Shown: one piece after another, positions 1 to 64,000 of the stretch
Layout: each line of letters starts with the position of its first letter
Position numbering within the stretch: the first letter of the stretch is position 1
Assembly: GCF_021491355.1 (NCBI RefSeq)
Contig: NZ_JAKENF010000002.1
Location: 744,001 to 808,000, forward strand
DNA: 64,000 nucleotides
Source of the DNA: Alitabrizicola rongguiensis
GTDB lineage: Bacteria; Pseudomonadota; Alphaproteobacteria; Rhodobacterales; Rhodobacteraceae
Direction of reading: 5' to 3'
Notes under the pieces: generated by a model
What the model was told of the DNA's origin: nothing
Seen by the model: the letters and a program-made list of their open reading frames with translations, nothing else
The model's database searches: none
Program-made: the position numbers and the translations under genes

Positions 1-2
1 TC

Positions 3-674
3 ATCCAAGAAAAGACGCTGGTTCATGCCGTGGAAGGTGGGGCGAAGCCGGTCGTACGCACCCAGCACGGCCGGGTGTTGGCCGATCAGGTGATCCTCGC
101 CGCCAACGGCTATCTTGGCGGGCTTGAGCCGAAGGTCGCCGCGCGGGTCATGCCGATCAACAACTTCATTGTCGCGACCGAACCTCTGGGCAATCGTGCG
201 AAAGAGATCCTTTCCGAGCCCGTCGCCGTTGCCGACACAAAGTTTGTGGTCAACTACTGGCGGCTGAGCGAAGACAACCGCCTGCTGTTCGGCGGCGGCG
301 AAAGCTATGGCTACCGTTTCCCCGATCTGGTGAAGACGGTGAAGAAGCCGATGCTCGAGGTCTATCCGCAACTGGCCGATGCGCGGATCGATTACGCCTG
401 GGGTGGGACGTTGGCCATCACCATGAACCGGATGCCCTGCTTCATCAGGCCTAAACAGAATGTGCTGTCGGCCTCGGGCTATTCCGGCCATGGCGTGGCG
501 ATGGCGACGCTCGCGGGCAAGATGCTTGCCGAAGCCTCCTGCGGAGAGACGGAACGCTTCGACGTGATGGCGGGCCTGCCCCAGCCCCGCTTCCCCGGCG
601 GCGCGGCGCTGCGCTGGCCGATGCTGGTCGCCGCCATGACCTGGTACTCGATGCGAGATCGGCTCGGCCTCTGA
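3..674 (+). CDS. FAD-dependent oxidoreductase, PuuB/OrdL-like, C-terminal part (5' end outside window)
   Basis: The reading frame is already open at the first base, so only the last 223 or so residues are present and the N-terminal FAD-binding motif lies outside. What remains matches the C-terminal half of the DAO-type family that includes gamma-glutamylputrescine oxidase. It has a substrate-domain stretch with MPINNFIVATEPL, then a closing FAD-contacting segment ASGYSGHGVAMATLAGKML. The family oxidises secondary or primary amines to aldehyde or ketone products with release of H2O2. A second, complete paralogue lies at 20207-21595, where the equivalent segments read LPINSAQIATEPL and AGGYVGVGVSTSNL. 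The aminotransferase gene starts 132 bp downstream on the same strand. Family assignment is firm; the substrate is unknown. Confidence 0.85.
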   Translation: MQEKTLVHAVEGGAKPVVRTQHGRVLADQVILAANGYLGGLEPKVAARVMPINNFIVATEPLGNRAKEILSEPVAVADTKFVVNYWRLSEDNRLLFGGGESYGYRFPDLVKTVKKPMLEVYPQLADARIDYAWGGTLAITMNRMPCFIRPKQNVLSASGYSGHGVAMATLAGKMLAEASCGETERFDVMAGLPQPRFPGGAALRWPMLVAAMTWYSMRDRLGL

Positions 675-806
675 CTCGGCGAAATCTGCGCTTTGACGCG
701 GCGTCAAGGCGCGGGTTTTGGCGCATGGCGCAAGTTGCCTCTCGCCAAATGCGGCGCCGCTGTTTACAGAATTCCTAAAGAAGACCTTCAGGAAAGTTGT
801 CGAAGC

Positions 807-1997
807 ATGGCCGCAGACGGACCGATCAGCCCGCCCAACGTCTATGACGCCGAACCGATCCCTGAAGCCGCGCGGGACGAGATCGACAGGCTGCTCACCT
901 CGGGTGACCTGTTCCGCTACACCGCACCGGAAGGCGCGCCGGTGGCCCTCCTCGAGGCCGAGTTTGCCGACCTTCTCGGCAGCAGATATGCACTTGCCGT
1001 GGCCTCCTGTTCCGCCGCGTTGTTCCTGTCGCTGAAGGCGCTGGACCTGCCGCGCGGCGCCCGGGTGGCGATCCCGGCCTTCACCTTTGCCGCCGTGCCC
1101 TCGGCGATCGTCCATGCCGACTGCGTGCCGGTGCTGATCGAGGTCGGATCGAATTACCGGGTCGACATCGCCGATCTCAAGGCGAAGATCGCGGAAGGGC
1201 TCGACGCCATGCTCATCAGCCACATGCGCGGCCATACCTCGGACATGGATGCGATCATGGAACTGGCGGAAGCTGCTGCGATCCCTGTGATCGAGGATGC
1301 GGCCCATTCGCTTGGCACAACGTGGGCGGGGCGGAACATCGGCACCATCGGTAAGGTCGGATGCTTCAGTTTCCAGTCCTACAAGCTCATCAACGCTGGC
1401 GAAGGCGGGATCCTCGTTACCGACGATCCTGAAGTCGCGGCACGGGCGATCATCATGTCGGGCGCATACGAGCAGAACTGGAAGAAGCATCCCGGCCTGC
1501 AGAACAGCTTCGGCCACTGGCAGAACAAGCTGCCGCTCTACAACACGCGAATGCAGAACCTCTCGGCCGCGGTCATACGGCCGCAGATACCGGAGCTGGC
1601 GCGGCGCGTTGCAGACGGGCGGGCGAACCATGACTACGTTGCCGGCCTTCTCAATGCCTCGCCCTGGCTCGATGTCCCGCCGCCACTGCCGCAGGAAGTG
1701 CGCGCGCCGGACTCCATCCAGTTCAATCTTGTCGGCTTCGATACCGATGCCGAGGCGCTGGCGTTTCAGGATGCTTGCAAACGGCGGGGTGTTGGTGTTC
1801 AGGTCTTCGGCTTGAGCGAGGGCAATGCCCGCGCCTACTGGAACTGGCAGTTCCTCGGCGATCTGCCTGACCTGCCGCAGACCCGCGCGATGCTCATGCG
1901 GGCCTGTGACATGCGCCTGCCCGCGCGGCTGACGAAGCCCGATCTGGACTTCATCGCCCAGGCGATCTTTGCCGCAGCGGCAGAGACGAAGGGCTAG
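807..1997 (+). CDS. DegT/DnrJ/EryC1/StrS-family PLP-dependent aminotransferase
   Basis: This 396-residue protein has the fold-type I layout of DegT/DnrJ/EryC1 enzymes. It has an N-terminal substrate-contact region, the cofactor segment VIEDAAHSLG, and the segment FSFQSYKLINAGEGG in which Lys193 is the expected PLP Schiff-base lysine. Known members transaminate keto-sugars or act in secondary metabolism. No sugar-nucleotide genes are nearby, so the substrate is unclear; the preceding amine-oxidase-type gene raises the possibility of a small amino compound. I chose ATG 807 because AGGAAA lies 12 bp upstream and homology begins soon after it; an upstream in-frame start at 693 would add unrelated residues. 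The stop codon shares a CTAG with the convergent LysR gene. Confidence 0.87.
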   Translation: MAADGPISPPNVYDAEPIPEAARDEIDRLLTSGDLFRYTAPEGAPVALLEAEFADLLGSRYALAVASCSAALFLSLKALDLPRGARVAIPAFTFAAVPSAIVHADCVPVLIEVGSNYRVDIADLKAKIAEGLDAMLISHMRGHTSDMDAIMELAEAAAIPVIEDAAHSLGTTWAGRNIGTIGKVGCFSFQSYKLINAGEGGILVTDDPEVAARAIIMSGAYEQNWKKHPGLQNSFGHWQNKLPLYNTRMQNLSAAVIRPQIPELARRVADGRANHDYVAGLLNASPWLDVPPPLPQEVRAPDSIQFNLVGFDTDAEALAFQDACKRRGVGVQVFGLSEGNARAYWNWQFLGDLPDLPQTRAMLMRACDMRLPARLTKPDLDFIAQAIFAAAAETKG

Positions 1998-2968
1998 AGC
2001 ACCCTGAATTCCTGCTTCAGCCACGGCAGATCGGCAACTGTCGGCTCGACCACGCTCGACTGAAGAACGGGTCTGAGCAGCCCAGCCATCCGTGCCGGCA
2101 TGTCATGCAGAACCCCTGCCCTCGCCGAAAGCGAGATGGTCCGCGAGAAAGGCTCGAACGGCAACGGCAGCACATCGACCCTGCCGCGGAACGGAGCTGC
2201 GTGCTGGACTCCGAGCGGCGTCAGGATCGTCCAACCGACGCCGTCGGCCACCATCGCCAGAATGGCGTGATAGCTGTCGAGCTCGAACCGACGCGACAGA
2301 CGCAGGTTCTGGCGCGCGAGATGGGCCGCGATCTGGCGGCCCATATGGTGACGGGCGGTGTACTGGATGAGTGGCAGGTCAAGCAGATGCGATGACCCCT
2401 CACGCGCCGGGCTGATAGCGCCCTTAGGCGCGACGGCGACGAAAGGCTCGGTCAGCAGCGGATGAACCTCCATCCAGCTGCCGCCGTCGAAGCCAGACCC
2501 CAGATCGGCAGCGACCACCACATCAAGCGCCCGCTGGTCAAGCTGATCTAGCAAGCGGTGGCTCGCCCCGGTTTCCAGCAGGAAATGACAGCCGCGCAAA
2601 TCTTCGGCCAGCAGGGACAGAAGATGCGGCGTGACGGTGCTGTCGAAGTCCTCGATCATCCCCAGCCGCAAAGTGGTCAAGGCAGACATGTCTGACATCG
2701 CCAACTCCGCCCGCGCCTCGGCTGCGGCATTCACGATGGTCTGGGCGTGACGACGGAACATGCCACCCGCGGGCGTCGCGCGCATTGGCCGCGCGGTCCT
2801 GTCCAGAAGCGAGACGCCAAGCGCGGCCTCAAGACCCGATAGCTGCTGGCTTACTGCCGAGGGACTTGCACCGAGGCGGCGTGCCGCTGCAGTGATCGAC
2901 CCCTCTTCGGCGGTCGCCAGAAAAATCTCGATACCCCAAAGCGTGACCCGGCCCTGCGATTCCGGCAT
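1994..2968 (-). CDS. LysR-family transcriptional regulator
   Basis: A 324-residue LysR-type regulator. The N-terminal winged helix-turn-helix spans about residues 10-66 and contains GSITAAARRLGASPSAVSQQ. It is followed by the linker helix and a periplasmic-binding-protein-like effector domain of about 200 residues. The gene begins 21 bp after the phaR stop on the same strand, so it could be read from the phaR transcript. At its other end it converges on the aminotransferase with a 4-bp CTAG overlap. LysR proteins usually control a neighbouring gene or themselves; the aminotransferase/oxidoreductase pair is the obvious local candidate, but no operator was identified. Confidence 0.88.
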   Translation of the reverse strand: MPESQGRVTLWGIEIFLATAEEGSITAAARRLGASPSAVSQQLSGLEAALGVSLLDRTARPMRATPAGGMFRRHAQTIVNAAAEARAELAMSDMSALTTLRLGMIEDFDSTVTPHLLSLLAEDLRGCHFLLETGASHRLLDQLDQRALDVVVAADLGSGFDGGSWMEVHPLLTEPFVAVAPKGAISPAREGSSHLLDLPLIQYTARHHMGRQIAAHLARQNLRLSRRFELDSYHAILAMVADGVGWTILTPLGVQHAAPFRGRVDVLPLPFEPFSRTISLSARAGVLHDMPARMAGLLRPVLQSSVVEPTVADLPWLKQEFRVL

Positions 2969-2989
2969 GGCCGTGTCCGCCCCAGCAGA

Positions 2990-3562
2990 TCAGAGTTTCG
3001 ACAGCTTCTTCTGCAACTCGGCGAGCTGCTTCTTGATCTGCGCAAGCTCGTCGGCCGAGGCGGGAGCCTCCGAGCCTTCATCTTCCCGCGCCGGCCCAGA
3101 ACCGCTCCAGCCCGGCATCGAGGGCATGCCGCCGATCAGGGATTTCATGAAGGCTTCCTGCTGCTTTACCAGATCCTCGAAGCCCGGCACGCCCGCCATC
3201 GGGTTAGGCAGGGTCGAGAGGTTCTCAAGCATCTTGGCCTGACCGTTGCGGAACATGTCGAAGGACATTGCCAAGAACTGCGGCACCACGCTCTGAACTT
3301 CGGTGGTGTAGCTGCGGACCAGATCGGTCAGCACGTTGATCGGCAGGACATTCTCGCCCTTGCTTTCGTGCTCGGCGACGATCTGGAGTAGATACTGACG
3401 GGTCAGGTCGTCACCAGATTTCAGATCGACGATTTGTACCTCGCGGCCCGCCCGGATGAAGCCGGCGATATCCTCGAGCGTCACATAGTCGCTTGTCTCG
3501 GTGTTGTAGAGACGACGGCTCGCATAACGCTTGATGAGCAGTGGCTTTTCCGCTTCCGACAT
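2990..3562 (-). CDS. phaR: polyhydroxyalkanoate synthesis repressor PhaR
   Basis: A 190-residue PhaR. The conserved N-terminal DNA-binding region spans about residues 6-70, with IKRYASRRLYNTETSDYVTL. A PHB-accumulation regulatory region follows (about 80-150), then a disordered Pro/Gly/Glu stretch and a C-terminal coiled-coil-like helix rich in Lys, Leu and Gln. In characterised relatives PhaR binds CTGC-N3-GCAG sites and nascent PHA polymer. Polymer titrates it off DNA and releases phasin synthesis. ATG 3562 is preferred over an upstream in-frame GTG-type start because GGGGAGG sits 6 bp before it and homology begins there. It is third in the phaC-phaP-phaR series but is separated from phaP by a strong terminator, so it probably has its own promoter. 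Confidence 0.95.
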   Translation of the reverse strand: MSEAEKPLLIKRYASRRLYNTETSDYVTLEDIAGFIRAGREVQIVDLKSGDDLTRQYLLQIVAEHESKGENVLPINVLTDLVRSYTTEVQSVVPQFLAMSFDMFRNGQAKMLENLSTLPNPMAGVPGFEDLVKQQEAFMKSLIGGMPSMPGWSGSGPAREDEGSEAPASADELAQIKKQLAELQKKLSKL

Positions 3563-3581
3563 CGTCGCCTCCCCGTATTTT

Positions 3582-3592
3582 CTGCGGTGCAT
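3582..3592. promoter_or_regulatory. imperfect PhaR-type box ahead of phaR
   Basis: CTGC-GGT-GCAT differs at one base from CTGC-N3-GCAG and lies 20 bp upstream of the phaR start. Autoregulation of phaR through such a site is known in relatives. Here it is inferred from sequence alone. Confidence 0.4.
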
Positions 3593-3610
3593 CGAAGCTT
3601 AGGGCAGCGC

Positions 3611-3650
3611 AGAAAAAAAAGAAAGGGCGGGCTTCCTTGGAAGCCCGCCC
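3611..3650 (-). terminator. intrinsic terminator downstream of phaP
   Basis: Read on the minus strand, a perfect 12-bp stem (arms 3625-3636 and 3639-3650) is followed by a T-rich run, TTTCTTTTTTTT. It lies 54 bp after the phaP stop and upstream of phaR. It would end the abundant phasin mRNA and reduce read-through into phaR. Confidence 0.9.
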
Positions 3651-3703
3651 AGTGGCGCGTCAACCCGACAGGGAGGAGATAGGGACCGACGCGGCCTTCT
3701 AGA

Positions 3704-4153
3704 TCACTTCGCGGCAGCAGCGACTTTTTTCGCAGCGGTCGTCACTTCGGCGGTGGCTTTCTTCACCGCAGCAGTGGCGTCTTCCTGCAGGTCCTTGCCA
3801 GCGGCGAGCAGCAGCTCGACGGTTTCCATCTGAACTTTCTTCGCAACTTCGGCGAAGGCGGCAAGATGCTCGGCAGCCGATTCAGCAGCCGACGAAGCGA
3901 AGTCGCTGGCGGCTTTGGTGTATTCGGTCGGCTCGGTCTTGGCTTTCGACACGGCGCCCAGCTTGGCGATGGTGTCTTTCGCCCATTTGGACGAGATCTC
4001 GGTCGATTTCTCGGCAGCTTCCAGAGCCACTTTCGAGAACTTCTCGGCCATAGCGGCCTGGGTCTTGAAGGCGTCCTGGAACGCTTTGGCGTCAACCGGC
4101 ATCGAGCCGAAGGCGTCTTGGAAAACTTTGGTGAAGTCCGGGGTCTTGGTCAT
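3704..4153 (-). CDS. phaP: phasin, PHA granule-associated protein
   Basis: A 149-residue, Ala/Lys/Glu-rich, almost wholly helical protein with no signal peptide or cysteine, typical of phasin_2 proteins. It begins with MTKTPDFTKVFQDAFGSMPV and ends in an Ala/Lys-rich tail. Phasins coat intracellular polyhydroxyalkanoate granules and control their number and surface. The start has AGGAG about 9 bp upstream. The gene sits between phaC and phaR. Its upstream gap holds a recognisable promoter with two PhaR boxes, and a strong terminator follows it, so it is probably a highly expressed single-gene unit induced when polymer sequesters PhaR. Confidence 0.93.
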   Translation of the reverse strand: MTKTPDFTKVFQDAFGSMPVDAKAFQDAFKTQAAMAEKFSKVALEAAEKSTEISSKWAKDTIAKLGAVSKAKTEPTEYTKAASDFASSAAESAAEHLAAFAEVAKKVQMETVELLLAAGKDLQEDATAAVKKATAEVTTAAKKVAAAAK

Positions 4154-4200
4154 TTCGAATTGCTCCTGGTTTCTGGCGCTTCCGGCATCCTGATGACAAA

Positions 4201-4229
4201 CATATAGATGCTGCGCCGCAGCAAATCAA
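4201..4229 (-). promoter_or_regulatory. phaP promoter (-35/-10)
   Basis: On the minus strand TTGATT (4229-4224) and TATATG (4206-4201) are separated by exactly 17 bp, each matching the sigma70 consensus at 4 of 6 positions. The spacer is almost entirely a PhaR box. Transcription would start near 4194, about 40 bp before the phaP ATG. Confidence 0.7.
4209..4223. promoter_or_regulatory. PhaR operator 1, within the phaP promoter spacer
   Basis: Perfect 15-bp palindrome TGCTGC-GCC-GCAGCA containing the published PhaR core CTGC-N3-GCAG. It occupies the region between -35 and -10, so a bound repressor would block RNA polymerase. Confidence 0.85.
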
Positions 4230-4236
4230 GAGATAA

Positions 4237-4251
4237 TGCTGCACTGCAGCA
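4237..4251. promoter_or_regulatory. PhaR operator 2, just upstream of the phaP -35
   Basis: Perfect 15-bp palindrome TGCTGC-ACT-GCAGCA, with the same outer bases as operator 1. The two centres are 28 bp apart. It lies between the end of phaC and the phaP promoter. Confidence 0.83.
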
Positions 4252-4295
4252 AAAATCCCCGAAACCCGCTGACGCCCAGTGAAAGCCGTTTCGGC

Positions 4296-6089
4296 TCAAT
4301 CGCTTGGAATCTGTGACACGTAGGTCCCGGGGGCGGGAGCGAGCTCTGGATGCTCCGAATCGCCTGGCTGCCTTGCCTTCACCATCGGCCCGGATCGCGC
4401 CGCCAGCCACTCTCCCCAATGTGGCCACCAGCTGCCCTGATGGTAAGTGGCGCCGGCCTTCCAGTCGTTGGCGTCGCCCATCGGACCGTCATTGGTGTAG
4501 TGTCCATACTTGATCTTGGTGGGCGGATTGACAATGCCGGCGATATGGCCGGACTCAGACAGGATGAAGGTTTTGTCCACCGACCCGAACTGCCGCAAGC
4601 CGGCGTAGGAGCTTTGCCAGGGTGCGATGTGGTCCGTTTCGCAGGCTACGGCGCAGACCGGCAGCTTGACGTCGGCAAGGGTCACCTTGTCATCGAGAAC
4701 CGCAAAGCCCTCGCCCGCAAAATTGTTCTGCTGGCAGAGCCCGCGCAGGTATTCGAGCGCCATCTTGCCGGGCAGGTTCGTCCCGTCGCCGTTCCAGTAC
4801 AGCAGATCGAAGGCCGGGGGCGCTTCTCCCAGCATGTAGCTGCGGATCGCCGGCTGGTAGATAAGATCGTTGGAGCGCAGGTAGCTGAAGGTGCGGCTCA
4901 TGAAGAGCTTCGACATGATGCCGTCGGTCTGCACCTGCCGCTCGATCCCGTCGACGAAATCGTCGTTGAGGAACACCCCGACCTCACCCGGTTCGGTAAA
5001 GTCCGTCAGCGTGGTGAAGAAGGTGGCGCAATTGATGTCCCTTTCGCCCTTCTTCTGAAGATGCGCGAGCGTCAGCGCCAGCGTTGTGCCGGCGATGCAA
5101 TAGCCGACGACATTGATCTTCTTCTCGCCGGTGATCTGGCGGACCTGATCCATCGCGGCCAGATAGCCGTCCCGGATATAGTCATCCATCCCGGTATCGC
5201 GATAGGAAGGGTCGGGGTTCACCCAGCTCACGATGAACAGGGTAAATCCCTGATCGACGATCCACTTGACGAGGCTGTTCTGCGCCTTGAGGTCGAGGAT
5301 GTAGAACTTGTTGATCCATGGCGGGAAGACCAGGAGCGGGGTCTTGTGTACCTTGTCCGTGGTCGGCGCATACTGGATGAGTTCAAGCATCCGGTTACGG
5401 AAGACGACCGAGCCCTTGGTGGTCGCGATGTTCTCGCCCAGCACGAAGGCATTCCGGTCGGCTAGGCTGACCAGCAACTCGCCGTCGCTCGTTTCGATGT
5501 CGCGAACAAGGTTTTCCAGCCCCTGAACCAGGCTTCGCCCGTCGGTCTCGACCGCGCGCGTCAGGGCATCAGGGTTGGTTCCGAGAAAATTCGAAGGGGC
5601 AAAAAGGTCTACGAACTGGCGAGTAAAGTACTCCACCCTGCGGCGATCCATCGGATCGAGATTTTCCATCTCTGCGACGGCGCGCGAGACCGCCTCGGAG
5701 TTCAGCATGTATTGCTGCTTGAGGTAGTTGAAGAAGGGATGGGTTTCCCACAGCGGATTGGAGAAGCGGCGATCCTTGGGCGTCGAATCGGGCGGGGTTT
5801 CGAGGGTGCCTTTCGCGAGCGCCTGCTGAGCCTCGACATAGTGTTTCAGCGTCTTGCCCCAGTAGCTGATCTGATGTTCCAGAATCTTCGCGGGGTTCTG
5901 CATCATTTCAGCAACATAGGCTGCGGCAGCCTTGAGATATACGTCGTTACCGGGCGCATTCAGCGCGGGATCGACCGGTTTCCGCTTTGATAGCGCTACC
6001 ATCAGCCTTTGGGACAGTTCCTCGATCTTGGCGAGGTTCGCATTAAGCTGGTCCAGCCGTTCGGAGGTTTCGCTATCCTTAGTTGTCAT
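4296..6089 (-). CDS. phaC: class I poly(R)-hydroxyalkanoic acid synthase
   Basis: This 597-residue protein polymerises (R)-3-hydroxyacyl-CoA into polyhydroxyalkanoate at the granule surface. It has an N-terminal PhaC_N region (about 90-260) followed by an alpha/beta-hydrolase core. The lipase-like box is GYCIAG with nucleophile Cys331; the catalytic Asp lies in ACETDHIAPW and the His in LSESGHIAGIVNPP. Length and box fit class I, which needs no PhaE or PhaR subunit. The ATG start has AGGGGGGAA about 8 bp upstream. It is transcribed away from phaZ and towards phaP, the usual order in Rhodobacter and Paracoccus. No PhaR box is visible in the 99-bp gap ahead of it. Confidence 0.96.
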   Translation of the reverse strand: MTTKDSETSERLDQLNANLAKIEELSQRLMVALSKRKPVDPALNAPGNDVYLKAAAAYVAEMMQNPAKILEHQISYWGKTLKHYVEAQQALAKGTLETPPDSTPKDRRFSNPLWETHPFFNYLKQQYMLNSEAVSRAVAEMENLDPMDRRRVEYFTRQFVDLFAPSNFLGTNPDALTRAVETDGRSLVQGLENLVRDIETSDGELLVSLADRNAFVLGENIATTKGSVVFRNRMLELIQYAPTTDKVHKTPLLVFPPWINKFYILDLKAQNSLVKWIVDQGFTLFIVSWVNPDPSYRDTGMDDYIRDGYLAAMDQVRQITGEKKINVVGYCIAGTTLALTLAHLQKKGERDINCATFFTTLTDFTEPGEVGVFLNDDFVDGIERQVQTDGIMSKLFMSRTFSYLRSNDLIYQPAIRSYMLGEAPPAFDLLYWNGDGTNLPGKMALEYLRGLCQQNNFAGEGFAVLDDKVTLADVKLPVCAVACETDHIAPWQSSYAGLRQFGSVDKTFILSESGHIAGIVNPPTKIKYGHYTNDGPMGDANDWKAGATYHQGSWWPHWGEWLAARSGPMVKARQPGDSEHPELAPAPGTYVSQIPSD

Positions 6090-6188
6090 ATGTCAAATTC
6101 CCCCCTAACCTCCGAAAACAATACCGTCGCGAAACTGGGGGGGAAAGCGACGAATTGACCTACAGGCCCAATCTGGGCGGGAGCGGCG

Positions 6189-7460
6189 ATGAAGTACATG
6201 TACACCTACGACGCCATGGAAACGGCGCGTAACACGAACGAGTGGCTGGGCGCGACAGCCCGTGCCGTCGCCTCCTACCCCGCTTTCGCCCTGTCGATGA
6301 ACCCGGCGTTGAGCTTCATGGCCGCCTGGGGCGAGGTAACGGAGCGTACCTTCGGCCGCATGATCGTCAAGCCTGACTGGGGCATCCGCTCTATTGTAGG
6401 ACCGGATGGTCAGGACCACCTCGTCGATGTGAAATCCATCGTCGAAAAGCCATTCGGAAACCTGATCCAGTTCTTTGTCCGGCGCCGCGCGCCCATGGCC
6501 CGCAAGGTGCTGCTGGTCGCACCGATGTCCGGCCACTATGCCACGCTCCTGCGCTCGACCGTGTCCAGTCTCTTGCCCGACTGTGATGTGTACGTGACCG
6601 ACTGGAAAAACGCCCGCGACATCCCGGTCAGCGCCGGCAAGTTCGATGTCGAGGACTATACGCTCTACCTCGTGGAGTTCATGCGCCATCTCGGGCCGGA
6701 CACGCATGTGATCGCCGTCTGCCAGCCCGCGCCCCTGACACTTGCCGCGACCGCCTATCTGGCCGGCGAGGACCCGGACGCGCAGCCCCGCTCGCTCACC
6801 CTGATCGGCGGCCCGATCGACCCTGACGCAGCCGCGACTGAGGTGACCGATTTCGGTCGTCGCATCACCATGGGCCAACTGGAGCAGATCGCCATCCAGC
6901 GTGTCGGCTTCAAGTACAAAGGCGCGGGCCGTATGGTCTATCCGGGCCTGCTGCAACTGCAGAGCTTCATGTCGATGAATGCCGACCGCCACGGCAAGGC
7001 GTTCTTCGACCAGATCATCCGGGTGGCACGTGGCGAAGCGTCGGACCACGATGCCCACAACCGTTTCTACGACGAATATCTGGCCGTAATGGACATGACG
7101 GCCGAGTTCTACCTGTCGACCGTAGAGCGCATCTTCAAGAACCGCGAGATCGCGCTGAACCGCTTCACTGTCGGCGGCAAGAAGGTCGATATCGGCGCGA
7201 TCACCCAAGTGGCCGTCAAGACAGTCGAAGGCGCGAATGACGACATCTCGGCGCCGGGTCAATGCATTGCAGCGCTGAAGCTGCTGACTGGCCTGCCGGA
7301 CAGCAAGAAGGCCAGCCACCTTGAACCCGAAGCGGGCCATTACGGCATCTTCGCGGGCAAGTCCTGGCGGCTGAACATCCGCCCGCTGGTGCTCAACTTC
7401 ATCGACGCCAATTCCGGCGCACCAACCGCCAGCAAGCCGCGCATCGTCGCCGCCAACTGA
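6189..7460 (+). CDS. phaZ: intracellular polyhydroxyalkanoate depolymerase
   Basis: A 423-residue intracellular PHB depolymerase of the PhaZ1 type, without a signal peptide. It begins with MKYMYTYDAMETARN, shows the family hallmark PMSGHYATLLR, and has the cysteine-type nucleophile elbow VCQPAP (Cys178) instead of a serine lipase box. The C-terminal part holds the expected His in EPEAGHYGIFAG. It mobilises stored polymer to 3-hydroxybutyrate units. The gene is divergent from phaC across 99 bp, so synthesis and breakdown share an intergenic control region. GGGCGGGAGCGG precedes the start. Its stop codon lies in a hairpin shared with the convergent hydrolase gene. Confidence 0.94.
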   Translation: MKYMYTYDAMETARNTNEWLGATARAVASYPAFALSMNPALSFMAAWGEVTERTFGRMIVKPDWGIRSIVGPDGQDHLVDVKSIVEKPFGNLIQFFVRRRAPMARKVLLVAPMSGHYATLLRSTVSSLLPDCDVYVTDWKNARDIPVSAGKFDVEDYTLYLVEFMRHLGPDTHVIAVCQPAPLTLAATAYLAGEDPDAQPRSLTLIGGPIDPDAAATEVTDFGRRITMGQLEQIAIQRVGFKYKGAGRMVYPGLLQLQSFMSMNADRHGKAFFDQIIRVARGEASDHDAHNRFYDEYLAVMDMTAEFYLSTVERIFKNREIALNRFTVGGKKVDIGAITQVAVKTVEGANDDISAPGQCIAALKLLTGLPDSKKASHLEPEAGHYGIFAGKSWRLNIRPLVLNFIDANSGAPTASKPRIVAAN

Positions 7461-7481
7461 TGCCGCGCTAGCGCAGCATCA
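7458..7481. terminator. bidirectional hairpin covering both convergent stop codons
   Basis: TGATGC-C-GCGC-TA-GCGC-A-GCATCA is a 24-base palindrome with a single mismatch. It starts with the phaZ TGA and contains the TAG of the convergent hydrolase (7468-7470). There is no long T-run, so it may act as a weak terminator or 3'-end protector for both mRNAs. Confidence 0.5.
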
Positions 7482-8175
7482 GCGGCTCGTTCAGGAATTC
7501 CTCCATCGCGTCGGACACCAGTTCGGGCGCCTCGAGCGTCGGCAGATGCCCGGCCGAGGCGAGTTTCAGGAAGCGCCCCTTCGGCATCAATTCAGCGGTG
7601 AATTCCTGTCGCCGCGGCGGAACCAGCGTATCGCAGGACCCGGCGATGATCAGCGTCGGCAACAGCCAGCGCCGTAGGGTCTTCTGGTGGTCCGGCCGCC
7701 GCTGCCAAGCCTTGGCCTGCGCCAGATACTGTTCGGGTCCCTGGACCCGGGCCATATCGAGCATCACCTCAAGCACCTCCTCGCGTCCCGGTCCGGGTGC
7801 GAGGGCTGCTGCCGGGATCTCGCCCTTCATCGCCTCATCAAGCCGACCCATGCGCGCCGCGACCAGCCGAGCCTCGCGGGCGCCCGCGGCTTGGGGCGTC
7901 TCACCGAACGGATCGGTCGAGATCAGGATGCAGCGCGTCACCCGGTCCGGCGCGCGCCGGATCACGTCCAGCGCCACCGTTCCGCCCAGCCCCTGCCCCG
8001 CGATGGCGAAGCGCTGCGGCGCCGCCGCGACGACCGCTGCCGACATATCCTCGACCATGCCCGGTCCGAGCGGCATCACGATGACCGGTCTGGTAAGCGA
8101 CAGGGCAACGATCTGGTGAAAGAACACGCGGGCATCACACATCAGCCCAGGCAACAGGACGACTGGCTCGCTCAT
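7468..8175 (-). CDS. alpha/beta hydrolase with Ser-to-Gly change at the nucleophile position
   Basis: A 235-residue alpha/beta-hydrolase-fold protein. The oxyanion-region motif LLPGLMCDARVF is at the N-terminus. The acid-bearing loop IAGSCDTLVPP and the histidine loop ASAGHLPTLEAPE are intact. The nucleophile elbow, normally G-x-S-x-G, reads GQGLGG, so residue 62 is Gly. I checked the codons (GGG CAG GGG CTG GGC GGA on the coding strand). It may therefore be a non-hydrolytic binding protein, or use another mechanism. The gene overlaps the phaZ terminator hairpin and follows a second, canonical hydrolase 15 bp upstream on the same strand, implying cotranscription. Confidence 0.85.
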   Translation of the reverse strand: MSEPVVLLPGLMCDARVFFHQIVALSLTRPVIVMPLGPGMVEDMSAAVVAAAPQRFAIAGQGLGGTVALDVIRRAPDRVTRCILISTDPFGETPQAAGAREARLVAARMGRLDEAMKGEIPAAALAPGPGREEVLEVMLDMARVQGPEQYLAQAKAWQRRPDHQKTLRRWLLPTLIIAGSCDTLVPPRRQEFTAELMPKGRFLKLASAGHLPTLEAPELVSDAMEEFLNEPLMLR

Positions 8176-8190
8176 TGTCCTGCCCCAAAG

Positions 8191-8964
8191 TCAGACACGG
8201 TCCAGCACATCGGTCAGCGTCGCGGTGATCAGGTCGAGGTTCTCGGCAGAGGAAAAACGGTGATCCGCCCCCTTCACCAGCGTCAGCTGGACGTCCGGAC
8301 CACTGGCATGACCGAGCAGCCGCAAGGCGACACTGGGCGGCACGTCGGTATCCGCCGTGCCCTGCAGCAACCGCACAGGGAAAGGCAGGGGCAGCGGATC
8401 GCGCAGGACGAGGCGCTTGCGACCTTCCTCGATAAGGCGGCGGGTGATGACATAAGGTTCGTCCGAATAGTCAGTGGGCAGTTCAATCCGGCCCACCGTC
8501 ACCAGTGCCTGCCTCTGGGCTTCGGTCGCTTCCGCCCACATGCTGTCCTCGGTGAAATCCGGCGCGGCGGCGATGCCGACAAGCCCGGCGATGCGCTCGG
8601 GCACGGCTTTCGCCAGCAAGAGCGAGATCCAGCCGCCCATCGACGAGCCAACCAGAACCTGAGGGCCCTCGGTCAACAACGTCACGGCCGCCAGCGCATC
8701 CTGGAACCAGTCCCCGATGCAGCCCTCCAGAAAGTCACCCTCCGAAACGCCATGCCCCGAATAATCGAGGCGCAGGAAGGCTCGCCCTTCGGCTTCTGCC
8801 CAGGACGCAAGGTGCACTGCCTTGCTGCCCTGCATGTCCGAGCGGAAGCCGTGCAGGAAGACGATCCCCGGCCCGCGACCGGCAACGCGCCGATAGGCGA
8901 TGCGACGCCCCTGCGGGGTCATCAGGAATTCTGGCGGGGTCACGGGGGGATCGGTCAAGGTCAT
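8191..8964 (-). CDS. alpha/beta hydrolase (serine esterase/thioesterase-like)
   Basis: A 257-residue hydrolase with an intact triad: GSSMGG elbow (Ser108), acid in LQGTADTDVPP and His in VKGADHRFS. The N-terminal LHGFRSDMQGSKA and LDYSGHGVSEG segments resemble the ABHD10 / acyl-protein-thioesterase-like branch. The substrate is probably a small carboxyl ester or thioester in the cytoplasm, as no signal peptide is seen. The downstream gene 15 bp away is a related fold lacking the nucleophile, so the two may form a catalytic and non-catalytic pair. Confidence 0.85.
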   Translation of the reverse strand: MTLTDPPVTPPEFLMTPQGRRIAYRRVAGRGPGIVFLHGFRSDMQGSKAVHLASWAEAEGRAFLRLDYSGHGVSEGDFLEGCIGDWFQDALAAVTLLTEGPQVLVGSSMGGWISLLLAKAVPERIAGLVGIAAAPDFTEDSMWAEATEAQRQALVTVGRIELPTDYSDEPYVITRRLIEEGRKRLVLRDPLPLPFPVRLLQGTADTDVPPSVALRLLGHASGPDVQLTLVKGADHRFSSAENLDLITATLTDVLDRV

Positions 8965-9008
8965 GAGCGTTATCTAGTGCGTCGGCGGCGGAAGCTGCAA
9001 CCACATCG

Positions 9009-9043
9009 GCCCCGGGCGCGAGTTCCGGGCGGGGGCCCGGGGC
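9009..9043. terminator. GC-rich hairpin between two minus-strand genes
   Basis: A perfect 9-bp stem (9009-9017 with 9035-9043) encloses a 17-base loop in the gap between the glycosylase and the hydrolase. It has no T-run, so its role as terminator or mRNA stabiliser is uncertain. Confidence 0.35.
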
Positions 9044-9068
9044 GGAAGCCTGCCGATGCCGCCGCCTT

Positions 9069-9740
9069 TCAGCCGATGCTCTGTGCAAGAACCCGACTGA
9101 TCGCGGTCAGGCTTCGACCGCTTTCGCGCCGCCACGCATTGAATGCCGCCTGTACGGCGGCCATGGCCTTTCTCGATCCGGGCGCACCATCAATCACGCC
9201 TTCCGCAACCAGACGAGCCACCACATCGCGGCTGAGAATGAAGCTGTCCTTGCCCATGTGACGCAGCATGTACTGCCCGGTCGTGCCGCCCAGCCTGCTT
9301 CCGTTGCGGCTGAGCCACTCCAACAGCCCCGCGAAATCGTCGTCCGGCCAGTCGGCGATGCGCCTTCCGAACGATCCGGCCCCTGCCGCGACCTCGCTCA
9401 CGAAGACTGCATTGTCGCGAATGGCGACGATCTTCGGACCGCTGCGGATGACGCGAGCATCGCTGACCAAACGGTCGATCGCTTCGCCTTCCATCATCGA
9501 CACCCGACCGGGGTCGAACCCGAGGAAAGCCTCTTCGATGCCAGGCCATTTGGTCTCGACGACCTTCCAGCTGATCCCGGCCTGGAAGATCCCGCGCGCC
9601 ATTGCCGCGAGCCAACGATCGTCCGGAATAGCGGCGATGGCCTCTGCCGATTTCGGAACCGGCGCCCCCGCGAGGACAGCCTCCTCGCTGCCCTTGCGGG
9701 CAACGGCAATGGCAAGGATTTCAGAGAATGTCCGCACCAT
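9069..9740 (-). CDS. DNA-3-methyladenine glycosylase I family protein
   Basis: A 223-residue protein that fits the Tag-like (adenine glycosylase) family as found in Rhodobacterales. Diagnostic stretches are AIPDDRWLAAMARGIFQAGISW near residues 37-58, WPGIEEAF, AIRDNAVF and the C-terminal GQYMLRHMGKDSFILSRDVV. Tag enzymes excise 3-methyladenine from alkylated DNA using a helix-hairpin-helix fold. The canonical Tag zinc-ligand pattern at the very N-terminus is not obvious, so this is a divergent member and substrate range could differ. The gene stands alone on the minus strand, divergent from thrS across 152 bp. Confidence 0.78.
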   Translation of the reverse strand: MVRTFSEILAIAVARKGSEEAVLAGAPVPKSAEAIAAIPDDRWLAAMARGIFQAGISWKVVETKWPGIEEAFLGFDPGRVSMMEGEAIDRLVSDARVIRSGPKIVAIRDNAVFVSEVAAGAGSFGRRIADWPDDDFAGLLEWLSRNGSRLGGTTGQYMLRHMGKDSFILSRDVVARLVAEGVIDGAPGSRKAMAAVQAAFNAWRRESGRSLTAISRVLAQSIG

Positions 9741-9892
9741 TCTTTCCCCTTAAGATAACGCCGGAAACCTGACAGAAGGTGGCTGTGCGGACAAGCTTGC
9801 CTCCGTTGACAATCCCGAACTCCCGTCGCACAGAAGCAGCACAAACCCGCAACCGGGCGTTTCGTAGGCGCCAAAACGACGAGGAGCCGGCC

Positions 9893-11845
9893 ATGAGCCA
9901 GATTTCCCTGACATTCCCCGATGGCAACCAGCGCGATTTCGCCGCCGGTGTGACGCCTGCCGAAGTGGCGGCGTCGATCGCGCCGAGCCTGGCGAAAAAG
10001 GCGATCTCCGCCACCCTCGATGGCAAGCATTTCGACCTGCAATGGCCGATCCAAGAGAGCGCCAGCATCGCCATCAACACGATGCAGGATGACGCGATTG
10101 CGCTGGAACTGATCCGCCACGACCTGGCCCATATCATGGCCCGCGCCGTGCAGGAGTTGTGGCCTGACGTGAAGGTGACGATCGGCCCGGTCATTGCCAA
10201 TGGCTGGTATTACGATTTCGACCGCGCGGAGCCGTTCAGCCCCGAAGACCTCGGCGCCATCGAGGCGAAGATGAAGCAGATCATCAACGCCCGCGACCCG
10301 GTCCGCACCGAGGTCTGGAGCCGGGCCGACGCGATCGCCTACTATGAAAAAGCGGGCGAACCCTTCAAGGTCGAGCTGGTCGAGGCGATCCCCGAGGATC
10401 AGAATATCCGCATGTATTGGCACGGGAACTGGCAGGATCTGTGCCGCGGGCCGCATTTCCAGAACACCGGGCAGGTTCCGGCAGACGCCTTCAAGCTGAT
10501 GAGTGTGGCCGGCGCCTACTGGCGTGGCGACAGCAACAACAAGCAGCTTCAGCGCATCTATGGAGTCGCCTTCAAGAACCGCGACGACCTGAAGGCGTAC
10601 CTGACGATGCTGGAAGAGGCCGCCAAGCGCGACCACCGCAAGCTCGGCAAGGAGATGGAGTTGTTCCATCTGCAGGAAGAAGCGCCCGGCATGGTGTTCT
10701 GGCACCCGAACGGCTGGACGATCTACCGTACGCTGGAAGACTACATGCGCCGCCGCCTGCGCGGTGCCGGCTACAAGGAAATCCGCACGCCCCAGGTGGT
10801 GGACCGCGTGCTGTGGGAAAAGTCGGGCCACTGGGAGGCCTATCGCGAGAACATGTTCATCGTCGAGGTGGACGAGGAAGGCGCGAAGGAAAAGCGCATC
10901 AACGCTCTGAAGCCGATGAACTGCCCGTGCCACGTGCAGGTCTACAATCAGGGCCTCAAGTCCTACCGCGACCTGCCGCTGCGGCTGGCCGAATTCGGAT
11001 CGTGCCATCGCTACGAAAGCTCGGGCTCGATGCACGGGCTGATGCGGGTGCGCGGTTTTACTCAGGATGACGCGCATATCTTCTGCACCGAAGACCAGAT
11101 CGAAAGCGAATGCGCCAACTTCCTGACGCTGCTGTCGTCGATCTACCGCGACCTCGGCTTTGTGAAGTTCGACATCAAGCTGTCGACCCGTCCCGACGTC
11201 CGCGTTGGCTCGGACGAGGTCTGGGACAAGGCCGAACGGGCGCTGGAAAACGCGATCCGCAAGGTGACGAACAACTTCACCATCGATCCCGGCGAAGGCG
11301 CCTTCTACGGTCCGAAGCTCGACTTCAAGCTGACCGACGCGATCGGGCGCGAATGGCAGTGCGGCACCTTCCAGTGCGACTTCAACCTGCCGGTCCGGCT
11401 GGATGCGGAATACGTGGCCGAGGATGGATCGAAACGCCGCCCCGTCATGCTGCACCGCGCCATCCTCGGCTCGTTCGAGCGCTTCATCGGCATCCTGATC
11501 GAGAACTATGCCGGCAAGATGCCTTTCTGGCTTGCGCCGCGGCAGGTCGTGGTCGCCTCGATCGTCTCGGATGCCGACGAGTATGTGCACGAGGTCACCA
11601 ATGCGCTCCGCGCCGCCGGTCTGCGCGCCGAAGCCGATACGCGGAACGAGAAGATCAACTACAAGGTCCGCGAGCACTCGGTTGGCAAGGTACCGGTCAT
11701 CCTGGCCATCGGAATGAAAGAGGTCCAGGATCGCACGGTCTCCTTGCGGCGGCTGGGCGACACCCGGACCGAGACGCTGGCGCTGACCGACGTGATCCGC
11801 CTTCTGACGAGCGAGGCCACGCCACCCGACCTCGTGCCGGAGTAA
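9893..11845 (+). CDS. thrS: threonine--tRNA ligase
   Basis: A 650-residue class II threonyl-tRNA synthetase that charges tRNA-Thr. It has an N-terminal TGS domain (about 1-62) and an SAD editing domain with HDLAH (about residues 75-79) and CRGPH (about 183). The class II catalytic core has motif 2 around [21 protein letters not shown], the zinc-site PMNCPCH and motif 3 [11 protein letters not shown]. The last 100 residues form the HGTP anticodon-binding domain. ATG 9893 is chosen because GAGGAG lies 7 bp before it and the TGS domain begins immediately; an upstream in-frame extension to 9779 is not conserved-looking. A tandem hairpin terminator follows. Confidence 0.97.
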
Positions 11846-11886
11846 TCGGCACCGAGCCTCGAAATCGAAGGAAAACCCCGGGAATC

Positions 11887-11940
11887 CGGCCGCATGGCGG
11901 CCGAATCTCGGATATTTCACGAGATGCTTGATTTTTTATT
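11887..11940 (+). terminator. intrinsic terminator of thrS
   Basis: Two successive hairpins: a 7-bp stem (11887-11893 with 11897-11903) and a 6-bp stem ATCTCG/CGAGAT (11905-11910 with 11920-11925). The second is followed by GCTTGATTTTTTATT. Confidence 0.75.
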
Positions 11941-12079
11941 GGGATGCGGCAGACTTTTTCTTGCGTGGCCGGAAGCGCTGCCGGTGGCCCTTGGCAGGGT
12001 CCTCCGGGGAGAAACAGGTTTGGGGGACACGGCCCGGTGCAATCTCGCCCCGGGAGGACTGGCTTAAGGAGAGAGCGGC

Positions 12080-12286
12080 ATGCCGACCGGCACCGTGAAG
12101 TGGTTCAACGCGACCAAGGGTTATGGGTTCATCGCGCCGGATGACGGCGGCAAGGACATCTTCGTTCACATCTCGGCTGTGGAACGGGCGGGCCTGAAAG
12201 GCCTGAACGACAATCAGAAGATCGGCTACGAGCTTCAGTCGGGTCGGGATGGTCGCCAGTCTGCGGGAGACCTAAAGCTTCTCTGA
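12080..12286 (+). CDS. cold-shock domain protein (CspA family)
   Basis: A 68-residue single cold-shock domain, the normal length. It carries both nucleic-acid-binding motifs, KGYGFI (RNP1) and DIFVHI (RNP2). The protein binds single-stranded RNA or DNA as a chaperone. AAGGAGA lies about 10 bp before the ATG. More than 130 bp of untranslated sequence separates it from the thrS terminator, leaving room for the long 5' leader often used in cold-shock mRNA control, although no specific fold is claimed. An intrinsic terminator follows directly. Confidence 0.93.
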   Translation: MPTGTVKWFNATKGYGFIAPDDGGKDIFVHISAVERAGLKGLNDNQKIGYELQSGRDGRQSAGDLKLL

Positions 12287-12309
12287 GCCATCGCCCCGAG
12301 AGCTTTTCC

Positions 12310-12341
12310 AGTCCGCGCTACAGGCGCGGGCTGTTTCATTT
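12310..12341 (+). terminator. terminator of the cold-shock gene
   Basis: A 9-bp stem with one G-U pair (12310-12318 with 12324-12332) and a 5-base loop is followed by GTTTCATTT. Its tail overlaps the stop codon of the convergent ArsC-like gene. Confidence 0.7.
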
Positions 12342-12677
12342 GGCCAGGGCTGCAAGGACCTTTTCGTCCCAGCCGAGGTGCAGGCTTTCGCCCGCGCGGA
12401 TGACAGGACGCTTCATCAGCGTCGGCTGTGCGGCAAGCTGCGCCTCGGGTTCGGCTGCTTTCAGGAACTCCCCAAGTGATCTCCAGGTGGTCGATTGCCG
12501 GTTGATGATCGCGTCGCCGAAGGCATGTACGAATTCGGCGATCTCGGCATCCGAAAGCGGCTCGGCACGGACATCGCGAAATGCCACGTCGTGCCCTTCG
12601 GCTTTCAGCGTCTTGAGCGCCTTCTTGCAGGTATCGCAGGTCGAGATGCCGTAAAGGATCATGGTTGAGTCCGTCAT
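12336..12677 (-). CDS. ArsC/Spx-like thioredoxin-fold reductase family protein
   Basis: A 113-residue protein of the arsenate reductase-like/YffB family. The N-terminal CDTC motif (Cys14 and Cys17) follows the first strand MILYGIST. LMKRPVI and a C-terminal GWDEKVLAAL complete the family pattern. Biochemical function is poorly defined; glutathione-dependent reductase activity has been suggested for relatives. Start 12677 was chosen because homology starts there; Met6 (12662) is an alternative. It lies convergent to the cold-shock gene and downstream of the response regulator on the same strand, 74 bp away. Confidence 0.85.
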   Translation of the reverse strand: MTDSTMILYGISTCDTCKKALKTLKAEGHDVAFRDVRAEPLSDAEIAEFVHAFGDAIINRQSTTWRSLGEFLKAAEPEAQLAAQPTLMKRPVIRAGESLHLGWDEKVLAALAK

Positions 12678-12751
12678 CGAGTGTCGCTTGCCGGTATGGA
12701 CCCTTGGCACGCACCGCGCAACTTGCGAAACGGCTGCCTCGCTGGCAGTGG

Positions 12752-13360
12752 TCAGAGCAGGCTGAAATCGCGTGCGATCATCGCTGCATGGGTGCGGTTC
12801 TTTGCCCCGAGCTTTCGGCTCAACGTCTTGACGTGCAGCTTCACCGTCACTTCCTGAAGGTCGTGGTCCCGGGCGATTTCCTTGTTCGACTTGCCTTCGC
12901 AAATGCCGCGAAGCACATCCTGCTCACGCCGGGAAAGGTTGAAGCGCCCTTCCGCCGGCAGGCTGGCATCGGACAACTCGCCGTAGGGCAGGAAAGTATC
13001 GCCATTCGCCATCGCCCGCACCGCCGCAACCATCGCCCGCGATCCCAGAGTCTTGGGCAGGAAGCCCGCAGCACCCGACCGCATCGCAGCCTCGGCCACT
13101 TCGCGCGTGGCGAAACCCGAAAGGATTGCCACTGGCTTGCCGCCATTCGCCTTCAGTGCCGAGATCATGCCTTCAAGGCCGTTCATGCCGGGCATGCTGT
13201 AATCGAGCAGGACCAGATCGATCGGACCCTGCTCCACGATGACGCCCATCGCCTCTTGCAAGCTCCCCACGACCTTCACAGCCTCGAAACCTTCGGCCTT
13301 GAGGAAGGCCGCGATCGTCTCGCGCACCAGATCATGGTCATCTGCTAGCAGGATCCTCAT
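12752..13360 (-). CDS. LuxR/NarL-type DNA-binding response regulator
   Basis: A 202-residue two-domain response regulator. The receiver domain (about 1-120) has acidic pocket residues in LLADDHD and the phospho-acceptor Asp53 in LLDYSMPGMNG. The C-terminal GerE-type helix-turn-helix (about 140-200) has LSRREQDVLRGICEG and KEIARDHDLQEVTVKLHVK. The start MRILLADDHD is preferred; an upstream in-frame start would add 21 unrelated residues. It is divergent from the hybrid kinase across 208 bp, which points to a dedicated phosphorelay ending in this regulator. Confidence 0.92.
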   Translation of the reverse strand: MRILLADDHDLVRETIAAFLKAEGFEAVKVVGSLQEAMGVIVEQGPIDLVLLDYSMPGMNGLEGMISALKANGGKPVAILSGFATREVAEAAMRSGAAGFLPKTLGSRAMVAAVRAMANGDTFLPYGELSDASLPAEGRFNLSRREQDVLRGICEGKSNKEIARDHDLQEVTVKLHVKTLSRKLGAKNRTHAAMIARDFSLL

Positions 13361-13568
13361 GATCGGTTCAGCCTGCCTGTCTATCTGTCCGGTTTCGTTG
13401 CCTTGCCGGAACGAAGCCGGCAAAAGAGCGATCTTGTTGAAAACTGGCAGGTCTGCAACCTAGATTCGCCTTCTTCCCAGTCCTACTTGCAGCCGGTCTT
13501 GCACAGCAAACCCTTTCAGCTAGCTTTCGGTCTGCAGACAAGCCCTTTGGCGCGGAAAGGAAAGCCGG

Positions 13569-16106
13569 TTGGCGCAGCGACCGCGGGAAAGACAAGGCTG
13601 GGTAAGACTCGTCTACGCGACGCTTGTCGCTGCAGCCCTTGTGTTGTTCGCGCTCGTCATCGTGTCGCTGATGCTCGAAGTCCAGCGGCAGCTCGAAGCA
13701 CTGGGCCGCGCGAGTTCGGACAATGTGCAGTGGTCATTAGCACAGCTCGAAGTCGAGACTTCCTTGTTCCACGAGGCACTCGGCAAGCCCGACCCTAAGC
13801 TCGATGACATACGGCAGAGGTTCGACATCTTCCTGTCGCGCTTCACGATCTTCGACAAGAGCAGTCTGTTCGAGGACCTGCGTCGGCAACCCGAATTCGC
13901 CAACAGCCTGGCACAGTACCGCAACTTCGTGGACTCCACGCTTCCCCTGATCGATGGCCCGGACGACCGGCTCCGAGCCGAGATTCCGTCACTTGCCCAG
14001 CAGATCGAGATGTTGCGCCCCTATGCACGGGCGATTTCGATGGCCGGGATCGATTATTTCTCGGCACGCGCGGATGCGGATCGTCTCGGCGTTGCGCAGA
14101 CCCTTCGAAACGTCGCCGTCCTGACTTCGATGCTGGTGATCGCCCTTAGCGTCCTCGCTTATGCGATGTTCCGCAACAGCCAGCAAAGCCGCCAGCAGAC
14201 AGTCCAGATGGCAACCATGACTGATCGTCTGAAGACGGTCGTCGAGTCCTCGGCTGACGCGATCCTCGTCATCGACCGGGACGGGATCGCATCCGAATTC
14301 AACCCGGCGGCCGAAGAGATGTTCGGCTACATGCGCGACGAAGTGATCGGGCAATCGACCCAGATGCTGCTCTTGCCTCCGGAATCGATGACCGCTTCGG
14401 TACAACTGATCGAGGACCGCGTTATCGACGCTCAAGGCAAGCTGACCGGCAAGGCGCGACTTGAACTGGTTGCCATGCGCAAGAACGGCGGGCGGTTCCC
14501 GGCCGAGTTGACCATTGTCGGCACACGGGGAACCAAGGGGGAAATGGCCGTCTTGTTCCTGCGCGACATCTCCCTTCGCCAAAGTACCGAAGAAGAAATG
14601 CGCAGGGCCCGCGACAGGGCGCTGGAAAACGAACGAGCGAAGGCGGAGTTCCTGGCCGTGATGAGCCACGAGATGCGCACGCCCCTGAACGGACTTCTGG
14701 GATCTGTCGAGATCCTTGGCTCTACCGCCTTGACCGAACGACAGAAGGAGATCGTCGACATCATCGAAACGTCGGGCAACGTGTTGCTTGGCCATGTGAA
14801 TGCAGTGCTTGACCTGTCGAGCGCCGAAGCCGGCGCCCTGCGCCTCGATGCGGTTGCCTTCTCGGTCGAGGCGCTGGTCGCCGAAGTGGTCGCGAACCAA
14901 TCCGGTCTGGCCGAAGCTGCCGGAAACCGCATCGAGATCGTTGCGGCCTCAGATCCGGTCGGACGGATCATCGGCGATCCCGGCCGGCTGCGGCAGATCC
15001 TGCTGAACCTTGTCGGCAACGCGGTAAAGTTCACGACCGACGGCCGCGTGACCGTCGAGATCGAAGCCCTGCCTTCGCTCGCCGGCAACCCGCTGGTCGA
15101 GTTCCGCGTCATCGACAGTGGAATCGGCATCGCCGAAGCCGATCAAGAACGGATCTTCGAAGACTTCGTGACGCTCGACCGCTCTTACGGGCGCGAAGTC
15201 GGCGGAACGGGCCTTGGCCTTGGCATCACGCGGCGTCTCGTCGAAGCGATGGGCGGCCAGATCGGAATCGAAAGTGAACCGGGTGAAGGTAGCGTCTTCT
15301 GGGTTCGCCTGCCCTTTTCTCCAGCCGGCACCACCTCTGTCGAAGACGGGGAAAGCTCCGTTTCGGACAAACCCGTGCCACAGCGGGTCCTCGTGATCGA
15401 GGACAATTCCATCAACCGCTTTGTGCTTAGCACCCTGCTGGCAGAAAGTGGTCATGAGGTGACCGAAGCCATCGATGGCATGGAAGGTGTCGCGCTGGCA
15501 GAAAAGGAACGGTTCGACGTCATCCTGATGGACATCTCGATGCCGCGCCTTGATGGAATGGAGGCGACACGACTTGTCCGGCAAGGGGGAGCCTCGGCAA
15601 CGGCCCGTATCGTCGCGGTGACCGCCCACGCCATGCCCGACGAACTTCAGCGCTATCGTGCCGCGGGGATGGACGATTGCCTCGTCAAGCCGATCACGCG
15701 CGGCGGTCTGTCTGCCGCAATCGAGGGGCGCGCCATAACTGCGCCAACCGACGGCGTGTCTGACACACCGCTCGACCGCGAGACGCTCACCGACCTCGTG
15801 TCGCATCTCGGAGCAGAAACACTTGACGGGTTGCTTATCCGATTTGTCGCCGAGGGGGATGCGACGATCGCCCGGATCGATGCGGGGGCAGAGGCTGATC
15901 AGGTGCGGCGCTTGGCGCATCGGCTCTCAGGCTCGGCCTCTACCTTTGGCGCACATCAACTCGCGCGCCATCTTGCCAAGCTGGAAACCCTGCTCAAGCA
16001 GGGGCGGCCGACAATCTGGATGAAAGACGACCTTCGTGCCAGCTGGGCCGAGACGCGCGTGGCCGTGCAGGCGGCACGCTCCGCGATCCTGCCAAAGTCG
16101 GCCTAG
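13569..16106 (+). CDS. hybrid sensor histidine kinase with PAS, receiver and HPt domains
   Basis: An 845-residue membrane kinase. TM1 is about residues 14-36 and TM2 about 181-201, bracketing a periplasmic helical sensor of about 145 residues. Then come PAS (about 218-340), HisKA with His367 in MSHEMRTPLNG, HATPase (about 470-590), a receiver domain with Asp655 in VILMDISMP, and a C-terminal HPt domain with His784 in LAHRLSGSASTFG. This is the unorthodox His-Asp-His layout whose phosphoryl group is passed to a separate regulator, presumably the divergent LuxR-type gene. The start is TTG at 13569 with a purine-rich GGAAAGGAAAG upstream; no ATG occurs before TM1. The stop shares CTAG with the next gene. 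Confidence 0.92.
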   Translation: MAQRPRERQGWVRLVYATLVAAALVLFALVIVSLMLEVQRQLEALGRASSDNVQWSLAQLEVETSLFHEALGKPDPKLDDIRQRFDIFLSRFTIFDKSSLFEDLRRQPEFANSLAQYRNFVDSTLPLIDGPDDRLRAEIPSLAQQIEMLRPYARAISMAGIDYFSARADADRLGVAQTLRNVAVLTSMLVIALSVLAYAMFRNSQQSRQQTVQMATMTDRLKTVVESSADAILVIDRDGIASEFNPAAEEMFGYMRDEVIGQSTQMLLLPPESMTASVQLIEDRVIDAQGKLTGKARLELVAMRKNGGRFPAELTIVGTRGTKGEMAVLFLRDISLRQSTEEEMRRARDRALENERAKAEFLAVMSHEMRTPLNGLLGSVEILGSTALTERQKEIVDIIETSGNVLLGHVNAVLDLSSAEAGALRLDAVAFSVEALVAEVVANQSGLAEAAGNRIEIVAASDPVGRIIGDPGRLRQILLNLVGNAVKFTTDGRVTVEIEALPSLAGNPLVEFRVIDSGIGIAEADQERIFEDFVTLDRSYGREVGGTGLGLGITRRLVEAMGGQIGIESEPGEGSVFWVRLPFSPAGTTSVEDGESSVSDKPVPQRVLVIEDNSINRFVLSTLLAESGHEVTEAIDGMEGVALAEKERFDVILMDISMPRLDGMEATRLVRQGGASATARIVAVTAHAMPDELQRYRAAGMDDCLVKPITRGGLSAAIEGRAITAPTDGVSDTPLDRETLTDLVSHLGAETLDGLLIRFVAEGDATIARIDAGAEADQVRRLAHRLSGSASTFGAHQLARHLAKLETLLKQGRPTIWMKDDLRASWAETRVAVQAARSAILPKSA

Positions 16107-16807
16107 TTGAGCCTCAGGCGATCTGCGATCAGCTCCGGCACATCCGGATGGCAACCGACCGGCTCAAGCAGCGTCCCCGCAAATCCAGCCTCCTCCAGCG
16201 CCAGCGGCAAATCCGAGACGACATGGCCGCCACGGGCCGCGAAATAAGGAAGGCAGATCGCCCCTGGGCCAAGACTGCGCGCAACATCTGAAATGAGCGG
16301 GGCCTGCTCGATATAGCCCGCCTTCACATTCGCCCCCGTTTCCGCGGCGATAAGGCGCGCCATCCCTTCAGCAACAAGCGCAGGTGCCGGACTGCGCCCC
16401 GACCCGTGCGCCGCCAACAGGATTGCATCAGATGCCTCAGCAGAAAGAGCCTTTCTGGCCAGTTCGACCGTCAGGCGCTGAACGGCGGGATCGAGCCCGA
16501 ACGCAGGAAGGATGCGCACGTCCCCTGCACCGGCTGCGGCCAACCGGGTAGGCAGATGAACCGTGGTGAACCATCCATCCGCCATGAACAGCGGATAGAC
16601 CGACAAGGCCATACCCGCGCAGGCCGTTACCGCGCGCGAAAGGGAGCCTTCCGCAGCCAGCGTCGCGCCTTCCACCGTCCAGCCAGGCAGAAAACCGGCG
16701 ATGCGGCCTGCAAGCGCAACGATCTCGGCATCGGCAGGCCCGGGGGCCGAGGGTTGGCCATGCGCGACGATTATCGCGGCCCTATGTCCTGTATCGCCCC
16801 GCTGCAT
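16103..16807 (-). CDS. sirohydrochlorin cobalt/iron-chelatase (CbiX-type), two-domain form
   Basis: A 234-residue protein with two CbiX-like halves. The first contains IIVAHGQPS (His16) and the second LLAAHGSGR (about His132) plus RGGHVVSDLP, the expected metal-binding histidines. CbiX-type class II chelatases insert Co or Fe into sirohydrochlorin during cobalamin or siroheme synthesis. No other corrin genes are nearby, so the metal and pathway are undecided. Start 16807 has GGGAGA about 10 bp upstream; longer in-frame starts at 16828 and 16834 lack a good ribosome-binding site. It converges on the kinase gene and overlaps it by CTAG. Confidence 0.82.
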   Translation of the reverse strand: MQRGDTGHRAAIIVAHGQPSAPGPADAEIVALAGRIAGFLPGWTVEGATLAAEGSLSRAVTACAGMALSVYPLFMADGWFTTVHLPTRLAAAGAGDVRILPAFGLDPAVQRLTVELARKALSAEASDAILLAAHGSGRSPAPALVAEGMARLIAAETGANVKAGYIEQAPLISDVARSLGPGAICLPYFAARGGHVVSDLPLALEEAGFAGTLLEPVGCHPDVPELIADRLRLN

Positions 16808-16946
16808 CTCGCCGTCTCCCTTAGCCATCTGCAAGCTAGAGGCAGCCGCACATCATGCAAGAGGCGCCCGAAACCAAACCGCAAATCTCCTTGTAAGAAC
16901 ATGATCGACAGTGCTACTTAATGGCGCGTTCAGTGAGTGCCGCCCG

Positions 16947-17573
16947 ATGCCCCACCCCTTACTTACCGAGCCTTCCCCGCTTTCGCCCGAGATCGGACGC
17001 CTTGCCGAGCGCGTGCGGCGCTTTCGCCAGGCCCGGCGGCTGTCGCTGCGCCAGTTGGGCGAGTTGACCGGCACCTCCGCCTCGTTCCTGAGCCAGCTCG
17101 AGCGCGGATTGACCGGCGCAACCACGTCAACACTGATGCAGATTGCCCAGGCGCTGTCGATCTCGGTCGCGGACCTGTTCGACGAACGCCTCCCATCGAC
17201 CCACCGCGTCTTGCGAAAGGGCGAGCGACCCGCCCTGCCAGAATCTTCGGGATACCGAAAGACACTGCTCTCGCAGCGCCCGATCCACGATTTCGAAGTC
17301 TATGTAGGAGAGTTCGAAGTCGGTGGCTCGACCGGACCAGACACCTATACCCATGGCAACTCGCACGAGATGCTGATCGTCTTGCGGGGCGAGGTCGAGG
17401 TGACACTGGACGAAGAACGATTCCGCCTAAATGCGGGCGACAGCATCGAATACTCCTCTGCCACCCCGCACCGGACAGTCAACGTCGGTGCCGGATTGGC
17501 CGAGGTACAATGGATCATCTCGCCGCCCACTTCCGGTCTGGCGGATCTCGATCACTACACCAGGCAGCCATGA
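16947..17573 (+). CDS. XRE-family regulator with C-terminal cupin sensor domain
   Basis: A 208-residue regulator. The N-terminal helix-turn-helix (about 20-75) has LSLRQLGELTGTSASFLSQLE. A linker is followed by a C-terminal cupin (about 135-190) with HGNSHEMLIVLRGEVEV and a second His in SSATPHRTV. This architecture is shared with PuuR, the putrescine-responsive repressor. Its stop overlaps the start of the PuuA-like synthetase by ATGA, so it is translated with the enzymes it probably controls. ATG 16947 is preferred over an upstream GTG at 16911 because the extra residues show no family likeness. The true ligand is unknown; polyamine or a gamma-glutamyl amine is inferred from context. Confidence 0.88.
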   Translation: MPHPLLTEPSPLSPEIGRLAERVRRFRQARRLSLRQLGELTGTSASFLSQLERGLTGATTSTLMQIAQALSISVADLFDERLPSTHRVLRKGERPALPESSGYRKTLLSQRPIHDFEVYVGEFEVGGSTGPDTYTHGNSHEMLIVLRGEVEVTLDEERFRLNAGDSIEYSSATPHRTVNVGAGLAEVQWIISPPTSGLADLDHYTRQP

Positions 17574-18943
17574 ACAAACCTCTCATTGAAAAGCCGCTCC
17601 CGGCGGAACTTGCCGCCTTCCTGGCGACCCATCCCGAAACACGTTTCGTGGATGCCCTGCTGTTTGATCTTTGCGGCACGGCGATCGGCAAGCGCCTGCC
17701 CGTGCGCGATGCGGCCAAGCTTTGGTCGTCGGGCGCGGCCTTCTGCGCCGGGATCACCACGCTCGACGCGCTTGGCACCTGTTGGGACGTGAACGGTATC
17801 GGGTTCTCGGATGGCGATCCCGATGCGACGTCCTACCCCCTGCCCGGCACGCTCGTGACCGTTCCGTGGCAAGCGGGTGTTGCACAGGTGCAGATTGCCC
17901 CGGCGGCGCCCGAAGGTTCGGATGGCTGGTGGTTCGACCCACGCCGGATCCTGGAACGGGTGGTCGCGCGATTTGCCGAACTGAAGCTGACGCCGGTGGT
18001 TGCCTGCGAGCTTGAGTTCTACCTCGTCGATCCTGCCCGCGACGAAAACGGCCGCATCCATCCTGCCCGTCCCGCTCGTGCCGGTCGTGCGCCGGAGGCA
18101 CCGCGCGTGCTGGCCTTTGACAAGCTCGACGAATTCGGCACGATCCTGGCCGAGATCGATGCGGCCTGCCAGGCACAGGGCCTGCCAGCAGGTGCCGCGA
18201 CCGCAGAATACGGCGGAGCGCAGTTCGAAGTGAACCTCGACCATCTGGCCGACCCGGTGCGCGCCTGCGACCACGCGCTCATGCTGCGGCGGATCGTCAA
18301 GGGAGTTGCACAGAAGCACGGGCTGGACGCGACCTTCCTGTCCAAGCCATTTACCGAGCAGTCAGGTTCCGGGCTGCATATCCACATGAGTCTCGCCGAT
18401 ACCGAAGGCCGCAACATCTTTGATGAGCGCAGTCCGCAAGGCGACCGGATGCTCGGCCATGCGATTGCCGGGCTACAGGCGACAAGCGCCGACGCGATGG
18501 CGATCTTCGCCCCGAACCTGAATGCCTATCGCCGCTTTGGCCCGAACCTTTTCGTGCCGGTAAACACCAGTTGGGGGTTCAATAACCGCTCTGTCGCCTT
18601 CCGCGTTCCGACGGGTGGTGGGCAGGCGCGGCGGATCGAGCACCGTTTCGCAGGGGCCGATGCCAACCCCTACCTGGTCATGGCGGCCATGCTCGCGGGC
18701 GTGCATCACGGGTTGGTCAACCGTCTGGAGGCGACCGCAGCCTCGACCGGCAATGCCGGCGAGGAGGTCGATCCCGCTATGCCGATGCGGCTATGGACGG
18801 CGCTCGACAAGATCGAGGGATCGGCGATCCTCGCCGACTATTTCGGGCCGCGATACCCGGCGGCCTATGCCGCGATCAAGCGGTCGGAACTCGATGCCTT
18901 CCTCGCGGATGTCCTGCCGCGAGAATACGACTGGTACCTGTGA
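17570..18943 (+). CDS. glutamine-synthetase-family enzyme, gamma-glutamylpolyamine synthetase-like (PuuA-like)
   Basis: This 457-residue protein has the glutamine synthetase fold. The N-terminal beta-grasp domain is about residues 20-110. The catalytic domain has metal-binding VACELEFYL and AEYGGAQFEVNL, ATP-site HIHMSL and NRSVAFRVP, and EHRFAGADANPYL. It lacks the adenylylation loop of GlnA, and its sequence and neighbours fit the branch that ligates glutamate to putrescine or other amines at ATP cost. The ATG overlaps the regulator stop (ATGA). An FAD amine oxidase starts 7 bp after its stop. It is the entry step of an amine-degradation operon; the exact amine is inferred, not shown. Confidence 0.87.
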   Translation: MNKPLIEKPLPAELAAFLATHPETRFVDALLFDLCGTAIGKRLPVRDAAKLWSSGAAFCAGITTLDALGTCWDVNGIGFSDGDPDATSYPLPGTLVTVPWQAGVAQVQIAPAAPEGSDGWWFDPRRILERVVARFAELKLTPVVACELEFYLVDPARDENGRIHPARPARAGRAPEAPRVLAFDKLDEFGTILAEIDAACQAQGLPAGAATAEYGGAQFEVNLDHLADPVRACDHALMLRRIVKGVAQKHGLDATFLSKPFTEQSGSGLHIHMSLADTEGRNIFDERSPQGDRMLGHAIAGLQATSADAMAIFAPNLNAYRRFGPNLFVPVNTSWGFNNRSVAFRVPTGGGQARRIEHRFAGADANPYLVMAAMLAGVHHGLVNRLEATAASTGNAGEEVDPAMPMRLWTALDKIEGSAILADYFGPRYPAAYAAIKRSELDAFLADVLPREYDWYL

Positions 18944-18950
18944 GCCGGTC

Positions 18951-20210
18951 ATGGTGGACGCGATCATCATCGGCGGCGGGCTGGCGGGGGCCGCCTCAGC
19001 GCTCTGGCTTGCGGATCGCGGCCATTCAAGCGTGATCGTCGAGGCGCGCAACCACCTTGGCGGTCGCGCGCGGTCGCGCCCCCACCCGGGAAGCGGCGAA
19101 ATCGTCGAATACGGCGGCGGCTGGATCCGCCGCGATCACGACCAGATCCGCGCGCTGGCGAAGCGGCTCGGGCTCGGCTTCACGCCGCGCGTCCCGATTG
19201 CCGGCCACCACTACTTTCTGGATGGCCAACCGGTCGAGGGTCCGGCCGCCTCGTCCGAAACCGCGGCGCGCGCGCCTGGGCTGTTGCGGTTCCAGGGCGA
19301 CGCATTTGAGGCGGATCGGTTCTCGGAACTGGCCTTGTCGGACTACTTCGAGACACGGACGATCCCGGAGGCTGCACGGCGCGAGATCCTCGCCTGGTGG
19401 ACGATCAGCGGCTCGGGCGATCCGGCACGGATCAGCGTGAGCGAGCTTCTGACGCCGAAGGTTGCAGCCGGGCTGATGATCAAGCTTGAAGAACTTGCAG
19501 ACACGGTGACGGGCGGCGTCGAAGGGCTCGTCCGGCGCGCGGCAGAGGCCTCAGGCGCCGAAATCCGGCCAGGTGTCTCTGTGACCTCGGTCACCGACAC
19601 GGGGTCGGGCGTCGTGGTCGGGCTGGCCGACGGCACAGCGCTTTCCGGCACCGTTGTCATCGTCGCGGCGCCCATCAATACCCTGAACGGCATTGCCTTT
19701 TCGCCCGCGCTCTTGCCAGAGGCCGCGATGCTGTGCGGCACCGGTCATGGCGGCCGGGCGATCAAGCTCCTGATCCGCGCCTGGGGGGTCGCGCCCGGTC
19801 TTCTTGCCACCGGCGAGACTGCAGGCCTGCGGTTCCTTTATGCGGATCACGTCTCGCCGGACGGCACAACGCTGATTGTCGCCTTCGGACTTCAGGACGA
19901 GGTAGGCGCTCCTGACCTGGCACAGATCGCCGAGGCCGTCGTCGCGGCGTTCCCGGGAGCGCAGGTGATCGACTTCGACTGGCATGACTGGATTGCCGAT
20001 CCCTTCGCGCTTGGCACCTGGGTCTCGCCATATCTTGAAAATCATGTCGCATATGACCCTGCAAACTGGTCGGACTCGCCGCATGTTCTGTTTGCGGGAT
20101 CCGACTTTGCCAGCGCCGAACAAGGCTGGTTCGAGGGCGCGCTCCTGACCGCCGAAATGGCCGTCAACGCCGCCGACCGGCGGCTGAACGCAGTGAAAGG
20201 CCTACCATGA
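18951..20210 (+). CDS. FAD-dependent amine oxidase (monoamine-oxidase-like)
   Basis: A 419-residue flavoprotein with the N-terminal dinucleotide-binding motif IIIGGGLAGAASALWLADRG and the adjacent GGRARS motif of the amine oxidase/MAO superfamily. A C-terminal FAD-closing segment VLFAGSDFASAEQGWFEGAL is present. No signal peptide is seen. It would oxidise an amine to an imine with H2O2 release. It sits between the PuuA-like synthetase (7 bp upstream) and the PuuB-like oxidase (ATGA overlap downstream), so it is part of the same transcript. Two oxidases of different families in one operon suggests more than one amine or sequential oxidations. Confidence 0.87.
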   Translation: MVDAIIIGGGLAGAASALWLADRGHSSVIVEARNHLGGRARSRPHPGSGEIVEYGGGWIRRDHDQIRALAKRLGLGFTPRVPIAGHHYFLDGQPVEGPAASSETAARAPGLLRFQGDAFEADRFSELALSDYFETRTIPEAARREILAWWTISGSGDPARISVSELLTPKVAAGLMIKLEELADTVTGGVEGLVRRAAEASGAEIRPGVSVTSVTDTGSGVVVGLADGTALSGTVVIVAAPINTLNGIAFSPALLPEAAMLCGTGHGGRAIKLLIRAWGVAPGLLATGETAGLRFLYADHVSPDGTTLIVAFGLQDEVGAPDLAQIAEAVVAAFPGAQVIDFDWHDWIADPFALGTWVSPYLENHVAYDPANWSDSPHVLFAGSDFASAEQGWFEGALLTAEMAVNAADRRLNAVKGLP

Positions 20211-21595
20211 AGCCCCAACGAACTGGCGATGTCTCGTTCTGGTATTCCGATATCGGGGGCCTGCCGGCCAGGCGCGCGCCGCTTGCAGGCGATACCACCG
20301 CCGATATCTGCATCGTCGGCGCGGGCTATACCGGGCTCTGGACCGCCTATTACCTGAAGAAGGCTGATCCGACGCTGAAAGTGGTCGTGGTCGAGAAGGA
20401 ATTCGCGGGCTTCGGCGCTTCGGGGCGAAACGGCGGCTGGCTTTCTGGCGGGTTTGCCTGGAACCACGAGAAGTACCTTACAAACGGCAAGACGCCAACC
20501 GATGTCCGCCGCATGGTCCATGCCATGACCGGGACCGTGGACGAGGTGATCCGTGTGGCCGAGGCGGAAGGGATCGATGCCGACATCCTTCGCACCGACG
20601 AGTTGATGGTGGCGACCAACCACGCGCAGATGACCCGGATGCTGGACGAGGTCGAACATCGCCAGAGCTGGGGCGAAGGCCCGGACCGGGTCTATGCCAT
20701 CGGCGAGGGCGAGACGCTGGCCCGGGTGCGCATTCCCGGCGCCATTGGCGCAATGGTGGTCACCGGGGTTGCGCGAGTGCAGCCCGCCAAGCTGGCCCGC
20801 GGATTGGCGGCGGCAGTCGAGCGGCTGGGCGTCACGATTGCCGAGGGCACGACGGTAACGGCGCTTGCCCCCGGCAAGGTCACGACCGATCGCGGCACGG
20901 TCACAGCCAAGATAGTGATCCGAGCGACCGAAGGCTTCACCGCTACTTTCCCCGGACTTGCGCGCGAGTGGCTGCCTATCAACTCAGCCCAGATTGCGAC
21001 CGAACCGCTGCCACCCGAAGTCTGGGCCCGCATCGGCTGGGAGGGGCACGAGATACTGGGCGACATGGCCAACGCCTACTGCTACTGCCAGCGTACCCGG
21101 GAAGGCCGTATCACCGTGGGCGCGCGCGGCGTGCCCTATCGGATGGGATCGCGCATCGACACCATGGGCGAGCCAGACCCGGTCACGATCGAGCGGCTTA
21201 TCGCGATCCTGAACAAGCACTTCCCCGAGGCCGCCAAGTACGGCGTGGCCCATGCCTGGTGCGGCGTGATCGGCGTGCCGCGCGACTGGTGCGCGACGGT
21301 CGGCTTCGATCCGGCCACCGGCATGGGGTTTGCGGGAGGCTATGTCGGTGTGGGAGTTTCGACCTCGAACCTTTCCGGCCGAACGCTCGCCGACCTGTCC
21401 CTTGGTCGCAAGACCGACCTTGCCACGCTGCCATGGGTCAACCACCGCGTGCGAAAATGGGAACCCGAACCGCTACGCTGGATGGGTGTCCACGGGATGT
21501 ACAAGCTCTACGCAATGGCCGACCAGCGCGAGAAGCGCCCCGGCGTCGGACCCTCGAAGCTCGCCAAACTCGGCGCCTGGATCACCGGGCGCTGA
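20207..21595 (+). CDS. PuuB-like FAD-dependent oxidoreductase (gamma-glutamylputrescine oxidase-like)
   Basis: A 462-residue DAO-family flavoprotein. Rossmann motif DICIVGAGYTGLWTAYYL lies near residues 27-44, followed by GFGASGRNGGWLSGG, the usual FAD-loop of PuuB/OrdL proteins. The C-terminal FAD segment is GFAGGYVGVGVSTSNLSG. It would oxidise the gamma-glutamylated amine made by the upstream PuuA-like enzyme. Its ATG overlaps the stop of the amine oxidase. It resembles the truncated gene at the left window edge, giving two paralogues about 20 kb apart. It is the last gene of the operon; no aldehyde dehydrogenase or hydrolase of the Puu pathway follows. Confidence 0.87.
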   Translation: MKPQRTGDVSFWYSDIGGLPARRAPLAGDTTADICIVGAGYTGLWTAYYLKKADPTLKVVVVEKEFAGFGASGRNGGWLSGGFAWNHEKYLTNGKTPTDVRRMVHAMTGTVDEVIRVAEAEGIDADILRTDELMVATNHAQMTRMLDEVEHRQSWGEGPDRVYAIGEGETLARVRIPGAIGAMVVTGVARVQPAKLARGLAAAVERLGVTIAEGTTVTALAPGKVTTDRGTVTAKIVIRATEGFTATFPGLAREWLPINSAQIATEPLPPEVWARIGWEGHEILGDMANAYCYCQRTREGRITVGARGVPYRMGSRIDTMGEPDPVTIERLIAILNKHFPEAAKYGVAHAWCGVIGVPRDWCATVGFDPATGMGFAGGYVGVGVSTSNLSGRTLADLSLGRKTDLATLPWVNHRVRKWEPEPLRWMGVHGMYKLYAMADQREKRPGVGPSKLAKLGAWITGR

Positions 21596-21755
21596 TCCTG
21601 TGGCCGGGCGGTTCGGTTCACGCTAGGGTCACTGCATCGACCATCTTTTCCCGCCCGGTTGATTTGCAACAAGGCCGAGCGGGACGTCTTGAGCCACAAG
21701 TATATCTGACCTCGCGCGATACACGTCGCGCCGCTGGATCATTGGAGAGCGAGAC

Positions 21756-22877
21756 ATGCTGCATATCGACCTGCCGACCCGCGCCGACATCCTGAAACTC
21801 ATCAACACGCGGGGCGGTCCCTGTGTATCGATCTATGTCGCGACCACGCCGTTGACCGAAGGGGCGCAGCAGGACCGCATTGAGCTGAAGAACCTGCTCA
21901 AGGACGCGGTTGCCCAGCTCGAGGCTGCGGGCACACCCAAGCGGAGCATCTGGCCGATCGAAGAGGCGGTCGGTCATGTCGTCGAGGACGACGAGTTCTG
22001 GGCGTTCCAGGCCAACAGCCTTGCCGTCTTCGTGACCCCGGACAGCCTCACCACTTTCCGCCTGCCCAACAAGCTGGTCAGCATGGTCGAGGTCTCGGAC
22101 CGCTTCCATATCAAGCCGCTCCTGCGGTCGATCACCTTTCCGCATCATGCCTTCGTTCTGGCCATCGGCATGGGCGCCCTGCGCTTGGTCGAGATCAGCA
22201 GCGACCTGCCGCCGCTTGAGGTCAAGGTTCCGGGGCTGCCCAAATCGATGGCCGATGCGCTTGGCCGGCGCAGCCATGGCGAGCGCACCGGTGCTGGCAC
22301 GACCGGCGAGAAGACGAGCGAGCATGCGCTGATGACGCGTTATGCCCGCACCGTCGCCCAGGCTCTGCGCCCGGTGCTCGCCGGCCATGAAACCCCGCTC
22401 ATCATCGCGGCGGCAGAACCGATGAGCTCCATTTACCGCTCGGTTTCGACCTATGCCCATACGGCGACCGATGTGATTTCCGGCTCCGCCGACCACACGC
22501 CCGATCACGAACTGGCGGCGGCGGCACGTGGCGTTCTCGACCGGATCTACGAAGGCCAGATCGCAGAGGTGGCCGCCCAGTTTGCCGACCGTGCCGCGCA
22601 GGGACGGGCGACGACCGACATTGCTCAGGCCGCGAGGGCCGCAACCTATGGGGCGGTAGAGACACTGATCGTCGACATGGATCAGGTCGTGGTCGGCACC
22701 GTGTCAGACGAGGACGGCACCGTGACCTTCGAAACGGAGGCCGACGCCGCGAACTACGGGATCGTCGACGAGATCGCCAGTCGCGCGCTGAAAGCCGGCG
22801 CGAGGGTGATTTCGGCCCGGAAAGCAGACGTGCCCGGAAACGGCGCGCTGGCCGCTATCCTGCGCTACGCAATCTGA
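21756..22877 (+). CDS. bacterial archaeo-eukaryotic release factor family 3 protein (BaeRF3)
   Basis: A 373-residue soluble protein resembling the BaeRF family-3 group, bacterial proteins distantly related to eRF1/aRF1 release factors. Features are the opening helix with LINTRGGPCVSIYVATTP, a central core of Rossmann-like strands (FVLAIGMGALRLVEIS, PLIIAAAEPMSSIYRSV), and a C-terminal L7Ae-like part GAVETLIVDMDQVVVG and GARVISARKADVPGNGALAAIL. The release-factor GGQ signature is absent, as in other bacterial members. A role at stalled or damaged ribosomes has been proposed for the group but is not established. GGAGAG precedes the ATG and a good terminator follows, so it is monocistronic. Confidence 0.72.
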   Translation: MLHIDLPTRADILKLINTRGGPCVSIYVATTPLTEGAQQDRIELKNLLKDAVAQLEAAGTPKRSIWPIEEAVGHVVEDDEFWAFQANSLAVFVTPDSLTTFRLPNKLVSMVEVSDRFHIKPLLRSITFPHHAFVLAIGMGALRLVEISSDLPPLEVKVPGLPKSMADALGRRSHGERTGAGTTGEKTSEHALMTRYARTVAQALRPVLAGHETPLIIAAAEPMSSIYRSVSTYAHTATDVISGSADHTPDHELAAAARGVLDRIYEGQIAEVAAQFADRAAQGRATTDIAQAARAATYGAVETLIVDMDQVVVGTVSDEDGTVTFETEADAANYGIVDEIASRALKAGARVISARKADVPGNGALAAILRYAI

Positions 22878-22885
22878 TCCGGCAG

Positions 22886-22912
22886 GCGGCGCGTCCTCTC
22901 GCGCCGCTTTTC
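22886..22912 (+). terminator. intrinsic terminator after the BaeRF3 gene
   Basis: A perfect 8-bp GC stem (22886-22893 with 22900-22907) with a 6-base loop is followed by TTTTCC. It starts 9 bp after the stop codon. Confidence 0.8.
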
Positions 22913-22966
22913 CACGCCGTGTCAGCGCGATAGGGTTGCCGCACCTCTGGTGAAGGGCCGCCGCGC

Positions 22967-24619
22967 ATGATTCCCCACCGTATTGCAAGTTTCCTGACCT
23001 CGTTCACGGCAACGGGGCTGATCTTGGCGACCCTGTTCGCCGCTGCGTCGCTGACCCCCAGTCTCGTGCCGCGGCATCCGGTCGTGCAGGGCGCGCTTAC
23101 TGGATTCACTCTTGGAGCGGGCTACGGCCTTGGCTGGGCCCTGCGATACCTATGGCTCGGGCTGAAGCTGCCGGTCATGGAAGAGCAGGCGCTGAGGCGG
23201 ATCAAGATCGCGGTGATCGCGCTTTGCACGCTCGTGCTAATCATCGCTCTTTGGAAGGCATCAGGCTGGCAGAACCGGCTGCGCGAGGTGATGGACATGC
23301 CGCCTATCGCCAGTGTCGGCCCTATCACCATTGCCGTCGTCGCGCTGGCCGTCTTCCTGATCCTGCTTGGGCTCGGCCGGGTGTTCCGGCGGCTTGTTCT
23401 TGTGCTTTCGACGCGGCTCGCGCATTGGATTCCGGGACCGGTCGCCGTGATCATCGGCCTCGTCGCGACCGCTCTTCTGTTCTGGAACATCGGCAGCGGC
23501 GTGATCGTCCACCAAGCGTTCCTCGCCTTTGACCGGGTCTATGCAACGCTCGATGCCACCTTCGAGGATGGCAGCCCTCAACCCACCGATCCAATGAAGA
23601 CCGGCGGTCCCGGATCTCTGCTGACCTGGGAAGGCCTGGGCCGCGCCGGGCGCGAGACCATTGCGGCAATGCCTGACAAGACGATGATCGAGGCAATGAC
23701 CGGGATGCCCGCGCAGGAGCCACTCCGCGTCTATGTCGGGCTGAATTCCGCCGATACTGTCGAGGAGCGCGCCCAGCTTGCCTTGGATGAGTTGATCCGC
23801 ATCGGCGCCTTCGATCGGTCAAACCTGGTTATCGTGACGCCCACCGGAACCGGCTGGGTGGACCCCGAAGGACAGTCGGCGCTGGAATACGTGCTTCATG
23901 GCGACGTGGCCAGTGTCTCGGTCCAGTATTCCTATCTGGCAAGCTGGCTGGCACTCTTGGCAGACCCGACTTATGGCATCGAGACCGCGCGCGCCGTCTT
24001 CGCCAAGGTCTATGACCATTGGCACAACCTGCCCAAAGACAGTCGGCCGCGACTTTACCTGAACGGCCTGAGCCTTGGCTCGTTCAACTCGGACCTCAGC
24101 CACGACCTGTTCCAGGTGATCGGCGATCCCTATCAGGGCGCGCTCTGGGTCGGCCCGCCCTTCCCAAGCCGCACCTGGAATAGCGTGACGGCGCAACGCA
24201 ATCCGGGCACACCCGCCTGGCTGCCAGAGTTCCGCGACGGCTCGGTGATCCGCTTCACCTCGCAGGAGAACAAGCTGGACGATGCCCCTGCACCGTGGGG
24301 TCCCTACCGGATCATCTACCTGCAATATGCCTCGGATGCGGTGACGTTCTTCGACCCCTATGCACTCTGGCGGCGACCGGCTTGGCTGCAACAGCCGCTT
24401 GGCCCCGATGTCAGCCCGGATTTCAACTGGATTCCGGTCGTAACCTTCCTGCAACTTGGCATCGACATCATGCTGGCCACGACACCTCCGATGGGGCATG
24501 GGCACACCTATGCCTTCCCGCATTACCTCGATGCCTGGGCGTCGCTCACCGACGCACCGGGCTGGACGCCGAAAGGTCTGGACGCGCTGAAGGCCAAGGT
24601 CGCGGCGGCGCGCGATTGA
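22967..24619 (+). CDS. integral-membrane alpha/beta hydrolase (Abhydrolase_9 family)
   Basis: A 550-residue protein with five predicted membrane segments in the first 190 residues (around 9-30, 42-65, 80-100, 115-137 and 160-182). A soluble hydrolase domain follows, whose elbow GLSLGS gives nucleophile Ser369. The C-terminal stretch has FTSQENKLDDAP and TPPMGHGHTY, the latter a candidate for the catalytic histidine. This matches the paired Abhydrolase_9_N / Abhydrolase_9 architecture, a family without a settled substrate. Position in the membrane suggests a lipid or envelope substrate (inference). It lies downstream of the BaeRF3 terminator and 52 bp before a LysE exporter. Confidence 0.83.
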   Translation: MIPHRIASFLTSFTATGLILATLFAAASLTPSLVPRHPVVQGALTGFTLGAGYGLGWALRYLWLGLKLPVMEEQALRRIKIAVIALCTLVLIIALWKASGWQNRLREVMDMPPIASVGPITIAVVALAVFLILLGLGRVFRRLVLVLSTRLAHWIPGPVAVIIGLVATALLFWNIGSGVIVHQAFLAFDRVYATLDATFEDGSPQPTDPMKTGGPGSLLTWEGLGRAGRETIAAMPDKTMIEAMTGMPAQEPLRVYVGLNSADTVEERAQLALDELIRIGAFDRSNLVIVTPTGTGWVDPEGQSALEYVLHGDVASVSVQYSYLASWLALLADPTYGIETARAVFAKVYDHWHNLPKDSRPRLYLNGLSLGSFNSDLSHDLFQVIGDPYQGALWVGPPFPSRTWNSVTAQRNPGTPAWLPEFRDGSVIRFTSQENKLDDAPAPWGPYRIIYLQYASDAVTFFDPYALWRRPAWLQQPLGPDVSPDFNWIPVVTFLQLGIDIMLATTPPMGHGHTYAFPHYLDAWASLTDAPGWTPKGLDALKAKVAAARD

Positions 24620-24671
24620 CATGGGTCAAGGGCGAATCCGGCGAGGCTGATAGGCAGGCGGCAACCGATCC

Positions 24672-25253
24672 ATGAGCGACATGATGACACCCCTCGCCTT
24701 TTCGGCAGCACTGATCGCGCTGCTGTTCTCTCCCGGTCCAACCAACACGCTGCTTGCAGTGGGCGGTGCCTCGCGCGGTCTGCGGCGCTCGCTTGGCCTG
24801 ACCGTTGCCGAAGTCACGGCCTATCTGCTGGTCGTCACGCCTCTCTCGCTGTTCGGCGGCCCGTTCCTTCAGGGCCATCCGTCCGTGGCAGAGACAGTCA
24901 GGCTCGTGGCGGCGACCTGGGTTATCTACCTGGCTGTGCGGCTTTGGCAGGCCCCGCCCGTGACCGGCCCGGACCGGACGGTGACACCTGTCCGCATCTT
25001 CGTGACCACGCTCCTTAACCCAAAGGGGCTGATCATCGGACTTGCTGTCCTGCCCGCGACCGGCAGCTTTACCGCACTGCTGCCGTGGCTTGCCGGGCTG
25101 GCCGGCATCATCATTCTTGCTTCCCTCTGCTGGATCGGAGCCGGAGCCGTCCTCGGTCGCCTGACCGAAAGCGGACTGCCGAAACCACTGCGGCGCGGGG
25201 CTGCCGGCTACCTGGGGATTGTAGCGCTCGGCTTGGTCGCCTCTGCGATCTAG
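24672..25253 (+). CDS. LysE/RhtB-family amino-acid exporter
   Basis: A 193-residue membrane protein with six hydrophobic segments. The N-terminal LysE signature is SPGPTNTLLAVGGASRGLRRSLGL, and the mid-protein segment is TTLLNPKGLIIG. Family members export amino acids or their derivatives. The ATG start follows the membrane hydrolase gene by 52 bp. The stop shares a CTAG with the convergent OmpA-domain gene. Substrate cannot be read from the sequence. Confidence 0.87.
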   Translation: MSDMMTPLAFSAALIALLFSPGPTNTLLAVGGASRGLRRSLGLTVAEVTAYLLVVTPLSLFGGPFLQGHPSVAETVRLVAATWVIYLAVRLWQAPPVTGPDRTVTPVRIFVTTLLNPKGLIIGLAVLPATGSFTALLPWLAGLAGIIILASLCWIGAGAVLGRLTESGLPKPLRRGAAGYLGIVALGLVASAI

Positions 25254-27109
25254 CTGCTGCCCTCCACCAGCCAGGTGATGTCGCGTACCGCCACTCGACG
25301 GTTGCGCGGTTCGTCACCCGCCGACGGAACCTTCAGGAAACGCTCGCCATAGCCCTGGACCACAAGGTTTTCCGGCGGAATGCCGAAAACCTGCGTCAGT
25401 GCAAGCGCCACCGATTCCGCCCGCCGGTCCGACAAGGCAAGATTGTAGGCCGCGCTCCCGACCGCATCGGTATGGCCCTCGACCAGAAAAAGGGCACGAG
25501 GGTCGTCAGCAATGATGTCGGCCATCAATTTCGCAAGCTGTCCCAGCCGACCAGCCTGTTCAGGCGGGATGGCCGACGAGGCCGTGGCAAAGGTAATCGG
25601 CCGGGGGCTGAGTTCCGGCGCGAGCGCGCGCAACTCTGCAATCCCCCGGACCTGCGCAAGACTGTAGCGGTCAAGACCGGGCTGCTCCGCTTCAGCCAAC
25701 TGGCCACGCAGCTCGGCGATGTCCATATCGTCAAGAAGGCTGAGCGATGGCACGCGTGGTTTCGGCAGGCTGCTGACATCGACCGGCTTCACAGGGCGCG
25801 TATCGTCGATGATCCCGACGCGCTGCCCGTTCGGAAAGACGATCTCGCGGCGCAGGACCCGTCCCGTCGCATCGCGCACAGTCTCGACCGTGCTGCCGTC
25901 TCCGCGCGCGATTGAACTGAGCGTTGAGCCGTCCGAATATCGTTGCGTCGTCTCGACCACGCCAGGCTGCCGCAACAGCGCGTCATCGTCCTTCCACACA
26001 GCCAGGTTGCCGTTGCCCTGATCGACAACCACCCTGTCGCCGGAATTCGCAACAACCCGGTTGTTGGCCACCATCATGCCCACAGCAACCGCGCCGAGCG
26101 CGACGAGTCCGGCCTTTTCCAGATCGGAAAGCCCGCTCTTTTTCTCGGCAGAAGTGGGGGCGGCCGTGGTTACCTTGGTCTGGAAATCCTGCTCGCTGCT
26201 TCGGGCAGTCTCGGCGGAGATGGTCTGCGTCGACGTCTCGGCCGGTGGCGGCGCGAGGCCTTCGAGTGCGGCAGCCGCCGCCGCGGGCGCAGAGGCTTCC
26301 CCCGTCGGAGCAATGGCCTGCTCCAGCGTGTCGACGGCCGACGCGACTTCGGGCTTCGCCAGCAGCACGTCCAAAACGGCCTGTTCCTCTGCAGTCGGCA
26401 ACGGAGCGGTCTCGGCAACCGGCTGGTCAGCAGGCGCGGCATCTGTCGTTGGGGGTGCCTCCGCATCGGTCGCCTGTCCGACTTCAGGGGCAGGATCCGT
26501 CGGCTCGGTTGCGGGTTGCTGGGCGGATGGAGTCGCCGGCTGGGTCTCGCTTCCCTCCTCCACCGGCTGCGCTTGGATCTCGGCCGGAGCGGGCGCGGCT
26601 GGTTCTTCGTTTGTCACAGGCTGCGGCGCGGTTTCAGCAGGGCTTTCCGTGACGGTCGTTACGGGCTGCGCCTCTGGCTCCGGCGCGGCGGAAAGCGGCT
26701 CGGCCGGAGCCTCAGTTGCGTCTGGCGCCGGCTCCTGCGCAGAGGGTGCTGCTTCCGTGGGTGCCTCGGATGGTGTTGCGTCGGCAGGCGGCGACTCTGC
26801 CTGCTGCTCTTCGGCGGGTGGCGGGGTCTCAGGAGCAGATGCAGCTGGATCGGTGGTGGGCGCGGTGCCATCGGGCGACGTCGCGCCTTCATTCGCAGGT
26901 TGGGTCTCGGTTGCCGCGCAGCCCGGCGCGCCGGGATCTGTCGAACAGTCGCTATCCGACTGGGCCAGCCAGATGCGCGCCTCATCTGCTGAGGCAACTG
27001 GCAAGACACGCGCAAGACCGGGGATCTGGGCCGAAGCCACACCGCCGTTGACGATTGAAAGAGACAGGGTCAACGCCGTCGTCGTCCGAAGGATCGGGTG
27101 GTGCCGCAT
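25250..27109 (-). CDS. OmpA-domain outer-membrane/peptidoglycan-linked protein with Ala/Pro/Glu-rich linker
   Basis: A 619-residue exported protein. It has a signal peptide (about 1-27, ending VASA), then about 210 residues of low-complexity Ala/Pro/Glu/Thr sequence (about 55-265). A hydrophobic stretch GLVALGAVAVGMMVANN (about 335-352) is followed by a unique domain with YRFTD-like beta strands around SDGSTLSSIARGDGSTVETVRD. The C-terminal OmpA domain (about 505-615) has LVEGHTDAVGS and LSDRRAESVALAL. OmpA_C domains bind peptidoglycan, so the linker may reach across the periplasm. The gene overlaps the LysE stop by CTAG and is divergent from the patatin gene. Confidence 0.85.
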   Translation of the reverse strand: MRHHPILRTTTALTLSLSIVNGGVASAQIPGLARVLPVASADEARIWLAQSDSDCSTDPGAPGCAATETQPANEGATSPDGTAPTTDPAASAPETPPPAEEQQAESPPADATPSEAPTEAAPSAQEPAPDATEAPAEPLSAAPEPEAQPVTTVTESPAETAPQPVTNEEPAAPAPAEIQAQPVEEGSETQPATPSAQQPATEPTDPAPEVGQATDAEAPPTTDAAPADQPVAETAPLPTAEEQAVLDVLLAKPEVASAVDTLEQAIAPTGEASAPAAAAAALEGLAPPPAETSTQTISAETARSSEQDFQTKVTTAAPTSAEKKSGLSDLEKAGLVALGAVAVGMMVANNRVVANSGDRVVVDQGNGNLAVWKDDDALLRQPGVVETTQRYSDGSTLSSIARGDGSTVETVRDATGRVLRREIVFPNGQRVGIIDDTRPVKPVDVSSLPKPRVPSLSLLDDMDIAELRGQLAEAEQPGLDRYSLAQVRGIAELRALAPELSPRPITFATASSAIPPEQAGRLGQLAKLMADIIADDPRALFLVEGHTDAVGSAAYNLALSDRRAESVALALTQVFGIPPENLVVQGYGERFLKVPSAGDEPRNRRVAVRDITWLVEGSS

Positions 27110-27301
27110 GGGTCAGTGCCTTTCTCGCTCGCCGGTATCCATCAGAACTAAGCATGCCGGGCGTAAGGGCCAACCCTGCCAAATCGCCGTTTGCTGCGGC
27201 AGGCGGTATCCCGCCTTGGTCGATTGTGCCGGGTGCGCCGGCAGGTTAGGCTTCACGGAAGCTTTTCGAAGATTGGCCAGATTGGCCGCGAAGGAGTTCC
27301 G

Positions 27302-28375
27302 ATGGCCCGCGCCCCCCGCAAGACGAAGCCCATCAACCTTGCCCTTCAAGGTGGCGGCTCGCACGGTGCGCTGACCTGGGGTGTTCTGGACCGGGTGCTC
27401 GAAGATGACAGGCTGGAGATCGTCGGCATCAGCGGGACATCGGCAGGGGCGATGAATGCTGTTGTCATGGCTGATGGCCTCGCCGCAGGCGGGCGCGACC
27501 GCGCCCGGGCGGGTCTCGAGCGGTTCTGGAAAGCCGTCAGCGACGCCGCGCTGTTTTCGCCCTTCCAGCGGAGCCCGCTGGACAAAATGCTGGGCAATTA
27601 CAGTCTCGACCATTCACCCGGCTACCTCTTCTTCGAGGGGATGAGCCGGATGTTCTCGCCCTATGACTTGAACCCGCTCGGCCTGAATCCCTTGCGGGGG
27701 CTTCTTGCCGAACATGTCGACTTCGACAGGATCAACGCGATGAACGGGCTTCGGGTCCACGTCGCGGCGACAAATGTGCGGACGGGCCGGTCGCGTGTCT
27801 TCGGGCCGGGCGAGTTGGGGGTGGAGCCCGTCCTCGCCTCGGCCTGTCTGCCGCAGATGTTCCCGGCGGTCGAAATCGGCGGCGAGTTCTACTGGGACGG
27901 CGGCTTCACCGGGAACCCCGCGCTCTACCCGCTGTTGTCGAGCCTCGCGAGCCCCGACATCATCGTGGTCCAGATCAACCCGCTGGTCCGGCACGAAGCC
28001 CCGCGTTCTGCGCGCGAAATCATGAACCGCGTGAACGAGATCAGCTTCAACTCCAGCTTGGTCAAGGAATTGCGCGCGATCGGCCTGATGCAGCGCGTAG
28101 CACAAGAGCGGAACATCGACCTCGGGGTCTATACTCACACCTATCTTCATCTGATCCACACCTATGTCGAAGTGCAGGACCTTGTGGCATCCAGCAAGCT
28201 GAATGCGGAATGGGGCTATCTGCGCAAGCTCTACGATCTGGGCCGTGGCTGGGCCGAAGAGTGGTTGGCGCAGAATTACGATCATATCGGCGAACGCTCG
28301 ACGCTCGACCTCGACAGCCTGGAAGGTGATGCGCATCTGCCCGCGCCACCCTCCGTTCCGCGCGCCGCCGAATAG
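27302..28375 (+). CDS. patatin-like phospholipase (RssA/NTE-like)
   Basis: A 357-residue patatin with the catalytic dyad intact. The oxyanion motif is LQGGGSHGAL, the nucleophile is Ser47 in GTSAG, and Asp199 lies in WDGGFTGN. The start ATG 27302 has AAGGAG about 7 bp upstream, and homology begins at KTKPINLAL. No signal peptide is evident, so a cytoplasmic or membrane-peripheral acyl hydrolase is likely. The next gene, a lipoprotein hydrolase, starts 22 bp after its stop. Together with the membrane hydrolase upstream this makes a small cluster of lipid-type hydrolases. Confidence 0.9.
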   Translation: MARAPRKTKPINLALQGGGSHGALTWGVLDRVLEDDRLEIVGISGTSAGAMNAVVMADGLAAGGRDRARAGLERFWKAVSDAALFSPFQRSPLDKMLGNYSLDHSPGYLFFEGMSRMFSPYDLNPLGLNPLRGLLAEHVDFDRINAMNGLRVHVAATNVRTGRSRVFGPGELGVEPVLASACLPQMFPAVEIGGEFYWDGGFTGNPALYPLLSSLASPDIIVVQINPLVRHEAPRSAREIMNRVNEISFNSSLVKELRAIGLMQRVAQERNIDLGVYTHTYLHLIHTYVEVQDLVASSKLNAEWGYLRKLYDLGRGWAEEWLAQNYDHIGERSTLDLDSLEGDAHLPAPPSVPRAAE

Positions 28376-28397
28376 CTGCGTGGGGGAGTACGCAACG

Positions 28398-29507
28398 ATG
28401 CGCGGCGGATTTCTCCGGGCGATGGTCCTGACAGCGCTGGTCGCGCTGTCCGCATGCGCACCGCGCGGCAGCATCGTCGTCGATCCGGCGGCCTCTGCCA
28501 TCGGAGACGTCCGCCCGATCATGGTCGCGAGCAGCCGGTCGCAGGCCGCCGATCCGGCAGTCTTTTCCGGACGCGTGGCCCCCGGCATGAGCTTTGCCGA
28601 AACATACGTCTCGGTGCCCCCCGACCGCGACCCGGGGACGGTCAGGTTCCCGGGCGCTACGGTCAATCCGCGGACTGACTTTCTGGCCGTGTCCAACCTG
28701 CGCATCGCGGACGAGACGGCCTTCATCCAGGCGATCAACGCCCAACTGGCCCGACAGCCGAAGAACCAGCGAGAGATTTTTGTCTTCGTCCACGGCTTCA
28801 ACACCAATTTCGCTGAAGGTTTGATGCGGCAGGCGCAGATGCGTGCCGACTACGGGACGCCCGGGGTTTCGGTGAACTACTCCTGGCCGTCGGCTGCCAG
28901 CGTCAGCGCCTATGCGACTGATCGGGAGGCCACGCTCATCGCCCGCGACGACCTTGATCGTCTGATCGGGATCCTGTCGCGCACCAAGGCCACCGACATC
29001 GTCCTGAGCGGTCATTCGATGGGCGCCTTCGTGGTGATGGAGGCTGTCAGACAGCGCGCCATACGCGAAGGGCAGTCCGGCTTCCGCAAACTGCAGTCAA
29101 TCGCCCTTCTGGCCCCCGACATAGATGTCGAGGTCTTTCGGCGCCAGATGCAGGCCCTGAAGGGCACGGACGTGTCGGTCTACGTCTTCACGTCCAGCCG
29201 CGATCGCGCGCTGCGCTTCTCGGCTCTCCTGCGCGGCACGCCCGACCGGCTTGGGTCGGTCAGCGACCCCGCTCGCGTCAGTGGTCTGCCCGTCGCTCTG
29301 ATCGACTTGTCTGGCGTCCAGACGCAAAGCGACAGCTTGCGTCATTTCAAGGTGGCGACATCCCCGGTGATGATCTCGCTCATCCAGGGAACCGGCAATG
29401 TCGGGCTGGACATGTTCGAGGACGAGGAACGCAAGACCAGGTTCGCCGCAGCCGGCGTCGTGTTCCAGGACCTGCGCAACGTTGCGCGGGCCCCCTTCGT
29501 CCAGTAA
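28398..29507 (+). CDS. alpha/beta-hydrolase lipoprotein (DUF900 family)
   Basis: A 369-residue protein with a lipoprotein signal: hydrophobic MVLTALVAL then LSAC, giving lipidated Cys20. The body matches DUF900 alpha/beta hydrolases, with EIFVFVHGFNTNFAEG and elbow GHSMGA (Ser207). It is expected at the inner or outer membrane facing the periplasm. The GGGGGAG ribosome-binding site lies in the loop of a small TGCGT/ACGCA hairpin (28377-28394). It is cotranscribed with the patatin gene 22 bp upstream. Substrate unknown. Confidence 0.87.
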   Translation: MRGGFLRAMVLTALVALSACAPRGSIVVDPAASAIGDVRPIMVASSRSQAADPAVFSGRVAPGMSFAETYVSVPPDRDPGTVRFPGATVNPRTDFLAVSNLRIADETAFIQAINAQLARQPKNQREIFVFVHGFNTNFAEGLMRQAQMRADYGTPGVSVNYSWPSAASVSAYATDREATLIARDDLDRLIGILSRTKATDIVLSGHSMGAFVVMEAVRQRAIREGQSGFRKLQSIALLAPDIDVEVFRRQMQALKGTDVSVYVFTSSRDRALRFSALLRGTPDRLGSVSDPARVSGLPVALIDLSGVQTQSDSLRHFKVATSPVMISLIQGTGNVGLDMFEDEERKTRFAAAGVVFQDLRNVARAPFVQ

Positions 29508-29529
29508 TCGCGCCGCCCTGCCCTGCTGT

Positions 29530-32500
29530 TCAACCGGTCGGCTTCGTGTCGTCCCGGTGAAGCGTCGTGTATAGCGTCGGCAGGAAGACCAGGGTCAGGA
29601 GTGTCGCCACCAACAGGCCCCCCATGATCGCGAAGGCCATCGGCCCCCAGAACAAAGTCGGGGCGATCGGCAGAAGGCCCAGGACGGTCGACAGCGCCGT
29701 CAACAGCAGAGGGCGGAACCGGCTGGTTGCCGCCTTTATCGCCGCTTCCCGAACTCCCAGGCCCGCCGCGCGTTCGTCATTGATCTGGGTGATAAGAATG
29801 ACGGCGTTTTTCGCGATCATCCCGATCAGCGCAAGGATACCCAGGATCGCTACGAAACCGAGCGAGCGCTGGAACAACAGCAGCGCCCCTACGACCCCGA
29901 TCAGCCCAAGTGGGAGAAGACAGATCACCATCGCCATGTCGCGGAAGCTCTGGAGCTGGATCATCAGCAGGGTGACCATGATGAAAGCCATAAGCGGGAC
30001 CACGGCAAAGACCGACGCCTGACTTTCGGCACTTGTTTCGACTGTCCCGCCGGTCTGCACCTCGAAGCCTGCCGGCAGTCCTGCACCGAATGCGTCGATC
30101 TTGTCCTGCAAGGCTTCGACAACGGCCTCGGGCGTAACGCCGGGGGCGGTATCGGCGAGGATCGTCAAGGTCGGCAGTCGGTCGCGGCGCCAGATGAAGG
30201 GCTGCTCCTGGTCATAGGAGAATGTGGCGAACTGGCCGAGCGCCACCGTGCGGCCCCCGGGGACGGGCACCTGCAGCGTGGACAGCGTGTCAAGCGAAAC
30301 CCGGTCCTGCTCGTCTGCGCGGGCGACGATCGGGATCAGGTAGATGTTGTCGCGCAGCTGCGAGACGGTCGTTCCCGAAACGGCGGTGTTGAGGATCGCG
30401 GCGACCTGCGCGCTGGTCAGGCCAAGGCGGCGGGCGCGGTCCTGATCGACCTCGATCTTGAGTTGGCGGGCCGGTTCGATCCAGTCGAAATGCACATGGC
30501 GCGTGTCCGGTTCCGAGGCGACGACCCCGGCAAGCTCCATTGCCTTGGCGCGGAGTGTTTCCACATCCGGGCCGGTCAGACGGTACTGGACCGGCCAACC
30601 GACCGGAGGACCAAGCTCAAGCGGGCTGACGCGGCTGATCGCCTCGGGGAAGGTCTCGTCCAGCCAGCCTGACAGTTCCGCCTCGAGCCTCTGGCGCGCG
30701 TCGAAATCCTTTGCCATGACGACGATCTGCGAGTGATGATCGCTCGGCGGCTCGATCGAGAGCGGCAGGTAGAAGCGGATGACATTCCGCCCGACGTAAG
30801 AGCTGTAGAACTGCGCCTCGCCGCTCTCCTTGATATGATCCTCGATCCGCCGGATCGCATCTTCGCTGGCAAAGATCGAACTGGCACGCGGCAGCTGGAA
30901 ATCGACGATCAGTTCCAGCCGGTCCGAGGCCGGGAAGAACTGTCGGTCGACATGACGCAAGCCCACGACGGCAAGGGCGAACAAGCCGAGGGTAACGGCG
31001 ACGGTCAGAAAACGCATCCTCATCGCGACGGACAGGAAGCCCTGATAAGCCCGCAGCACCGCGCCCGGCTTCTCGGGTTCTCCGGTCGTCGCGGGCGGCT
31101 TCAGCAGGACCGAACTGACCAACGGAGCAAAGATAACCGCCACCAGCCACGATGCGATCAGCGCGATCCCGACGACGTAGAAGATCGAGATCGTGTACTC
31201 GCCTGCCGAGCTTTGCGCGAAACCGATCGGCACGAAGCCTGCGATGGTAACCAGAGTTCCGGTCAGCATGGGCGCAGCCAGCGTTCGGAAGGCGAAACTG
31301 GCCGCCTGATCGATCGTCTCACCGATCGCCAGCCGTCGCAGGATCGCGTCCACCGTCGTCATCGCATCATCGACCAGAAGCGCCAAGGCGATGATGAGCG
31401 CCCCAAGCGAGATGCGGTGCAGGTCGATCCCGAAAGCCTGCATAACCAGAAACACGATGGCGAGCGTAACGGGAATGGTGATCGCGACGACCGCCCCCGG
31501 GCGCACCCCGAGTGCAATGAAGCTCACGCCAAGGATAATGGCTACGGCTTGCCAAAGCGACTCGGTGAAGTCGCCGATCGCCTGATCCACGACCACCGGC
31601 TGATCCGAAATCAGGATCGGCTCGATCCCAATCGGCAGTTCCGCCTTGATGTTCGCCATGGCCTTGTCGATGTTCTGGCCGAGCGCAAGGATGTCGCCGC
31701 CCTCGGCCATCGAGATCGCTAGTGCGATGGCTCTTTGCCCGTTGATCCGCAGGAGCGGCTGTGGCGGATCAGACAGGGTTCGCCGGACCGTCGCGATATC
31801 GCCAAGGCGGATCATGCGGCCATCGGCCACCAGCGAGACATTTAGCAGATCGGCCTCACTCTCGAACGAGCCCGACACCCGGATCGCGACATTCTCCTGA
31901 CCCGTGGTAACAACACCGGCGGGGCGCACCACGTTCTGCGCGGCAATCGCCTCGAAGATGCGGCCATAATCGAGGCCCAACGCGGCCACACGGTCCGGCA
32001 GGAACTCGAGCAGGATCTGTTCATCCTGCACGCCAATCCACTCGACCTTGGCGATGCCATCCACCTGCCGCAGCAGCTCCGAGCGGACCATGTCGACATT
32101 GTCGCGCAACTCGCGATCCGAGAATCCGTCGGCAGTGAACCCGTAGATGATGCCGAACACGTCTCCGAAGCTGTCATTGAAGAACGGTCCCAGCACGCCG
32201 GGAGGAAGGGTGTGGCGGATATCGCCGATACTGTTGCGAACCTCCTGCCAGACGGCCGGCACTCGATCCGGCGGGAAGGATTCCTGCAGGTCTACATAGA
32301 TGGTGACGATCCCCGGCCGGGTGATCGACTGAAGTGCATCCAAGCCCGTCGTCTCTTCCAGCCGCCGCTCCAGACGGTCGGTCAGCTGGGTCTGGGTCTC
32401 CTCCATCGTGGCGCCGGGCCAGACGGCGGTGACAAGCATCGTCTTGATGGTGAAGCTGGGATCTTCGTCGCGGCCGAGATTGATGAAGGCAAAGGCCCCC

Positions 32501-32580
32501 GCGATCACCGAGACGATCATCAGGTAGATGGTCAACTGGCGGCTTTTCAGCGCCCAGCTTGACAGGTTGAAGCTTGTCAT
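29530..32580 (-). CDS. RND-family efflux permease (system 1)
   Basis: A 1016-residue AcrB/HAE1-superfamily inner-membrane permease. It has the usual layout of TM1, a large periplasmic porter loop, TM2-7, a second loop and TM8-12. TM4 carries the paired acidic residues in ALALLVDDAMTTVDAI that form the proton relay. GRDEDPSFTIKTMLVTAVWPGA after TM1 is typical of the branch found with single-lipoprotein adaptors. Its ATG overlaps the stop of the adaptor gene (ATGA). No outer-membrane factor is encoded nearby, so a TolC-type protein must come from elsewhere. Drug or metal specificity cannot be told from sequence. Confidence 0.92.
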   Translation of the reverse strand: MTSFNLSSWALKSRQLTIYLMIVSVIAGAFAFINLGRDEDPSFTIKTMLVTAVWPGATMEETQTQLTDRLERRLEETTGLDALQSITRPGIVTIYVDLQESFPPDRVPAVWQEVRNSIGDIRHTLPPGVLGPFFNDSFGDVFGIIYGFTADGFSDRELRDNVDMVRSELLRQVDGIAKVEWIGVQDEQILLEFLPDRVAALGLDYGRIFEAIAAQNVVRPAGVVTTGQENVAIRVSGSFESEADLLNVSLVADGRMIRLGDIATVRRTLSDPPQPLLRINGQRAIALAISMAEGGDILALGQNIDKAMANIKAELPIGIEPILISDQPVVVDQAIGDFTESLWQAVAIILGVSFIALGVRPGAVVAITIPVTLAIVFLVMQAFGIDLHRISLGALIIALALLVDDAMTTVDAILRRLAIGETIDQAASFAFRTLAAPMLTGTLVTIAGFVPIGFAQSSAGEYTISIFYVVGIALIASWLVAVIFAPLVSSVLLKPPATTGEPEKPGAVLRAYQGFLSVAMRMRFLTVAVTLGLFALAVVGLRHVDRQFFPASDRLELIVDFQLPRASSIFASEDAIRRIEDHIKESGEAQFYSSYVGRNVIRFYLPLSIEPPSDHHSQIVVMAKDFDARQRLEAELSGWLDETFPEAISRVSPLELGPPVGWPVQYRLTGPDVETLRAKAMELAGVVASEPDTRHVHFDWIEPARQLKIEVDQDRARRLGLTSAQVAAILNTAVSGTTVSQLRDNIYLIPIVARADEQDRVSLDTLSTLQVPVPGGRTVALGQFATFSYDQEQPFIWRRDRLPTLTILADTAPGVTPEAVVEALQDKIDAFGAGLPAGFEVQTGGTVETSAESQASVFAVVPLMAFIMVTLLMIQLQSFRDMAMVICLLPLGLIGVVGALLLFQRSLGFVAILGILALIGMIAKNAVILITQINDERAAGLGVREAAIKAATSRFRPLLLTALSTVLGLLPIAPTLFWGPMAFAIMGGLLVATLLTLVFLPTLYTTLHRDDTKPTG

Positions 32581-33680
32581 TGCGCCGCTCCGGCCAGGCG
32601 AACGGTCTGGCCGGGGCGCAACGCCTGCACACCCGCCGTCACCACGACGTCGCCGGGCTCAAGCCCCGCCTCGACCAGCACGCTTGCCGGCAGGAATCGC
32701 TCGACCTCGATGTCGCGCAGGCTCACTGTCATGGTGGCCGAGTCGATCACCCAGACAGCAGGCCCGGTTTCGCTGCGGGTCAGCGCGGTCGCGGGGATCT
32801 CGATGACGGTTCCCTCGCCGAAATCGGCCGTGCCGGTTACGGTGGACCCCAACCGAAGCTCGCCCGGCGGGTCGATCAGCCCGACGCGCACGCGGAAAGT
32901 TCCGGTCACCAGATCGGCGCGGGGGGCAACTTCGCGGATGCGGCCCTTGGTGCTGATCGTCGGGCTTTGAGACAGCGCGACGGTGACCTCGGGATCGGCG
33001 GGGCTGGTTTCAAGGATGTTTGCAGGTACGTCGAACACGGCATCTAGCCCGCCATCGCGCGCCACCTGCACGACCATGCGCCCCGGCTGCACCACCTCGC
33101 CCGGCTCTGCGCCAATCGCTGTGACACGTCCCGGCGCATCGGCATAAAGGGCGGTGTCATTCAGCCGACGCTTGGCGATCAGGTATTGCGCCCGTGCCGC
33201 ATCGGCCTGCGACTCCGCCGTGGTCAGGCCGGTCTCGGCCCGGTCGAAGGCCGCACGCGACGCGAAACCACGGTCGTACAGCTGGCGTTGCCGGTCGAAA
33301 TTGGTGCGCGCCTCGGAGAGTTGCCCCTCTGCCGCGGTCATCGTGGCTTCGGCGGCCCGCAGACCATTCTCCTCGTCGGACGGGTCGAGACGGGCAAGGA
33401 ACTGCCCCGCCTCCACCTGATCGCCAACCCCCACTGCCCGCTCGGTCATCCGCCCGCCGATGCGGAAGGCAAGGTCTGCCTGCACCTGGCTTTCGACGAT
33501 CCCCGCCAGCGAAACGGTCATGCCCATCGTCTGCGGCTGTACCGTAACGCTGCGCACCGGACGAGCCTGTTCCTCGGCCGGTTTCTCTTCCTCACCCTTG
33601 CAGGCACCGAGAGTGGCGACGACCCCCAGAACCAGCGCCATTCGTGTCGCGTTGCGCAGCGCTGCCAGCGGTTTCTGCAT
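32577..33680 (-). CDS. RND efflux periplasmic adaptor, lipoprotein (system 1)
   Basis: A 367-residue membrane-fusion protein with a lipoprotein signal ending TLGAC (Cys27). A barrel-sandwich half RPVRSVTVQPQTMG, a helical hairpin (about 100-170, rich in Ala/Glu/Arg) and a beta-barrel region follow. ATG 33680 is chosen for its AAGGAG 6 bp upstream; an in-frame extension to 33731 is not supported. It is the first gene of a two-gene efflux operon and overlaps the permease start by 4 bp. A lone CTGC-N3-GCAG motif lies 62 bp upstream. Confidence 0.9.
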   Translation of the reverse strand: MQKPLAALRNATRMALVLGVVATLGACKGEEEKPAEEQARPVRSVTVQPQTMGMTVSLAGIVESQVQADLAFRIGGRMTERAVGVGDQVEAGQFLARLDPSDEENGLRAAEATMTAAEGQLSEARTNFDRQRQLYDRGFASRAAFDRAETGLTTAESQADAARAQYLIAKRRLNDTALYADAPGRVTAIGAEPGEVVQPGRMVVQVARDGGLDAVFDVPANILETSPADPEVTVALSQSPTISTKGRIREVAPRADLVTGTFRVRVGLIDPPGELRLGSTVTGTADFGEGTVIEIPATALTRSETGPAVWVIDSATMTVSLRDIEVERFLPASVLVEAGLEPGDVVVTAGVQALRPGQTVRLAGAAQ

Positions 33681-33799
33681 GGGTTGCTCCTTGATCGTCA
33701 GGTGCGCACCCGGGGCGATCCGCCGGGGCATTCAGTTTGCTCTGCGATGCAGAATCGAAGGGCTGCGGTCAAGCCGCAAGGTCGAGCTGTCAGCGCGGT

Positions 33800-35347
33800 T
33801 CATGCCGGTCCGAGCGGGATTCCCAACAGATACCAGCCAATCAGGAACAGCGTCCACAGCACCAGCAGAACCACCGTATATGGCAGCATAAGCGCGATGA
33901 TGGTGCCCATCCCCGCGTCCTTCTGGTACTTCTGGGCGAAGCCTACCATGACCGCCAGATAGACGTTCAACGGCGTAATGACATTCATCGGGCTGTCGCC
34001 GACCCGGTAGGTAGCGAGCACCAGGTTCGGATCTCCGCCAAGCCGCATGAACAGAGGCACGAAGACCGGTGCCAAGATCGCCCATTTTGCCAGCGCGCCG
34101 GTCAGGATGATGTCGATGATCGCCACGACGACGACGAAGAGGATGATGTAGCCTACGGCCCCGATCGGTACGGTCTGCAGGAAGTCGGCCAGATTGACCG
34201 CCAGCACGGTCGCAAGATTGGTGAAGTTGAAGAAGGCGATGAAATTGGCGATGACGAACAGCAGGAAGATCATCCCTGCAAGGTTGCTCCAGGTCTTGAC
34301 CACCAGTCCGATCGCCGCCGTCACGTTGGCGATGGTGCCCGCGCCGCGGCCGTAGGCATAGCCGACCACAAGGAACAGAAGGCTGATGAGCACGATCAGA
34401 CCGCTCATGAAGGGCGAGCCCGCCATGATCCCGCCGGTTTCCTGATTGCGCAGGATGCCCCATGGAACGGGCGGCGCGGTCAGCAGGCCAACGACGATCA
34501 CATAGCCAAGCAGCGCCCGGCCGGCGTATTTCAGCCCCTGAGACTCCTGCGAGGACAGCTGCACGCCGCCTTCGATCGGCAGCCCGCCGGTATAGGGACC
34601 AAGGCGCGGCTCGACGAATTTCTCGGTGATGATTGTGACAATGATCGCCATCAGGATCGAGGAGGCGATCATGAAGAAAAGGTTGCCCACATCGCTGATC
34701 GCCGCATTCGGGTTCACCGTATGGATCGCATCGTTTGTCACAGCGACCAGCAGCGCATCGGTCGGCGTGACGAAGACGTTGACCAGGAAGACCGCCGCGA
34801 CGCCGGCAAAGGCCGCCGCAAGGCCGGCCAGAGGATGCCGCCCCATCGAATGGAAGGCGGCAGCGCCCAGAGGAACAAGCACCAGATAGCCCGCATCGGC
34901 GGCGATCGAGGACAGGACCCCCACCATCACGATGATAAAGGTGAACAGCCCTGCCGGAGCAACCGCCACGATCTTGCGCACCAGCGTGGCGATCAGGCCC
35001 GACTCCTCGGCCAGACCGACACCGATCATGGCAACGAGGATCACGCCGACCCCCGCAAAGCCAAGGAAGTTCGAGACAGGCGTCGTGACCATGAAACGGA
35101 TACCGTCAGGCGACAGCAGGCTGCGGACCGACGCCGTCTGCTCGACAATATCGTTCACGACAGGGTCAAACCCCTCGTAGGTGACGGTCGTTCCCAACGC
35201 TGCGAAAATCACCGAAAGCAGGATCACGATCCCGATGAGAAGGAAGAAGATGATCGCAGGATGCGGCACCATGTTGCCGACACGCTCGATCGTCCCAAGG
35301 AAACCGGACATGCCGGCCGCCTTCGGATCCTGCGGTTTCGCTGCCAT
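33800..35347 (-). CDS. AbgT-family transporter
   Basis: A 515-residue membrane protein with about a dozen hydrophobic segments. It begins after a short N-terminal tail with VGNMVPHPAIIFFLLIGIVILLS and carries the AbgT-type PVSNFLGFAGVGVILVAMIGVGLAEESG, plus VFVTPTDALL and GDSPMNVITPLNVYL. Studied members import p-aminobenzoyl-glutamate or export sulfonamides. ATG 35347 is preceded by GAAGGGGGGCG; the upstream in-frame extension is not hydrophobic or conserved. It is divergent from an SLC13-type permease. An M20 peptidase lies beyond that permease, a pairing reminiscent of the abgAB-abgT logic but on the other strand. Confidence 0.9.
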   Translation of the reverse strand: MAAKPQDPKAAGMSGFLGTIERVGNMVPHPAIIFFLLIGIVILLSVIFAALGTTVTYEGFDPVVNDIVEQTASVRSLLSPDGIRFMVTTPVSNFLGFAGVGVILVAMIGVGLAEESGLIATLVRKIVAVAPAGLFTFIIVMVGVLSSIAADAGYLVLVPLGAAAFHSMGRHPLAGLAAAFAGVAAVFLVNVFVTPTDALLVAVTNDAIHTVNPNAAISDVGNLFFMIASSILMAIIVTIITEKFVEPRLGPYTGGLPIEGGVQLSSQESQGLKYAGRALLGYVIVVGLLTAPPVPWGILRNQETGGIMAGSPFMSGLIVLISLLFLVVGYAYGRGAGTIANVTAAIGLVVKTWSNLAGMIFLLFVIANFIAFFNFTNLATVLAVNLADFLQTVPIGAVGYIILFVVVVAIIDIILTGALAKWAILAPVFVPLFMRLGGDPNLVLATYRVGDSPMNVITPLNVYLAVMVGFAQKYQKDAGMGTIIALMLPYTVVLLVLWTLFLIGWYLLGIPLGPA

Positions 35348-35415
35348 ACTCGCCCCCCTTCGCCGGGGCGCTGTGGCCGCCCCCCTTTGACCAAGACCAT
35401 GGCACGAAATCGCTT

Positions 35416-35442
35416 TTGTCGGCAAGCACCGCATCCCGACAA
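35416..35442. promoter_or_regulatory. inverted repeat in the AbgT / SLC13 divergent promoter region
   Basis: TTGTCGG (35416-35422) and CCGACAA (35436-35442) form perfect 7-bp arms with centres 20 bp apart, about two helical turns, as expected for a dimeric repressor site. No regulator gene is adjacent. Confidence 0.4.
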
Positions 35443-35539
35443 TGGCTTCCAGATTCGGTCGCCAGATTGGCCTTCAACCGATTTGCGGTTGCCGACCTCG
35501 GCGCATGTCGTCCATTATCCCGGCGCAACAGGAAGGCGA

Positions 35540-37360
35540 ATGGGGGCTGGCTTGAGCGAGATCTGGACCGTATTTGCGATTGTCGGTGGCATCATCGTCC
35601 TGTTCATCTGGGACCGACTGCCCGTCATCGCCGTCTGTATCGCGGCCGCACTCGCCCTGTGGGCAACGGGAATTCTGACGCTCCAGCAATCACTTTCGGG
35701 CTTTGGCGACCCGGCCGTCATTTTCATCGCATCGCTGTTTGTTGTCTCGGCCGGGCTAGAGGTTTCCGGGGTCACCGCTTGGGCCGGACAGATCCTCATC
35801 AAGCAGGCAGGCGAGAGCCGGACGCGGCTGATCGTGCTGATGATGGCGTTTGTCGGCGTCCTTGCCGCGCTCATCAGCGTCAACGGCGCCGTCGCCGCCC
35901 TGCTACCGGTTGTAGTGGTGATGGCGATTCGCCTGGGACGTGCGCCGTCGCAGCTTCTGATGCCGCTGGTCTTCGGCGCACATTGCGGCTCGCAGCTGAT
36001 GCTGACGGGCAGTCCGGTCAACGTGCTGGTCGTCGAGGCGTCCGAGAATGGCGGGGGCGGCGGCTTCGGCTACTTCGAGTTCGCGCTTGTCGGCATTCCG
36101 TTGGTGCTGGGGTGTATCGCGATCGTCGTCCTCTTCGGTGAAAAGCTGCTGCCGAACCGCACCAGCGAGACACTTCCCCCCGATCTAAGCCGCCATGCGA
36201 TGACGCTGGTCGAGCAATACCGCCTGTCGAGCGATGTTCACCAGTTGCGGGTCCGCGCAGGGTCGCCCCTGATCGGAACCCCGCGCGAAGAGTTGGGCAA
36301 GGTCGCGACCGGCGGCCTGAGCTTCGTCACCCTGAAGGATCACGAGGGCCGCCCAATCCGCAGTGACTCCGTCGCCGAGAACGACATCCTGGTGCTCAAG
36401 GGCCCTGCCGATGCGGCGGCAGAACTGGCAGTCGAACAAGGTCTCGCCTTCCGCGAGGATGTGCCTGCGGGCGGTGTGACTGACCAACTGTTCAACCGGG
36501 ACTCCGGCCTGGCCGAAGTGCTGGTTCCGCCACGGTCGCCCCTGATCGGCAAACGGTTCTTCCCCGGCATGGTGACGGAAAGCGGCGACCTGATCGTGCT
36601 TGCGATCCAGCGTCAGGGCGCGGATCTGCAACCGGGCGAGGCGCTGGCTGCCGGCGACACGTTGCTGCTGCAGGGCACATGGTCGGCGCTCGACAAACGG
36701 CTGCATCCGGCCGAAGTACTCGTGGTGAACTCGCCCGATCTGGTGCGTCGACAGGCCGTGCCGATGGGTCCGGGTGCACAGACCGTCCTGATCGCACTCG
36801 CGATCATGGTGATCCTGCTTGCAACCGGGCTGGTGCCGCCGGCGGTGGCGGGGCTTCTTGCGGCCGGCATCATCCTTCTGACCGGAGTTCTGACGGTTGA
36901 CGGGGTCTATCGCGCGATCAACTGGACGACCGTGATCCTTGTCGGCGCTCTGACACCATTGTCCACGGCGATGGATCAGACTGGCGCCGCGCGGATGCTT
37001 GCTGACGGGCTGGTGAGCTTCGTCGGCGACCATGGCCCCTATGCGCTGCTTGCTGGTCTGTTCCTGTTCTCGGCCATCCTTGGCCAGGTTATCTCGAACA
37101 CGGCCACCTCACTGATCGTGATCCCGATTGCCGTCGTCGCGGCCAAGCAGATGGGCATCTCGATCCAGCCCGTGCTGATGAGCGTTTCGGTCGCCTGCGC
37201 CGCCGCGCTCCTGACGCCGGTCGCCACGCCGACGAACCTGATGGTGATGGAGCCAGGCGCCTATAAGTTCGGGGATTACTGGAAGCTCGGCCTGCCGATG
37301 ATGATCTGGTATTTCATTCTGTCGGTCTTCTACGTGCCGCTGATCTGGCCGTTCTACTGA
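35540..37360 (+). CDS. SLC13/CitT-type anion permease with two RCK_C domains
   Basis: A 606-residue membrane protein. The N-terminal half has about five membrane segments with VSAGLEVSGVTAWAGQ and the family loop GSQLMLTGSPVNVLV. Two cytosolic RCK_C (TrkA-C) domains follow (about 210-290 and 300-380; LRVRAGSPLIGTPREEL, LVPPRSPLIGKRFF). The C-terminal half has VGALTPLSTAMDQTGAA and ATPTNLMVMEPGAYKF. This is the divalent-anion:Na+ symporter-like architecture for dicarboxylates or sulfate. ATG 35540 has AGGAAG about 6 bp upstream. The reading frame is open a further 1.8 kb upstream, but that part is antisense to the AbgT gene and was rejected. Confidence 0.9.
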   Translation: MGAGLSEIWTVFAIVGGIIVLFIWDRLPVIAVCIAAALALWATGILTLQQSLSGFGDPAVIFIASLFVVSAGLEVSGVTAWAGQILIKQAGESRTRLIVLMMAFVGVLAALISVNGAVAALLPVVVVMAIRLGRAPSQLLMPLVFGAHCGSQLMLTGSPVNVLVVEASENGGGGGFGYFEFALVGIPLVLGCIAIVVLFGEKLLPNRTSETLPPDLSRHAMTLVEQYRLSSDVHQLRVRAGSPLIGTPREELGKVATGGLSFVTLKDHEGRPIRSDSVAENDILVLKGPADAAAELAVEQGLAFREDVPAGGVTDQLFNRDSGLAEVLVPPRSPLIGKRFFPGMVTESGDLIVLAIQRQGADLQPGEALAAGDTLLLQGTWSALDKRLHPAEVLVVNSPDLVRRQAVPMGPGAQTVLIALAIMVILLATGLVPPAVAGLLAAGIILLTGVLTVDGVYRAINWTTVILVGALTPLSTAMDQTGAARMLADGLVSFVGDHGPYALLAGLFLFSAILGQVISNTATSLIVIPIAVVAAKQMGISIQPVLMSVSVACAAALLTPVATPTNLMVMEPGAYKFGDYWKLGLPMMIWYFILSVFYVPLIWPFY

Positions 37361-37378
37361 GGCCTATACCCAGTTTTG

Positions 37379-37402
37379 GCGGCCGCGCCCCGGCACGGCC
37401 GC
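37379..37402. terminator. hairpin between the permease and the dipeptidase gene
   Basis: A 7-bp stem GCGGCCG/CGGCCGC with a 10-base loop lies between the permease stop and the dipeptidase ribosome-binding site. There is no T-run, so it may be an attenuator or partial terminator. Confidence 0.35.
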
Positions 37403-37426
37403 GCATGTGTTCAGGGAGGAAATCAC

Positions 37427-38803
37427 ATGTCCGATCTCGACAAGGTCTTGGCGCATATTGACGCCGATATCGACAATGCTCTCGACCGCCTGTTCCAGAC
37501 AGTACGGATTAAGTCGATTTCGACTGATCCGGCCTATGCGGGCGAGACGCGCGCTTGCGCCGAGTGGCATTCGAAGGACCTCGAGGCGATCGGCTTCAAG
37601 TCCGAGGTTCGCGACACTCCCGGCCACCCGATCGTGCTGGCCAAGAACCACGACGCCAAGGGCACCAAGGTGCTGTTCTACGGCCATTACGACGTGCAGC
37701 CCGCCGACCCGCTTGAACTGTGGGAGGGCGACCCATTCGAGCCGAAGATCGCCACTCTGCCCGATGGCAGCAAGGAAATCCGCGGACGCGGTGCCTCCGA
37801 CGACAAGGGCCAGATGATGACCTTCATCGAGGCCTGCCGCGCGTGGAAGGCGGTCACGGGCAAGCTGCCGATCCCGATCACCATCCTTCTGGAAGGCGAG
37901 GAAGAGTCAGGGGGCGCCAACCTGCCCGGCTTCCTCGATGCCGCGAAAGACGAACTCAAGGCCGATGTCGCGATGATCTGCGACACGAACATGTGGGACA
38001 AGGAAACCCCGGCGATCACTACAAGCCTCCGCGGCCTCTGCGCCGAGGAGATCTTCATCCATGCCGCCGACCGCGACCTGCATTCGGGCTTCTACGGCTC
38101 GGCTGCGGCGAACCCTAACCACATCCTCGCCCGTATCATCGCCGACCTGCGCGATGCAGATGGCCGCATCACCATCCCCGGCTTCTATGACGGCGTCCCG
38201 GAACCTTCGCCCGACCTGCTCGCGGGCTGGGACAAGCTCGGCTTCTCGGAAAAAGCCTTCCTCGGCGAAGTGGGCCTGTCGATCCCGGCCGGCGAGAAGG
38301 GCCGCTCTGTGCTCGAACAGACCTGGTCCCGCCCGACCTGCGAGGTCAACGGGATGCATGGCGGCTATATCGGGGACGGCTTCAAGACCGTCATCCCCGC
38401 CGTTGCCTCGGCTAAGATCAGCTTCCGCCTCGTCTACGACCAAGACCCGCACAAGATCCGCGCCGCCTTCCGCGACTTCGTGAAGGCCCGCGTGCCCAAG
38501 GACTGCCGGGTGGAGTTCACCGAGTTCGGCTCGGGCCGTGCCGTGGCCTTCGAGGTCTCCGCCCCCGCCTTCCAGCGCACGCAGGCTGGCATGTCGGACG
38601 AATGGGGCAAGCAGGCGGCCTTCGTCGGCGGTGGCGGTTCGATCCCCGTGACCACGATGATCAAGGAAAAGCTCGGCATGGACGTGGTCATGGCGGGCTT
38701 CGGCCTGTCGGATGACCGCATCCACAGCCCGAACGAGAAATACAGCCTGACAAGCTTCCACAAGGGCATCCGCTCCTGGGCCCGGGTTCTGGCGCAGCTC
38801 TGA
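37427..38803 (+). CDS. M20-family dipeptidase / metallopeptidase
   Basis: A 458-residue cytosolic M20/M25/M40-type metallopeptidase. Zinc ligands and catalytic residues are visible in order: His in YGHYDVQP, Asp in RGASDDKGQ, Glu pair in LEGEEESGG, Asp in ICDTNMWD and the late His in IHSPNEKY. A dimerisation domain is inserted between about residues 205 and 340. Members cleave dipeptides or beta-Ala and related N-terminal linkages. AGGGAGGA before the ATG is a strong ribosome-binding site. The gene follows the permease by 66 bp and could process the imported compound of either neighbouring transporter. Confidence 0.93.
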   Translation: MSDLDKVLAHIDADIDNALDRLFQTVRIKSISTDPAYAGETRACAEWHSKDLEAIGFKSEVRDTPGHPIVLAKNHDAKGTKVLFYGHYDVQPADPLELWEGDPFEPKIATLPDGSKEIRGRGASDDKGQMMTFIEACRAWKAVTGKLPIPITILLEGEEESGGANLPGFLDAAKDELKADVAMICDTNMWDKETPAITTSLRGLCAEEIFIHAADRDLHSGFYGSAAANPNHILARIIADLRDADGRITIPGFYDGVPEPSPDLLAGWDKLGFSEKAFLGEVGLSIPAGEKGRSVLEQTWSRPTCEVNGMHGGYIGDGFKTVIPAVASAKISFRLVYDQDPHKIRAAFRDFVKARVPKDCRVEFTEFGSGRAVAFEVSAPAFQRTQAGMSDEWGKQAAFVGGGGSIPVTTMIKEKLGMDVVMAGFGLSDDRIHSPNEKYSLTSFHKGIRSWARVLAQL

Positions 38804-38808
38804 GGCCC

Positions 38809-40512
38809 ATGGTGTCGGACGCGGACCGGCACCCCGAACTGTCCCGCCGCTTCGGTGCGCTCAGCCGCGCCGAGGCGGTGCTGGTCGAGAACATCGGTAT
38901 AGGCCATTTCGACCGGCTGGGGTCCCTGCCGGTCGAGGGTGATCCGGACCGCCTGGTGAGGGCCGAGCTCATCCGCGCGCTCCTGCTGGGCGGCGATGGA
39001 CTCCCGAAGATGCACGAGAAGGGCATTCGCCTGTCCGGAGCCTGGATCAAGGGCATCCTCGATCTCGAAGGCTGCCGCATCCCGCATGATATCGGCCTGC
39101 TCGACTGCCGCTTCGATGCGCCTCCCGTCCTTCGCTCCGCGGTGGTCGATACGGTGTCCTTCGACGGATCGGTGCTGCCCGGCCTCGCGGCCGACAGGGT
39201 CGACGCGCGTGGCGACATCCTGATGCGCTCGGCGCAGATCAGCGGGCCAATCGCGCTACGGGGCGCGCGGATCGGCGGGGATTTTGCACTCGATGGCGCC
39301 GAGCTCACTCACGCCGACGATCGGGCGGTCAGCGCCGAAAGGATCGCCATTCGAGGAGGCGCCCTGTTCCGTGGGACCAGGGTGCTGGGAACGATCGCCC
39401 TTCCCGGCGCAAAGATCGGCGGTGATCTCGATTTCGTCGGTGCGCATGTGGAGCGGCATGACGGACCGGCGATCGAAGCGGATGCCGTGCAGATCGGTGG
39501 CGATCTCATCCTTCGACGGGTCGAGGTGACGGGTCGCATCTCGGCCGTCTCTGCCCGTATCGACGGCGATGCCGACGCCTCGGGCGCAGGACTCTGGGCG
39601 CCGGGCGAGATCGCGCTGAACCTCAACCGAAGCGAGGTCGACGGCGCGTTCTTCCTGAGACACGAGGCCGTCATCGACGGGGCGCTGAGCCTGTCTGGCG
39701 CCACGCTTGGCGCCATCGTCGATGAGGCGGCCTGCTGGCCGAAACCGGGCGATCTGCTTCTGAACCGCTGCCGCTATGGCGGCTTCCTCGGCGCCCCGGT
39801 CGGCGCGAAGGAGCGGCTCGACTGGCTGTCGCGGCAGGACCCCTCCCGATGGGGCGAGGATTTCTGGCCGCAGCCCTACGAGCAACTCGCCCGCGTCCTG
39901 GCCGAGATGGGGCATCAGGAGGACAAACGCTCGGTCCTGATCGCGAAAGAGCGGTTGCAGAGGCAAGCCCGCATCCGCCGGGCCCGCCGCTGGCCTCGCA
40001 AGGCGGTGCTTTGGATGTCCGACCGGCTGCTCTGGGTCACGACCGGCTATGGCCGCCTGCCGCTCCTGGCCCTCGTCTGGATCCTCGTCTTCTGGCTTCT
40101 GGGCGGCTTCTACTATGCGTGGCTCGAACGGACCAACGCCCTGCGCCCGAATTCGCCCGTGGTTCTGCGCTCGCCCGAATGGGTGCTTTGCGGCGTGCCC
40201 CAGGGGCAGACATTGTTCCTTCCCTCTATCGGGCAGGAGCGTGAGGGCCGCGCCCTGCCCGGCCAGGCCCAACTCGCCTGCTTCAAGGAGCAGCCAGAGG
40301 CCGCAGCCTATCCGAAGTTCAGCGCCCTGATGCTTTCGGCCGACATGATCTTTCCCGGCCTTGGCAGTGGGCAGAAGGACTTCTGGTCACCTGATACCAG
40401 GATCACGGCGGGATACTTCGGCAAACTTTATGCCTATTTCCAGACGCTGGCCGGTCTTGGTCTGGGCCTGCTGGCGGTGGCGGGGTTCAGCGGGATCGTA
40501 CGGTCGGACTAG
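38809..40512 (+). CDS. membrane protein with pentapeptide/beta-helix-like repeats; function unknown
   Basis: A 567-residue protein. After an N-terminal helical region (1-75), residues of about 75-310 form imperfect 18-20-residue turns such as ISGPIALRGARIGGDFALDG, GTIALPGAKIGGDLDFVGA and GRISAVSARIDGDADASGA. This is a right-handed beta-helix pattern close to pentapeptide-repeat and bactofilin-like folds. A charged helical segment (about 350-405, very Arg-rich) precedes a transmembrane helix (about 415-438). A periplasmic loop with two cysteines (LCGVP, LACFKEQ) and a final hydrophobic segment (about 545-562) follow. The ATG starts 6 bp after the dipeptidase stop, so they are cotranscribed. 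The stop shares a CTAG with the next, convergent gene. No function can be assigned. Confidence 0.75.
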   Translation: MVSDADRHPELSRRFGALSRAEAVLVENIGIGHFDRLGSLPVEGDPDRLVRAELIRALLLGGDGLPKMHEKGIRLSGAWIKGILDLEGCRIPHDIGLLDCRFDAPPVLRSAVVDTVSFDGSVLPGLAADRVDARGDILMRSAQISGPIALRGARIGGDFALDGAELTHADDRAVSAERIAIRGGALFRGTRVLGTIALPGAKIGGDLDFVGAHVERHDGPAIEADAVQIGGDLILRRVEVTGRISAVSARIDGDADASGAGLWAPGEIALNLNRSEVDGAFFLRHEAVIDGALSLSGATLGAIVDEAACWPKPGDLLLNRCRYGGFLGAPVGAKERLDWLSRQDPSRWGEDFWPQPYEQLARVLAEMGHQEDKRSVLIAKERLQRQARIRRARRWPRKAVLWMSDRLLWVTTGYGRLPLLALVWILVFWLLGGFYYAWLERTNALRPNSPVVLRSPEWVLCGVPQGQTLFLPSIGQEREGRALPGQAQLACFKEQPEAAAYPKFSALMLSADMIFPGLGSGQKDFWSPDTRITAGYFGKLYAYFQTLAGLGLGLLAVAGFSGIVRSD

Positions 40513-40823
40513 TCCGGCAACTGTGCCTCGACCCGGCCTCTTACCACCCGAACGGAAAAGACCGGCAAAGGCGGGCCATCTTCTTCGCTGGTGCCATCCG
40601 TCAGGTCGAAGGCCGCGCCATCAGCAGGGCATTCGAGCACCGTTCCATCCAGTACCGCCCCTGCCAGAGGAGCATCGCAGACCGGGCAGGAGCCGGCACA
40701 GCAGAAGACCGTGCCATCATCCGCCTCGAACACGACATAAGGCAGGCCTGCATGATGAAAGGGCACCGCCTCCTCATCCTGAAGTTCTTCAGTCGGACAG
40801 ACGACAACCCAGCCCATGCTCAC
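40509..40823 (-). CDS. Rieske-like small protein lacking both histidine ligands
   Basis: A 104-residue cytosolic protein (GTG 40823; ATG 40817 is the alternative). Its second half aligns with the Rieske ferredoxin signature C-x-H...C-P-x-H-G-x-x-F-D: here CPVCDAPL, then [15 protein letters not shown]. Both cysteines of the cluster site are kept, but the two histidines are replaced by Val and Asp. Two extra cysteines sit just before (FCCAGSC), so a [2Fe-2S] Rieske centre cannot form; a different metal site or none is possible. The GTG overlaps the stop of the RND permease by 4 bp (GTGA), making it the third gene of that efflux operon. The codons at both changed sites were checked. Confidence 0.7.
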
Positions 40824-43800
40824 GCCTCCTTCGCCGGGGCCTCGACCGTCTTGCGGCCCTTCACCCTCTCACGGATCGACTGGAACACGACGTAGAGGGC
40901 CGGCACGACGAAGATGCCGACAAGAGCCGCCGAGAGCATCCCCGCCGCCACCCCCGTGCCCACGGACCGGCGGGAGATCATGCTGGCGCCCGTCGCCGTC
41001 ACCAGCGGGATCAGGCCGGCGATGAAGGCGAAGCTCGTCATCATCACCGCACGAAAGCGCGACCGCGCTCCGTCGATGGCGGCATCGACGATCGATTCCC
41101 CGTGTTCGCGGCGGAGCTTCGCGAATTCGACAATCAGGATCGCGTTCTTGGCTGCCAGCGCGATCAGCACCACAAGGCCGATCTGGGCGTAGATGTTGAA
41201 CGGCAAGCCGGTCAGCTTGAGCGCCCCCATTGCCCCGGCGACGCCAAAGGTCACCGACAGCATCACCGGCACCGGAATTGTCCAGCTTTCGTACAGCGCG
41301 ACGAGGAAGAGGTAGGCGAACAGCAGGGCAAGGGCGAGGATCATCGTGGTCTTGCCCGCCGCCTCCTTCTCCTGCAGCGCCGTGCCGGTCCATTCATAGC
41401 CGAAGCCGGGCGGCAGGGTCTGGGCCGCGACCTGCTCCATCGAAGCGATCGCCTGGCCGGACGAGGCTCCAGCAGAGGGCCCGCCGTTGATCGTGGCCGA
41501 ACGGTTGTTGTTGTAGCGCTGCAGCATCATCGGACCGACGGTGTAATCGGGTGAAGAGAAGGCACCGACCGCAACCATTTCTCCGGTCGTCTGTGACCGC
41601 ACATGCACCCTGGCGATGTCGTTGACCGAAGTCCGGTCGTCCTCGGAGCCGGCAAGCTGCACCTGCCAGGCCCGACCGAACAGGTTGAAGTCGTTGACAT
41701 AGACTGTTCCGAGGATCGCCTGCAGGGTCGAGAACACGTCCGACAGTTGAACGCCCAGCGCATAGAGCCTGTCGCGGTCGATGTTCAGGAACAACTGGGG
41801 CGTATCCGCCGAGAACGTGGTGTAGACGCCAGTCAGGCCGGGGTCCTGGTTCGCCGCCGCCGCGATGCCACGCGCCGTTTCCGCCAGTTCGATCGGCGAG
41901 CGGCCCTGCCGGTCGATCAGCTGGAACTCGAAACCCGACCCGGTGCCGAGACCCGAGATCGGCGGCAGGTTGAAGGGGATCACCTGCGCCTCGCGGATCG
42001 CCGCGCCATCGGCATAGGTGCGCTTGAGCGCGGCATAGACAGACTTCGAGAAATCGGTTCTTTCCGCGAAGTCCTCGAGCGAAACGATCGTGAAGGCCGC
42101 ATTCGATCTGGCCAGGCCATCGAGCATGGAATAGCCGGTCATCGAGGTGACGTTCTTGACCCCGGGGATCGCCCGGACCATCTCGATCACCTTTGCCTGC
42201 ACCGCTGCCGTCCGGTTGACCGAAGCGGCATCGGGCAGGCGCGTCTCGATCATGTAATAGCCCTGATCCTCTGCCGGCAGAAACCCGGTCGGCACCGTCT
42301 TGAACAGCCAGCCCGAAAGCCCGAGCGCTGCGGCAAGCAGCACCAGCCCGATGATCGATCGCCGAGCGATTGCGCCCGCGACGTAGGCATAGCCGTCGCG
42401 CGTCTTGTCGATGCCGCGGGAAATCCAGCCCATCACCCCTTTTCGCGGCCCGTGATGGGGCTTGAGGATGATCGCGCAAAGCGCCGGCGACAGCGACAGG
42501 GCGTTGATCGCCGAAATCACCATCGAGACAGAAACGGTCACGGCGAATTGCTGGAACAGCTGCCCGGAAATGCCGGGGATGAAGGCCACCGGCACGAAGA
42601 CGGACAAGAGCACCAGCGTGATCGCGATGATAGGCCCGGTGATTTCGCTCATCGCGGCGCTGGTGGCTTGCGCCGGGGTCATCTCCGGGTGGTCGTGCAT
42701 CTTGGCTTCAACGGCCTCAACCACCACGATGGCGTCATCGACGACGATACCGATCGCCAGCACCATCGCCAAAAGCGAGACGGTGTTGATGGTAAAGCCC
42801 AGGGCCAGCATGATCGCGAAAGTGCCAATCAGCGCCACCGGCACGGCAATGACCGGGATGATGGTCGCACGCAGGCTGCCAAGGAAGATGAAGACAACGA
42901 CCACGACCAGCACGAACGCTTCGATCAACGTATGCTCTACCTCGGAGATGCTCTCCTTGACGAAGATCGAACTGTCCCCGACCAGGTCATAGGTCACCCC
43001 GGGCGGGAAATCCGCCTGCATCTCGGCCATGACCTGCTTCACACCCGCTGCCGCGGCCAGCGAGTTCGCGCCCGGCGAAAGGTAAAGTCCGATCAGCGTT
43101 GCTGGCGCGCCGTCGAACGACGTAAGGACATCCGAGTTCTTTTCGCCCAGTTGCACATCGGCGATGTCGCCGATGGTCACGGTCGATCCATCAGGGTTTG
43201 CGCGGATGATGATCTTGGCGAACTCGGCCGGGTCCGAAAGGCGACCTTGCGTCTGCACGTTCAGTTGCAGTCCGGGATCCTTGACCATCGGCTGGGCGCC
43301 CACCCGGCCGATGGCGGCCTGGATGTTCTGCGTCTTCAGCGCGTTCGAGACATCGGACGGCGTAAGGCTGAACGAGGCCAGCCGGTTCGAGTCGAGCACG
43401 ATCCGCATCGCGAACTCGTTCGAAGAAAAGATCGAGGCATCGCCGACGCCCGGCACCCGCTTCAGCGCATCGAGCAGGCTGATCCGGGCATAGTTGGTCA
43501 GCGTTGCCGCTGTCTGGCTTGCGTCGGGAGAATGAAGCGCCACGCCCATCAGCAGCGCCGAAGACTTCTTCGCAACCTTGACCCCGGTCTGACGCACTTC
43601 GGACGGCAGAAGCGGCGTTGCCAGCGACACACGGTTCTGGACGTTGACCGTCGCAATATCGGGATCGGTGCCAACGGCGAAGGACACGGTAAGGGTGTAG
43701 GACCCGTCGGCACCCGAGGTCGAACGCATGTAAATGGAGTCGTCCACGCCGACGACCTTGTCCTCGATCACCTGGGCGACGGTTTGCTCCGTCACCTCGG

Positions 43801-43963
43801 CGCTGGCGCCGGGATAAGACGCGGTCACCGAAACCTGCGGCGGCACGATGTTCGGGAACTGCTCGATCGGCATGACCGACATGGCGATGAAGCCCGCAAT
43901 GGTCAGCACGATCGAGATGACCGCCGCCAGCCGCGGACGGGCAATGAAGATGTCGGCAAACAT
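40820..43963 (-). CDS. RND-family multidrug efflux permease, HAE1/AcrB type (system 2)
   Basis: A 1047-residue permease that fits AcrB/MexB closely. The N-terminus is [20 protein letters not shown], followed by [26 protein letters not shown]4 has the conserved double Asp in [18 protein letters not shown], and the last third has [30 protein letters not shown]. It would export hydrophobic drugs with the adaptor encoded 3 bp upstream. No outer-membrane channel or TetR-type repressor is encoded next to it. The Rieske-like gene overlaps its stop. Confidence 0.95.
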
Positions 43964-43966
43964 CGC

Positions 43967-45088
43967 TCAGTTGCCCCCGGCAACGGCGGCATCGACCTTG
44001 ATGCCCGGCCGCGCCTTGTTCAGGCCTTCGGTGATGACCTTCTCCCCTTCGGTCAGGCCCGAGGTCACGACGACGCGTCCCTTCGCAGAGTCGCCCGTGT
44101 TGATGCGGCGCTGCTCGACCGTGCCATCATCACCCACCAGCAAGACATAGGCTCCGGTGATATCGCGCAGCACAGCCTGCTGCGGAACAGTCAGCGCATT
44201 GTTCGTGGCCTCTTCCTCGACGTTGACGGTGACAAGAGATCCATCCCGAAGCCGGCCCTCGGGGTTGGGAAAGACGGCGCGGATCATGACGGTATCGGTC
44301 GACTGGCTGACCTGCATGTCGGAAAAGTTGACGGTGCCGGGGATGCCGTAGGCTGATCCGTCAGCCAGTGTCAGGCGGACCGAGCCGGCACCGGAGGCTG
44401 CCCCCGAACGGACGCTTTCCTGAAACAGGAGAAACATGCGTTCCGGCACGGGAAACTCGACCATCATCGGGTCGGTTGTCACCAGGGTGACAAGCGTTCC
44501 GCTTTCCGGTCCGATCAGCGCACCGACACTGACGCTCGACAGCCCCACCCTACCCTGAAACGGGGCTCTGATCTGGGTGTAGGAGAGGTTCAGTTCTGCC
44601 GCATCATGCTGGGCGGCCATGCGCTCCACGTCAGCGCTGGCCCGCGCCGCCTCTGCCTCGGCCTTGTCGAGGGTTGCCTGCGCCGAGGCCTGCCGCGTCA
44701 CCAGTTCGCGCTGCCGGTTCCGTTCGAGAATCGCGAGGGTCTCGCTGGCCTTGGCGGCGGCAAGGGCTGCGTCGGCCTGAGCAAGACTGGCCTCGAATTC
44801 CTTCGGGTCGATGGCAAACAGCAGGCTATCCTTCGCGACCACGCTGCCTTCGGTAAAGCCGATCTCGGAGACAAAGCCGCTGACCCGGGCGCGGATGTCG
44901 ACCTTCTGTTCGGCCACCACGCGTCCATTGAATGCCGCCGCCTGCACCACCTGTGTCAACGCCGCCGGTTCGACGGTCACCGCGGGAAGCGGCTGCGTCT
45001 GGGCAAGCGCTACCCCCGAAAGGCCAAGGCCAAGACACAGGGCGACGAGGCTGTTCCGCAGGTGCAATGAGGTTGCCCGACCGTACAT
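43967..45088 (-). CDS. RND efflux periplasmic adaptor (system 2)
   Basis: A 373-residue membrane-fusion protein with a cleavable signal peptide (about 1-30, ending GVALA) and no lipobox cysteine, unlike the other adaptor in the window. Lipoyl-like half VVAEQKVDIRARVSGFVSEIGF, a helical hairpin rich in Ala/Glu (about 90-150), and the beta-barrel domain SVSVGALIGPESGTLVTLVTTDPMMVEFPV are visible. ATG 45088 is preceded by GGGGGAA; an in-frame start at 45112 lacks a better site. It heads the operon adaptor-permease-Rieske-like and is divergent from the HdeD gene. Confidence 0.92.
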   Translation of the reverse strand: MYGRATSLHLRNSLVALCLGLGLSGVALAQTQPLPAVTVEPAALTQVVQAAAFNGRVVAEQKVDIRARVSGFVSEIGFTEGSVVAKDSLLFAIDPKEFEASLAQADAALAAAKASETLAILERNRQRELVTRQASAQATLDKAEAEAARASADVERMAAQHDAAELNLSYTQIRAPFQGRVGLSSVSVGALIGPESGTLVTLVTTDPMMVEFPVPERMFLLFQESVRSGAASGAGSVRLTLADGSAYGIPGTVNFSDMQVSQSTDTVMIRAVFPNPEGRLRDGSLVTVNVEEEATNNALTVPQQAVLRDITGAYVLLVGDDGTVEQRRINTGDSAKGRVVVTSGLTEGEKVITEGLNKARPGIKVDAAVAGGN

Positions 45089-45183
45089 GATTCCCCCGGA
45101 AATTCGTATCACGTGGAGCAGACTAGCAGGATTGACGCGCCTGTCATCCGCTGCCGGGGACTCGAGCTTCGCCGCCCAACCAC

Positions 45184-45198
45184 ATACTTTTCAAGTAT
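45184..45198. promoter_or_regulatory. palindrome in the RND / HdeD divergent intergenic region
   Basis: ATACTT-TTC-AAGTAT is a perfect 15-bp inverted repeat in the 171-bp gap between the adaptor and HdeD genes, in an otherwise GC-rich context. It is sized like a TetR- or MarR-family operator. The regulator is not encoded next to it. Confidence 0.45.
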
Positions 45199-45259
45199 TT
45201 TCTTGCCGAATGCTCGTTTCTGCCGCAGACTTGTCGGACGATATAGTTGGGGGCTCTCC

Positions 45260-45778
45260 ATGAAACACTGGCTTCTTGTGCTGATCGCCGGGATCATCGC
45301 GATCATCGGTGGCATAATCGCCCTGCTTAATCCGCTGGCCGCGACCATCTTCGCGACGACCTTGGCCGCATGGTTCTTCATCATCATGGGCATCCTGCTG
45401 ATCGTCGGGGCGATCAGCGATTCAGGCGTCCAGCACCGGTTCTGGACCGGGGTTCTGGGGGTTCTCGGCATTCTGGTCGGGCTCGGCATTCTCGGCCAGC
45501 CGATCCTCGGCGCGCTTGCGCTCACCTGGGCCGTGGCGATCCTGTTCCTCGTCGAGGGCATCGTGAAGGTAATGTTCGCGTTCTCGTCACGCGGGACGTC
45601 GTATTTCTGGGCTGTCCTGTTGTCCGGTGCGATTTCGGTGATCCTGGCGGTGATGATCCTTTCGGATTTCCCGCAGTCGGCGGCGGTTATCCTTGGCATC
45701 CTACTTGCAATCGACCTGATCTCGTCCGGCGTCTCTCTCGTGGCGCTTGGTCTGTTCGCCAAGAAGGCCGAAGCCTGA
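45260..45778 (+). CDS. HdeD-family (DUF308) membrane protein
   Basis: A 172-residue protein made of six short hydrophobic segments with a two-fold internal pattern. The first half is LLVLIAGIIAIIGGIIALLNPLAA and the second repeats as VLGVLGILVGLGILGQPILGAL. This is the DUF308 fold of HdeD, an acid-stress membrane protein of Escherichia coli. It is divergent from the RND operon and followed 21 bp later by an AI-2E-type gene on the same strand. Mechanistic role is not known for the family. Confidence 0.88.
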   Translation: MKHWLLVLIAGIIAIIGGIIALLNPLAATIFATTLAAWFFIIMGILLIVGAISDSGVQHRFWTGVLGVLGILVGLGILGQPILGALALTWAVAILFLVEGIVKVMFAFSSRGTSYFWAVLLSGAISVILAVMILSDFPQSAAVILGILLAIDLISSGVSLVALGLFAKKAEA

Positions 45779-45799
45779 TCCGGCGGAAGGGCGCGACAT

Positions 45800-46852
45800 A
45801 TGCGCGGCGCGCCCTTTCTCAACCTCGTGCTGGCGATGGCGCTGGCGCTGATGACCGGCTGGCTGCTGGTCGCCGGCAAGGACATCTTCCTCCCCATCGT
45901 GATGGCCATCATCGCCGTCTATGTGCTGACCACCGCAGCCGAGGCGCTCGGCCGCCTGCCGGTTCTCGGTCGTCTGCCCGTCTTTGCACGGCACCTTGCG
46001 GTGCTTCTGGCCTTCACCGCGGCGCTGTTTGGCTTCGCACTGGTCGTTCAGGTCACGATCAGCCAACTGGTCACCGCACTCCCCCGCTATCAGGCGAACC
46101 TTCAGGCGCTGATCGACCGGCTGGCCGAGAGCGGCTGGATCCAGGACAACCCGACGCTTGAGGAAGTGCTCGACGCGACGCTCGAGAAGATCAGCCTGCA
46201 AACCTTGTTCATCCGGCTTCTCGGCGGACTTACCAGCTTCGGGCTGAGCGCATTCCTCGTCGCGCTCTACGCCGCCTTCCTGCTGGGTGAGCGGCGGGAT
46301 TTCGGTCGCAAGCTGGCCGCTGCCCTGCCACTTGGCGATCAGGCCGAGGTCACCGGTCGCATCATCGCCCAGATCAACACCCGGATCGGCGACTACCTTG
46401 CGGTCAAGACTCTGATCAACATGATCCTCGGAGCGGTCTCCTTTGCGATCATGTGGTGGATGGGCGTGGACTTCGCCCTGTTCTGGGCAGTCCTGATCGG
46501 GCTTTTCAACTACATCCCCTACCTGGGCGGGGTGATTGGCGTAGCGCCGCCCGTGATCCTGTCACTGGCCCAATGGGGGGATCCGCTCAAGACGATCCTG
46601 CTCGCCGTCCTGCTGACGCTGGCGCAAACGCTGATCGGCACGATCCTCGACCCCAAACTGGTTGGCAAGCAGGTCAATCTGAGCCCCTTCGTGGTCATGG
46701 TCGCACTGGCGGTGTGGGCGGCGCTCTGGGGGCTTCCGGGTGCCATCTTGGCCGTGCCGATGACCTCGATCATCGCGATCGTCTGCGCCGCCTTCGAACC
46801 GACCCGATTTGTCGCGGTTCTGCTCTCTGAAAAGATCGCGGACGAGGCATGA
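45800..46852 (+). CDS. AI-2E family transporter (PerM/TqsA-like)
   Basis: A 350-residue membrane protein of the AI-2E family. It has the double N-terminal hairpin, a soluble amphipathic segment (about 65-145), and the conserved C-terminal block ALFWAVLIGLFNYIPYLGGVIGVAPPVILSL, with DPKLVGKQVNLSPFVV and LPGAILAVPMTSI. Members range from autoinducer-2 exporters to Na+/H+ antiporters, so the substrate is open. GGAAGG precedes the ATG. It follows HdeD within one probable transcript and converges on the YigZ gene. Confidence 0.9.
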   Translation: MRGAPFLNLVLAMALALMTGWLLVAGKDIFLPIVMAIIAVYVLTTAAEALGRLPVLGRLPVFARHLAVLLAFTAALFGFALVVQVTISQLVTALPRYQANLQALIDRLAESGWIQDNPTLEEVLDATLEKISLQTLFIRLLGGLTSFGLSAFLVALYAAFLLGERRDFGRKLAAALPLGDQAEVTGRIIAQINTRIGDYLAVKTLINMILGAVSFAIMWWMGVDFALFWAVLIGLFNYIPYLGGVIGVAPPVILSLAQWGDPLKTILLAVLLTLAQTLIGTILDPKLVGKQVNLSPFVVMVALAVWAALWGLPGAILAVPMTSIIAIVCAAFEPTRFVAVLLSEKIADEA

Positions 46853-46926
46853 CCCTGGCTGCGGGAACTGGTCCCACCTGACACGGGTCTGGCGAGAAAC
46901 CCGCAAGGCTGCTGATGCTGACGCGA

Positions 46927-47283
46927 CTATCGAGGCAGCAGCGCCTCCAGATAGATCCGCACGGCATCCTGCACGTGGCGAAACCGGTCGCCTCCCAGAT
47001 GCTTGCCCCCGAACCAGCGGGTGACGACCACGATATGGTCGTTCAGCCCTTCACGTTCGAGCATCCGCAGGATCACCATACCAGCCCCGGCCTCGCCGTC
47101 ATCGTTCTTGATCGGGCCGTCTGCAGAGACAAGCGCCCAGCTGTTGTGGGTTGCCTTGGCGAAACGCTTGTTGCGCTTCAACTCCTTCAGGAAGGCTCGC
47201 GCAGCATCTTCCGAGGCGCAGAGGCCGCCGGAGACCGCGTATTTCGAGCCGCGGTCACTGATGATGTTGTCAAGGATGAGCAA
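46927..47283 (-). CDS. YigZ/IMPACT-family protein (UPF0029 N-terminal domain only)
   Basis: This 118-residue protein is a single Impact N-terminal domain: DRGSKYAVSGGL at the start, then the diagnostic SADGPIKNDDGEAGAGMVIL and VVVVTRWFGGKHLGGDRF. Full-length YigZ has a further C-terminal domain, absent here. A TTG start at 47283 is chosen because it lies 13 bp after the stop of the upstream PhnA-like gene, with AAGGG before it. A longer in-frame form to 47373 would overlap that gene by 77 bp and adds unrelated residues. Function in bacteria is unknown; the eukaryotic relative regulates translation via GCN1. Confidence 0.8.
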   Translation of the reverse strand: MLILDNIISDRGSKYAVSGGLCASEDAARAFLKELKRNKRFAKATHNSWALVSADGPIKNDDGEAGAGMVILRMLEREGLNDHIVVVTRWFGGKHLGGDRFRHVQDAVRIYLEALLPR

Positions 47284-47296
47284 CGCCGCTCTGCCC

Positions 47297-47587
47297 TTAT
47301 CGCTTGCGAACGAACTCGGTGCGCAGGACAAGGCCCTTGATCGTGTCGTGGCGGCAGTCGATTTCTTCCTCATTGTCCGTCAGCCGGATCGAGCGGATGA
47401 CGGTACCCTGCTTCAGCACCGTGCTGGTGCCCTTGACCTTCAGGTCCTTGACCAGCACCACCGCATCGCCGTCGGCCAATTCGTTGCCTGAGGCATCGCG
47501 CACAATGCGCCGGCTGGCCGCCGCGATTTCCGAGGCCGGCCGCCATTCCCCGCTGGCCTCGTCATAGACATAGTCCTCGTCGGACAT
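47297..47587 (-). CDS. PhnA-like (YjdM) domain protein without zinc ribbon
   Basis: A 96-residue protein. Residues 25-96 match the C-terminal SH3/KOW-like PhnA domain: [23 protein letters not shown], then [21 protein letters not shown]. The usual N-terminal zinc ribbon with four cysteines is missing and replaced by an acidic, Tyr-containing leader [20 protein letters not shown]. PhnA/YjdM proteins are not themselves needed for phosphonate use and their role is unclear. It is read together with YigZ and lies downstream of tRNA-Ala behind a terminator. Confidence 0.82.
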
Positions 47588-47631
47588 GCGCGTCTCCCCC
47601 CCTGTGCCCGCAGGCGAACCGGCCCGGCGAA

Positions 47632-47657
47632 AATGAAAAGGGCCGCGCAGGCGGCCC
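47632..47657 (-). terminator. intrinsic terminator of tRNA-Ala
   Basis: On the minus strand a perfect 7-bp stem GGGCCGC/GCGGCCC with a 4-base loop is followed by TTTTCATTTTC. It begins 25 bp after the tRNA 3' end and precedes the PhnA-like gene. Confidence 0.8.
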
Positions 47658-47681
47658 GGTTTCGAAAGTCAGTCACGATCT

Positions 47682-47757
47682 TGGTGGAGCAGAGGGGGAT
47701 CGAACCCCTGACCTTATCATTGCGAACGATACGCTCTCCCAACTGAGCTACTGCCCC
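47682..47757 (-). tRNA. tRNA-Ala (anticodon CGC)
   Basis: The minus strand reads a complete 76-nt cloverleaf. The acceptor arms GGGGCAG and CTGCTCC pair, including the G3-U70 wobble that is the alanine identity element. The D arm is GCTC-AGTTGGGA-GAGC. The anticodon loop TTCGCAA has CGC at positions 34-36, and the T arm is AGGGG-TTCGATC-CCCCT. A discriminator A and an encoded CCA follow. It decodes GCG. A terminator follows, and a TTGACA box lies upstream. Confidence 0.96.
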
Positions 47758-47767
47758 GTTCGACGCG

Positions 47768-47797
47768 CTATTTGGCGAAGGCGCAGGCCAATGTCAA
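47768..47797 (-). promoter_or_regulatory. candidate tRNA-Ala promoter
   Basis: On the minus strand a perfect TTGACA (47797-47792) is followed after 18 bp by AAATAG (47773-47768), a poor -10 match. The -10 would lie about 10 bp before the mature tRNA 5' end. The -35 is convincing; the -10 is not. Confidence 0.45.
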
Positions 47798-47814
47798 GCG
47801 ACGCCGCGCCGTCT

Positions 47815-48261
47815 TCAGGCCATCGCCGGCACATGCTGACGGACAAAGGCGGCGATCTCGGCCGCCGGACGAGCGCCGGGCAGGCGGGCCACTTCGCGCC
47901 CCCTGTGCCACAGGATCAGGAGCGGAATGCCGCGGATGCCCAATCGCTGCGAGATCTGGGGGTGATCCTCGGTGTTGATCTTGGCGAACCGGGCGTTGGG
48001 CGCCACAGCCTTGGCGGCCTTGGCGAATTCCGGGGCCATCATCCGGCAGGGGCCGCACCAAGGTGCCCAATAGTCGATCAGCAGCGGCAGGTCGTCCGTG
48101 CGGATCGCCTTGTCATGGGTCGCAGGATCAAGTTCGGCAACCTTGCCGCTGACGAGCGGGTCACCGCAGGAACCGCATTTCGGGTTGTCGGCAAGCCGGG
48201 CGACGGGGACGCGGTTTGCTTGACCGCAGGTGGTGCAGGTAATCCGGGCGCTGTCGGACAT
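47815..48261 (-). CDS. trxC: thioredoxin 2 with N-terminal zinc ribbon
   Basis: A 148-residue TrxC. The N-terminal zinc ribbon has Cys9, Cys12, Cys29 and Cys32 (CTTC and CGSC). It is followed by a thioredoxin domain with active site WCGPC (Cys69 and Cys72) and the cis-Pro loop RGIPLLIL. It reduces protein disulfides in the cytoplasm and is often induced by peroxide. ATG 48261 starts the zinc ribbon directly; the longer in-frame reading to 48435 would cross a palindrome and adds no domain. The palindrome TACATTT/AAATGTA lies 18 bp before the start codon and may bear on its control. Confidence 0.95.
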
Positions 48262-48278
48262 GGGGAGAGTCCTTTTGA

Positions 48279-48296
48279 TACATTTTCTCAAATGTA
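48279..48296. promoter_or_regulatory. AT-rich palindrome ahead of trxC
   Basis: TACATTT-TCTC-AAATGTA has perfect 7-bp arms and lies 18 bp upstream of the trxC ATG. It could be an operator over the promoter or a leader hairpin near the ribosome-binding site. No OxyR-type spacing is evident. Confidence 0.4.
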
Positions 48297-48433
48297 GGGA
48301 CCGGCCGCGCGAGAACCAAGCGCTGCCTCTCTCACTGCGGAAACAATGAATGCCAATATTCAGAATCGTTGACACTTCCGGATAAGTTGCCGCAGCGTCA
48401 ATTCCACTTGCATAACTAGTTGGAGGGAATGCC

Positions 48434-48898
48434 ATGAGCTACGGAAAAATCGCAGCCTTTCTCGCCTTGATTGCCCTACCTGTCGCAGCCGACCCCTTGC
48501 CGCCGAACGCCAAGCCGCTGAGCTCGAAACAAATTGAAAAGCTGTACAGCGGGAACAGCGCGGTCTGGGACAGATCGATGGTGTATTTCGCGCCGGACAA
48601 GACAACAAAGGGCGTTTTCGGCAAGCCCCCGAGTGCAACCTACACCGGCAAATGGAAAATCACAAAAAACAAGCTCTGCATGACGAACTCGCCGGTCAAC
48701 ATCAAAACTGGCGAGGCAAGCAAGAAGACCTACACCGACTGCTGGACGTTCTTCACAGACGGCGATCGAGTCCTGACATCCTATTACAACGATTTCGAAG
48801 AAGGCCGGGGGCCGAACGACGATTACAGCGAGGGCGAACTCAGCAATTTGCGCAAGGGCGACGTGGTCTCGAAGACATTTGCTAAATATCGGTCGTGA
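48434..48898 (+). CDS. secreted DUF995-like protein
   Basis: A 154-residue protein with a signal peptide (about 1-19, ending PVAA). The mature part begins with LSSKQIEKLYSGNSAVW, followed by YTGKWKITKNKLCMT and TYTDCWTFFTDGDRVL, with two cysteines likely to form a disulfide. The pattern suits DUF995, a small alphaproteobacterial secreted family of unknown function. TTGGAGGGAATGCC gives a good ribosome-binding site. The gene is visibly AT-richer and Lys-richer than its neighbours, with AAA and AAC codons frequent, which hints at a different history. It converges on gcvP through a shared hairpin. Confidence 0.7.
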   Translation: MSYGKIAAFLALIALPVAADPLPPNAKPLSSKQIEKLYSGNSAVWDRSMVYFAPDKTTKGVFGKPPSATYTGKWKITKNKLCMTNSPVNIKTGEASKKTYTDCWTFFTDGDRVLTSYYNDFEEGRGPNDDYSEGELSNLRKGDVVSKTFAKYRS

Positions 48899-48906
48899 TT
48901 GCGAGT

Positions 48907-48931
48907 AGGCGGCGGAGTTACTCCGCCGCCT
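48907..48931. terminator. bidirectional hairpin whose loop is the gcvP stop codon
   Basis: Arms 48907-48917 and 48921-48931 pair perfectly over 11 bp. The three loop bases TTA (48918-48920) are the gcvP stop codon on the minus strand, and the right arm encodes the last residues of GcvP. The DUF995 stop lies 8 bp to the left. It could end transcripts from both sides. Confidence 0.65.
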
Positions 48932-51758
48932 CCATATAGCTTTCGACCGGCGGGCAGATGCAGATCAGGTTGCGGTCGCCATAGACGTTGTCGACACGAC
49001 CGACTGGCGGCCAGTACTTGTCCACCCGGAAACTCGCCGGCGGGAAGCAGCCCTGCTCGCGGCTGTAGGGGCGGTCCCATTCCGCCACGAGGTCGTTGAC
49101 CGTGTGGGGAGCGTGCTTCAGGGGGTTGTTCTCCCGATCGATCTCGCCCTGTTCGATCGCGCGGATCTCTTCGCGGATCGATTGGAGCGCCAGGATGAAG
49201 CGGTCGATCTCGGCCTTGGTCTCGCTTTCCGTCGGCTCGACCATCAGGGTGCCCGCCACCGGCCAGCTCATCGTCGGGGCGTGGAAGCCGTTGTCGATCA
49301 GGCGCTTGGCGATGTCGTCCACGGTCACGCCGGCCTCGGCGAAGGAGCGGGTGTCGAGGATGCATTCATGCGCGACCCGGCCCTTGTTGCCCATGAACAG
49401 GACCTCGTAAGACCCCTTCAGCCGAGCGGCGATGTAGTTGGCGTTCAGGATCGCGACCTTGGTCGCCTGTGTGAGCCCCTGGCCGCCCATCATCAGGCAA
49501 TACGCCCAGCTGATGAGCAGGATCGAGGCCGATCCGTAGGGTGCCGCGGATACCGGCCCTTCGCTGCCGCCGGTTTCGGGATGCCCCGGCAAATGCGGCG
49601 CGAGGTGGGACTTGACCCCGATCGGCCCCATGCCGGGGCCGCCGCCGCCATGCGGGATGGCGAAGGTCTTGTGCAGGTTCAGGTGGCTGACGTCGCCGCC
49701 GATCTCGCCCGGTTTCACCAGCCCGACCATCGCGTTCATGTTGGCGCCGTCGATATAGACCTGCCCGCCATGGGCATGGGTGATCTTGCAGACCTCTCGC
49801 ACCGCCTCCTCGAACACGCCATGGGTCGAGGGATAGGTGATCATGCAGGCGGCAAGGTTGCCGCCGGCATCGCGCGCCTTGTCGCGGAAATCATCGATGT
49901 CGACATCGCCGTTCGGGGCGGATTTCACCACTACCACTTTCATCCCTGCCATCTGGGCAGAGGCGGGGTTGGTGCCATGGGCCGAAACCGGGATCAGGCA
50001 GATGTTCCGATGCCCTTCGCCCCGTGCCCGGTGATAGGCTTGGATGGTCAGGAGCCCGGCATATTCCCCCTGCGCGCCGGAGTTCGGCTGCATCGAGAAG
50101 GCGTCATATCCGGTGATGGTGCAGAGTTTTTCCGACAGGTCCTTGATCGCCTCGGCATAGCCCTGCGCCTGATCGCGCGGGGCGAAGGGATGCAGCGAAT
50201 TGAACTCGGGCCAGGTGATCGGCATCATCTCGGCCGCGGCATTGAGCTTCATCGTGCAGGAGCCGAGAGGGATCATCGCCCGGTCAAGCGCCAGGTCGCG
50301 GTCGGACAGGCGGCGCATGTAGCGCATCATCTCCGACTCTGCCCGGTTCATGTGGAACACCGGATGGGTCAGGTAGTCGGTCGTCCGCAGCATAGTCTCG
50401 GGGAAGCTGAGCATCGCCCGGTGGGGCGGCACACCATCAATCCCGAAAGCGCGCAGCACGCGGATCAGAACCTTCTCGTCGGTCGTCTCGTCAAGGCTGA
50501 TGCCCACCCGGTCATTGCCGATCTTGCGGAAGTTCAGCCCCTCGTGGCGCGCAGCGGCGAGGATGCCGGCCTGCCCGACACCGACCTCGACCGTCACCGT
50601 ATCGAAGAAATCCTTCGGGCTGACTTTCGCCCCCGCCGCCTTCAGTGCCCGCGCGAGACGGTTGGTCAGGAAATGCACCCGCTCGGCAATCGCGCGCAGG
50701 CCCTTTGGGCCGTGGAACACCGCGTAGAAGCTCGCCATCACCGCCAGCAGCGCCTGCGCCGTGCAGACGTTCGAGGTCGCCTTCTCGCGCCGGATATGCT
50801 GCTCGCGCGTCTGGAGCGACAGTCGGTAGGCCCGACCGCCACGCGAGTCGATCGAAACGCCGACGATGCGGCCAGGCATGGCCCGCTTCAGGTCGTCGCG
50901 GCACGACATAAACGCGGCATGTGGGCCGCCGTATCCCATCGGCACGCCGAAGCGCTGGCTGGAACCAACGGCGATATCGGCCCCCATCGCGCCCGGTTCC
51001 TTCAGAAGGCACAGGGCCAGAAGGTCGGTCGCGACGACAGCGATGGCATTGGCGGCGTGCAGCGCCGCAATCTGATCGGTGAAGTCCCGGACATGCCCGT
51101 AGCTGCCGGGATACTGGAAGATCGCGCCGAACACCTTCGACGGATCGAGGTTCTCGACCATGTCCTCGATGATCTCGATGCCTAGCGGCAAGGCACGGGT
51201 GCGGATCACCTCGATGGTTTGCGGATGGCAGAACCGATCGACGAAGAAGGCCCGCGCCTTGGACTTCGCGCTGCGCTCTGCCATCGCCATCGCCTCGGCC
51301 GCCGCCGTCGCCTCATCCAGAAGTGAGGCATTTGCAACGGGCAACCCGGTCAGGTCGGCGACCATCGTCTGATAGTTCAGGAGCGCCTCAAGGCGGCCCT
51401 GAGCGATTTCGGGCTGGTAGGGCGTGTAGGCTGTATACCAGGCCGGGTTCTCAAGGATATTGCGCTGGATCGCGGGCGGTGTGACGGTGCCATAGTAGCC
51501 CTGACCGATCAGGCTGGTCATCACCCGGTTCTTCGCCGCCACCTCGCGCATTTTCGCCAGAAGCTCGTGCTCGGCGAGCGGTGCCCAGTCGAGCGGGTCC
51601 TTCTGCCGGATCGAGGCCGGCACCGTCTCGGCGATCAGAGCGTCGAGCGAGGGCACGCCCACCGCCTTGAGCATATCCGCCATCTCTTCCGGAGAAGGGC
51701 CGATATGGCGGCGGTTGGCGAAGTCATACGGGTTGTAGGCTGTGGGTGTGAAGGTCAT
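48918..51758 (-). CDS. gcvP: glycine dehydrogenase (decarboxylating), glycine cleavage P protein
   Basis: A 946-residue single-chain P protein with two tandem aminotransferase-like halves. The C-terminal half holds the PLP lysine, Lys697, in [22 protein letters not shown]. The N-terminal part begins with [16 protein letters not shown], a family signature. It decarboxylates glycine and passes the aminomethyl group to the lipoyl arm of GcvH. Its ATG overlaps the stop of the SRPBCC gene (ATGA), making it the last gene of gcvT-gcvH-SRPBCC-gcvP under the glycine riboswitch. The mRNA ends in a hairpin whose loop is the stop codon. Confidence 0.97.
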
Positions 51759-52255
51759 CGCTCATCTCTCTCCCAATTCTGACCCGCCTGCCGCCCTTCG
51801 ACATGGGCAGCAAGCTGGGCGAGCGAGGCCAATAGCCCCGCCTCATGATCTTCGGCACGGATTCCGGGCGGCACGTTTCGCGCCGTGCAGGTCACCTTGG
51901 TGCCGTCGCGCGCCGGATCGAACCGCCATTCCAGCCGCATGACGCCCAGAAAGGCGGGATCGTCAGACTTGAACGACGCCTCGTGCGAAAAGAACCGCGG
52001 CCGGTCGAGCTCGACGAAACGGCCGCCAATCCGGTCCTGGCCCGCGCCGCTCTTGCCGCTGCCCGCGCCGGCATCCGTATAGGCCAGCACCATCTCAAAG
52101 GCCCCGCCGGGCCGGGGATCAAGGGCGATGACCTCGCCCGTCATCCCGCCCGGGGGAAGCCAGCGCACCAACTGATCCGGATCGAACCAGGCCTGCCAGA
52201 GCCTTTCGGCGGATGCGCGGATCACGCGTGACGCCTGGTCGGTGCGTCGGTTCAT
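51755..52255 (-). CDS. SRPBCC/AHSA1-domain protein inside the gcv operon
   Basis: A 166-residue START-like (SRPBCC) protein of the AHSA1 type. It opens with [28 protein letters not shown], then [26 protein letters not shown] and the C-terminal helix [16 protein letters not shown]. The fold has a deep hydrophobic pocket; members bind ligands or co-chaperone Hsp90, so no reaction is implied. It lies 10 bp after gcvH and overlaps gcvP by ATGA, so it is translated with the cleavage-system proteins. A place between gcvH and gcvP is not part of the classic operon. Confidence 0.85.
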
Positions 52256-52265
52256 GGAATATCCG

Positions 52266-52625
52266 TCAGCCGATCAGCTCGTTGTACTCGTCCTCGTCCA
52301 TGAAGTCGTCGAGCACGGAGAGGTCGTCGAGCTTCATCTTGAAGAACCAGCCCGCGCCAAGCGGATCTTCGTTCACGAGGCCGGGATTGTCGGGCAGCTT
52401 CTCGTTGACCGCGACGATCTCGCCATCGACAGGCGCAAGGATGTCGGACGCGGCCTTGACGCTTTCGATCACGACGACCTCGTCGCCCTCGGCAACCATC
52501 GTCTCGGGTTCCGGAAGTTCGACGAAGACCACGTCCCCGAGCTGCGTCGCCGCGTGTTCGGTGATGCCGACGGTGACGAGATCGCCATCAACGCGCAACC
52601 ATTCGTGTTCCTTGGTGTATTTCAT
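52266..52625 (-). CDS. gcvH: glycine cleavage system H protein
   Basis: A 119-residue lipoyl carrier of normal length. Lys57 in VIESVKAASD is the lipoylation site, followed by the usual PVDGEIVAVNEKL hairpin and ending in DEYNELIG. It shuttles the aminomethyl intermediate between GcvP, GcvT and lipoamide dehydrogenase. It starts 7 bp after the gcvT stop and precedes the SRPBCC gene by 10 bp. Confidence 0.97.
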   Translation of the reverse strand: MKYTKEHEWLRVDGDLVTVGITEHAATQLGDVVFVELPEPETMVAEGDEVVVIESVKAASDILAPVDGEIVAVNEKLPDNPGLVNEDPLGAGWFFKMKLDDLSVLDDFMDEDEYNELIG

Positions 52626-52632
52626 CGGGTCC

Positions 52633-53766
52633 TCAGCGTTTGTAGGTGGAGGGTCGGAAAGGAAGATCGCAGACGGTCACCGGCAGGCGCTTGCCGCGCA
52701 CCTCGCCCTCAAGCCGCGTGCCGGACGCAGAAAGGGCAGCAGGGACGTAGCCCATGGCGATCGGTGCCTCGACCGAGGGACCGAAGCCGCCAGAGGTGAT
52801 GATGCCGATTTCCGTGTCACCGTTGTAAAGGACGGTACCGTCGCGCATCGGCGCGCGGCCCTCGGGCCGCAGGCCGACCCGGCAGCGATCCGGCCCGTCG
52901 GCCAGTTCGGTGAGGATCCGCTCGGCGCCAGGGAACCCGCCCGACCGCGCGCCACAGGTGCGGCGGCTCTTCTGGATCGCCCAGGCCAGCCCGGCCTCGA
53001 TAGGCGAGGTGGTCGTGTCGATGTCATGGCCGTAAAGGCACAGCCCCGCCTCGAGCCTCAGGCTGTCCCGCGCGCCAAGGCCGATCGGGGCCACGCCGGG
53101 TTCGGCCAGAAGCGTATCGGCGAACCGCCGAAGATGAGCGTTGGGCACCGAGATCTCGAACCCGTCCTCGCCGGTATAGCCGGACCTCGAGATCCAGAGT
53201 TCCGCCCCGGTCCAGTCGCGGGTCGCGACATCCATGAAGCGCATCGTCTCTATGCCCGGCAACAGCCGCGACAGCGCCCCTTCGGCATCTGGACCTTGCA
53301 GCGCGAGAAGACCGCGATCCGCGATCGGCATCACCTCGGCCACGGGGGACAGATGCGCCTTGAGATGTGCGATGTCCTCGGCCTTGCAGGCGGCATTGAC
53401 GACGACGAACAGATGGTCGCCCCGGTTGGCAAACATCAGATCGTCGAGAATTCCGCCGGTGGCGCTGGTCAGAAGGCCATAGCGCTGCCGCCCCTCTTGC
53501 AGACCCAGCACGTCGACCGGCATCAGCGCTTCGAAGCCCAGCATCAGCGACTGCATCCCGGCCTTGGGCCAGAGCACCACCTGCCCCATGTGGCTGACGT
53601 CGAAGAGACCTGCTGCGGATCGGGTATGGAGATGCTCCTTCAGCACGCCCATGGGATACTGAACCGGCATCTCGTAACCGGCAAAGGGCACCATCCTGGC
53701 GCCGAGCGAAACATGAAGATCATGGAGCGCGAGGCGCTTCAGGTCGGTCGTTTCAAGGTCGGCCAA
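52633..53766 (-). CDS. gcvT: aminomethyltransferase, glycine cleavage T protein
   Basis: A 377-residue GcvT. N-terminal LHDLHVSLGARMVPFAGYEMPVQY and DVSHMGQV are family hallmarks. Mid-protein SRSGYTGEDGFEISVP and the C-terminal barrel domain with GIITSGGFGPSVEAPIAMGYV complete the fold. It transfers the one-carbon unit to tetrahydrofolate and releases ammonia. The start is TTG 53766: AAGGGGGTGG sits about 6 bp upstream and no ATG is nearby. The frame stays open further upstream, but that part is the riboswitch. First gene of the operon. Confidence 0.95.
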   Translation of the reverse strand: MADLETTDLKRLALHDLHVSLGARMVPFAGYEMPVQYPMGVLKEHLHTRSAAGLFDVSHMGQVVLWPKAGMQSLMLGFEALMPVDVLGLQEGRQRYGLLTSATGGILDDLMFANRGDHLFVVVNAACKAEDIAHLKAHLSPVAEVMPIADRGLLALQGPDAEGALSRLLPGIETMRFMDVATRDWTGAELWISRSGYTGEDGFEISVPNAHLRRFADTLLAEPGVAPIGLGARDSLRLEAGLCLYGHDIDTTTSPIEAGLAWAIQKSRRTCGARSGGFPGAERILTELADGPDRCRVGLRPEGRAPMRDGTVLYNGDTEIGIITSGGFGPSVEAPIAMGYVPAALSASGTRLEGEVRGKRLPVTVCDLPFRPSTYKR

Positions 53767-53841
53767 TCGCCACCCCCTTGCTCCGTGCCGGCTCCTCGTT
53801 CCGGCATCGTCCGGACAGGCCAATCCCCGTCCCGCGATGCC

Positions 53842-54006
53842 CCCTCTGTCCCTTGCGCCTGAGATCGTTATCCCTTCGGCGCCCCGTTGCCGGGGTCTCT
53901 CCAGAGTGTCGTCGTCCGGTCGGTCCCTTGCGCCTGAGAGTTTACCGGGGCGGTTGCTCCTTCGGCACCACGCGCATTGGTTTCCCACTGCCCGCAGATT
54001 CTCCCG
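53842..54006 (-). promoter_or_regulatory. tandem glycine riboswitch controlling gcvT-gcvH-SRPBCC-gcvP
   Basis: On the minus strand two glycine aptamers follow each other in the leader of gcvT. Aptamer 1 has GGTGCCGAAGGAGCAA and AACTCTCAGGCGCAAGGGAC; aptamer 2 has GCGCCGAAGGGATAAC and ATCTCAGGCGCAAGGGACAG. These are the conserved core elements of the class. A 6-bp hairpin TGCCGG/CCGGCA (53786-53806) lies between aptamer 2 and the gcvT ribosome-binding site and is a candidate expression platform. Glycine binding is expected to turn the operon on. Apart from this, the non-coding stretch 53767-54167 holds only the hairpins listed below for gltX. Confidence 0.93.
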
Positions 54007-54066
54007 ATCCTGACGCTTCTTGGGTAGCGCGGCCACACGGCGGCTGGCAAGGGGAAAGCGAAGCGC

Positions 54067-54090
54067 GACGCTTTCGCAGACGAAAGCGTC
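54067..54090. terminator. perfect 10-bp hairpin between gltX and the riboswitch
   Basis: GACGCTTTCG (54067-54076), loop CAGA, CGAAAGCGTC (54081-54090). It lies beyond the gltX end and upstream of the riboswitch. Without a T-run it may be a second terminator for gltX or part of the gcv promoter region. Confidence 0.45.
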
Positions 54091-54106
54091 AAGGCTTCTT
54101 CTGTTG

Positions 54107-54126
54107 GAAAATACCCCGGGGGTAAA
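54107..54126 (-). terminator. short CCCCGGGG hairpin with T-tract after gltX
   Basis: On the minus strand TACCCCCGGGGTA is followed by TTTT, about 40 bp after the gltX stop. The stem is short, but the arrangement of GC palindrome and U-tract is that of an intrinsic terminator. Confidence 0.5.
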
Positions 54127-54144
54127 TGAACGCGCCAGCGTGCA

Positions 54145-54165
54145 GAGGGGGCAGACAGCCCCCTC
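54145..54165 (-). terminator. GC hairpin immediately after the gltX stop
   Basis: An 8-bp stem GAGGGGGC/GCCCCCTC (54145-54152 with 54158-54165), loop of 5 bases, begins 3 bp after the gltX TAA. It has no T-run and probably acts with the following CCCCGGGG element. Confidence 0.5.
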
Positions 54166-54167
54166 CC

Positions 54168-55496
54168 TTACGCCGGCAGGCGTACTTTCTGCAGAAGCGG
54201 CATCAGGTCTGCCATCTCGGGCCCGGCATCACGGCCGGTCAGCGCCCGGCGCAGCGGACGGTAAAGGCCCTTGCCCTTGCGTCCCGTCGCGTCCTTCACC
54301 ACATTGGTCCATTCGCCCCAGGTGGCAGCGGTCCACGGCTTCGGCGGCAACATCGACAGCGCCTGTTTCACAAAGTCCGCATCCTCGGCATCGACCAGCG
54401 GCTCGGCACCGTTGGCGATCAGGTCCCACCAGCCGGCAAGATCGGCGCGGGTGGTGATGTTGTCCTTGGCGACGGCCCAGAAGGCAGGTGCGATGTCGTC
54501 CGGCACGCCGAGCGCGCGGATCGTCCCGGCCATGTCGGCATGGGTCCGGGTCTGAAGATGATGATGCGTCAGAGGGAAAAGGTCCTCGGCGTCGAACTTG
54601 GTCGGCGAGGCGCCGAACGACGACAGGTCGAACCCGTCGATCAGGTCCTGATGCGAGCGGGCCAATTCAACCGGTTTCGACGATCCGAGCCGCGCCATCA
54701 GCGACAGGAGCGCCATCGGCTCCACCCCGGCCGCACGCAGGTCGCGAAGCGACAGTGTGCCAAGCCGCTTGGAGAGCTCCTCGCCCTTGGCCCCGGTCAG
54801 CAGCGAATGGTGGGCAAAGGCCGGCGGCGTGCCGCCCAGGGCCTCCATGATCTGGATCTGGGTCGCGGTATTCGTCACATGGTCTGCACCGCGCACGATC
54901 GAGGTCACGCCCATGTCGATGTCATCGACCGAGGAGGCGAAGGTATAAAGAATCTGACCGTCGGCGCGGATCAGCACCGGGTCCGAGACCGAGGCCGCGT
55001 CGATCGAGATCGGGCCGAGAATGCCATCGTTCCATTCGATGCGGGTCTGGTTCAGCAGGAACCGCCAGTAGCCCTGACGCCCCTCTTCGCGGAAATGCGC
55101 CTTGTCGGTTTCGCTGAGGTTCAGCGCGGCACGGTCATAGACCGGCGGCTTGCCCATGTTCAAAAGCTTCTTGCGCTTGAGATCCAGCTCGACCGGCGTC
55201 TCGAAGCATTCATAGAACCGGCCCGCAGCGCGCAGTTGGTCGGCCGCCTCGCGGTAACGGTCAAAGCGCAGCGACTGCTTCTCGATCCGGTCCCAGGTCA
55301 GGCCGAGCCATTCGAGATCCTCCATGATCCCATCGGCATATTCCTGCTTCGAGCGTTCCTGATCGGTGTCGTCCAGACGCAGGATGAAGGTGCCGCCGGC
55401 CTTGCGGGCGATCATCCAGTTCATCAGCGCGGTGCGCAGGTTTCCGACGTGAATATAGCCGGTGGGCGACGGGGCGAAGCGGGTGACGGTGGTCAT
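54168..55496 (-). CDS. gltX: glutamate--tRNA ligase
   Basis: A 442-residue class I glutamyl-tRNA synthetase. The start MTTVTRFAPSPTGYIHVGNL contains the HIGH-type motif, the zinc-region/insert has WRFLLNQTRIEWNDG, and the KMSKS-type motif reads ELSKRLG near residue 240. A C-terminal helical anticodon-binding domain follows. ATG 55496 has AGGAGA about 6 bp upstream; an in-frame extension to 55616 is rejected because homology starts at residue 1. Alphaproteobacteria often have two GluRS copies with different tRNA preference; which one this is cannot be decided here. Confidence 0.95.
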   Translation of the reverse strand: MTTVTRFAPSPTGYIHVGNLRTALMNWMIARKAGGTFILRLDDTDQERSKQEYADGIMEDLEWLGLTWDRIEKQSLRFDRYREAADQLRAAGRFYECFETPVELDLKRKKLLNMGKPPVYDRAALNLSETDKAHFREEGRQGYWRFLLNQTRIEWNDGILGPISIDAASVSDPVLIRADGQILYTFASSVDDIDMGVTSIVRGADHVTNTATQIQIMEALGGTPPAFAHHSLLTGAKGEELSKRLGTLSLRDLRAAGVEPMALLSLMARLGSSKPVELARSHQDLIDGFDLSSFGASPTKFDAEDLFPLTHHHLQTRTHADMAGTIRALGVPDDIAPAFWAVAKDNITTRADLAGWWDLIANGAEPLVDAEDADFVKQALSMLPPKPWTAATWGEWTNVVKDATGRKGKGLYRPLRRALTGRDAGPEMADLMPLLQKVRLPA

Positions 55497-55651
55497 GGGT
55501 CTCTCCTGAACCCGCCTGCTTTTCCACAAGGGAGGCGTTTTGTCCAGTTGTGTGCCGCCATGCATCCCGAGCAGGACAGACCGGCACGGCTGTCCGGAGC
55601 GGGGACTGGCGGTCATTGCGGCCCCTGCGCCAGACGCCTATCCTGCGTTCC

Positions 55652-56062
55652 ATGACCCTTGACCCTCATGACCTGACGGCCCCCGACCTCGACCAGATCG
55701 AGTCATTGGCCCGGGCTGCCATCGACCAGTTGCCCGAACCCTTCGTCGCCGCGGCGCGAGAGGTCGGCCTGCGCGTCGTCGACTTTGCCCCCGATGACAT
55801 CCTCGAGGAGATGGGTCTGAGCGACCCCTTCGAACTGACAGGCCTCTATGACGGAATTCCGATGACCGAGAAATCAGTCATGGACCAGCCGACGCGACCC
55901 GACACGATCTGGCTCTTCCGCCGACCGATCCTCGATGAATGGTGCGAACGCGGTGATGTCGCGCTTGGCGATCTGGTGGCGCATGTGACGGTGCACGAAT
56001 TTGCCCATCACTTCGGCTGGAGCGACGAGCAGATCGCGGCCATTGATCCGTGGTGGGAATGA
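55652..56062 (+). CDS. zincin-like metallopeptidase family protein
   Basis: This 136-residue protein belongs to the short bacterial zincin-like (possibly MMP-like) family. The motif HEFAHHFGWSD gives HExxH at residues 115-119 and a third acidic ligand, Asp125. The central GLYDGIPMTEKSV and WLFRRPILDEW match the family pattern. ATG 55652 was chosen for the MTLDPHDLTAPDL start; upstream in-frame sequence is antisense to the gltX leader. Proteolysis has not been shown for this family. It stands alone, divergent from gltX. Confidence 0.87.
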   Translation: MTLDPHDLTAPDLDQIESLARAAIDQLPEPFVAAAREVGLRVVDFAPDDILEEMGLSDPFELTGLYDGIPMTEKSVMDQPTRPDTIWLFRRPILDEWCERGDVALGDLVAHVTVHEFAHHFGWSDEQIAAIDPWWE

Positions 56063-56155
56063 TCCGGCGATATCGCGCGCGATGACGTATCCGTGACTGG
56101 CGGGACCCAGACGACGCACTAGCCTTTGCCCCAGTCCAGCAAAAGGAGTGCACAG

Positions 56156-57088
56156 ATGCCCATCACGAGGTTGTCCCGCCGCAGCGCCCTGGTTGCCGCC
56201 GCCGCCCTGCCGATCGCCGCAACCTTTCGTCCGGCTCCTGCCCGCGCCGCGGCCGAGATGAAGGGTAGCGCCGCGCCAACCTTCAATCGCTTCAAGCTGG
56301 GCGACATGGAGGTGACGGCACTTCTGGCCGGGACCCGCACGATCGAGAAGCCGAACGAGACTTTCGGCCTGAACGTTCCGGCGGAAGAATTCGCGGCGGT
56401 TTCGGCAGCCGCGTTTCTGCCGACTGACAAGGCGCAATCCTTCTTCACACCGACGCTGGTCAACACCGGCAAGGAACTCGTCCTTTTCGATACAGGCGTT
56501 GCGTCCGAGGGCGTGACGGCAGCCCTTGCCGCCGCAGGTTACACGCCTGATCAGGTCGATATCGTCGTGCTCACCCACATGCACCCCGACCATATCGGCG
56601 GGCTGATGGCGAATGGCACCCCTACCTTCACGAATGCGCGCTACGTGACCGGCAGCGCCGAGCACAATTTCTGGTCCGGCAAACCGAGCGAGGCTTTCAC
56701 AGCCAATGTCGTTCCCCTGAACGACAAGATCACCTTCCTAGACGATGGCGGCAGCGTGGCCGGCGGGATCACCTCGAAGCTGGCTGCCGGCCACACGCCC
56801 GGGCACATGGTCTATCTGATCGAAAGCAACGGCCAAACGCTGGCCATCACTGCCGATACGGCCAACCACTATGTCTGGTCGCTGGCCCATCCCGACTGGG
56901 AAGTTCGTTTTGACGCCGACAAGGCCAAGGCCGCCGAAAGCCGCAGGGCCGTGTTCGGCATGCTGGCAGCGGATCGTATTCCGTTCATCGGCTATCACAT
57001 GCCCTTCCCGGCCATGGGGTTTGTCGAGGCGGATGGGAACGGCTTCCGCTACGTTCCTGTCAGCTATCAGATGATGTTGGCCGGCTGA
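56156..57088 (+). CDS. Tat-exported metallo-beta-lactamase-fold hydrolase
   Basis: A 310-residue MBL-fold protein. The N-terminus has a twin-arginine signal, RLSRRSALVAAAALP, with cleavage after ARA near residue 31. Metal ligands are in order: LTHMHPDHIGG (HxHxDH), AGHTPGH, ITADTANH and the late His in GYHMPFP. Tat export implies folding with metal in the cytoplasm and activity in the periplasm. AAAAGGAG lies before the ATG. Substrate is open: lactonase-like, glyoxalase-II-like and quinoprotein-relay-like proteins share this layout. It is followed by pfkB 71 bp later on the same strand. Confidence 0.88.
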   Translation: MPITRLSRRSALVAAAALPIAATFRPAPARAAAEMKGSAAPTFNRFKLGDMEVTALLAGTRTIEKPNETFGLNVPAEEFAAVSAAAFLPTDKAQSFFTPTLVNTGKELVLFDTGVASEGVTAALAAAGYTPDQVDIVVLTHMHPDHIGGLMANGTPTFTNARYVTGSAEHNFWSGKPSEAFTANVVPLNDKITFLDDGGSVAGGITSKLAAGHTPGHMVYLIESNGQTLAITADTANHYVWSLAHPDWEVRFDADKAKAAESRRAVFGMLAADRIPFIGYHMPFPAMGFVEADGNGFRYVPVSYQMMLAG

Positions 57089-57159
57089 TCGAGGCGGGCG
57101 CGCATTGCCGATGCCTCCGGCCTCTGGCAGGCTGGTCGCGTTGAGTGAAAGGCGCGCCC

Positions 57160-58119
57160 ATGACCACCCCGATCCTTACCGTCACGCTGAACCCTGCGCT
57201 CGACCTCGCAACGCATGTTGGCGATGTCATTCCCGGCCACAAGCTGCGCTGCACCGCGCCACGGCTTGATCCCGGCGGCGGGGGCATCAATGTCAGCCGG
57301 GCCATCCGCAGGCTGGGCGGATCGAGCCTGTGCTTCGTCGCACTTGCGGGCGGCACCGGCGCGCAGGTTGCGGAATTCCTGCATGGCGAAGGGATCACCA
57401 TCGTCACTTTCCCTGGCCCCGGCGAAACGCGGCAGAGCCTGACGGTGAACGAGGACAAGACCGGCCTGCAGTACCGCTTCATGCTGCCTGGCACGCCTTG
57501 GGACGCCTCGCGGATCGAGGCGGCGGAACGCGCCCTGTCTGACGCAGCACCGCTGACCGGAACCATCGTGATCAGCGGCAGTCAGCCACCCGGCCTGCCC
57601 ATTGACTTTGCCGCGCGCCTTGCCGCCGATCTGGACGCGCGTTCAGACAGCAAGGCCAGGCTTGTGACCGACACATCCGGCGCATCGCTGGCCCATATCG
57701 CCAACGGTCCGCCGACAGGAATCGACCTTCTGCGCATGGATCAGGAGGAAGCAGAGGAGTTGACGGGCCACAAGCTGATCACGGCGGGCCAGACCGCCGA
57801 CTTCGCGGAGGGTCTGATTGCGCGCGGGTCTGCCCGGCGCGTGATCGTGGCCCGCGGGGCAGACGGGTCGGTCCTGGTCGGCCCCGGCCTGCGGGTGTCG
57901 GTCAGGCCGCCGAAGGTCGAGGTGCGCAGCAAGGTCGGAGCCGGCGACAGTTTCGTGGCAGGATTTGTCCTGGCGGAAGCGCGGGGGGCCTCGCCCGCGG
58001 AAGCTCTGGCCCGCGGCGTCTCTGCCGCCGCGGCCGCCGTGATGACCGAGGGGACAGAGCTTTGCCGCCGCGAGGATGCCGAAGAGATTTTCCGCGGCTG
58101 CGAGACAGAGTTCGTCTGA
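57160..58119 (+). CDS. pfkB: 6-phosphofructokinase of the PfkB (ribokinase) family
   Basis: A 319-residue PfkB-family kinase. TVTLNPALDLATHV opens the protein and HKLRCTAPRLDPGGGGINVSRAI is close to Escherichia coli Pfk-2. The catalytic base Asp (about 263) lies in KVGAGDSFVAGF. It would phosphorylate a sugar phosphate with ATP; fructose 6-phosphate is favoured, fructose 1-phosphate or tagatose 6-phosphate are alternatives in this family. ATG 57160 is preferred over an in-frame start five codons upstream. The gene converges on the EEP hydrolase with a hairpin over both stops. Confidence 0.87.
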   Translation: MTTPILTVTLNPALDLATHVGDVIPGHKLRCTAPRLDPGGGGINVSRAIRRLGGSSLCFVALAGGTGAQVAEFLHGEGITIVTFPGPGETRQSLTVNEDKTGLQYRFMLPGTPWDASRIEAAERALSDAAPLTGTIVISGSQPPGLPIDFAARLAADLDARSDSKARLVTDTSGASLAHIANGPPTGIDLLRMDQEEAEELTGHKLITAGQTADFAEGLIARGSARRVIVARGADGSVLVGPGLRVSVRPPKVEVRSKVGAGDSFVAGFVLAEARGASPAEALARGVSAAAAAVMTEGTELCRREDAEEIFRGCETEFV

Positions 58120-58135
58120 AGGCTCAGAACTTCAG
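58116..58135. terminator. hairpin over the pfkB / EEP-hydrolase stop codons
   Basis: CTGAAG (58116-58121) pairs with CTTCAG (58130-58135). The pfkB TGA lies in the left arm and the TGA of the convergent gene in the 8-base loop. Confidence 0.4.
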
Positions 58136-59083
58136 TTCGGCAACGACCGCGCGGTGGTCCGAGGGCCAGGGCATCACCTTGATGTCGCTGCGGGGGCCAT
58201 CTTCGCCCACGATCGCGGCATCGGTGACGGTCAGGCCGTCGCCCTTCACCAGGATGAAGTCGATGCGGTCGGGATGGTCGTCAGCCGCCTTCTCGTCATA
58301 GCGCGGCGTCCAGGTGAAGGCAGGCTTGGCCACCGGATCGGGCCAGATCGCGCGATAGGCGTCGATGAAGCCCTGTGAGGTCAGGCGGCGGGTCGTCGGC
58401 CAGTCGACCTTCACCGGTTGCTGGCCGGCGGCAACGGCCGCGTCGGTCCAGTCGAGACCAGAGGGTTCGTTGAAATCGCCGGTGACGATGATCGCCGCCG
58501 CATCCTTGACCGATTTCATGTCCTCTGCCAGCAGATCCATCGCCGGGCCACGGGTCTCCTCGGCGAACTTGATCGCCTCTGCCTCGGTCTTGATGAAGGG
58601 CGCGGGACCGTATTCGATGCCCAGCAGCTGGTAGGGCTGATAAGGCTCGTCGTCGTGGTGGATGTTGAACATCCAGACAGTCTTGCCATCCACGTCAATC
58701 GGCATCCCCAGGTCATGCGGCGTGGCCGGCCCGATCGGATAGCGCGAGATCACCGCATTCGCCCAGAGCGCAACATTCTGCTGCGACTGGTCGTAGTAGT
58801 GCCAGCCGAGCGCCTTTGCGATCTCGGCGGCTACGCTCGGCCCCGTCGCCACGCAATCGGTCGCCGTGCAGGGATCGGGCTCGACCTTCGTTTCCTGGAC
58901 TCCGACGATATCGGCACCGGCGGCCTTGATCGCCGCGACGGTTTCCTCGACCCCCTTCCCCTCGTTCGCGCCCCCGCCCCAGATGTTGTAGGACATCACC
59001 CGCAGTGTGGTCTCGGCCGAGACCGGAAGGGCCGAGAGAAGCAAGGCAGGCAGGACAAGACGCGCGACGCGCAGGGCATTCAT
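58124..59083 (-). CDS. secreted endonuclease/exonuclease/phosphatase-fold hydrolase
   Basis: A 319-residue EEP-superfamily enzyme with a signal peptide (about 1-23, ending PVSA). Catalytic elements appear in order: SYNIWGG (Asn), VQETKVEPD (Glu), FNIHHDDEP, TGDFNEPSGLDW, HPDRIDFIL and the terminal SDHRAV. Two cysteines in CTATDC may form a disulfide, fitting export. Possible substrates are phosphoesters in nucleic acids, inositol phosphates or lipids; nothing selects among them. GGGGGAG precedes the ATG. It lies 72 bp after the end of nadE on the same strand. Confidence 0.87.
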   Translation of the reverse strand: MNALRVARLVLPALLLSALPVSAETTLRVMSYNIWGGGANEGKGVEETVAAIKAAGADIVGVQETKVEPDPCTATDCVATGPSVAAEIAKALGWHYYDQSQQNVALWANAVISRYPIGPATPHDLGMPIDVDGKTVWMFNIHHDDEPYQPYQLLGIEYGPAPFIKTEAEAIKFAEETRGPAMDLLAEDMKSVKDAAAIIVTGDFNEPSGLDWTDAAVAAGQQPVKVDWPTTRRLTSQGFIDAYRAIWPDPVAKPAFTWTPRYDEKAADDHPDRIDFILVKGDGLTVTDAAIVGEDGPRSDIKVMPWPSDHRAVVAELKF

Positions 59084-59155
59084 GGCAAAGCTCCCCCGAG
59101 GATTGGATGGCCCGATGATTAGCGATCTGCCATCACGAATCCATGACGTTCGCGC

Positions 59156-60814
59156 CTATCCCTCATCCCGCCACCGGTTCACGATCGGATAGCGGCGGTC
59201 GAGCCAGAAGGCACGTTGGGTCAGGCGGACGCCGGGGGCGGACTGGAAGCGCTTGTATTCGCTGATGTAAAGCAGGTGCTCGACCTTCTTCACCGTCGCG
59301 CGGTCGTAGCCCTTGGCGACGAGTTCGGACACCGACTCCTCGCGGTCCACCAGCCCTTCGAGGATGCCGTCCAGCACCGGATAGGGCGGCAGGCTGTCCT
59401 CGTCTTTCTGGTCGGGGCGCAGTTCGGCTGAGGGCGGCTTGTCGATGACGCGGGGCGGAATCATCTCGCCCGCCGGGGCCATCATCCACGGGCGGTGGTT
59501 CTCGTTCCGCCAGCGGCACATGGAAAAGACCCGGGTCTTGTACAGGTCCTTGATCGGGTTGTAGCCACCGTTCATGTCGCCGTAGATCGTGCAGTAGCCG
59601 ACCGCGACCTCGGACTTATTGCCGGTGGTCAGAAGCATCTCGCCGAACTTGTTCGACAAGGCCATCAGCAGAAGGCCGCGCAGACGGGACTGGACGTTCT
59701 CCTCGGTGATGCCAGCTTGAGTTCCCGCGAACAGCGGCGCCAGCGCCTCGCCAACCGCCGCCTGCGCGCCCGAGATCGGCACGGTGTCCAGCCGGCAGCC
59801 GAGATTGCGCGCGACCTCGCCTGCGTCCTGAAGGGAATGCTCCGAGGTATAGGCCGAGGGCAGCATCACGCAGCGCACATTCTCCGGACCGATCGCGTCG
59901 GCGGCGATGGTGGCGACGATGGCGCTGTCGATGCCGCCGGAGAGGCCGAGCAGCACCTTCTTGAACCCGGACTTGGCGAGGTAGTCGCGCAGGCCCAGAA
60001 CCATCGCATGGTAATCGGCCTCATGGCCCGTCGGCAGGGTGGCAAGCTCGCCCTGACGGGCCCGCCAGCCATCCTCGGTCCGCTCGAAATCGACATGGGC
60101 GACCGCTTCGTCGAACTGCGGCAGTTGCAGCGCCATCCGCCCGCCGGGGTTGAGCACGAAGGTCGTGCCGTCGAAGACCTGATCGTCCTGTCCGCCGACC
60201 ATGTTAAGGTAGACGAGCGGCAGACCGGTCTCGACCACACGGGCAACCATCAGGTTCATCCGGACATTGGGCTTGCCGCGATGGTAGGGCGAACCGTTCG
60301 GCACGAACAGGATCTCGGCCCCGGTCTCGGCCAGCGTCTCGCAGACATCGGGGTGCCAGGCGTCCTCGCAGATCGGGATGCCGACGCGGACCCCTCCGAT
60401 CCGGACAGGCCCCGAAACATCGGCCGAGACGAACACGCGCTTTTCGTCGAAGACATCGGAATTGGGCAGGTGGTGCTTCAGGATGGTCGCAGCAATCCGG
60501 CCGCCCTGCAGGATGTAATAGGCGTTGTAGAGGCGGCTCGCCTCGCGATGCGGGGCGCCAATCCCGATCGCCGGACCATCCGCGCAGTCGCGGGCCAGAG
60601 CTTCGATCGTGGCGCGGGCCGCATCGACGAAGGCCGGCTTCATCACGAGGTCCTGGGTCTGGTAGCCGGTCAGGAACATCTCGGTGAACCCGACCATGTC
60701 GGCGCCCGCCTCCTTTGCCGTCTGCCAGACGGACTTGGCCTTCGTGGCATTGGCAGCGAAATCGCCAAGGACCGGGTTCAGCTGCGCCAGCGTCAGACGG
60801 AAGGTCTTGGCCAT
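59156..60814 (-). CDS. nadE: glutamine-dependent NAD+ synthetase
   Basis: A 552-residue two-domain NadE. The N-terminal nitrilase-type amidotransferase domain (about 1-255) has Glu in GFTEMFLTGY, Lys in ILKHHLPN and nucleophile Cys149 in IPICEDAW. The C-terminal synthetase domain has the P-loop GLSGGIDSAI (about 289-298), GNKSEVAVGYCTIYGDMNGG and an ending WLDRRYPIVNRW. It makes NAD+ from deamido-NAD+, glutamine and ATP. ATG 60814 is used since the nitrilase strand begins there; the longer frame to 61030 runs through the divergent MORN-gene leader. Confidence 0.96.
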   Translation of the reverse strand: MAKTFRLTLAQLNPVLGDFAANATKAKSVWQTAKEAGADMVGFTEMFLTGYQTQDLVMKPAFVDAARATIEALARDCADGPAIGIGAPHREASRLYNAYYILQGGRIAATILKHHLPNSDVFDEKRVFVSADVSGPVRIGGVRVGIPICEDAWHPDVCETLAETGAEILFVPNGSPYHRGKPNVRMNLMVARVVETGLPLVYLNMVGGQDDQVFDGTTFVLNPGGRMALQLPQFDEAVAHVDFERTEDGWRARQGELATLPTGHEADYHAMVLGLRDYLAKSGFKKVLLGLSGGIDSAIVATIAADAIGPENVRCVMLPSAYTSEHSLQDAGEVARNLGCRLDTVPISGAQAAVGEALAPLFAGTQAGITEENVQSRLRGLLLMALSNKFGEMLLTTGNKSEVAVGYCTIYGDMNGGYNPIKDLYKTRVFSMCRWRNENHRPWMMAPAGEMIPPRVIDKPPSAELRPDQKDEDSLPPYPVLDGILEGLVDREESVSELVAKGYDRATVKKVEHLLYISEYKRFQSAPGVRLTQRAFWLDRRYPIVNRWRDEG

Positions 60815-61020
60815 CGGAAACTCCTTGCGCCGCCCGCTCGCGGCATCGTGTTCGCGTTCTAGCAGACTGACGCGCGAGGAAAAGCCGAAGCAGGCGCGCG
60901 GCTGCCGTCCTTCCCTTGTCACACCGGGTGGCTGCCGGTAACTTGCCGCAAAAGTCAGCGTCGGAACGGATTCCGCCGCTGTGGGTGTTTGTTTTTCCGA
61001 TCCCAGGCAGGAGGCGCGAC

Positions 61021-62484
61021 GTGACGGCAATTTCGGGCGGCAAACAGGTCCGGGCCCTCATCGTTGCGGGGCTGATTGCAGCACCTCAGACGGTGCTTGC
61101 CCAGTCAGAGGGCGACGTCATCTCCAAGCAGTATTCCGACGGCAGCGTCTATGAAGGCACATTCAAGGACGGCAAACAGGACGGAACCGGCACCTACCGG
61201 CTGCCCAACGGCTATGAATATACCGGCGAGTGGGTGAACGGCGAGATCAAGGGCCAGGGCACGGCGCGCTTCCCCAACGGATCGGTCTATGTGGGCCAGT
61301 TCGCCGCCGGGAAGCCCGAGGGCAAGGGCAAGATCACCTTCACCGATGGCGGCACCTACGAAGGTGACTGGGTCGACGGCAAGATGACCGGTCAGGGCAC
61401 GGCCCTTTACGCCAATGGTGTGACCTATACCGGCCAGTTCAAGGACGCCGTCCACGATGGAAAGGGCGTGATGAAAAGCCCGGACGGCTATACCTATGAC
61501 GGCGACTGGGTGAATGGCGTCAAGCAGGGCAAAGGCAAGATCACCTATGCCGACGGCGCCGTGTACGAAGGGGGTCTCGATAAGGGCCAGCGCGCCGGCG
61601 AGGGCACGCTGAAGATGCCCGACGGGCTGACCTATGTCGGCCAGTGGGCCAATGGCCAGATGAACGGCACAGGCAAGCTGACGCAGCCCAACGGGGATGT
61701 CTACGAGGGCCCGCTGGTTGACGGGCAGCGGCAAGGCAAGGGCAAGATCACCTATGCCAATGGCGACGTCTACGAGGGCGATTTCGCCGCGGACAAGCCC
61801 GAGGGCAAAGGCATCTTCAAGGGGGCCGATGGCTATCTCTATGACGGTGACTGGAAGGACGGCGAGCGCGCGGGCCAAGCCAAGGTAACCTATCCAGACG
61901 GCTCGACCTATGTCGGCGGTTTCGTCGCAGACCAGGCCGAAGGTCAGGGAAAGATCACCTATGCCGACGGCGCCACCTACGAGGGCGAGTGGAAGGCGGG
62001 CGTCCCCGACGGCAAGGGGAAGGCCACCTATGCCAACGGGCTCGTCTATGTCGGCGATTTCAAGGACGCCAAGATCGACGGGACAGGCACGATGACCTAT
62101 CCCGACGGCTACAAATACGAAGGCCAGTGGGTCGACGGCCAGCGGCAGGGACAGGGCACGGCGACCTATGCCGATGGTACGGTCTACAAGGGGTCCTTCG
62201 TCGCCGGCCAGCGCGAGGGCCAGGGCGAGATCACCATGGCCGACGGCTTCAAATATGTCGGCGAGTGGAAGGCGGGCGAAATCGATGGCAAGGGAATTGC
62301 CACCTACCCGAATGGCGACGTCTATGAGGGCACGTTCCGCGCAGGCAAGCGTCAGGGTCAGGGTGTCATGCGCTACAAGACAGGCCAGGAAACCGGGGGC
62401 GAATGGAAGGACGGCGCCTTGACCGCCCCGGCTCCCGCTGCGACCGAGGGCGCCACCACTGAAGGTCAGGCGACCGGCAACTGA
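61021..62484 (+). CDS. exported protein built of MORN repeats
   Basis: A 487-residue protein. GTG 61021 has AGGAGG about 6 bp upstream. It begins a signal peptide with hydrophobic VRALIVAGLIAAP and likely cleavage after VLA (residue 27). From residue 40 there are 18 consecutive full 23-residue MORN repeats of the form DG-x-x-YEGxW-x-x-G-x-x-x-GxGxxxYP plus one partial repeat. The short tail is Ala/Thr/Gly-rich. MORN arrays form extended beta-hairpin rods that bind proteins or lipids; here the signal peptide places it in the envelope. It is divergent from nadE and convergent with the photolyase gene. Confidence 0.9.
   Translation: MTAISGGKQVRALIVAGLIAAPQTVLAQSEGDVISKQYSDGSVYEGTFKDGKQDGTGTYRLPNGYEYTGEWVNGEIKGQGTARFPNGSVYVGQFAAGKPEGKGKITFTDGGTYEGDWVDGKMTGQGTALYANGVTYTGQFKDAVHDGKGVMKSPDGYTYDGDWVNGVKQGKGKITYADGAVYEGGLDKGQRAGEGTLKMPDGLTYVGQWANGQMNGTGKLTQPNGDVYEGPLVDGQRQGKGKITYANGDVYEGDFAADKPEGKGIFKGADGYLYDGDWKDGERAGQAKVTYPDGSTYVGGFVADQAEGQGKITYADGATYEGEWKAGVPDGKGKATYANGLVYVGDFKDAKIDGTGTMTYPDGYKYEGQWVDGQRQGQGTATYADGTVYKGSFVAGQREGQGEITMADGFKYVGEWKAGEIDGKGIATYPNGDVYEGTFRAGKRQGQGVMRYKTGQETGGEWKDGALTAPAPAATEGATTEGQATGN
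61138..62379 (+). repeat. 18 tandem 69-bp units encoding MORN repeats
   Basis: Each unit is exactly 69 bp (23 codons) with no indels between units. Similarity at the DNA level is moderate; repeats 6/11 (DGYTYDGDWVNG, DGYLYDGDWKDG) and 9/10/18 (NGDVYEG) are most alike. The array also keeps a long open frame on the opposite strand, which is an artefact of the repeat. Confidence 0.9.
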
Positions 62485-62498
62485 CGGCTCAGACCGTC
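62483..62498. terminator. hairpin over the MORN / photolyase stop codons
   Basis: GACGG (62483-62487) pairs with CCGTC (62494-62498) around a 6-base loop. It starts inside the MORN-gene TGA and its loop contains part of the convergent stop. Confidence 0.4.
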
Positions 62499-64000
62499 TC
62501 CCCCACCTCCAGCCGGGCCAGGATGTCCCCGGCCCGGTCAAGGATCGCGGTCCGTTGGCCTGCATCCATCCGGTCCCAGTTGCGATAGATCGGAGTCATT
62601 CGCGGATTTCTGGCAAACCTCTCGCGGTGACGCGACAGGAAGTGCCAGTACAAGGGATTGAACGGGCAGGCATTCGGGCTGCTGCGATCGGTCACGTCAT
62701 AGGCGCAGCCCCCGCAGTAGTCCGACATGCGGTTGATATAGGCGCCGGATGCGGCATAGGGCTTGGACCCGACCATGCCGCCATCAGCAAACTGGCTCAT
62801 CCCGATGGTGTTCGGAGCCTCGACCCATTCCAGAGCATCCGCGTAGACAGACAGATACCAGTCATGCACGTCGGCCGGGTCGAGCCCGGCCAGAAGCGCG
62901 AAGTTTCCGGTGACCATCAGACGCTGAATATGATGCGCATAGGCCATGTCGCGAGTCTGCGCGACGACCTGCGAAAGGCACCGCATCCGCGTCTCGCTTC
63001 CCCAATAGAGCGGTGGCAGAGGGCGGTGATGGTCGAGTGCATTGCTCGCCGGATAGCCCGGTCCGGCAAGCGACCAGATTCCGCGGATGAATTCGCGCCA
63101 GCCAAGGATCTGGCGGATGAAGCCCTCGACCGCGTTCAGGGGCGCCCGACCCGCCCGCCACTCCGCCTCGGCCCGGCGGCAGACCTCCATCGGATCGAGA
63201 AGACCGAGGTTCAGGCTGGGAGAGATCAATGCATGTGACAGTGTCGGATCGCCGCTCAGCATCGCGTCCTGCTCGTCGCCAAATCGCGGCAGCGACTGGC
63301 GCAGGAAATGGGCCAGTGCCTGTTCCGCCTGGTCGGGATCGGTCGCCCAGCCGAACGGGCGAAGGCTGCCGAAGTGCCGCGGAAATCGGTGCTCGACGGC
63401 CTCCAGCACCTCCTCCGTCACGGCATCTGGCGGGAAGCGCAGGGGCGCGGCGCGGAACAGGTCGGGCTGGGCAGGCTTGCGGTTTTCCGCATCGAAGTTC
63501 CAGTGACCGCCTGCCGGCTTGGTGCCCTCCATCAGAAGCCCGGTCCGGCGCCGCATCTCGCGATAGAAATGCTCCATGCGCAGCTGTGTCCGCCCCTCGG
63601 CCCATACCGCAAACTCGGCCTCGGAACAGATGAAACGGTCGTCGGCGAGCAGCGAGACCGGCAAAGGCGCGGCCTCGAGATCGTGGATGACCCGCCATTC
63701 ACCCGGTCGCGTGGCGATTACCTCCTGTGCCCCGGTTTCGGCGGCCCGGCGCAGGAGCTCGCCGACAAGGCTTTGCGAGTTCCGGGCGTCGTCCAGACGC
63801 GAGTAGAGAACGCGCCAGCCGTGCTTTTCCAGCCGCGCGGCATGCTTGCGCATGGCTGTGAAGATCAGCGCGATCTTCTGGGGGTGATGGCGAACTGACT
63901 CCGCCTCGGCCGCCACCTCGGCCATGACGACGATGTCGCGGGCCGGATCGGCGGAGCGGAGCGCAGCGATCCGTGGCGTCAGTTGGTCGCCAAGAACAAG
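62489..64000 (-). CDS. FeS-type photolyase/cryptochrome (PhrB/CryB family), 5' end outside window
   Basis: Over 500 residues are visible. The frame runs to the right edge, where LVLGDQLTP, the usual N-terminal strand of deoxyribodipyrimidine photolyase-related proteins, is readable, so only a few residues are missing. Four cysteines lie at spacings 88, 3 and 13 (MRCLSQ, YCGGC, NACPFN), equal to the C350/C438/C441/C454 4Fe-4S ligands of Agrobacterium PhrB. Relatives repair (6-4) photoproducts or act as blue-light receptors (CryB of Rhodobacter) using FAD and a lumazine antenna. It converges on the MORN gene. Confidence 0.93.
   Translation of the reverse strand, partial: LVLGDQLTPRIAALRSADPARDIVVMAEVAAEAESVRHHPQKIALIFTAMRKHAARLEKHGWRVLYSRLDDARNSQSLVGELLRRAAETGAQEVIATRPGEWRVIHDLEAAPLPVSLLADDRFICSEAEFAVWAEGRTQLRMEHFYREMRRRTGLLMEGTKPAGGHWNFDAENRKPAQPDLFRAAPLRFPPDAVTEEVLEAVEHRFPRHFGSLRPFGWATDPDQAEQALAHFLRQSLPRFGDEQDAMLSGDPTLSHALISPSLNLGLLDPMEVCRRAEAEWRAGRAPLNAVEGFIRQILGWREFIRGIWSLAGPGYPASNALDHHRPLPPLYWGSETRMRCLSQVVAQTRDMAYAHHIQRLMVTGNFALLAGLDPADVHDWYLSVYADALEWVEAPNTIGMSQFADGGMVGSKPYAASGAYINRMSDYCGGCAYDVTDRSSPNACPFNPLYWHFLSRHRERFARNPRMTPIYRNWDRMDAGQRTAILDRAGDILARLEVGETV

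Follow-up and report, generated by a model that had tools for sequence, protein, structure and literature searches.

Directly behind the gene of an AcrB-type RND efflux pump, the genome of Alitabrizicola rongguiensis carries a short reading frame whose product resembles a Rieske ferredoxin without its histidine ligands. The locus raises two questions: what has become of the metal site, and does the protein belong to the pump? An earlier note on this DNA had proposed a new metal-site variant or a redox/metal sensor for the pump. In the literature we found no report of a His-less Rieske variant with extra cysteines, nor of a Rieske member in an RND operon. Our analysis covers a window of 64,000 nucleotides (the whole stretch of DNA considered; genome G000), which was compared with other genomes of the genus, among them the sister species G003, and with an outgroup (G273).

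A Rieske frame with altered ligand positions

The reading frame (40509-40823, minus strand) comprises 104 codons when counted from a GTG at 40823, which is the origin of all residue numbers used here. Profile searches bear out the Rieske frame recognised earlier: both the Rieske (PF00355; 42 bits, cut-off 20.3) and the Rieske_2 (37.6 bits, cut-off 27) profiles are matched above their cut-offs. The nearest named model, MocE (TIGR02377), scores 48.6 bits, below its cut-off of 136.15. With the MocE family the protein shares its length, the M-x-W start, C9 and C41, the overall frame and the ECP...FD...G pattern, at about 30-35% identity to family relatives; unlike them, it is devoid of both His ligands, carries C42 and C49, and is found in a different gene neighbourhood. 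Among solved structures, its best relatives are the CarAc Rieske ferredoxin (1vck) and the dioxygenase ferredoxin 2i7f, which align with it gaplessly across both ligand loops. Where these have C-x-H...C-x2-H, the protein reads C46-P-V48 and C65-P-A-D68, in G000 and G003 alike, so that the replacement of both His ligands by Val and Asp is confirmed by the alignment. Its six cysteines are C9, C41, C42, C46, C49, and C65. C9 and C41 are common among MocE-like relatives; C42 and C49, already singled out as extra, occur in none of the 46 further homologues inspected, each with the canonical CxH...CxxH ligands.

The Trm112p profile (PF03966; CxxC...CxxD) gives 17.9-19.2 bits with the G000 and G003 proteins, below its cut-off of 22, and this sub-threshold match is limited to these two Cys variants, with none in the five canonical relatives tested or in the G002 copy. 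Trm112p and UPF0434-like zinc-ribbon proteins have a CPxC...CxxD...DG pattern in common with our protein, which as a whole, unlike them, is Rieske-like; the weak match to this zinc-ribbon type likely reflects convergence. A structure prediction with the two orthologues as input reached a pLDDT of 38, and the model was left unused.

The junction with the efflux pump

An AcrB-type pump gene does lie immediately upstream, as the earlier note stated (Table 1). The same note took the GTGA overlap of the two genes for translational coupling, which probably does not describe the start. The motif AAGGAGG (40831-40825) is followed after 1 nt by the GTG at 40823 and after 7 nt by an ATG in the same frame at 40817. 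Because of this 7-nt distance, its identical spacing in the G003 orthologue where codon 2 differs, and the M-x-W beginning of the relatives, translation most likely starts at ATG 40817, 2 nt past the TGA of the pump gene, giving a predicted 102 residues.

Table 1. Coordinates of the features around the pump/Rieske junction (positions in the window)
Feature	Position	Strand	Evidence or remark
Pentapeptide-repeat protein gene	38809..40512	+	convergent with Rieske-like gene; conserved block neighbour
Rieske-like gene, MocE-derived (putative)	40509..40817	-	ORF; PF00355; dN/dS 0.063; frame open to GTG at 40823
Second former ligand loop, C65 P A D68	40620..40631	-	His to Asp
First former ligand loop, C41 C42 AGS C46 P V48 C49	40677..40703	-	His to Val; C42 and C49 new
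Junction of two syntenic blocks	40818..40822	-	only in G000 and G003
AcrB/HAE1-type RND permease	40820..43963	-	ACR_tran; start of pump-MFP-HdeD-PerM block
Shine-Dalgarno AAGGAGG, within pump gene end	40825..40831	-	sequence; kept in G003 orthologue
RND periplasmic adaptor (MFP), same pump	43967..45112	-	profile matches, synteny

Gene-by-gene comparison across the genus and the outgroup resolves the locus into two blocks: one of RND2, MFP2, AbgT, SLC13, M20, pentapeptide and, in some genomes, the Rieske-like gene; the other of pump, MFP, HdeD, and PerM. They lie apart in G001, G002, and the outgroup G273, and are joined, at the pump/Rieske boundary, only in G000 and G003, while the stretches read from G004, G005, and G006 show just one of the two. 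Linkage to the pump is therefore not conserved across relatives. Pump orthologues in four sister species (G001, G002, G004, and G005) are 75-76% identical, and the downstream DNA examined (219 bases in G004, 467 bases in G005) shows no Rieske-like gene in any of them. The pentapeptide gene is present in all seven genus genomes, with the Rieske-like gene or a remnant of it at its 3' end in G000 to G005; in G006 and the outgroup it stands with no Rieske-like gene beside it. By parsimony on these gene orders, the joining of the blocks would be a derived event; they could also have been joined ancestrally and split later, against which the outgroup argues.

Some further features of the two blocks were noted. 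The pentapeptide and Rieske-like genes run towards each other, and their stop codons overlap; the product of the former (567 aa) is conserved throughout the genus and in a small number of other genera in this family. Adjoining the AbgT transporter, the pentapeptide-bearing block has a second RND permease/adaptor pair (window positions 29530-33731). On the pump side, positions 47815-48435 encode a Trx2-type thioredoxin with a zinc-ribbon at its N terminus.

Orthologue, selection, and copies in sister species

A scan of the genome collection returned a single orthologue of the Rieske-like protein, L041 in G003 (an uncultured Rhodobacter MAG), with 89% identity and the same gene order. Further members with the Cys pattern were not seen among the best hits inspected from 1,968 genome draws across genus, family, class, and phylum, in which some genomes were drawn repeatedly and the pump or the pentapeptide protein served in part as query. 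In plasmid records, relatives are all below 60% identity and the two listed records examined have canonical ligands; the viral contigs scanned yielded no relatives.

Between G000 and G003, the gene has a dN of 0.053 and a dS of 0.85, hence a dN/dS of 0.063, close to that of the pump (0.050); nonsynonymous changes account for 12 of 52 (p about 8e-15). The frame is a genuine gene under purifying selection in both species, and since this selection is strong, a functional protein is made in both. Residues 28-78 are changed at 1 of 51 positions versus 10 of 53 elsewhere, with a p of 0.008 that is indicative, the boundaries having been chosen after the changes were seen; in this comparison, constraint on the protein is strongest in the former cluster region. 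Conservation of the six cysteines by itself proves little at 89% identity.

The copy in G002 is 34-35% identical, and scores 23.5 bits with PF00355. Here, too, the pentapeptide gene is the convergent neighbour, while 46 kb of the same contig separate the copy from the pump. The former ligand site, CTRGQGPQDG...ECPHEG, has lost three of the four ligands, including C46, so that the Cys pattern is confined to two species and absent in the third. The G002 frame has also lost its stop: it reads (L055, 5719-6090) past the expected position into the pentapeptide gene in antisense, with a GC2 of 0.61, a value that suggests decay. G001, G004, and G005 retain residues 66-104 alone (the last 39 codons), with one shared breakpoint. 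GC-rich intergenic repeats recur in G004, G001, and G005 (L116, L117, L118, L061, and L062), both by the truncated remnant and downstream of the pump; their frames read RPAPDPAG.KRPP.AGRALAGG, and they are possibly a repeat family involved in rearrangements.

In a tree of 40 sequences, the G000/G003 pair groups with the G002 copy (96/87) inside a MocE-like group (96/97). The branches were flagged as long, so that both the MocE origin and the sister position of G002 could be partly an artefact; the grouping with G002 is independently supported, as all three adjoin the pentapeptide gene.

Readings of the altered protein

The fold is a known one, of which the protein is a lineage-specific variant. 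We consider it probable that it is a paralogue among MocE-type Rieske ferredoxins, retained in two species after loss of its [2Fe-2S] site, with a possible mononuclear metal or thiol site and a recent adjacency to the pump. The paralogue would have arisen in a single Rhodobacteraceae genus, at the 3' end of the AbgT/SLC13/M20/pentapeptide block. With both His ligands lost, its product should no longer carry the Rieske [2Fe-2S] cluster; selection points to its being functional, and it is probably cytosolic, no signal peptide being apparent. In the two sister species, the old cluster loops would have become C46-x2-C49-x15-C65-x2-D68, which may hold one Zn or Fe, rubredoxin- or zinc-ribbon-like, or act as a thiol pair, while in the other species the gene appears to have decayed. 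A rearrangement in the G000/G003 ancestor would then have put the gene directly behind that of the RND pump, with which it is now probably co-transcribed without being an evolved pump component.

Of the changed metal site proposed earlier, one part stands: the His-less frame, the extra cysteines and the purifying selection make a non-Rieske site likely, albeit with a Cys pattern that two species have and a third does not. The more specific proposition, that a Rieske [2Fe-2S] site was converted naturally within one genus to a mononuclear Cys3Asp site (rubredoxin- or zinc-knuckle-like), selected in two species while the sister copies decayed, we regard as tentative and rather unlikely as it stands. 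Such a metal-site switch is possible, and if one Zn or Fe is bound instead of [2Fe-2S], the protein would be a natural example of the Rieske fold switching its metal site, and the canonical paralogues of its own genome, together with the ligand-poor copy of a sister species, would offer a ready comparison set.

Somewhat unlikely, though the best of the alternatives, is a metal-free, degenerate Rieske-fold protein serving as a structural or protein-protein module, in the manner of ligand-less NirD. The G002 copy, without three of the four ligand positions and yet with a Rieske score, fits such a module, as does the NirD of Bacillus bataviensis, in which a Cys and a His ligand are naturally replaced (PMC3475470). 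That protein is likewise small, Rieske-folded, and naturally deprived of ligands, but it is a nitrite reductase subunit for which added cysteines are not reported (PMC3475470). Against a metal-free module, it is precisely the former cluster region that is most conserved in G000 and G003, and two cysteines were added there.

It is improbable that the protein still binds [2Fe-2S], with Cys3Asp or all-Cys ligation instead of Cys2His2. Four to five cysteines near the old site and the retained fold profile would suit it, but the C-x2-C...C-x2-D spacing is closer to one-metal knuckles than to two-metal loops, and we know of no precedent for a Cys3Asp or all-Cys [2Fe-2S] cluster in a Rieske fold.

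On another view, the protein would be an accessory of the RND pump, expressed together with it, that responds to a metal or an oxidant by way of its Cys cluster and thereby modulates efflux. This view draws on the position of the gene, 2 nt past the pump gene on one strand with it and with a strong Shine-Dalgarno sequence, as would fit a selected operon, and on an arrangement and selection conserved in both carrier species. It is nevertheless quite unlikely: in the stretches examined, the gene is absent beside the pump orthologues of four sister species and the outgroup, the homologue in G002 is away from the pump, and the Cys pattern is not conserved. Moreover, the protein is predicted to be cytosolic, whereas RND pumps draw mainly from the periplasm and the membrane. 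The Rieske-like gene belongs to the pentapeptide block, and neither a sensor for the pump, as first suggested, nor any other part of the RND efflux system is supported. Evidently, an operon-like, near-coupled arrangement can be a rearrangement of two species, and function should not be deduced from mere adjacency.

A pseudogene or chance frame, to which the truncation in three sister species might point, is ruled out for G000 and G003, where the frame is intact in both, by the selection test (dN/dS 0.063 over a dS of 0.85).
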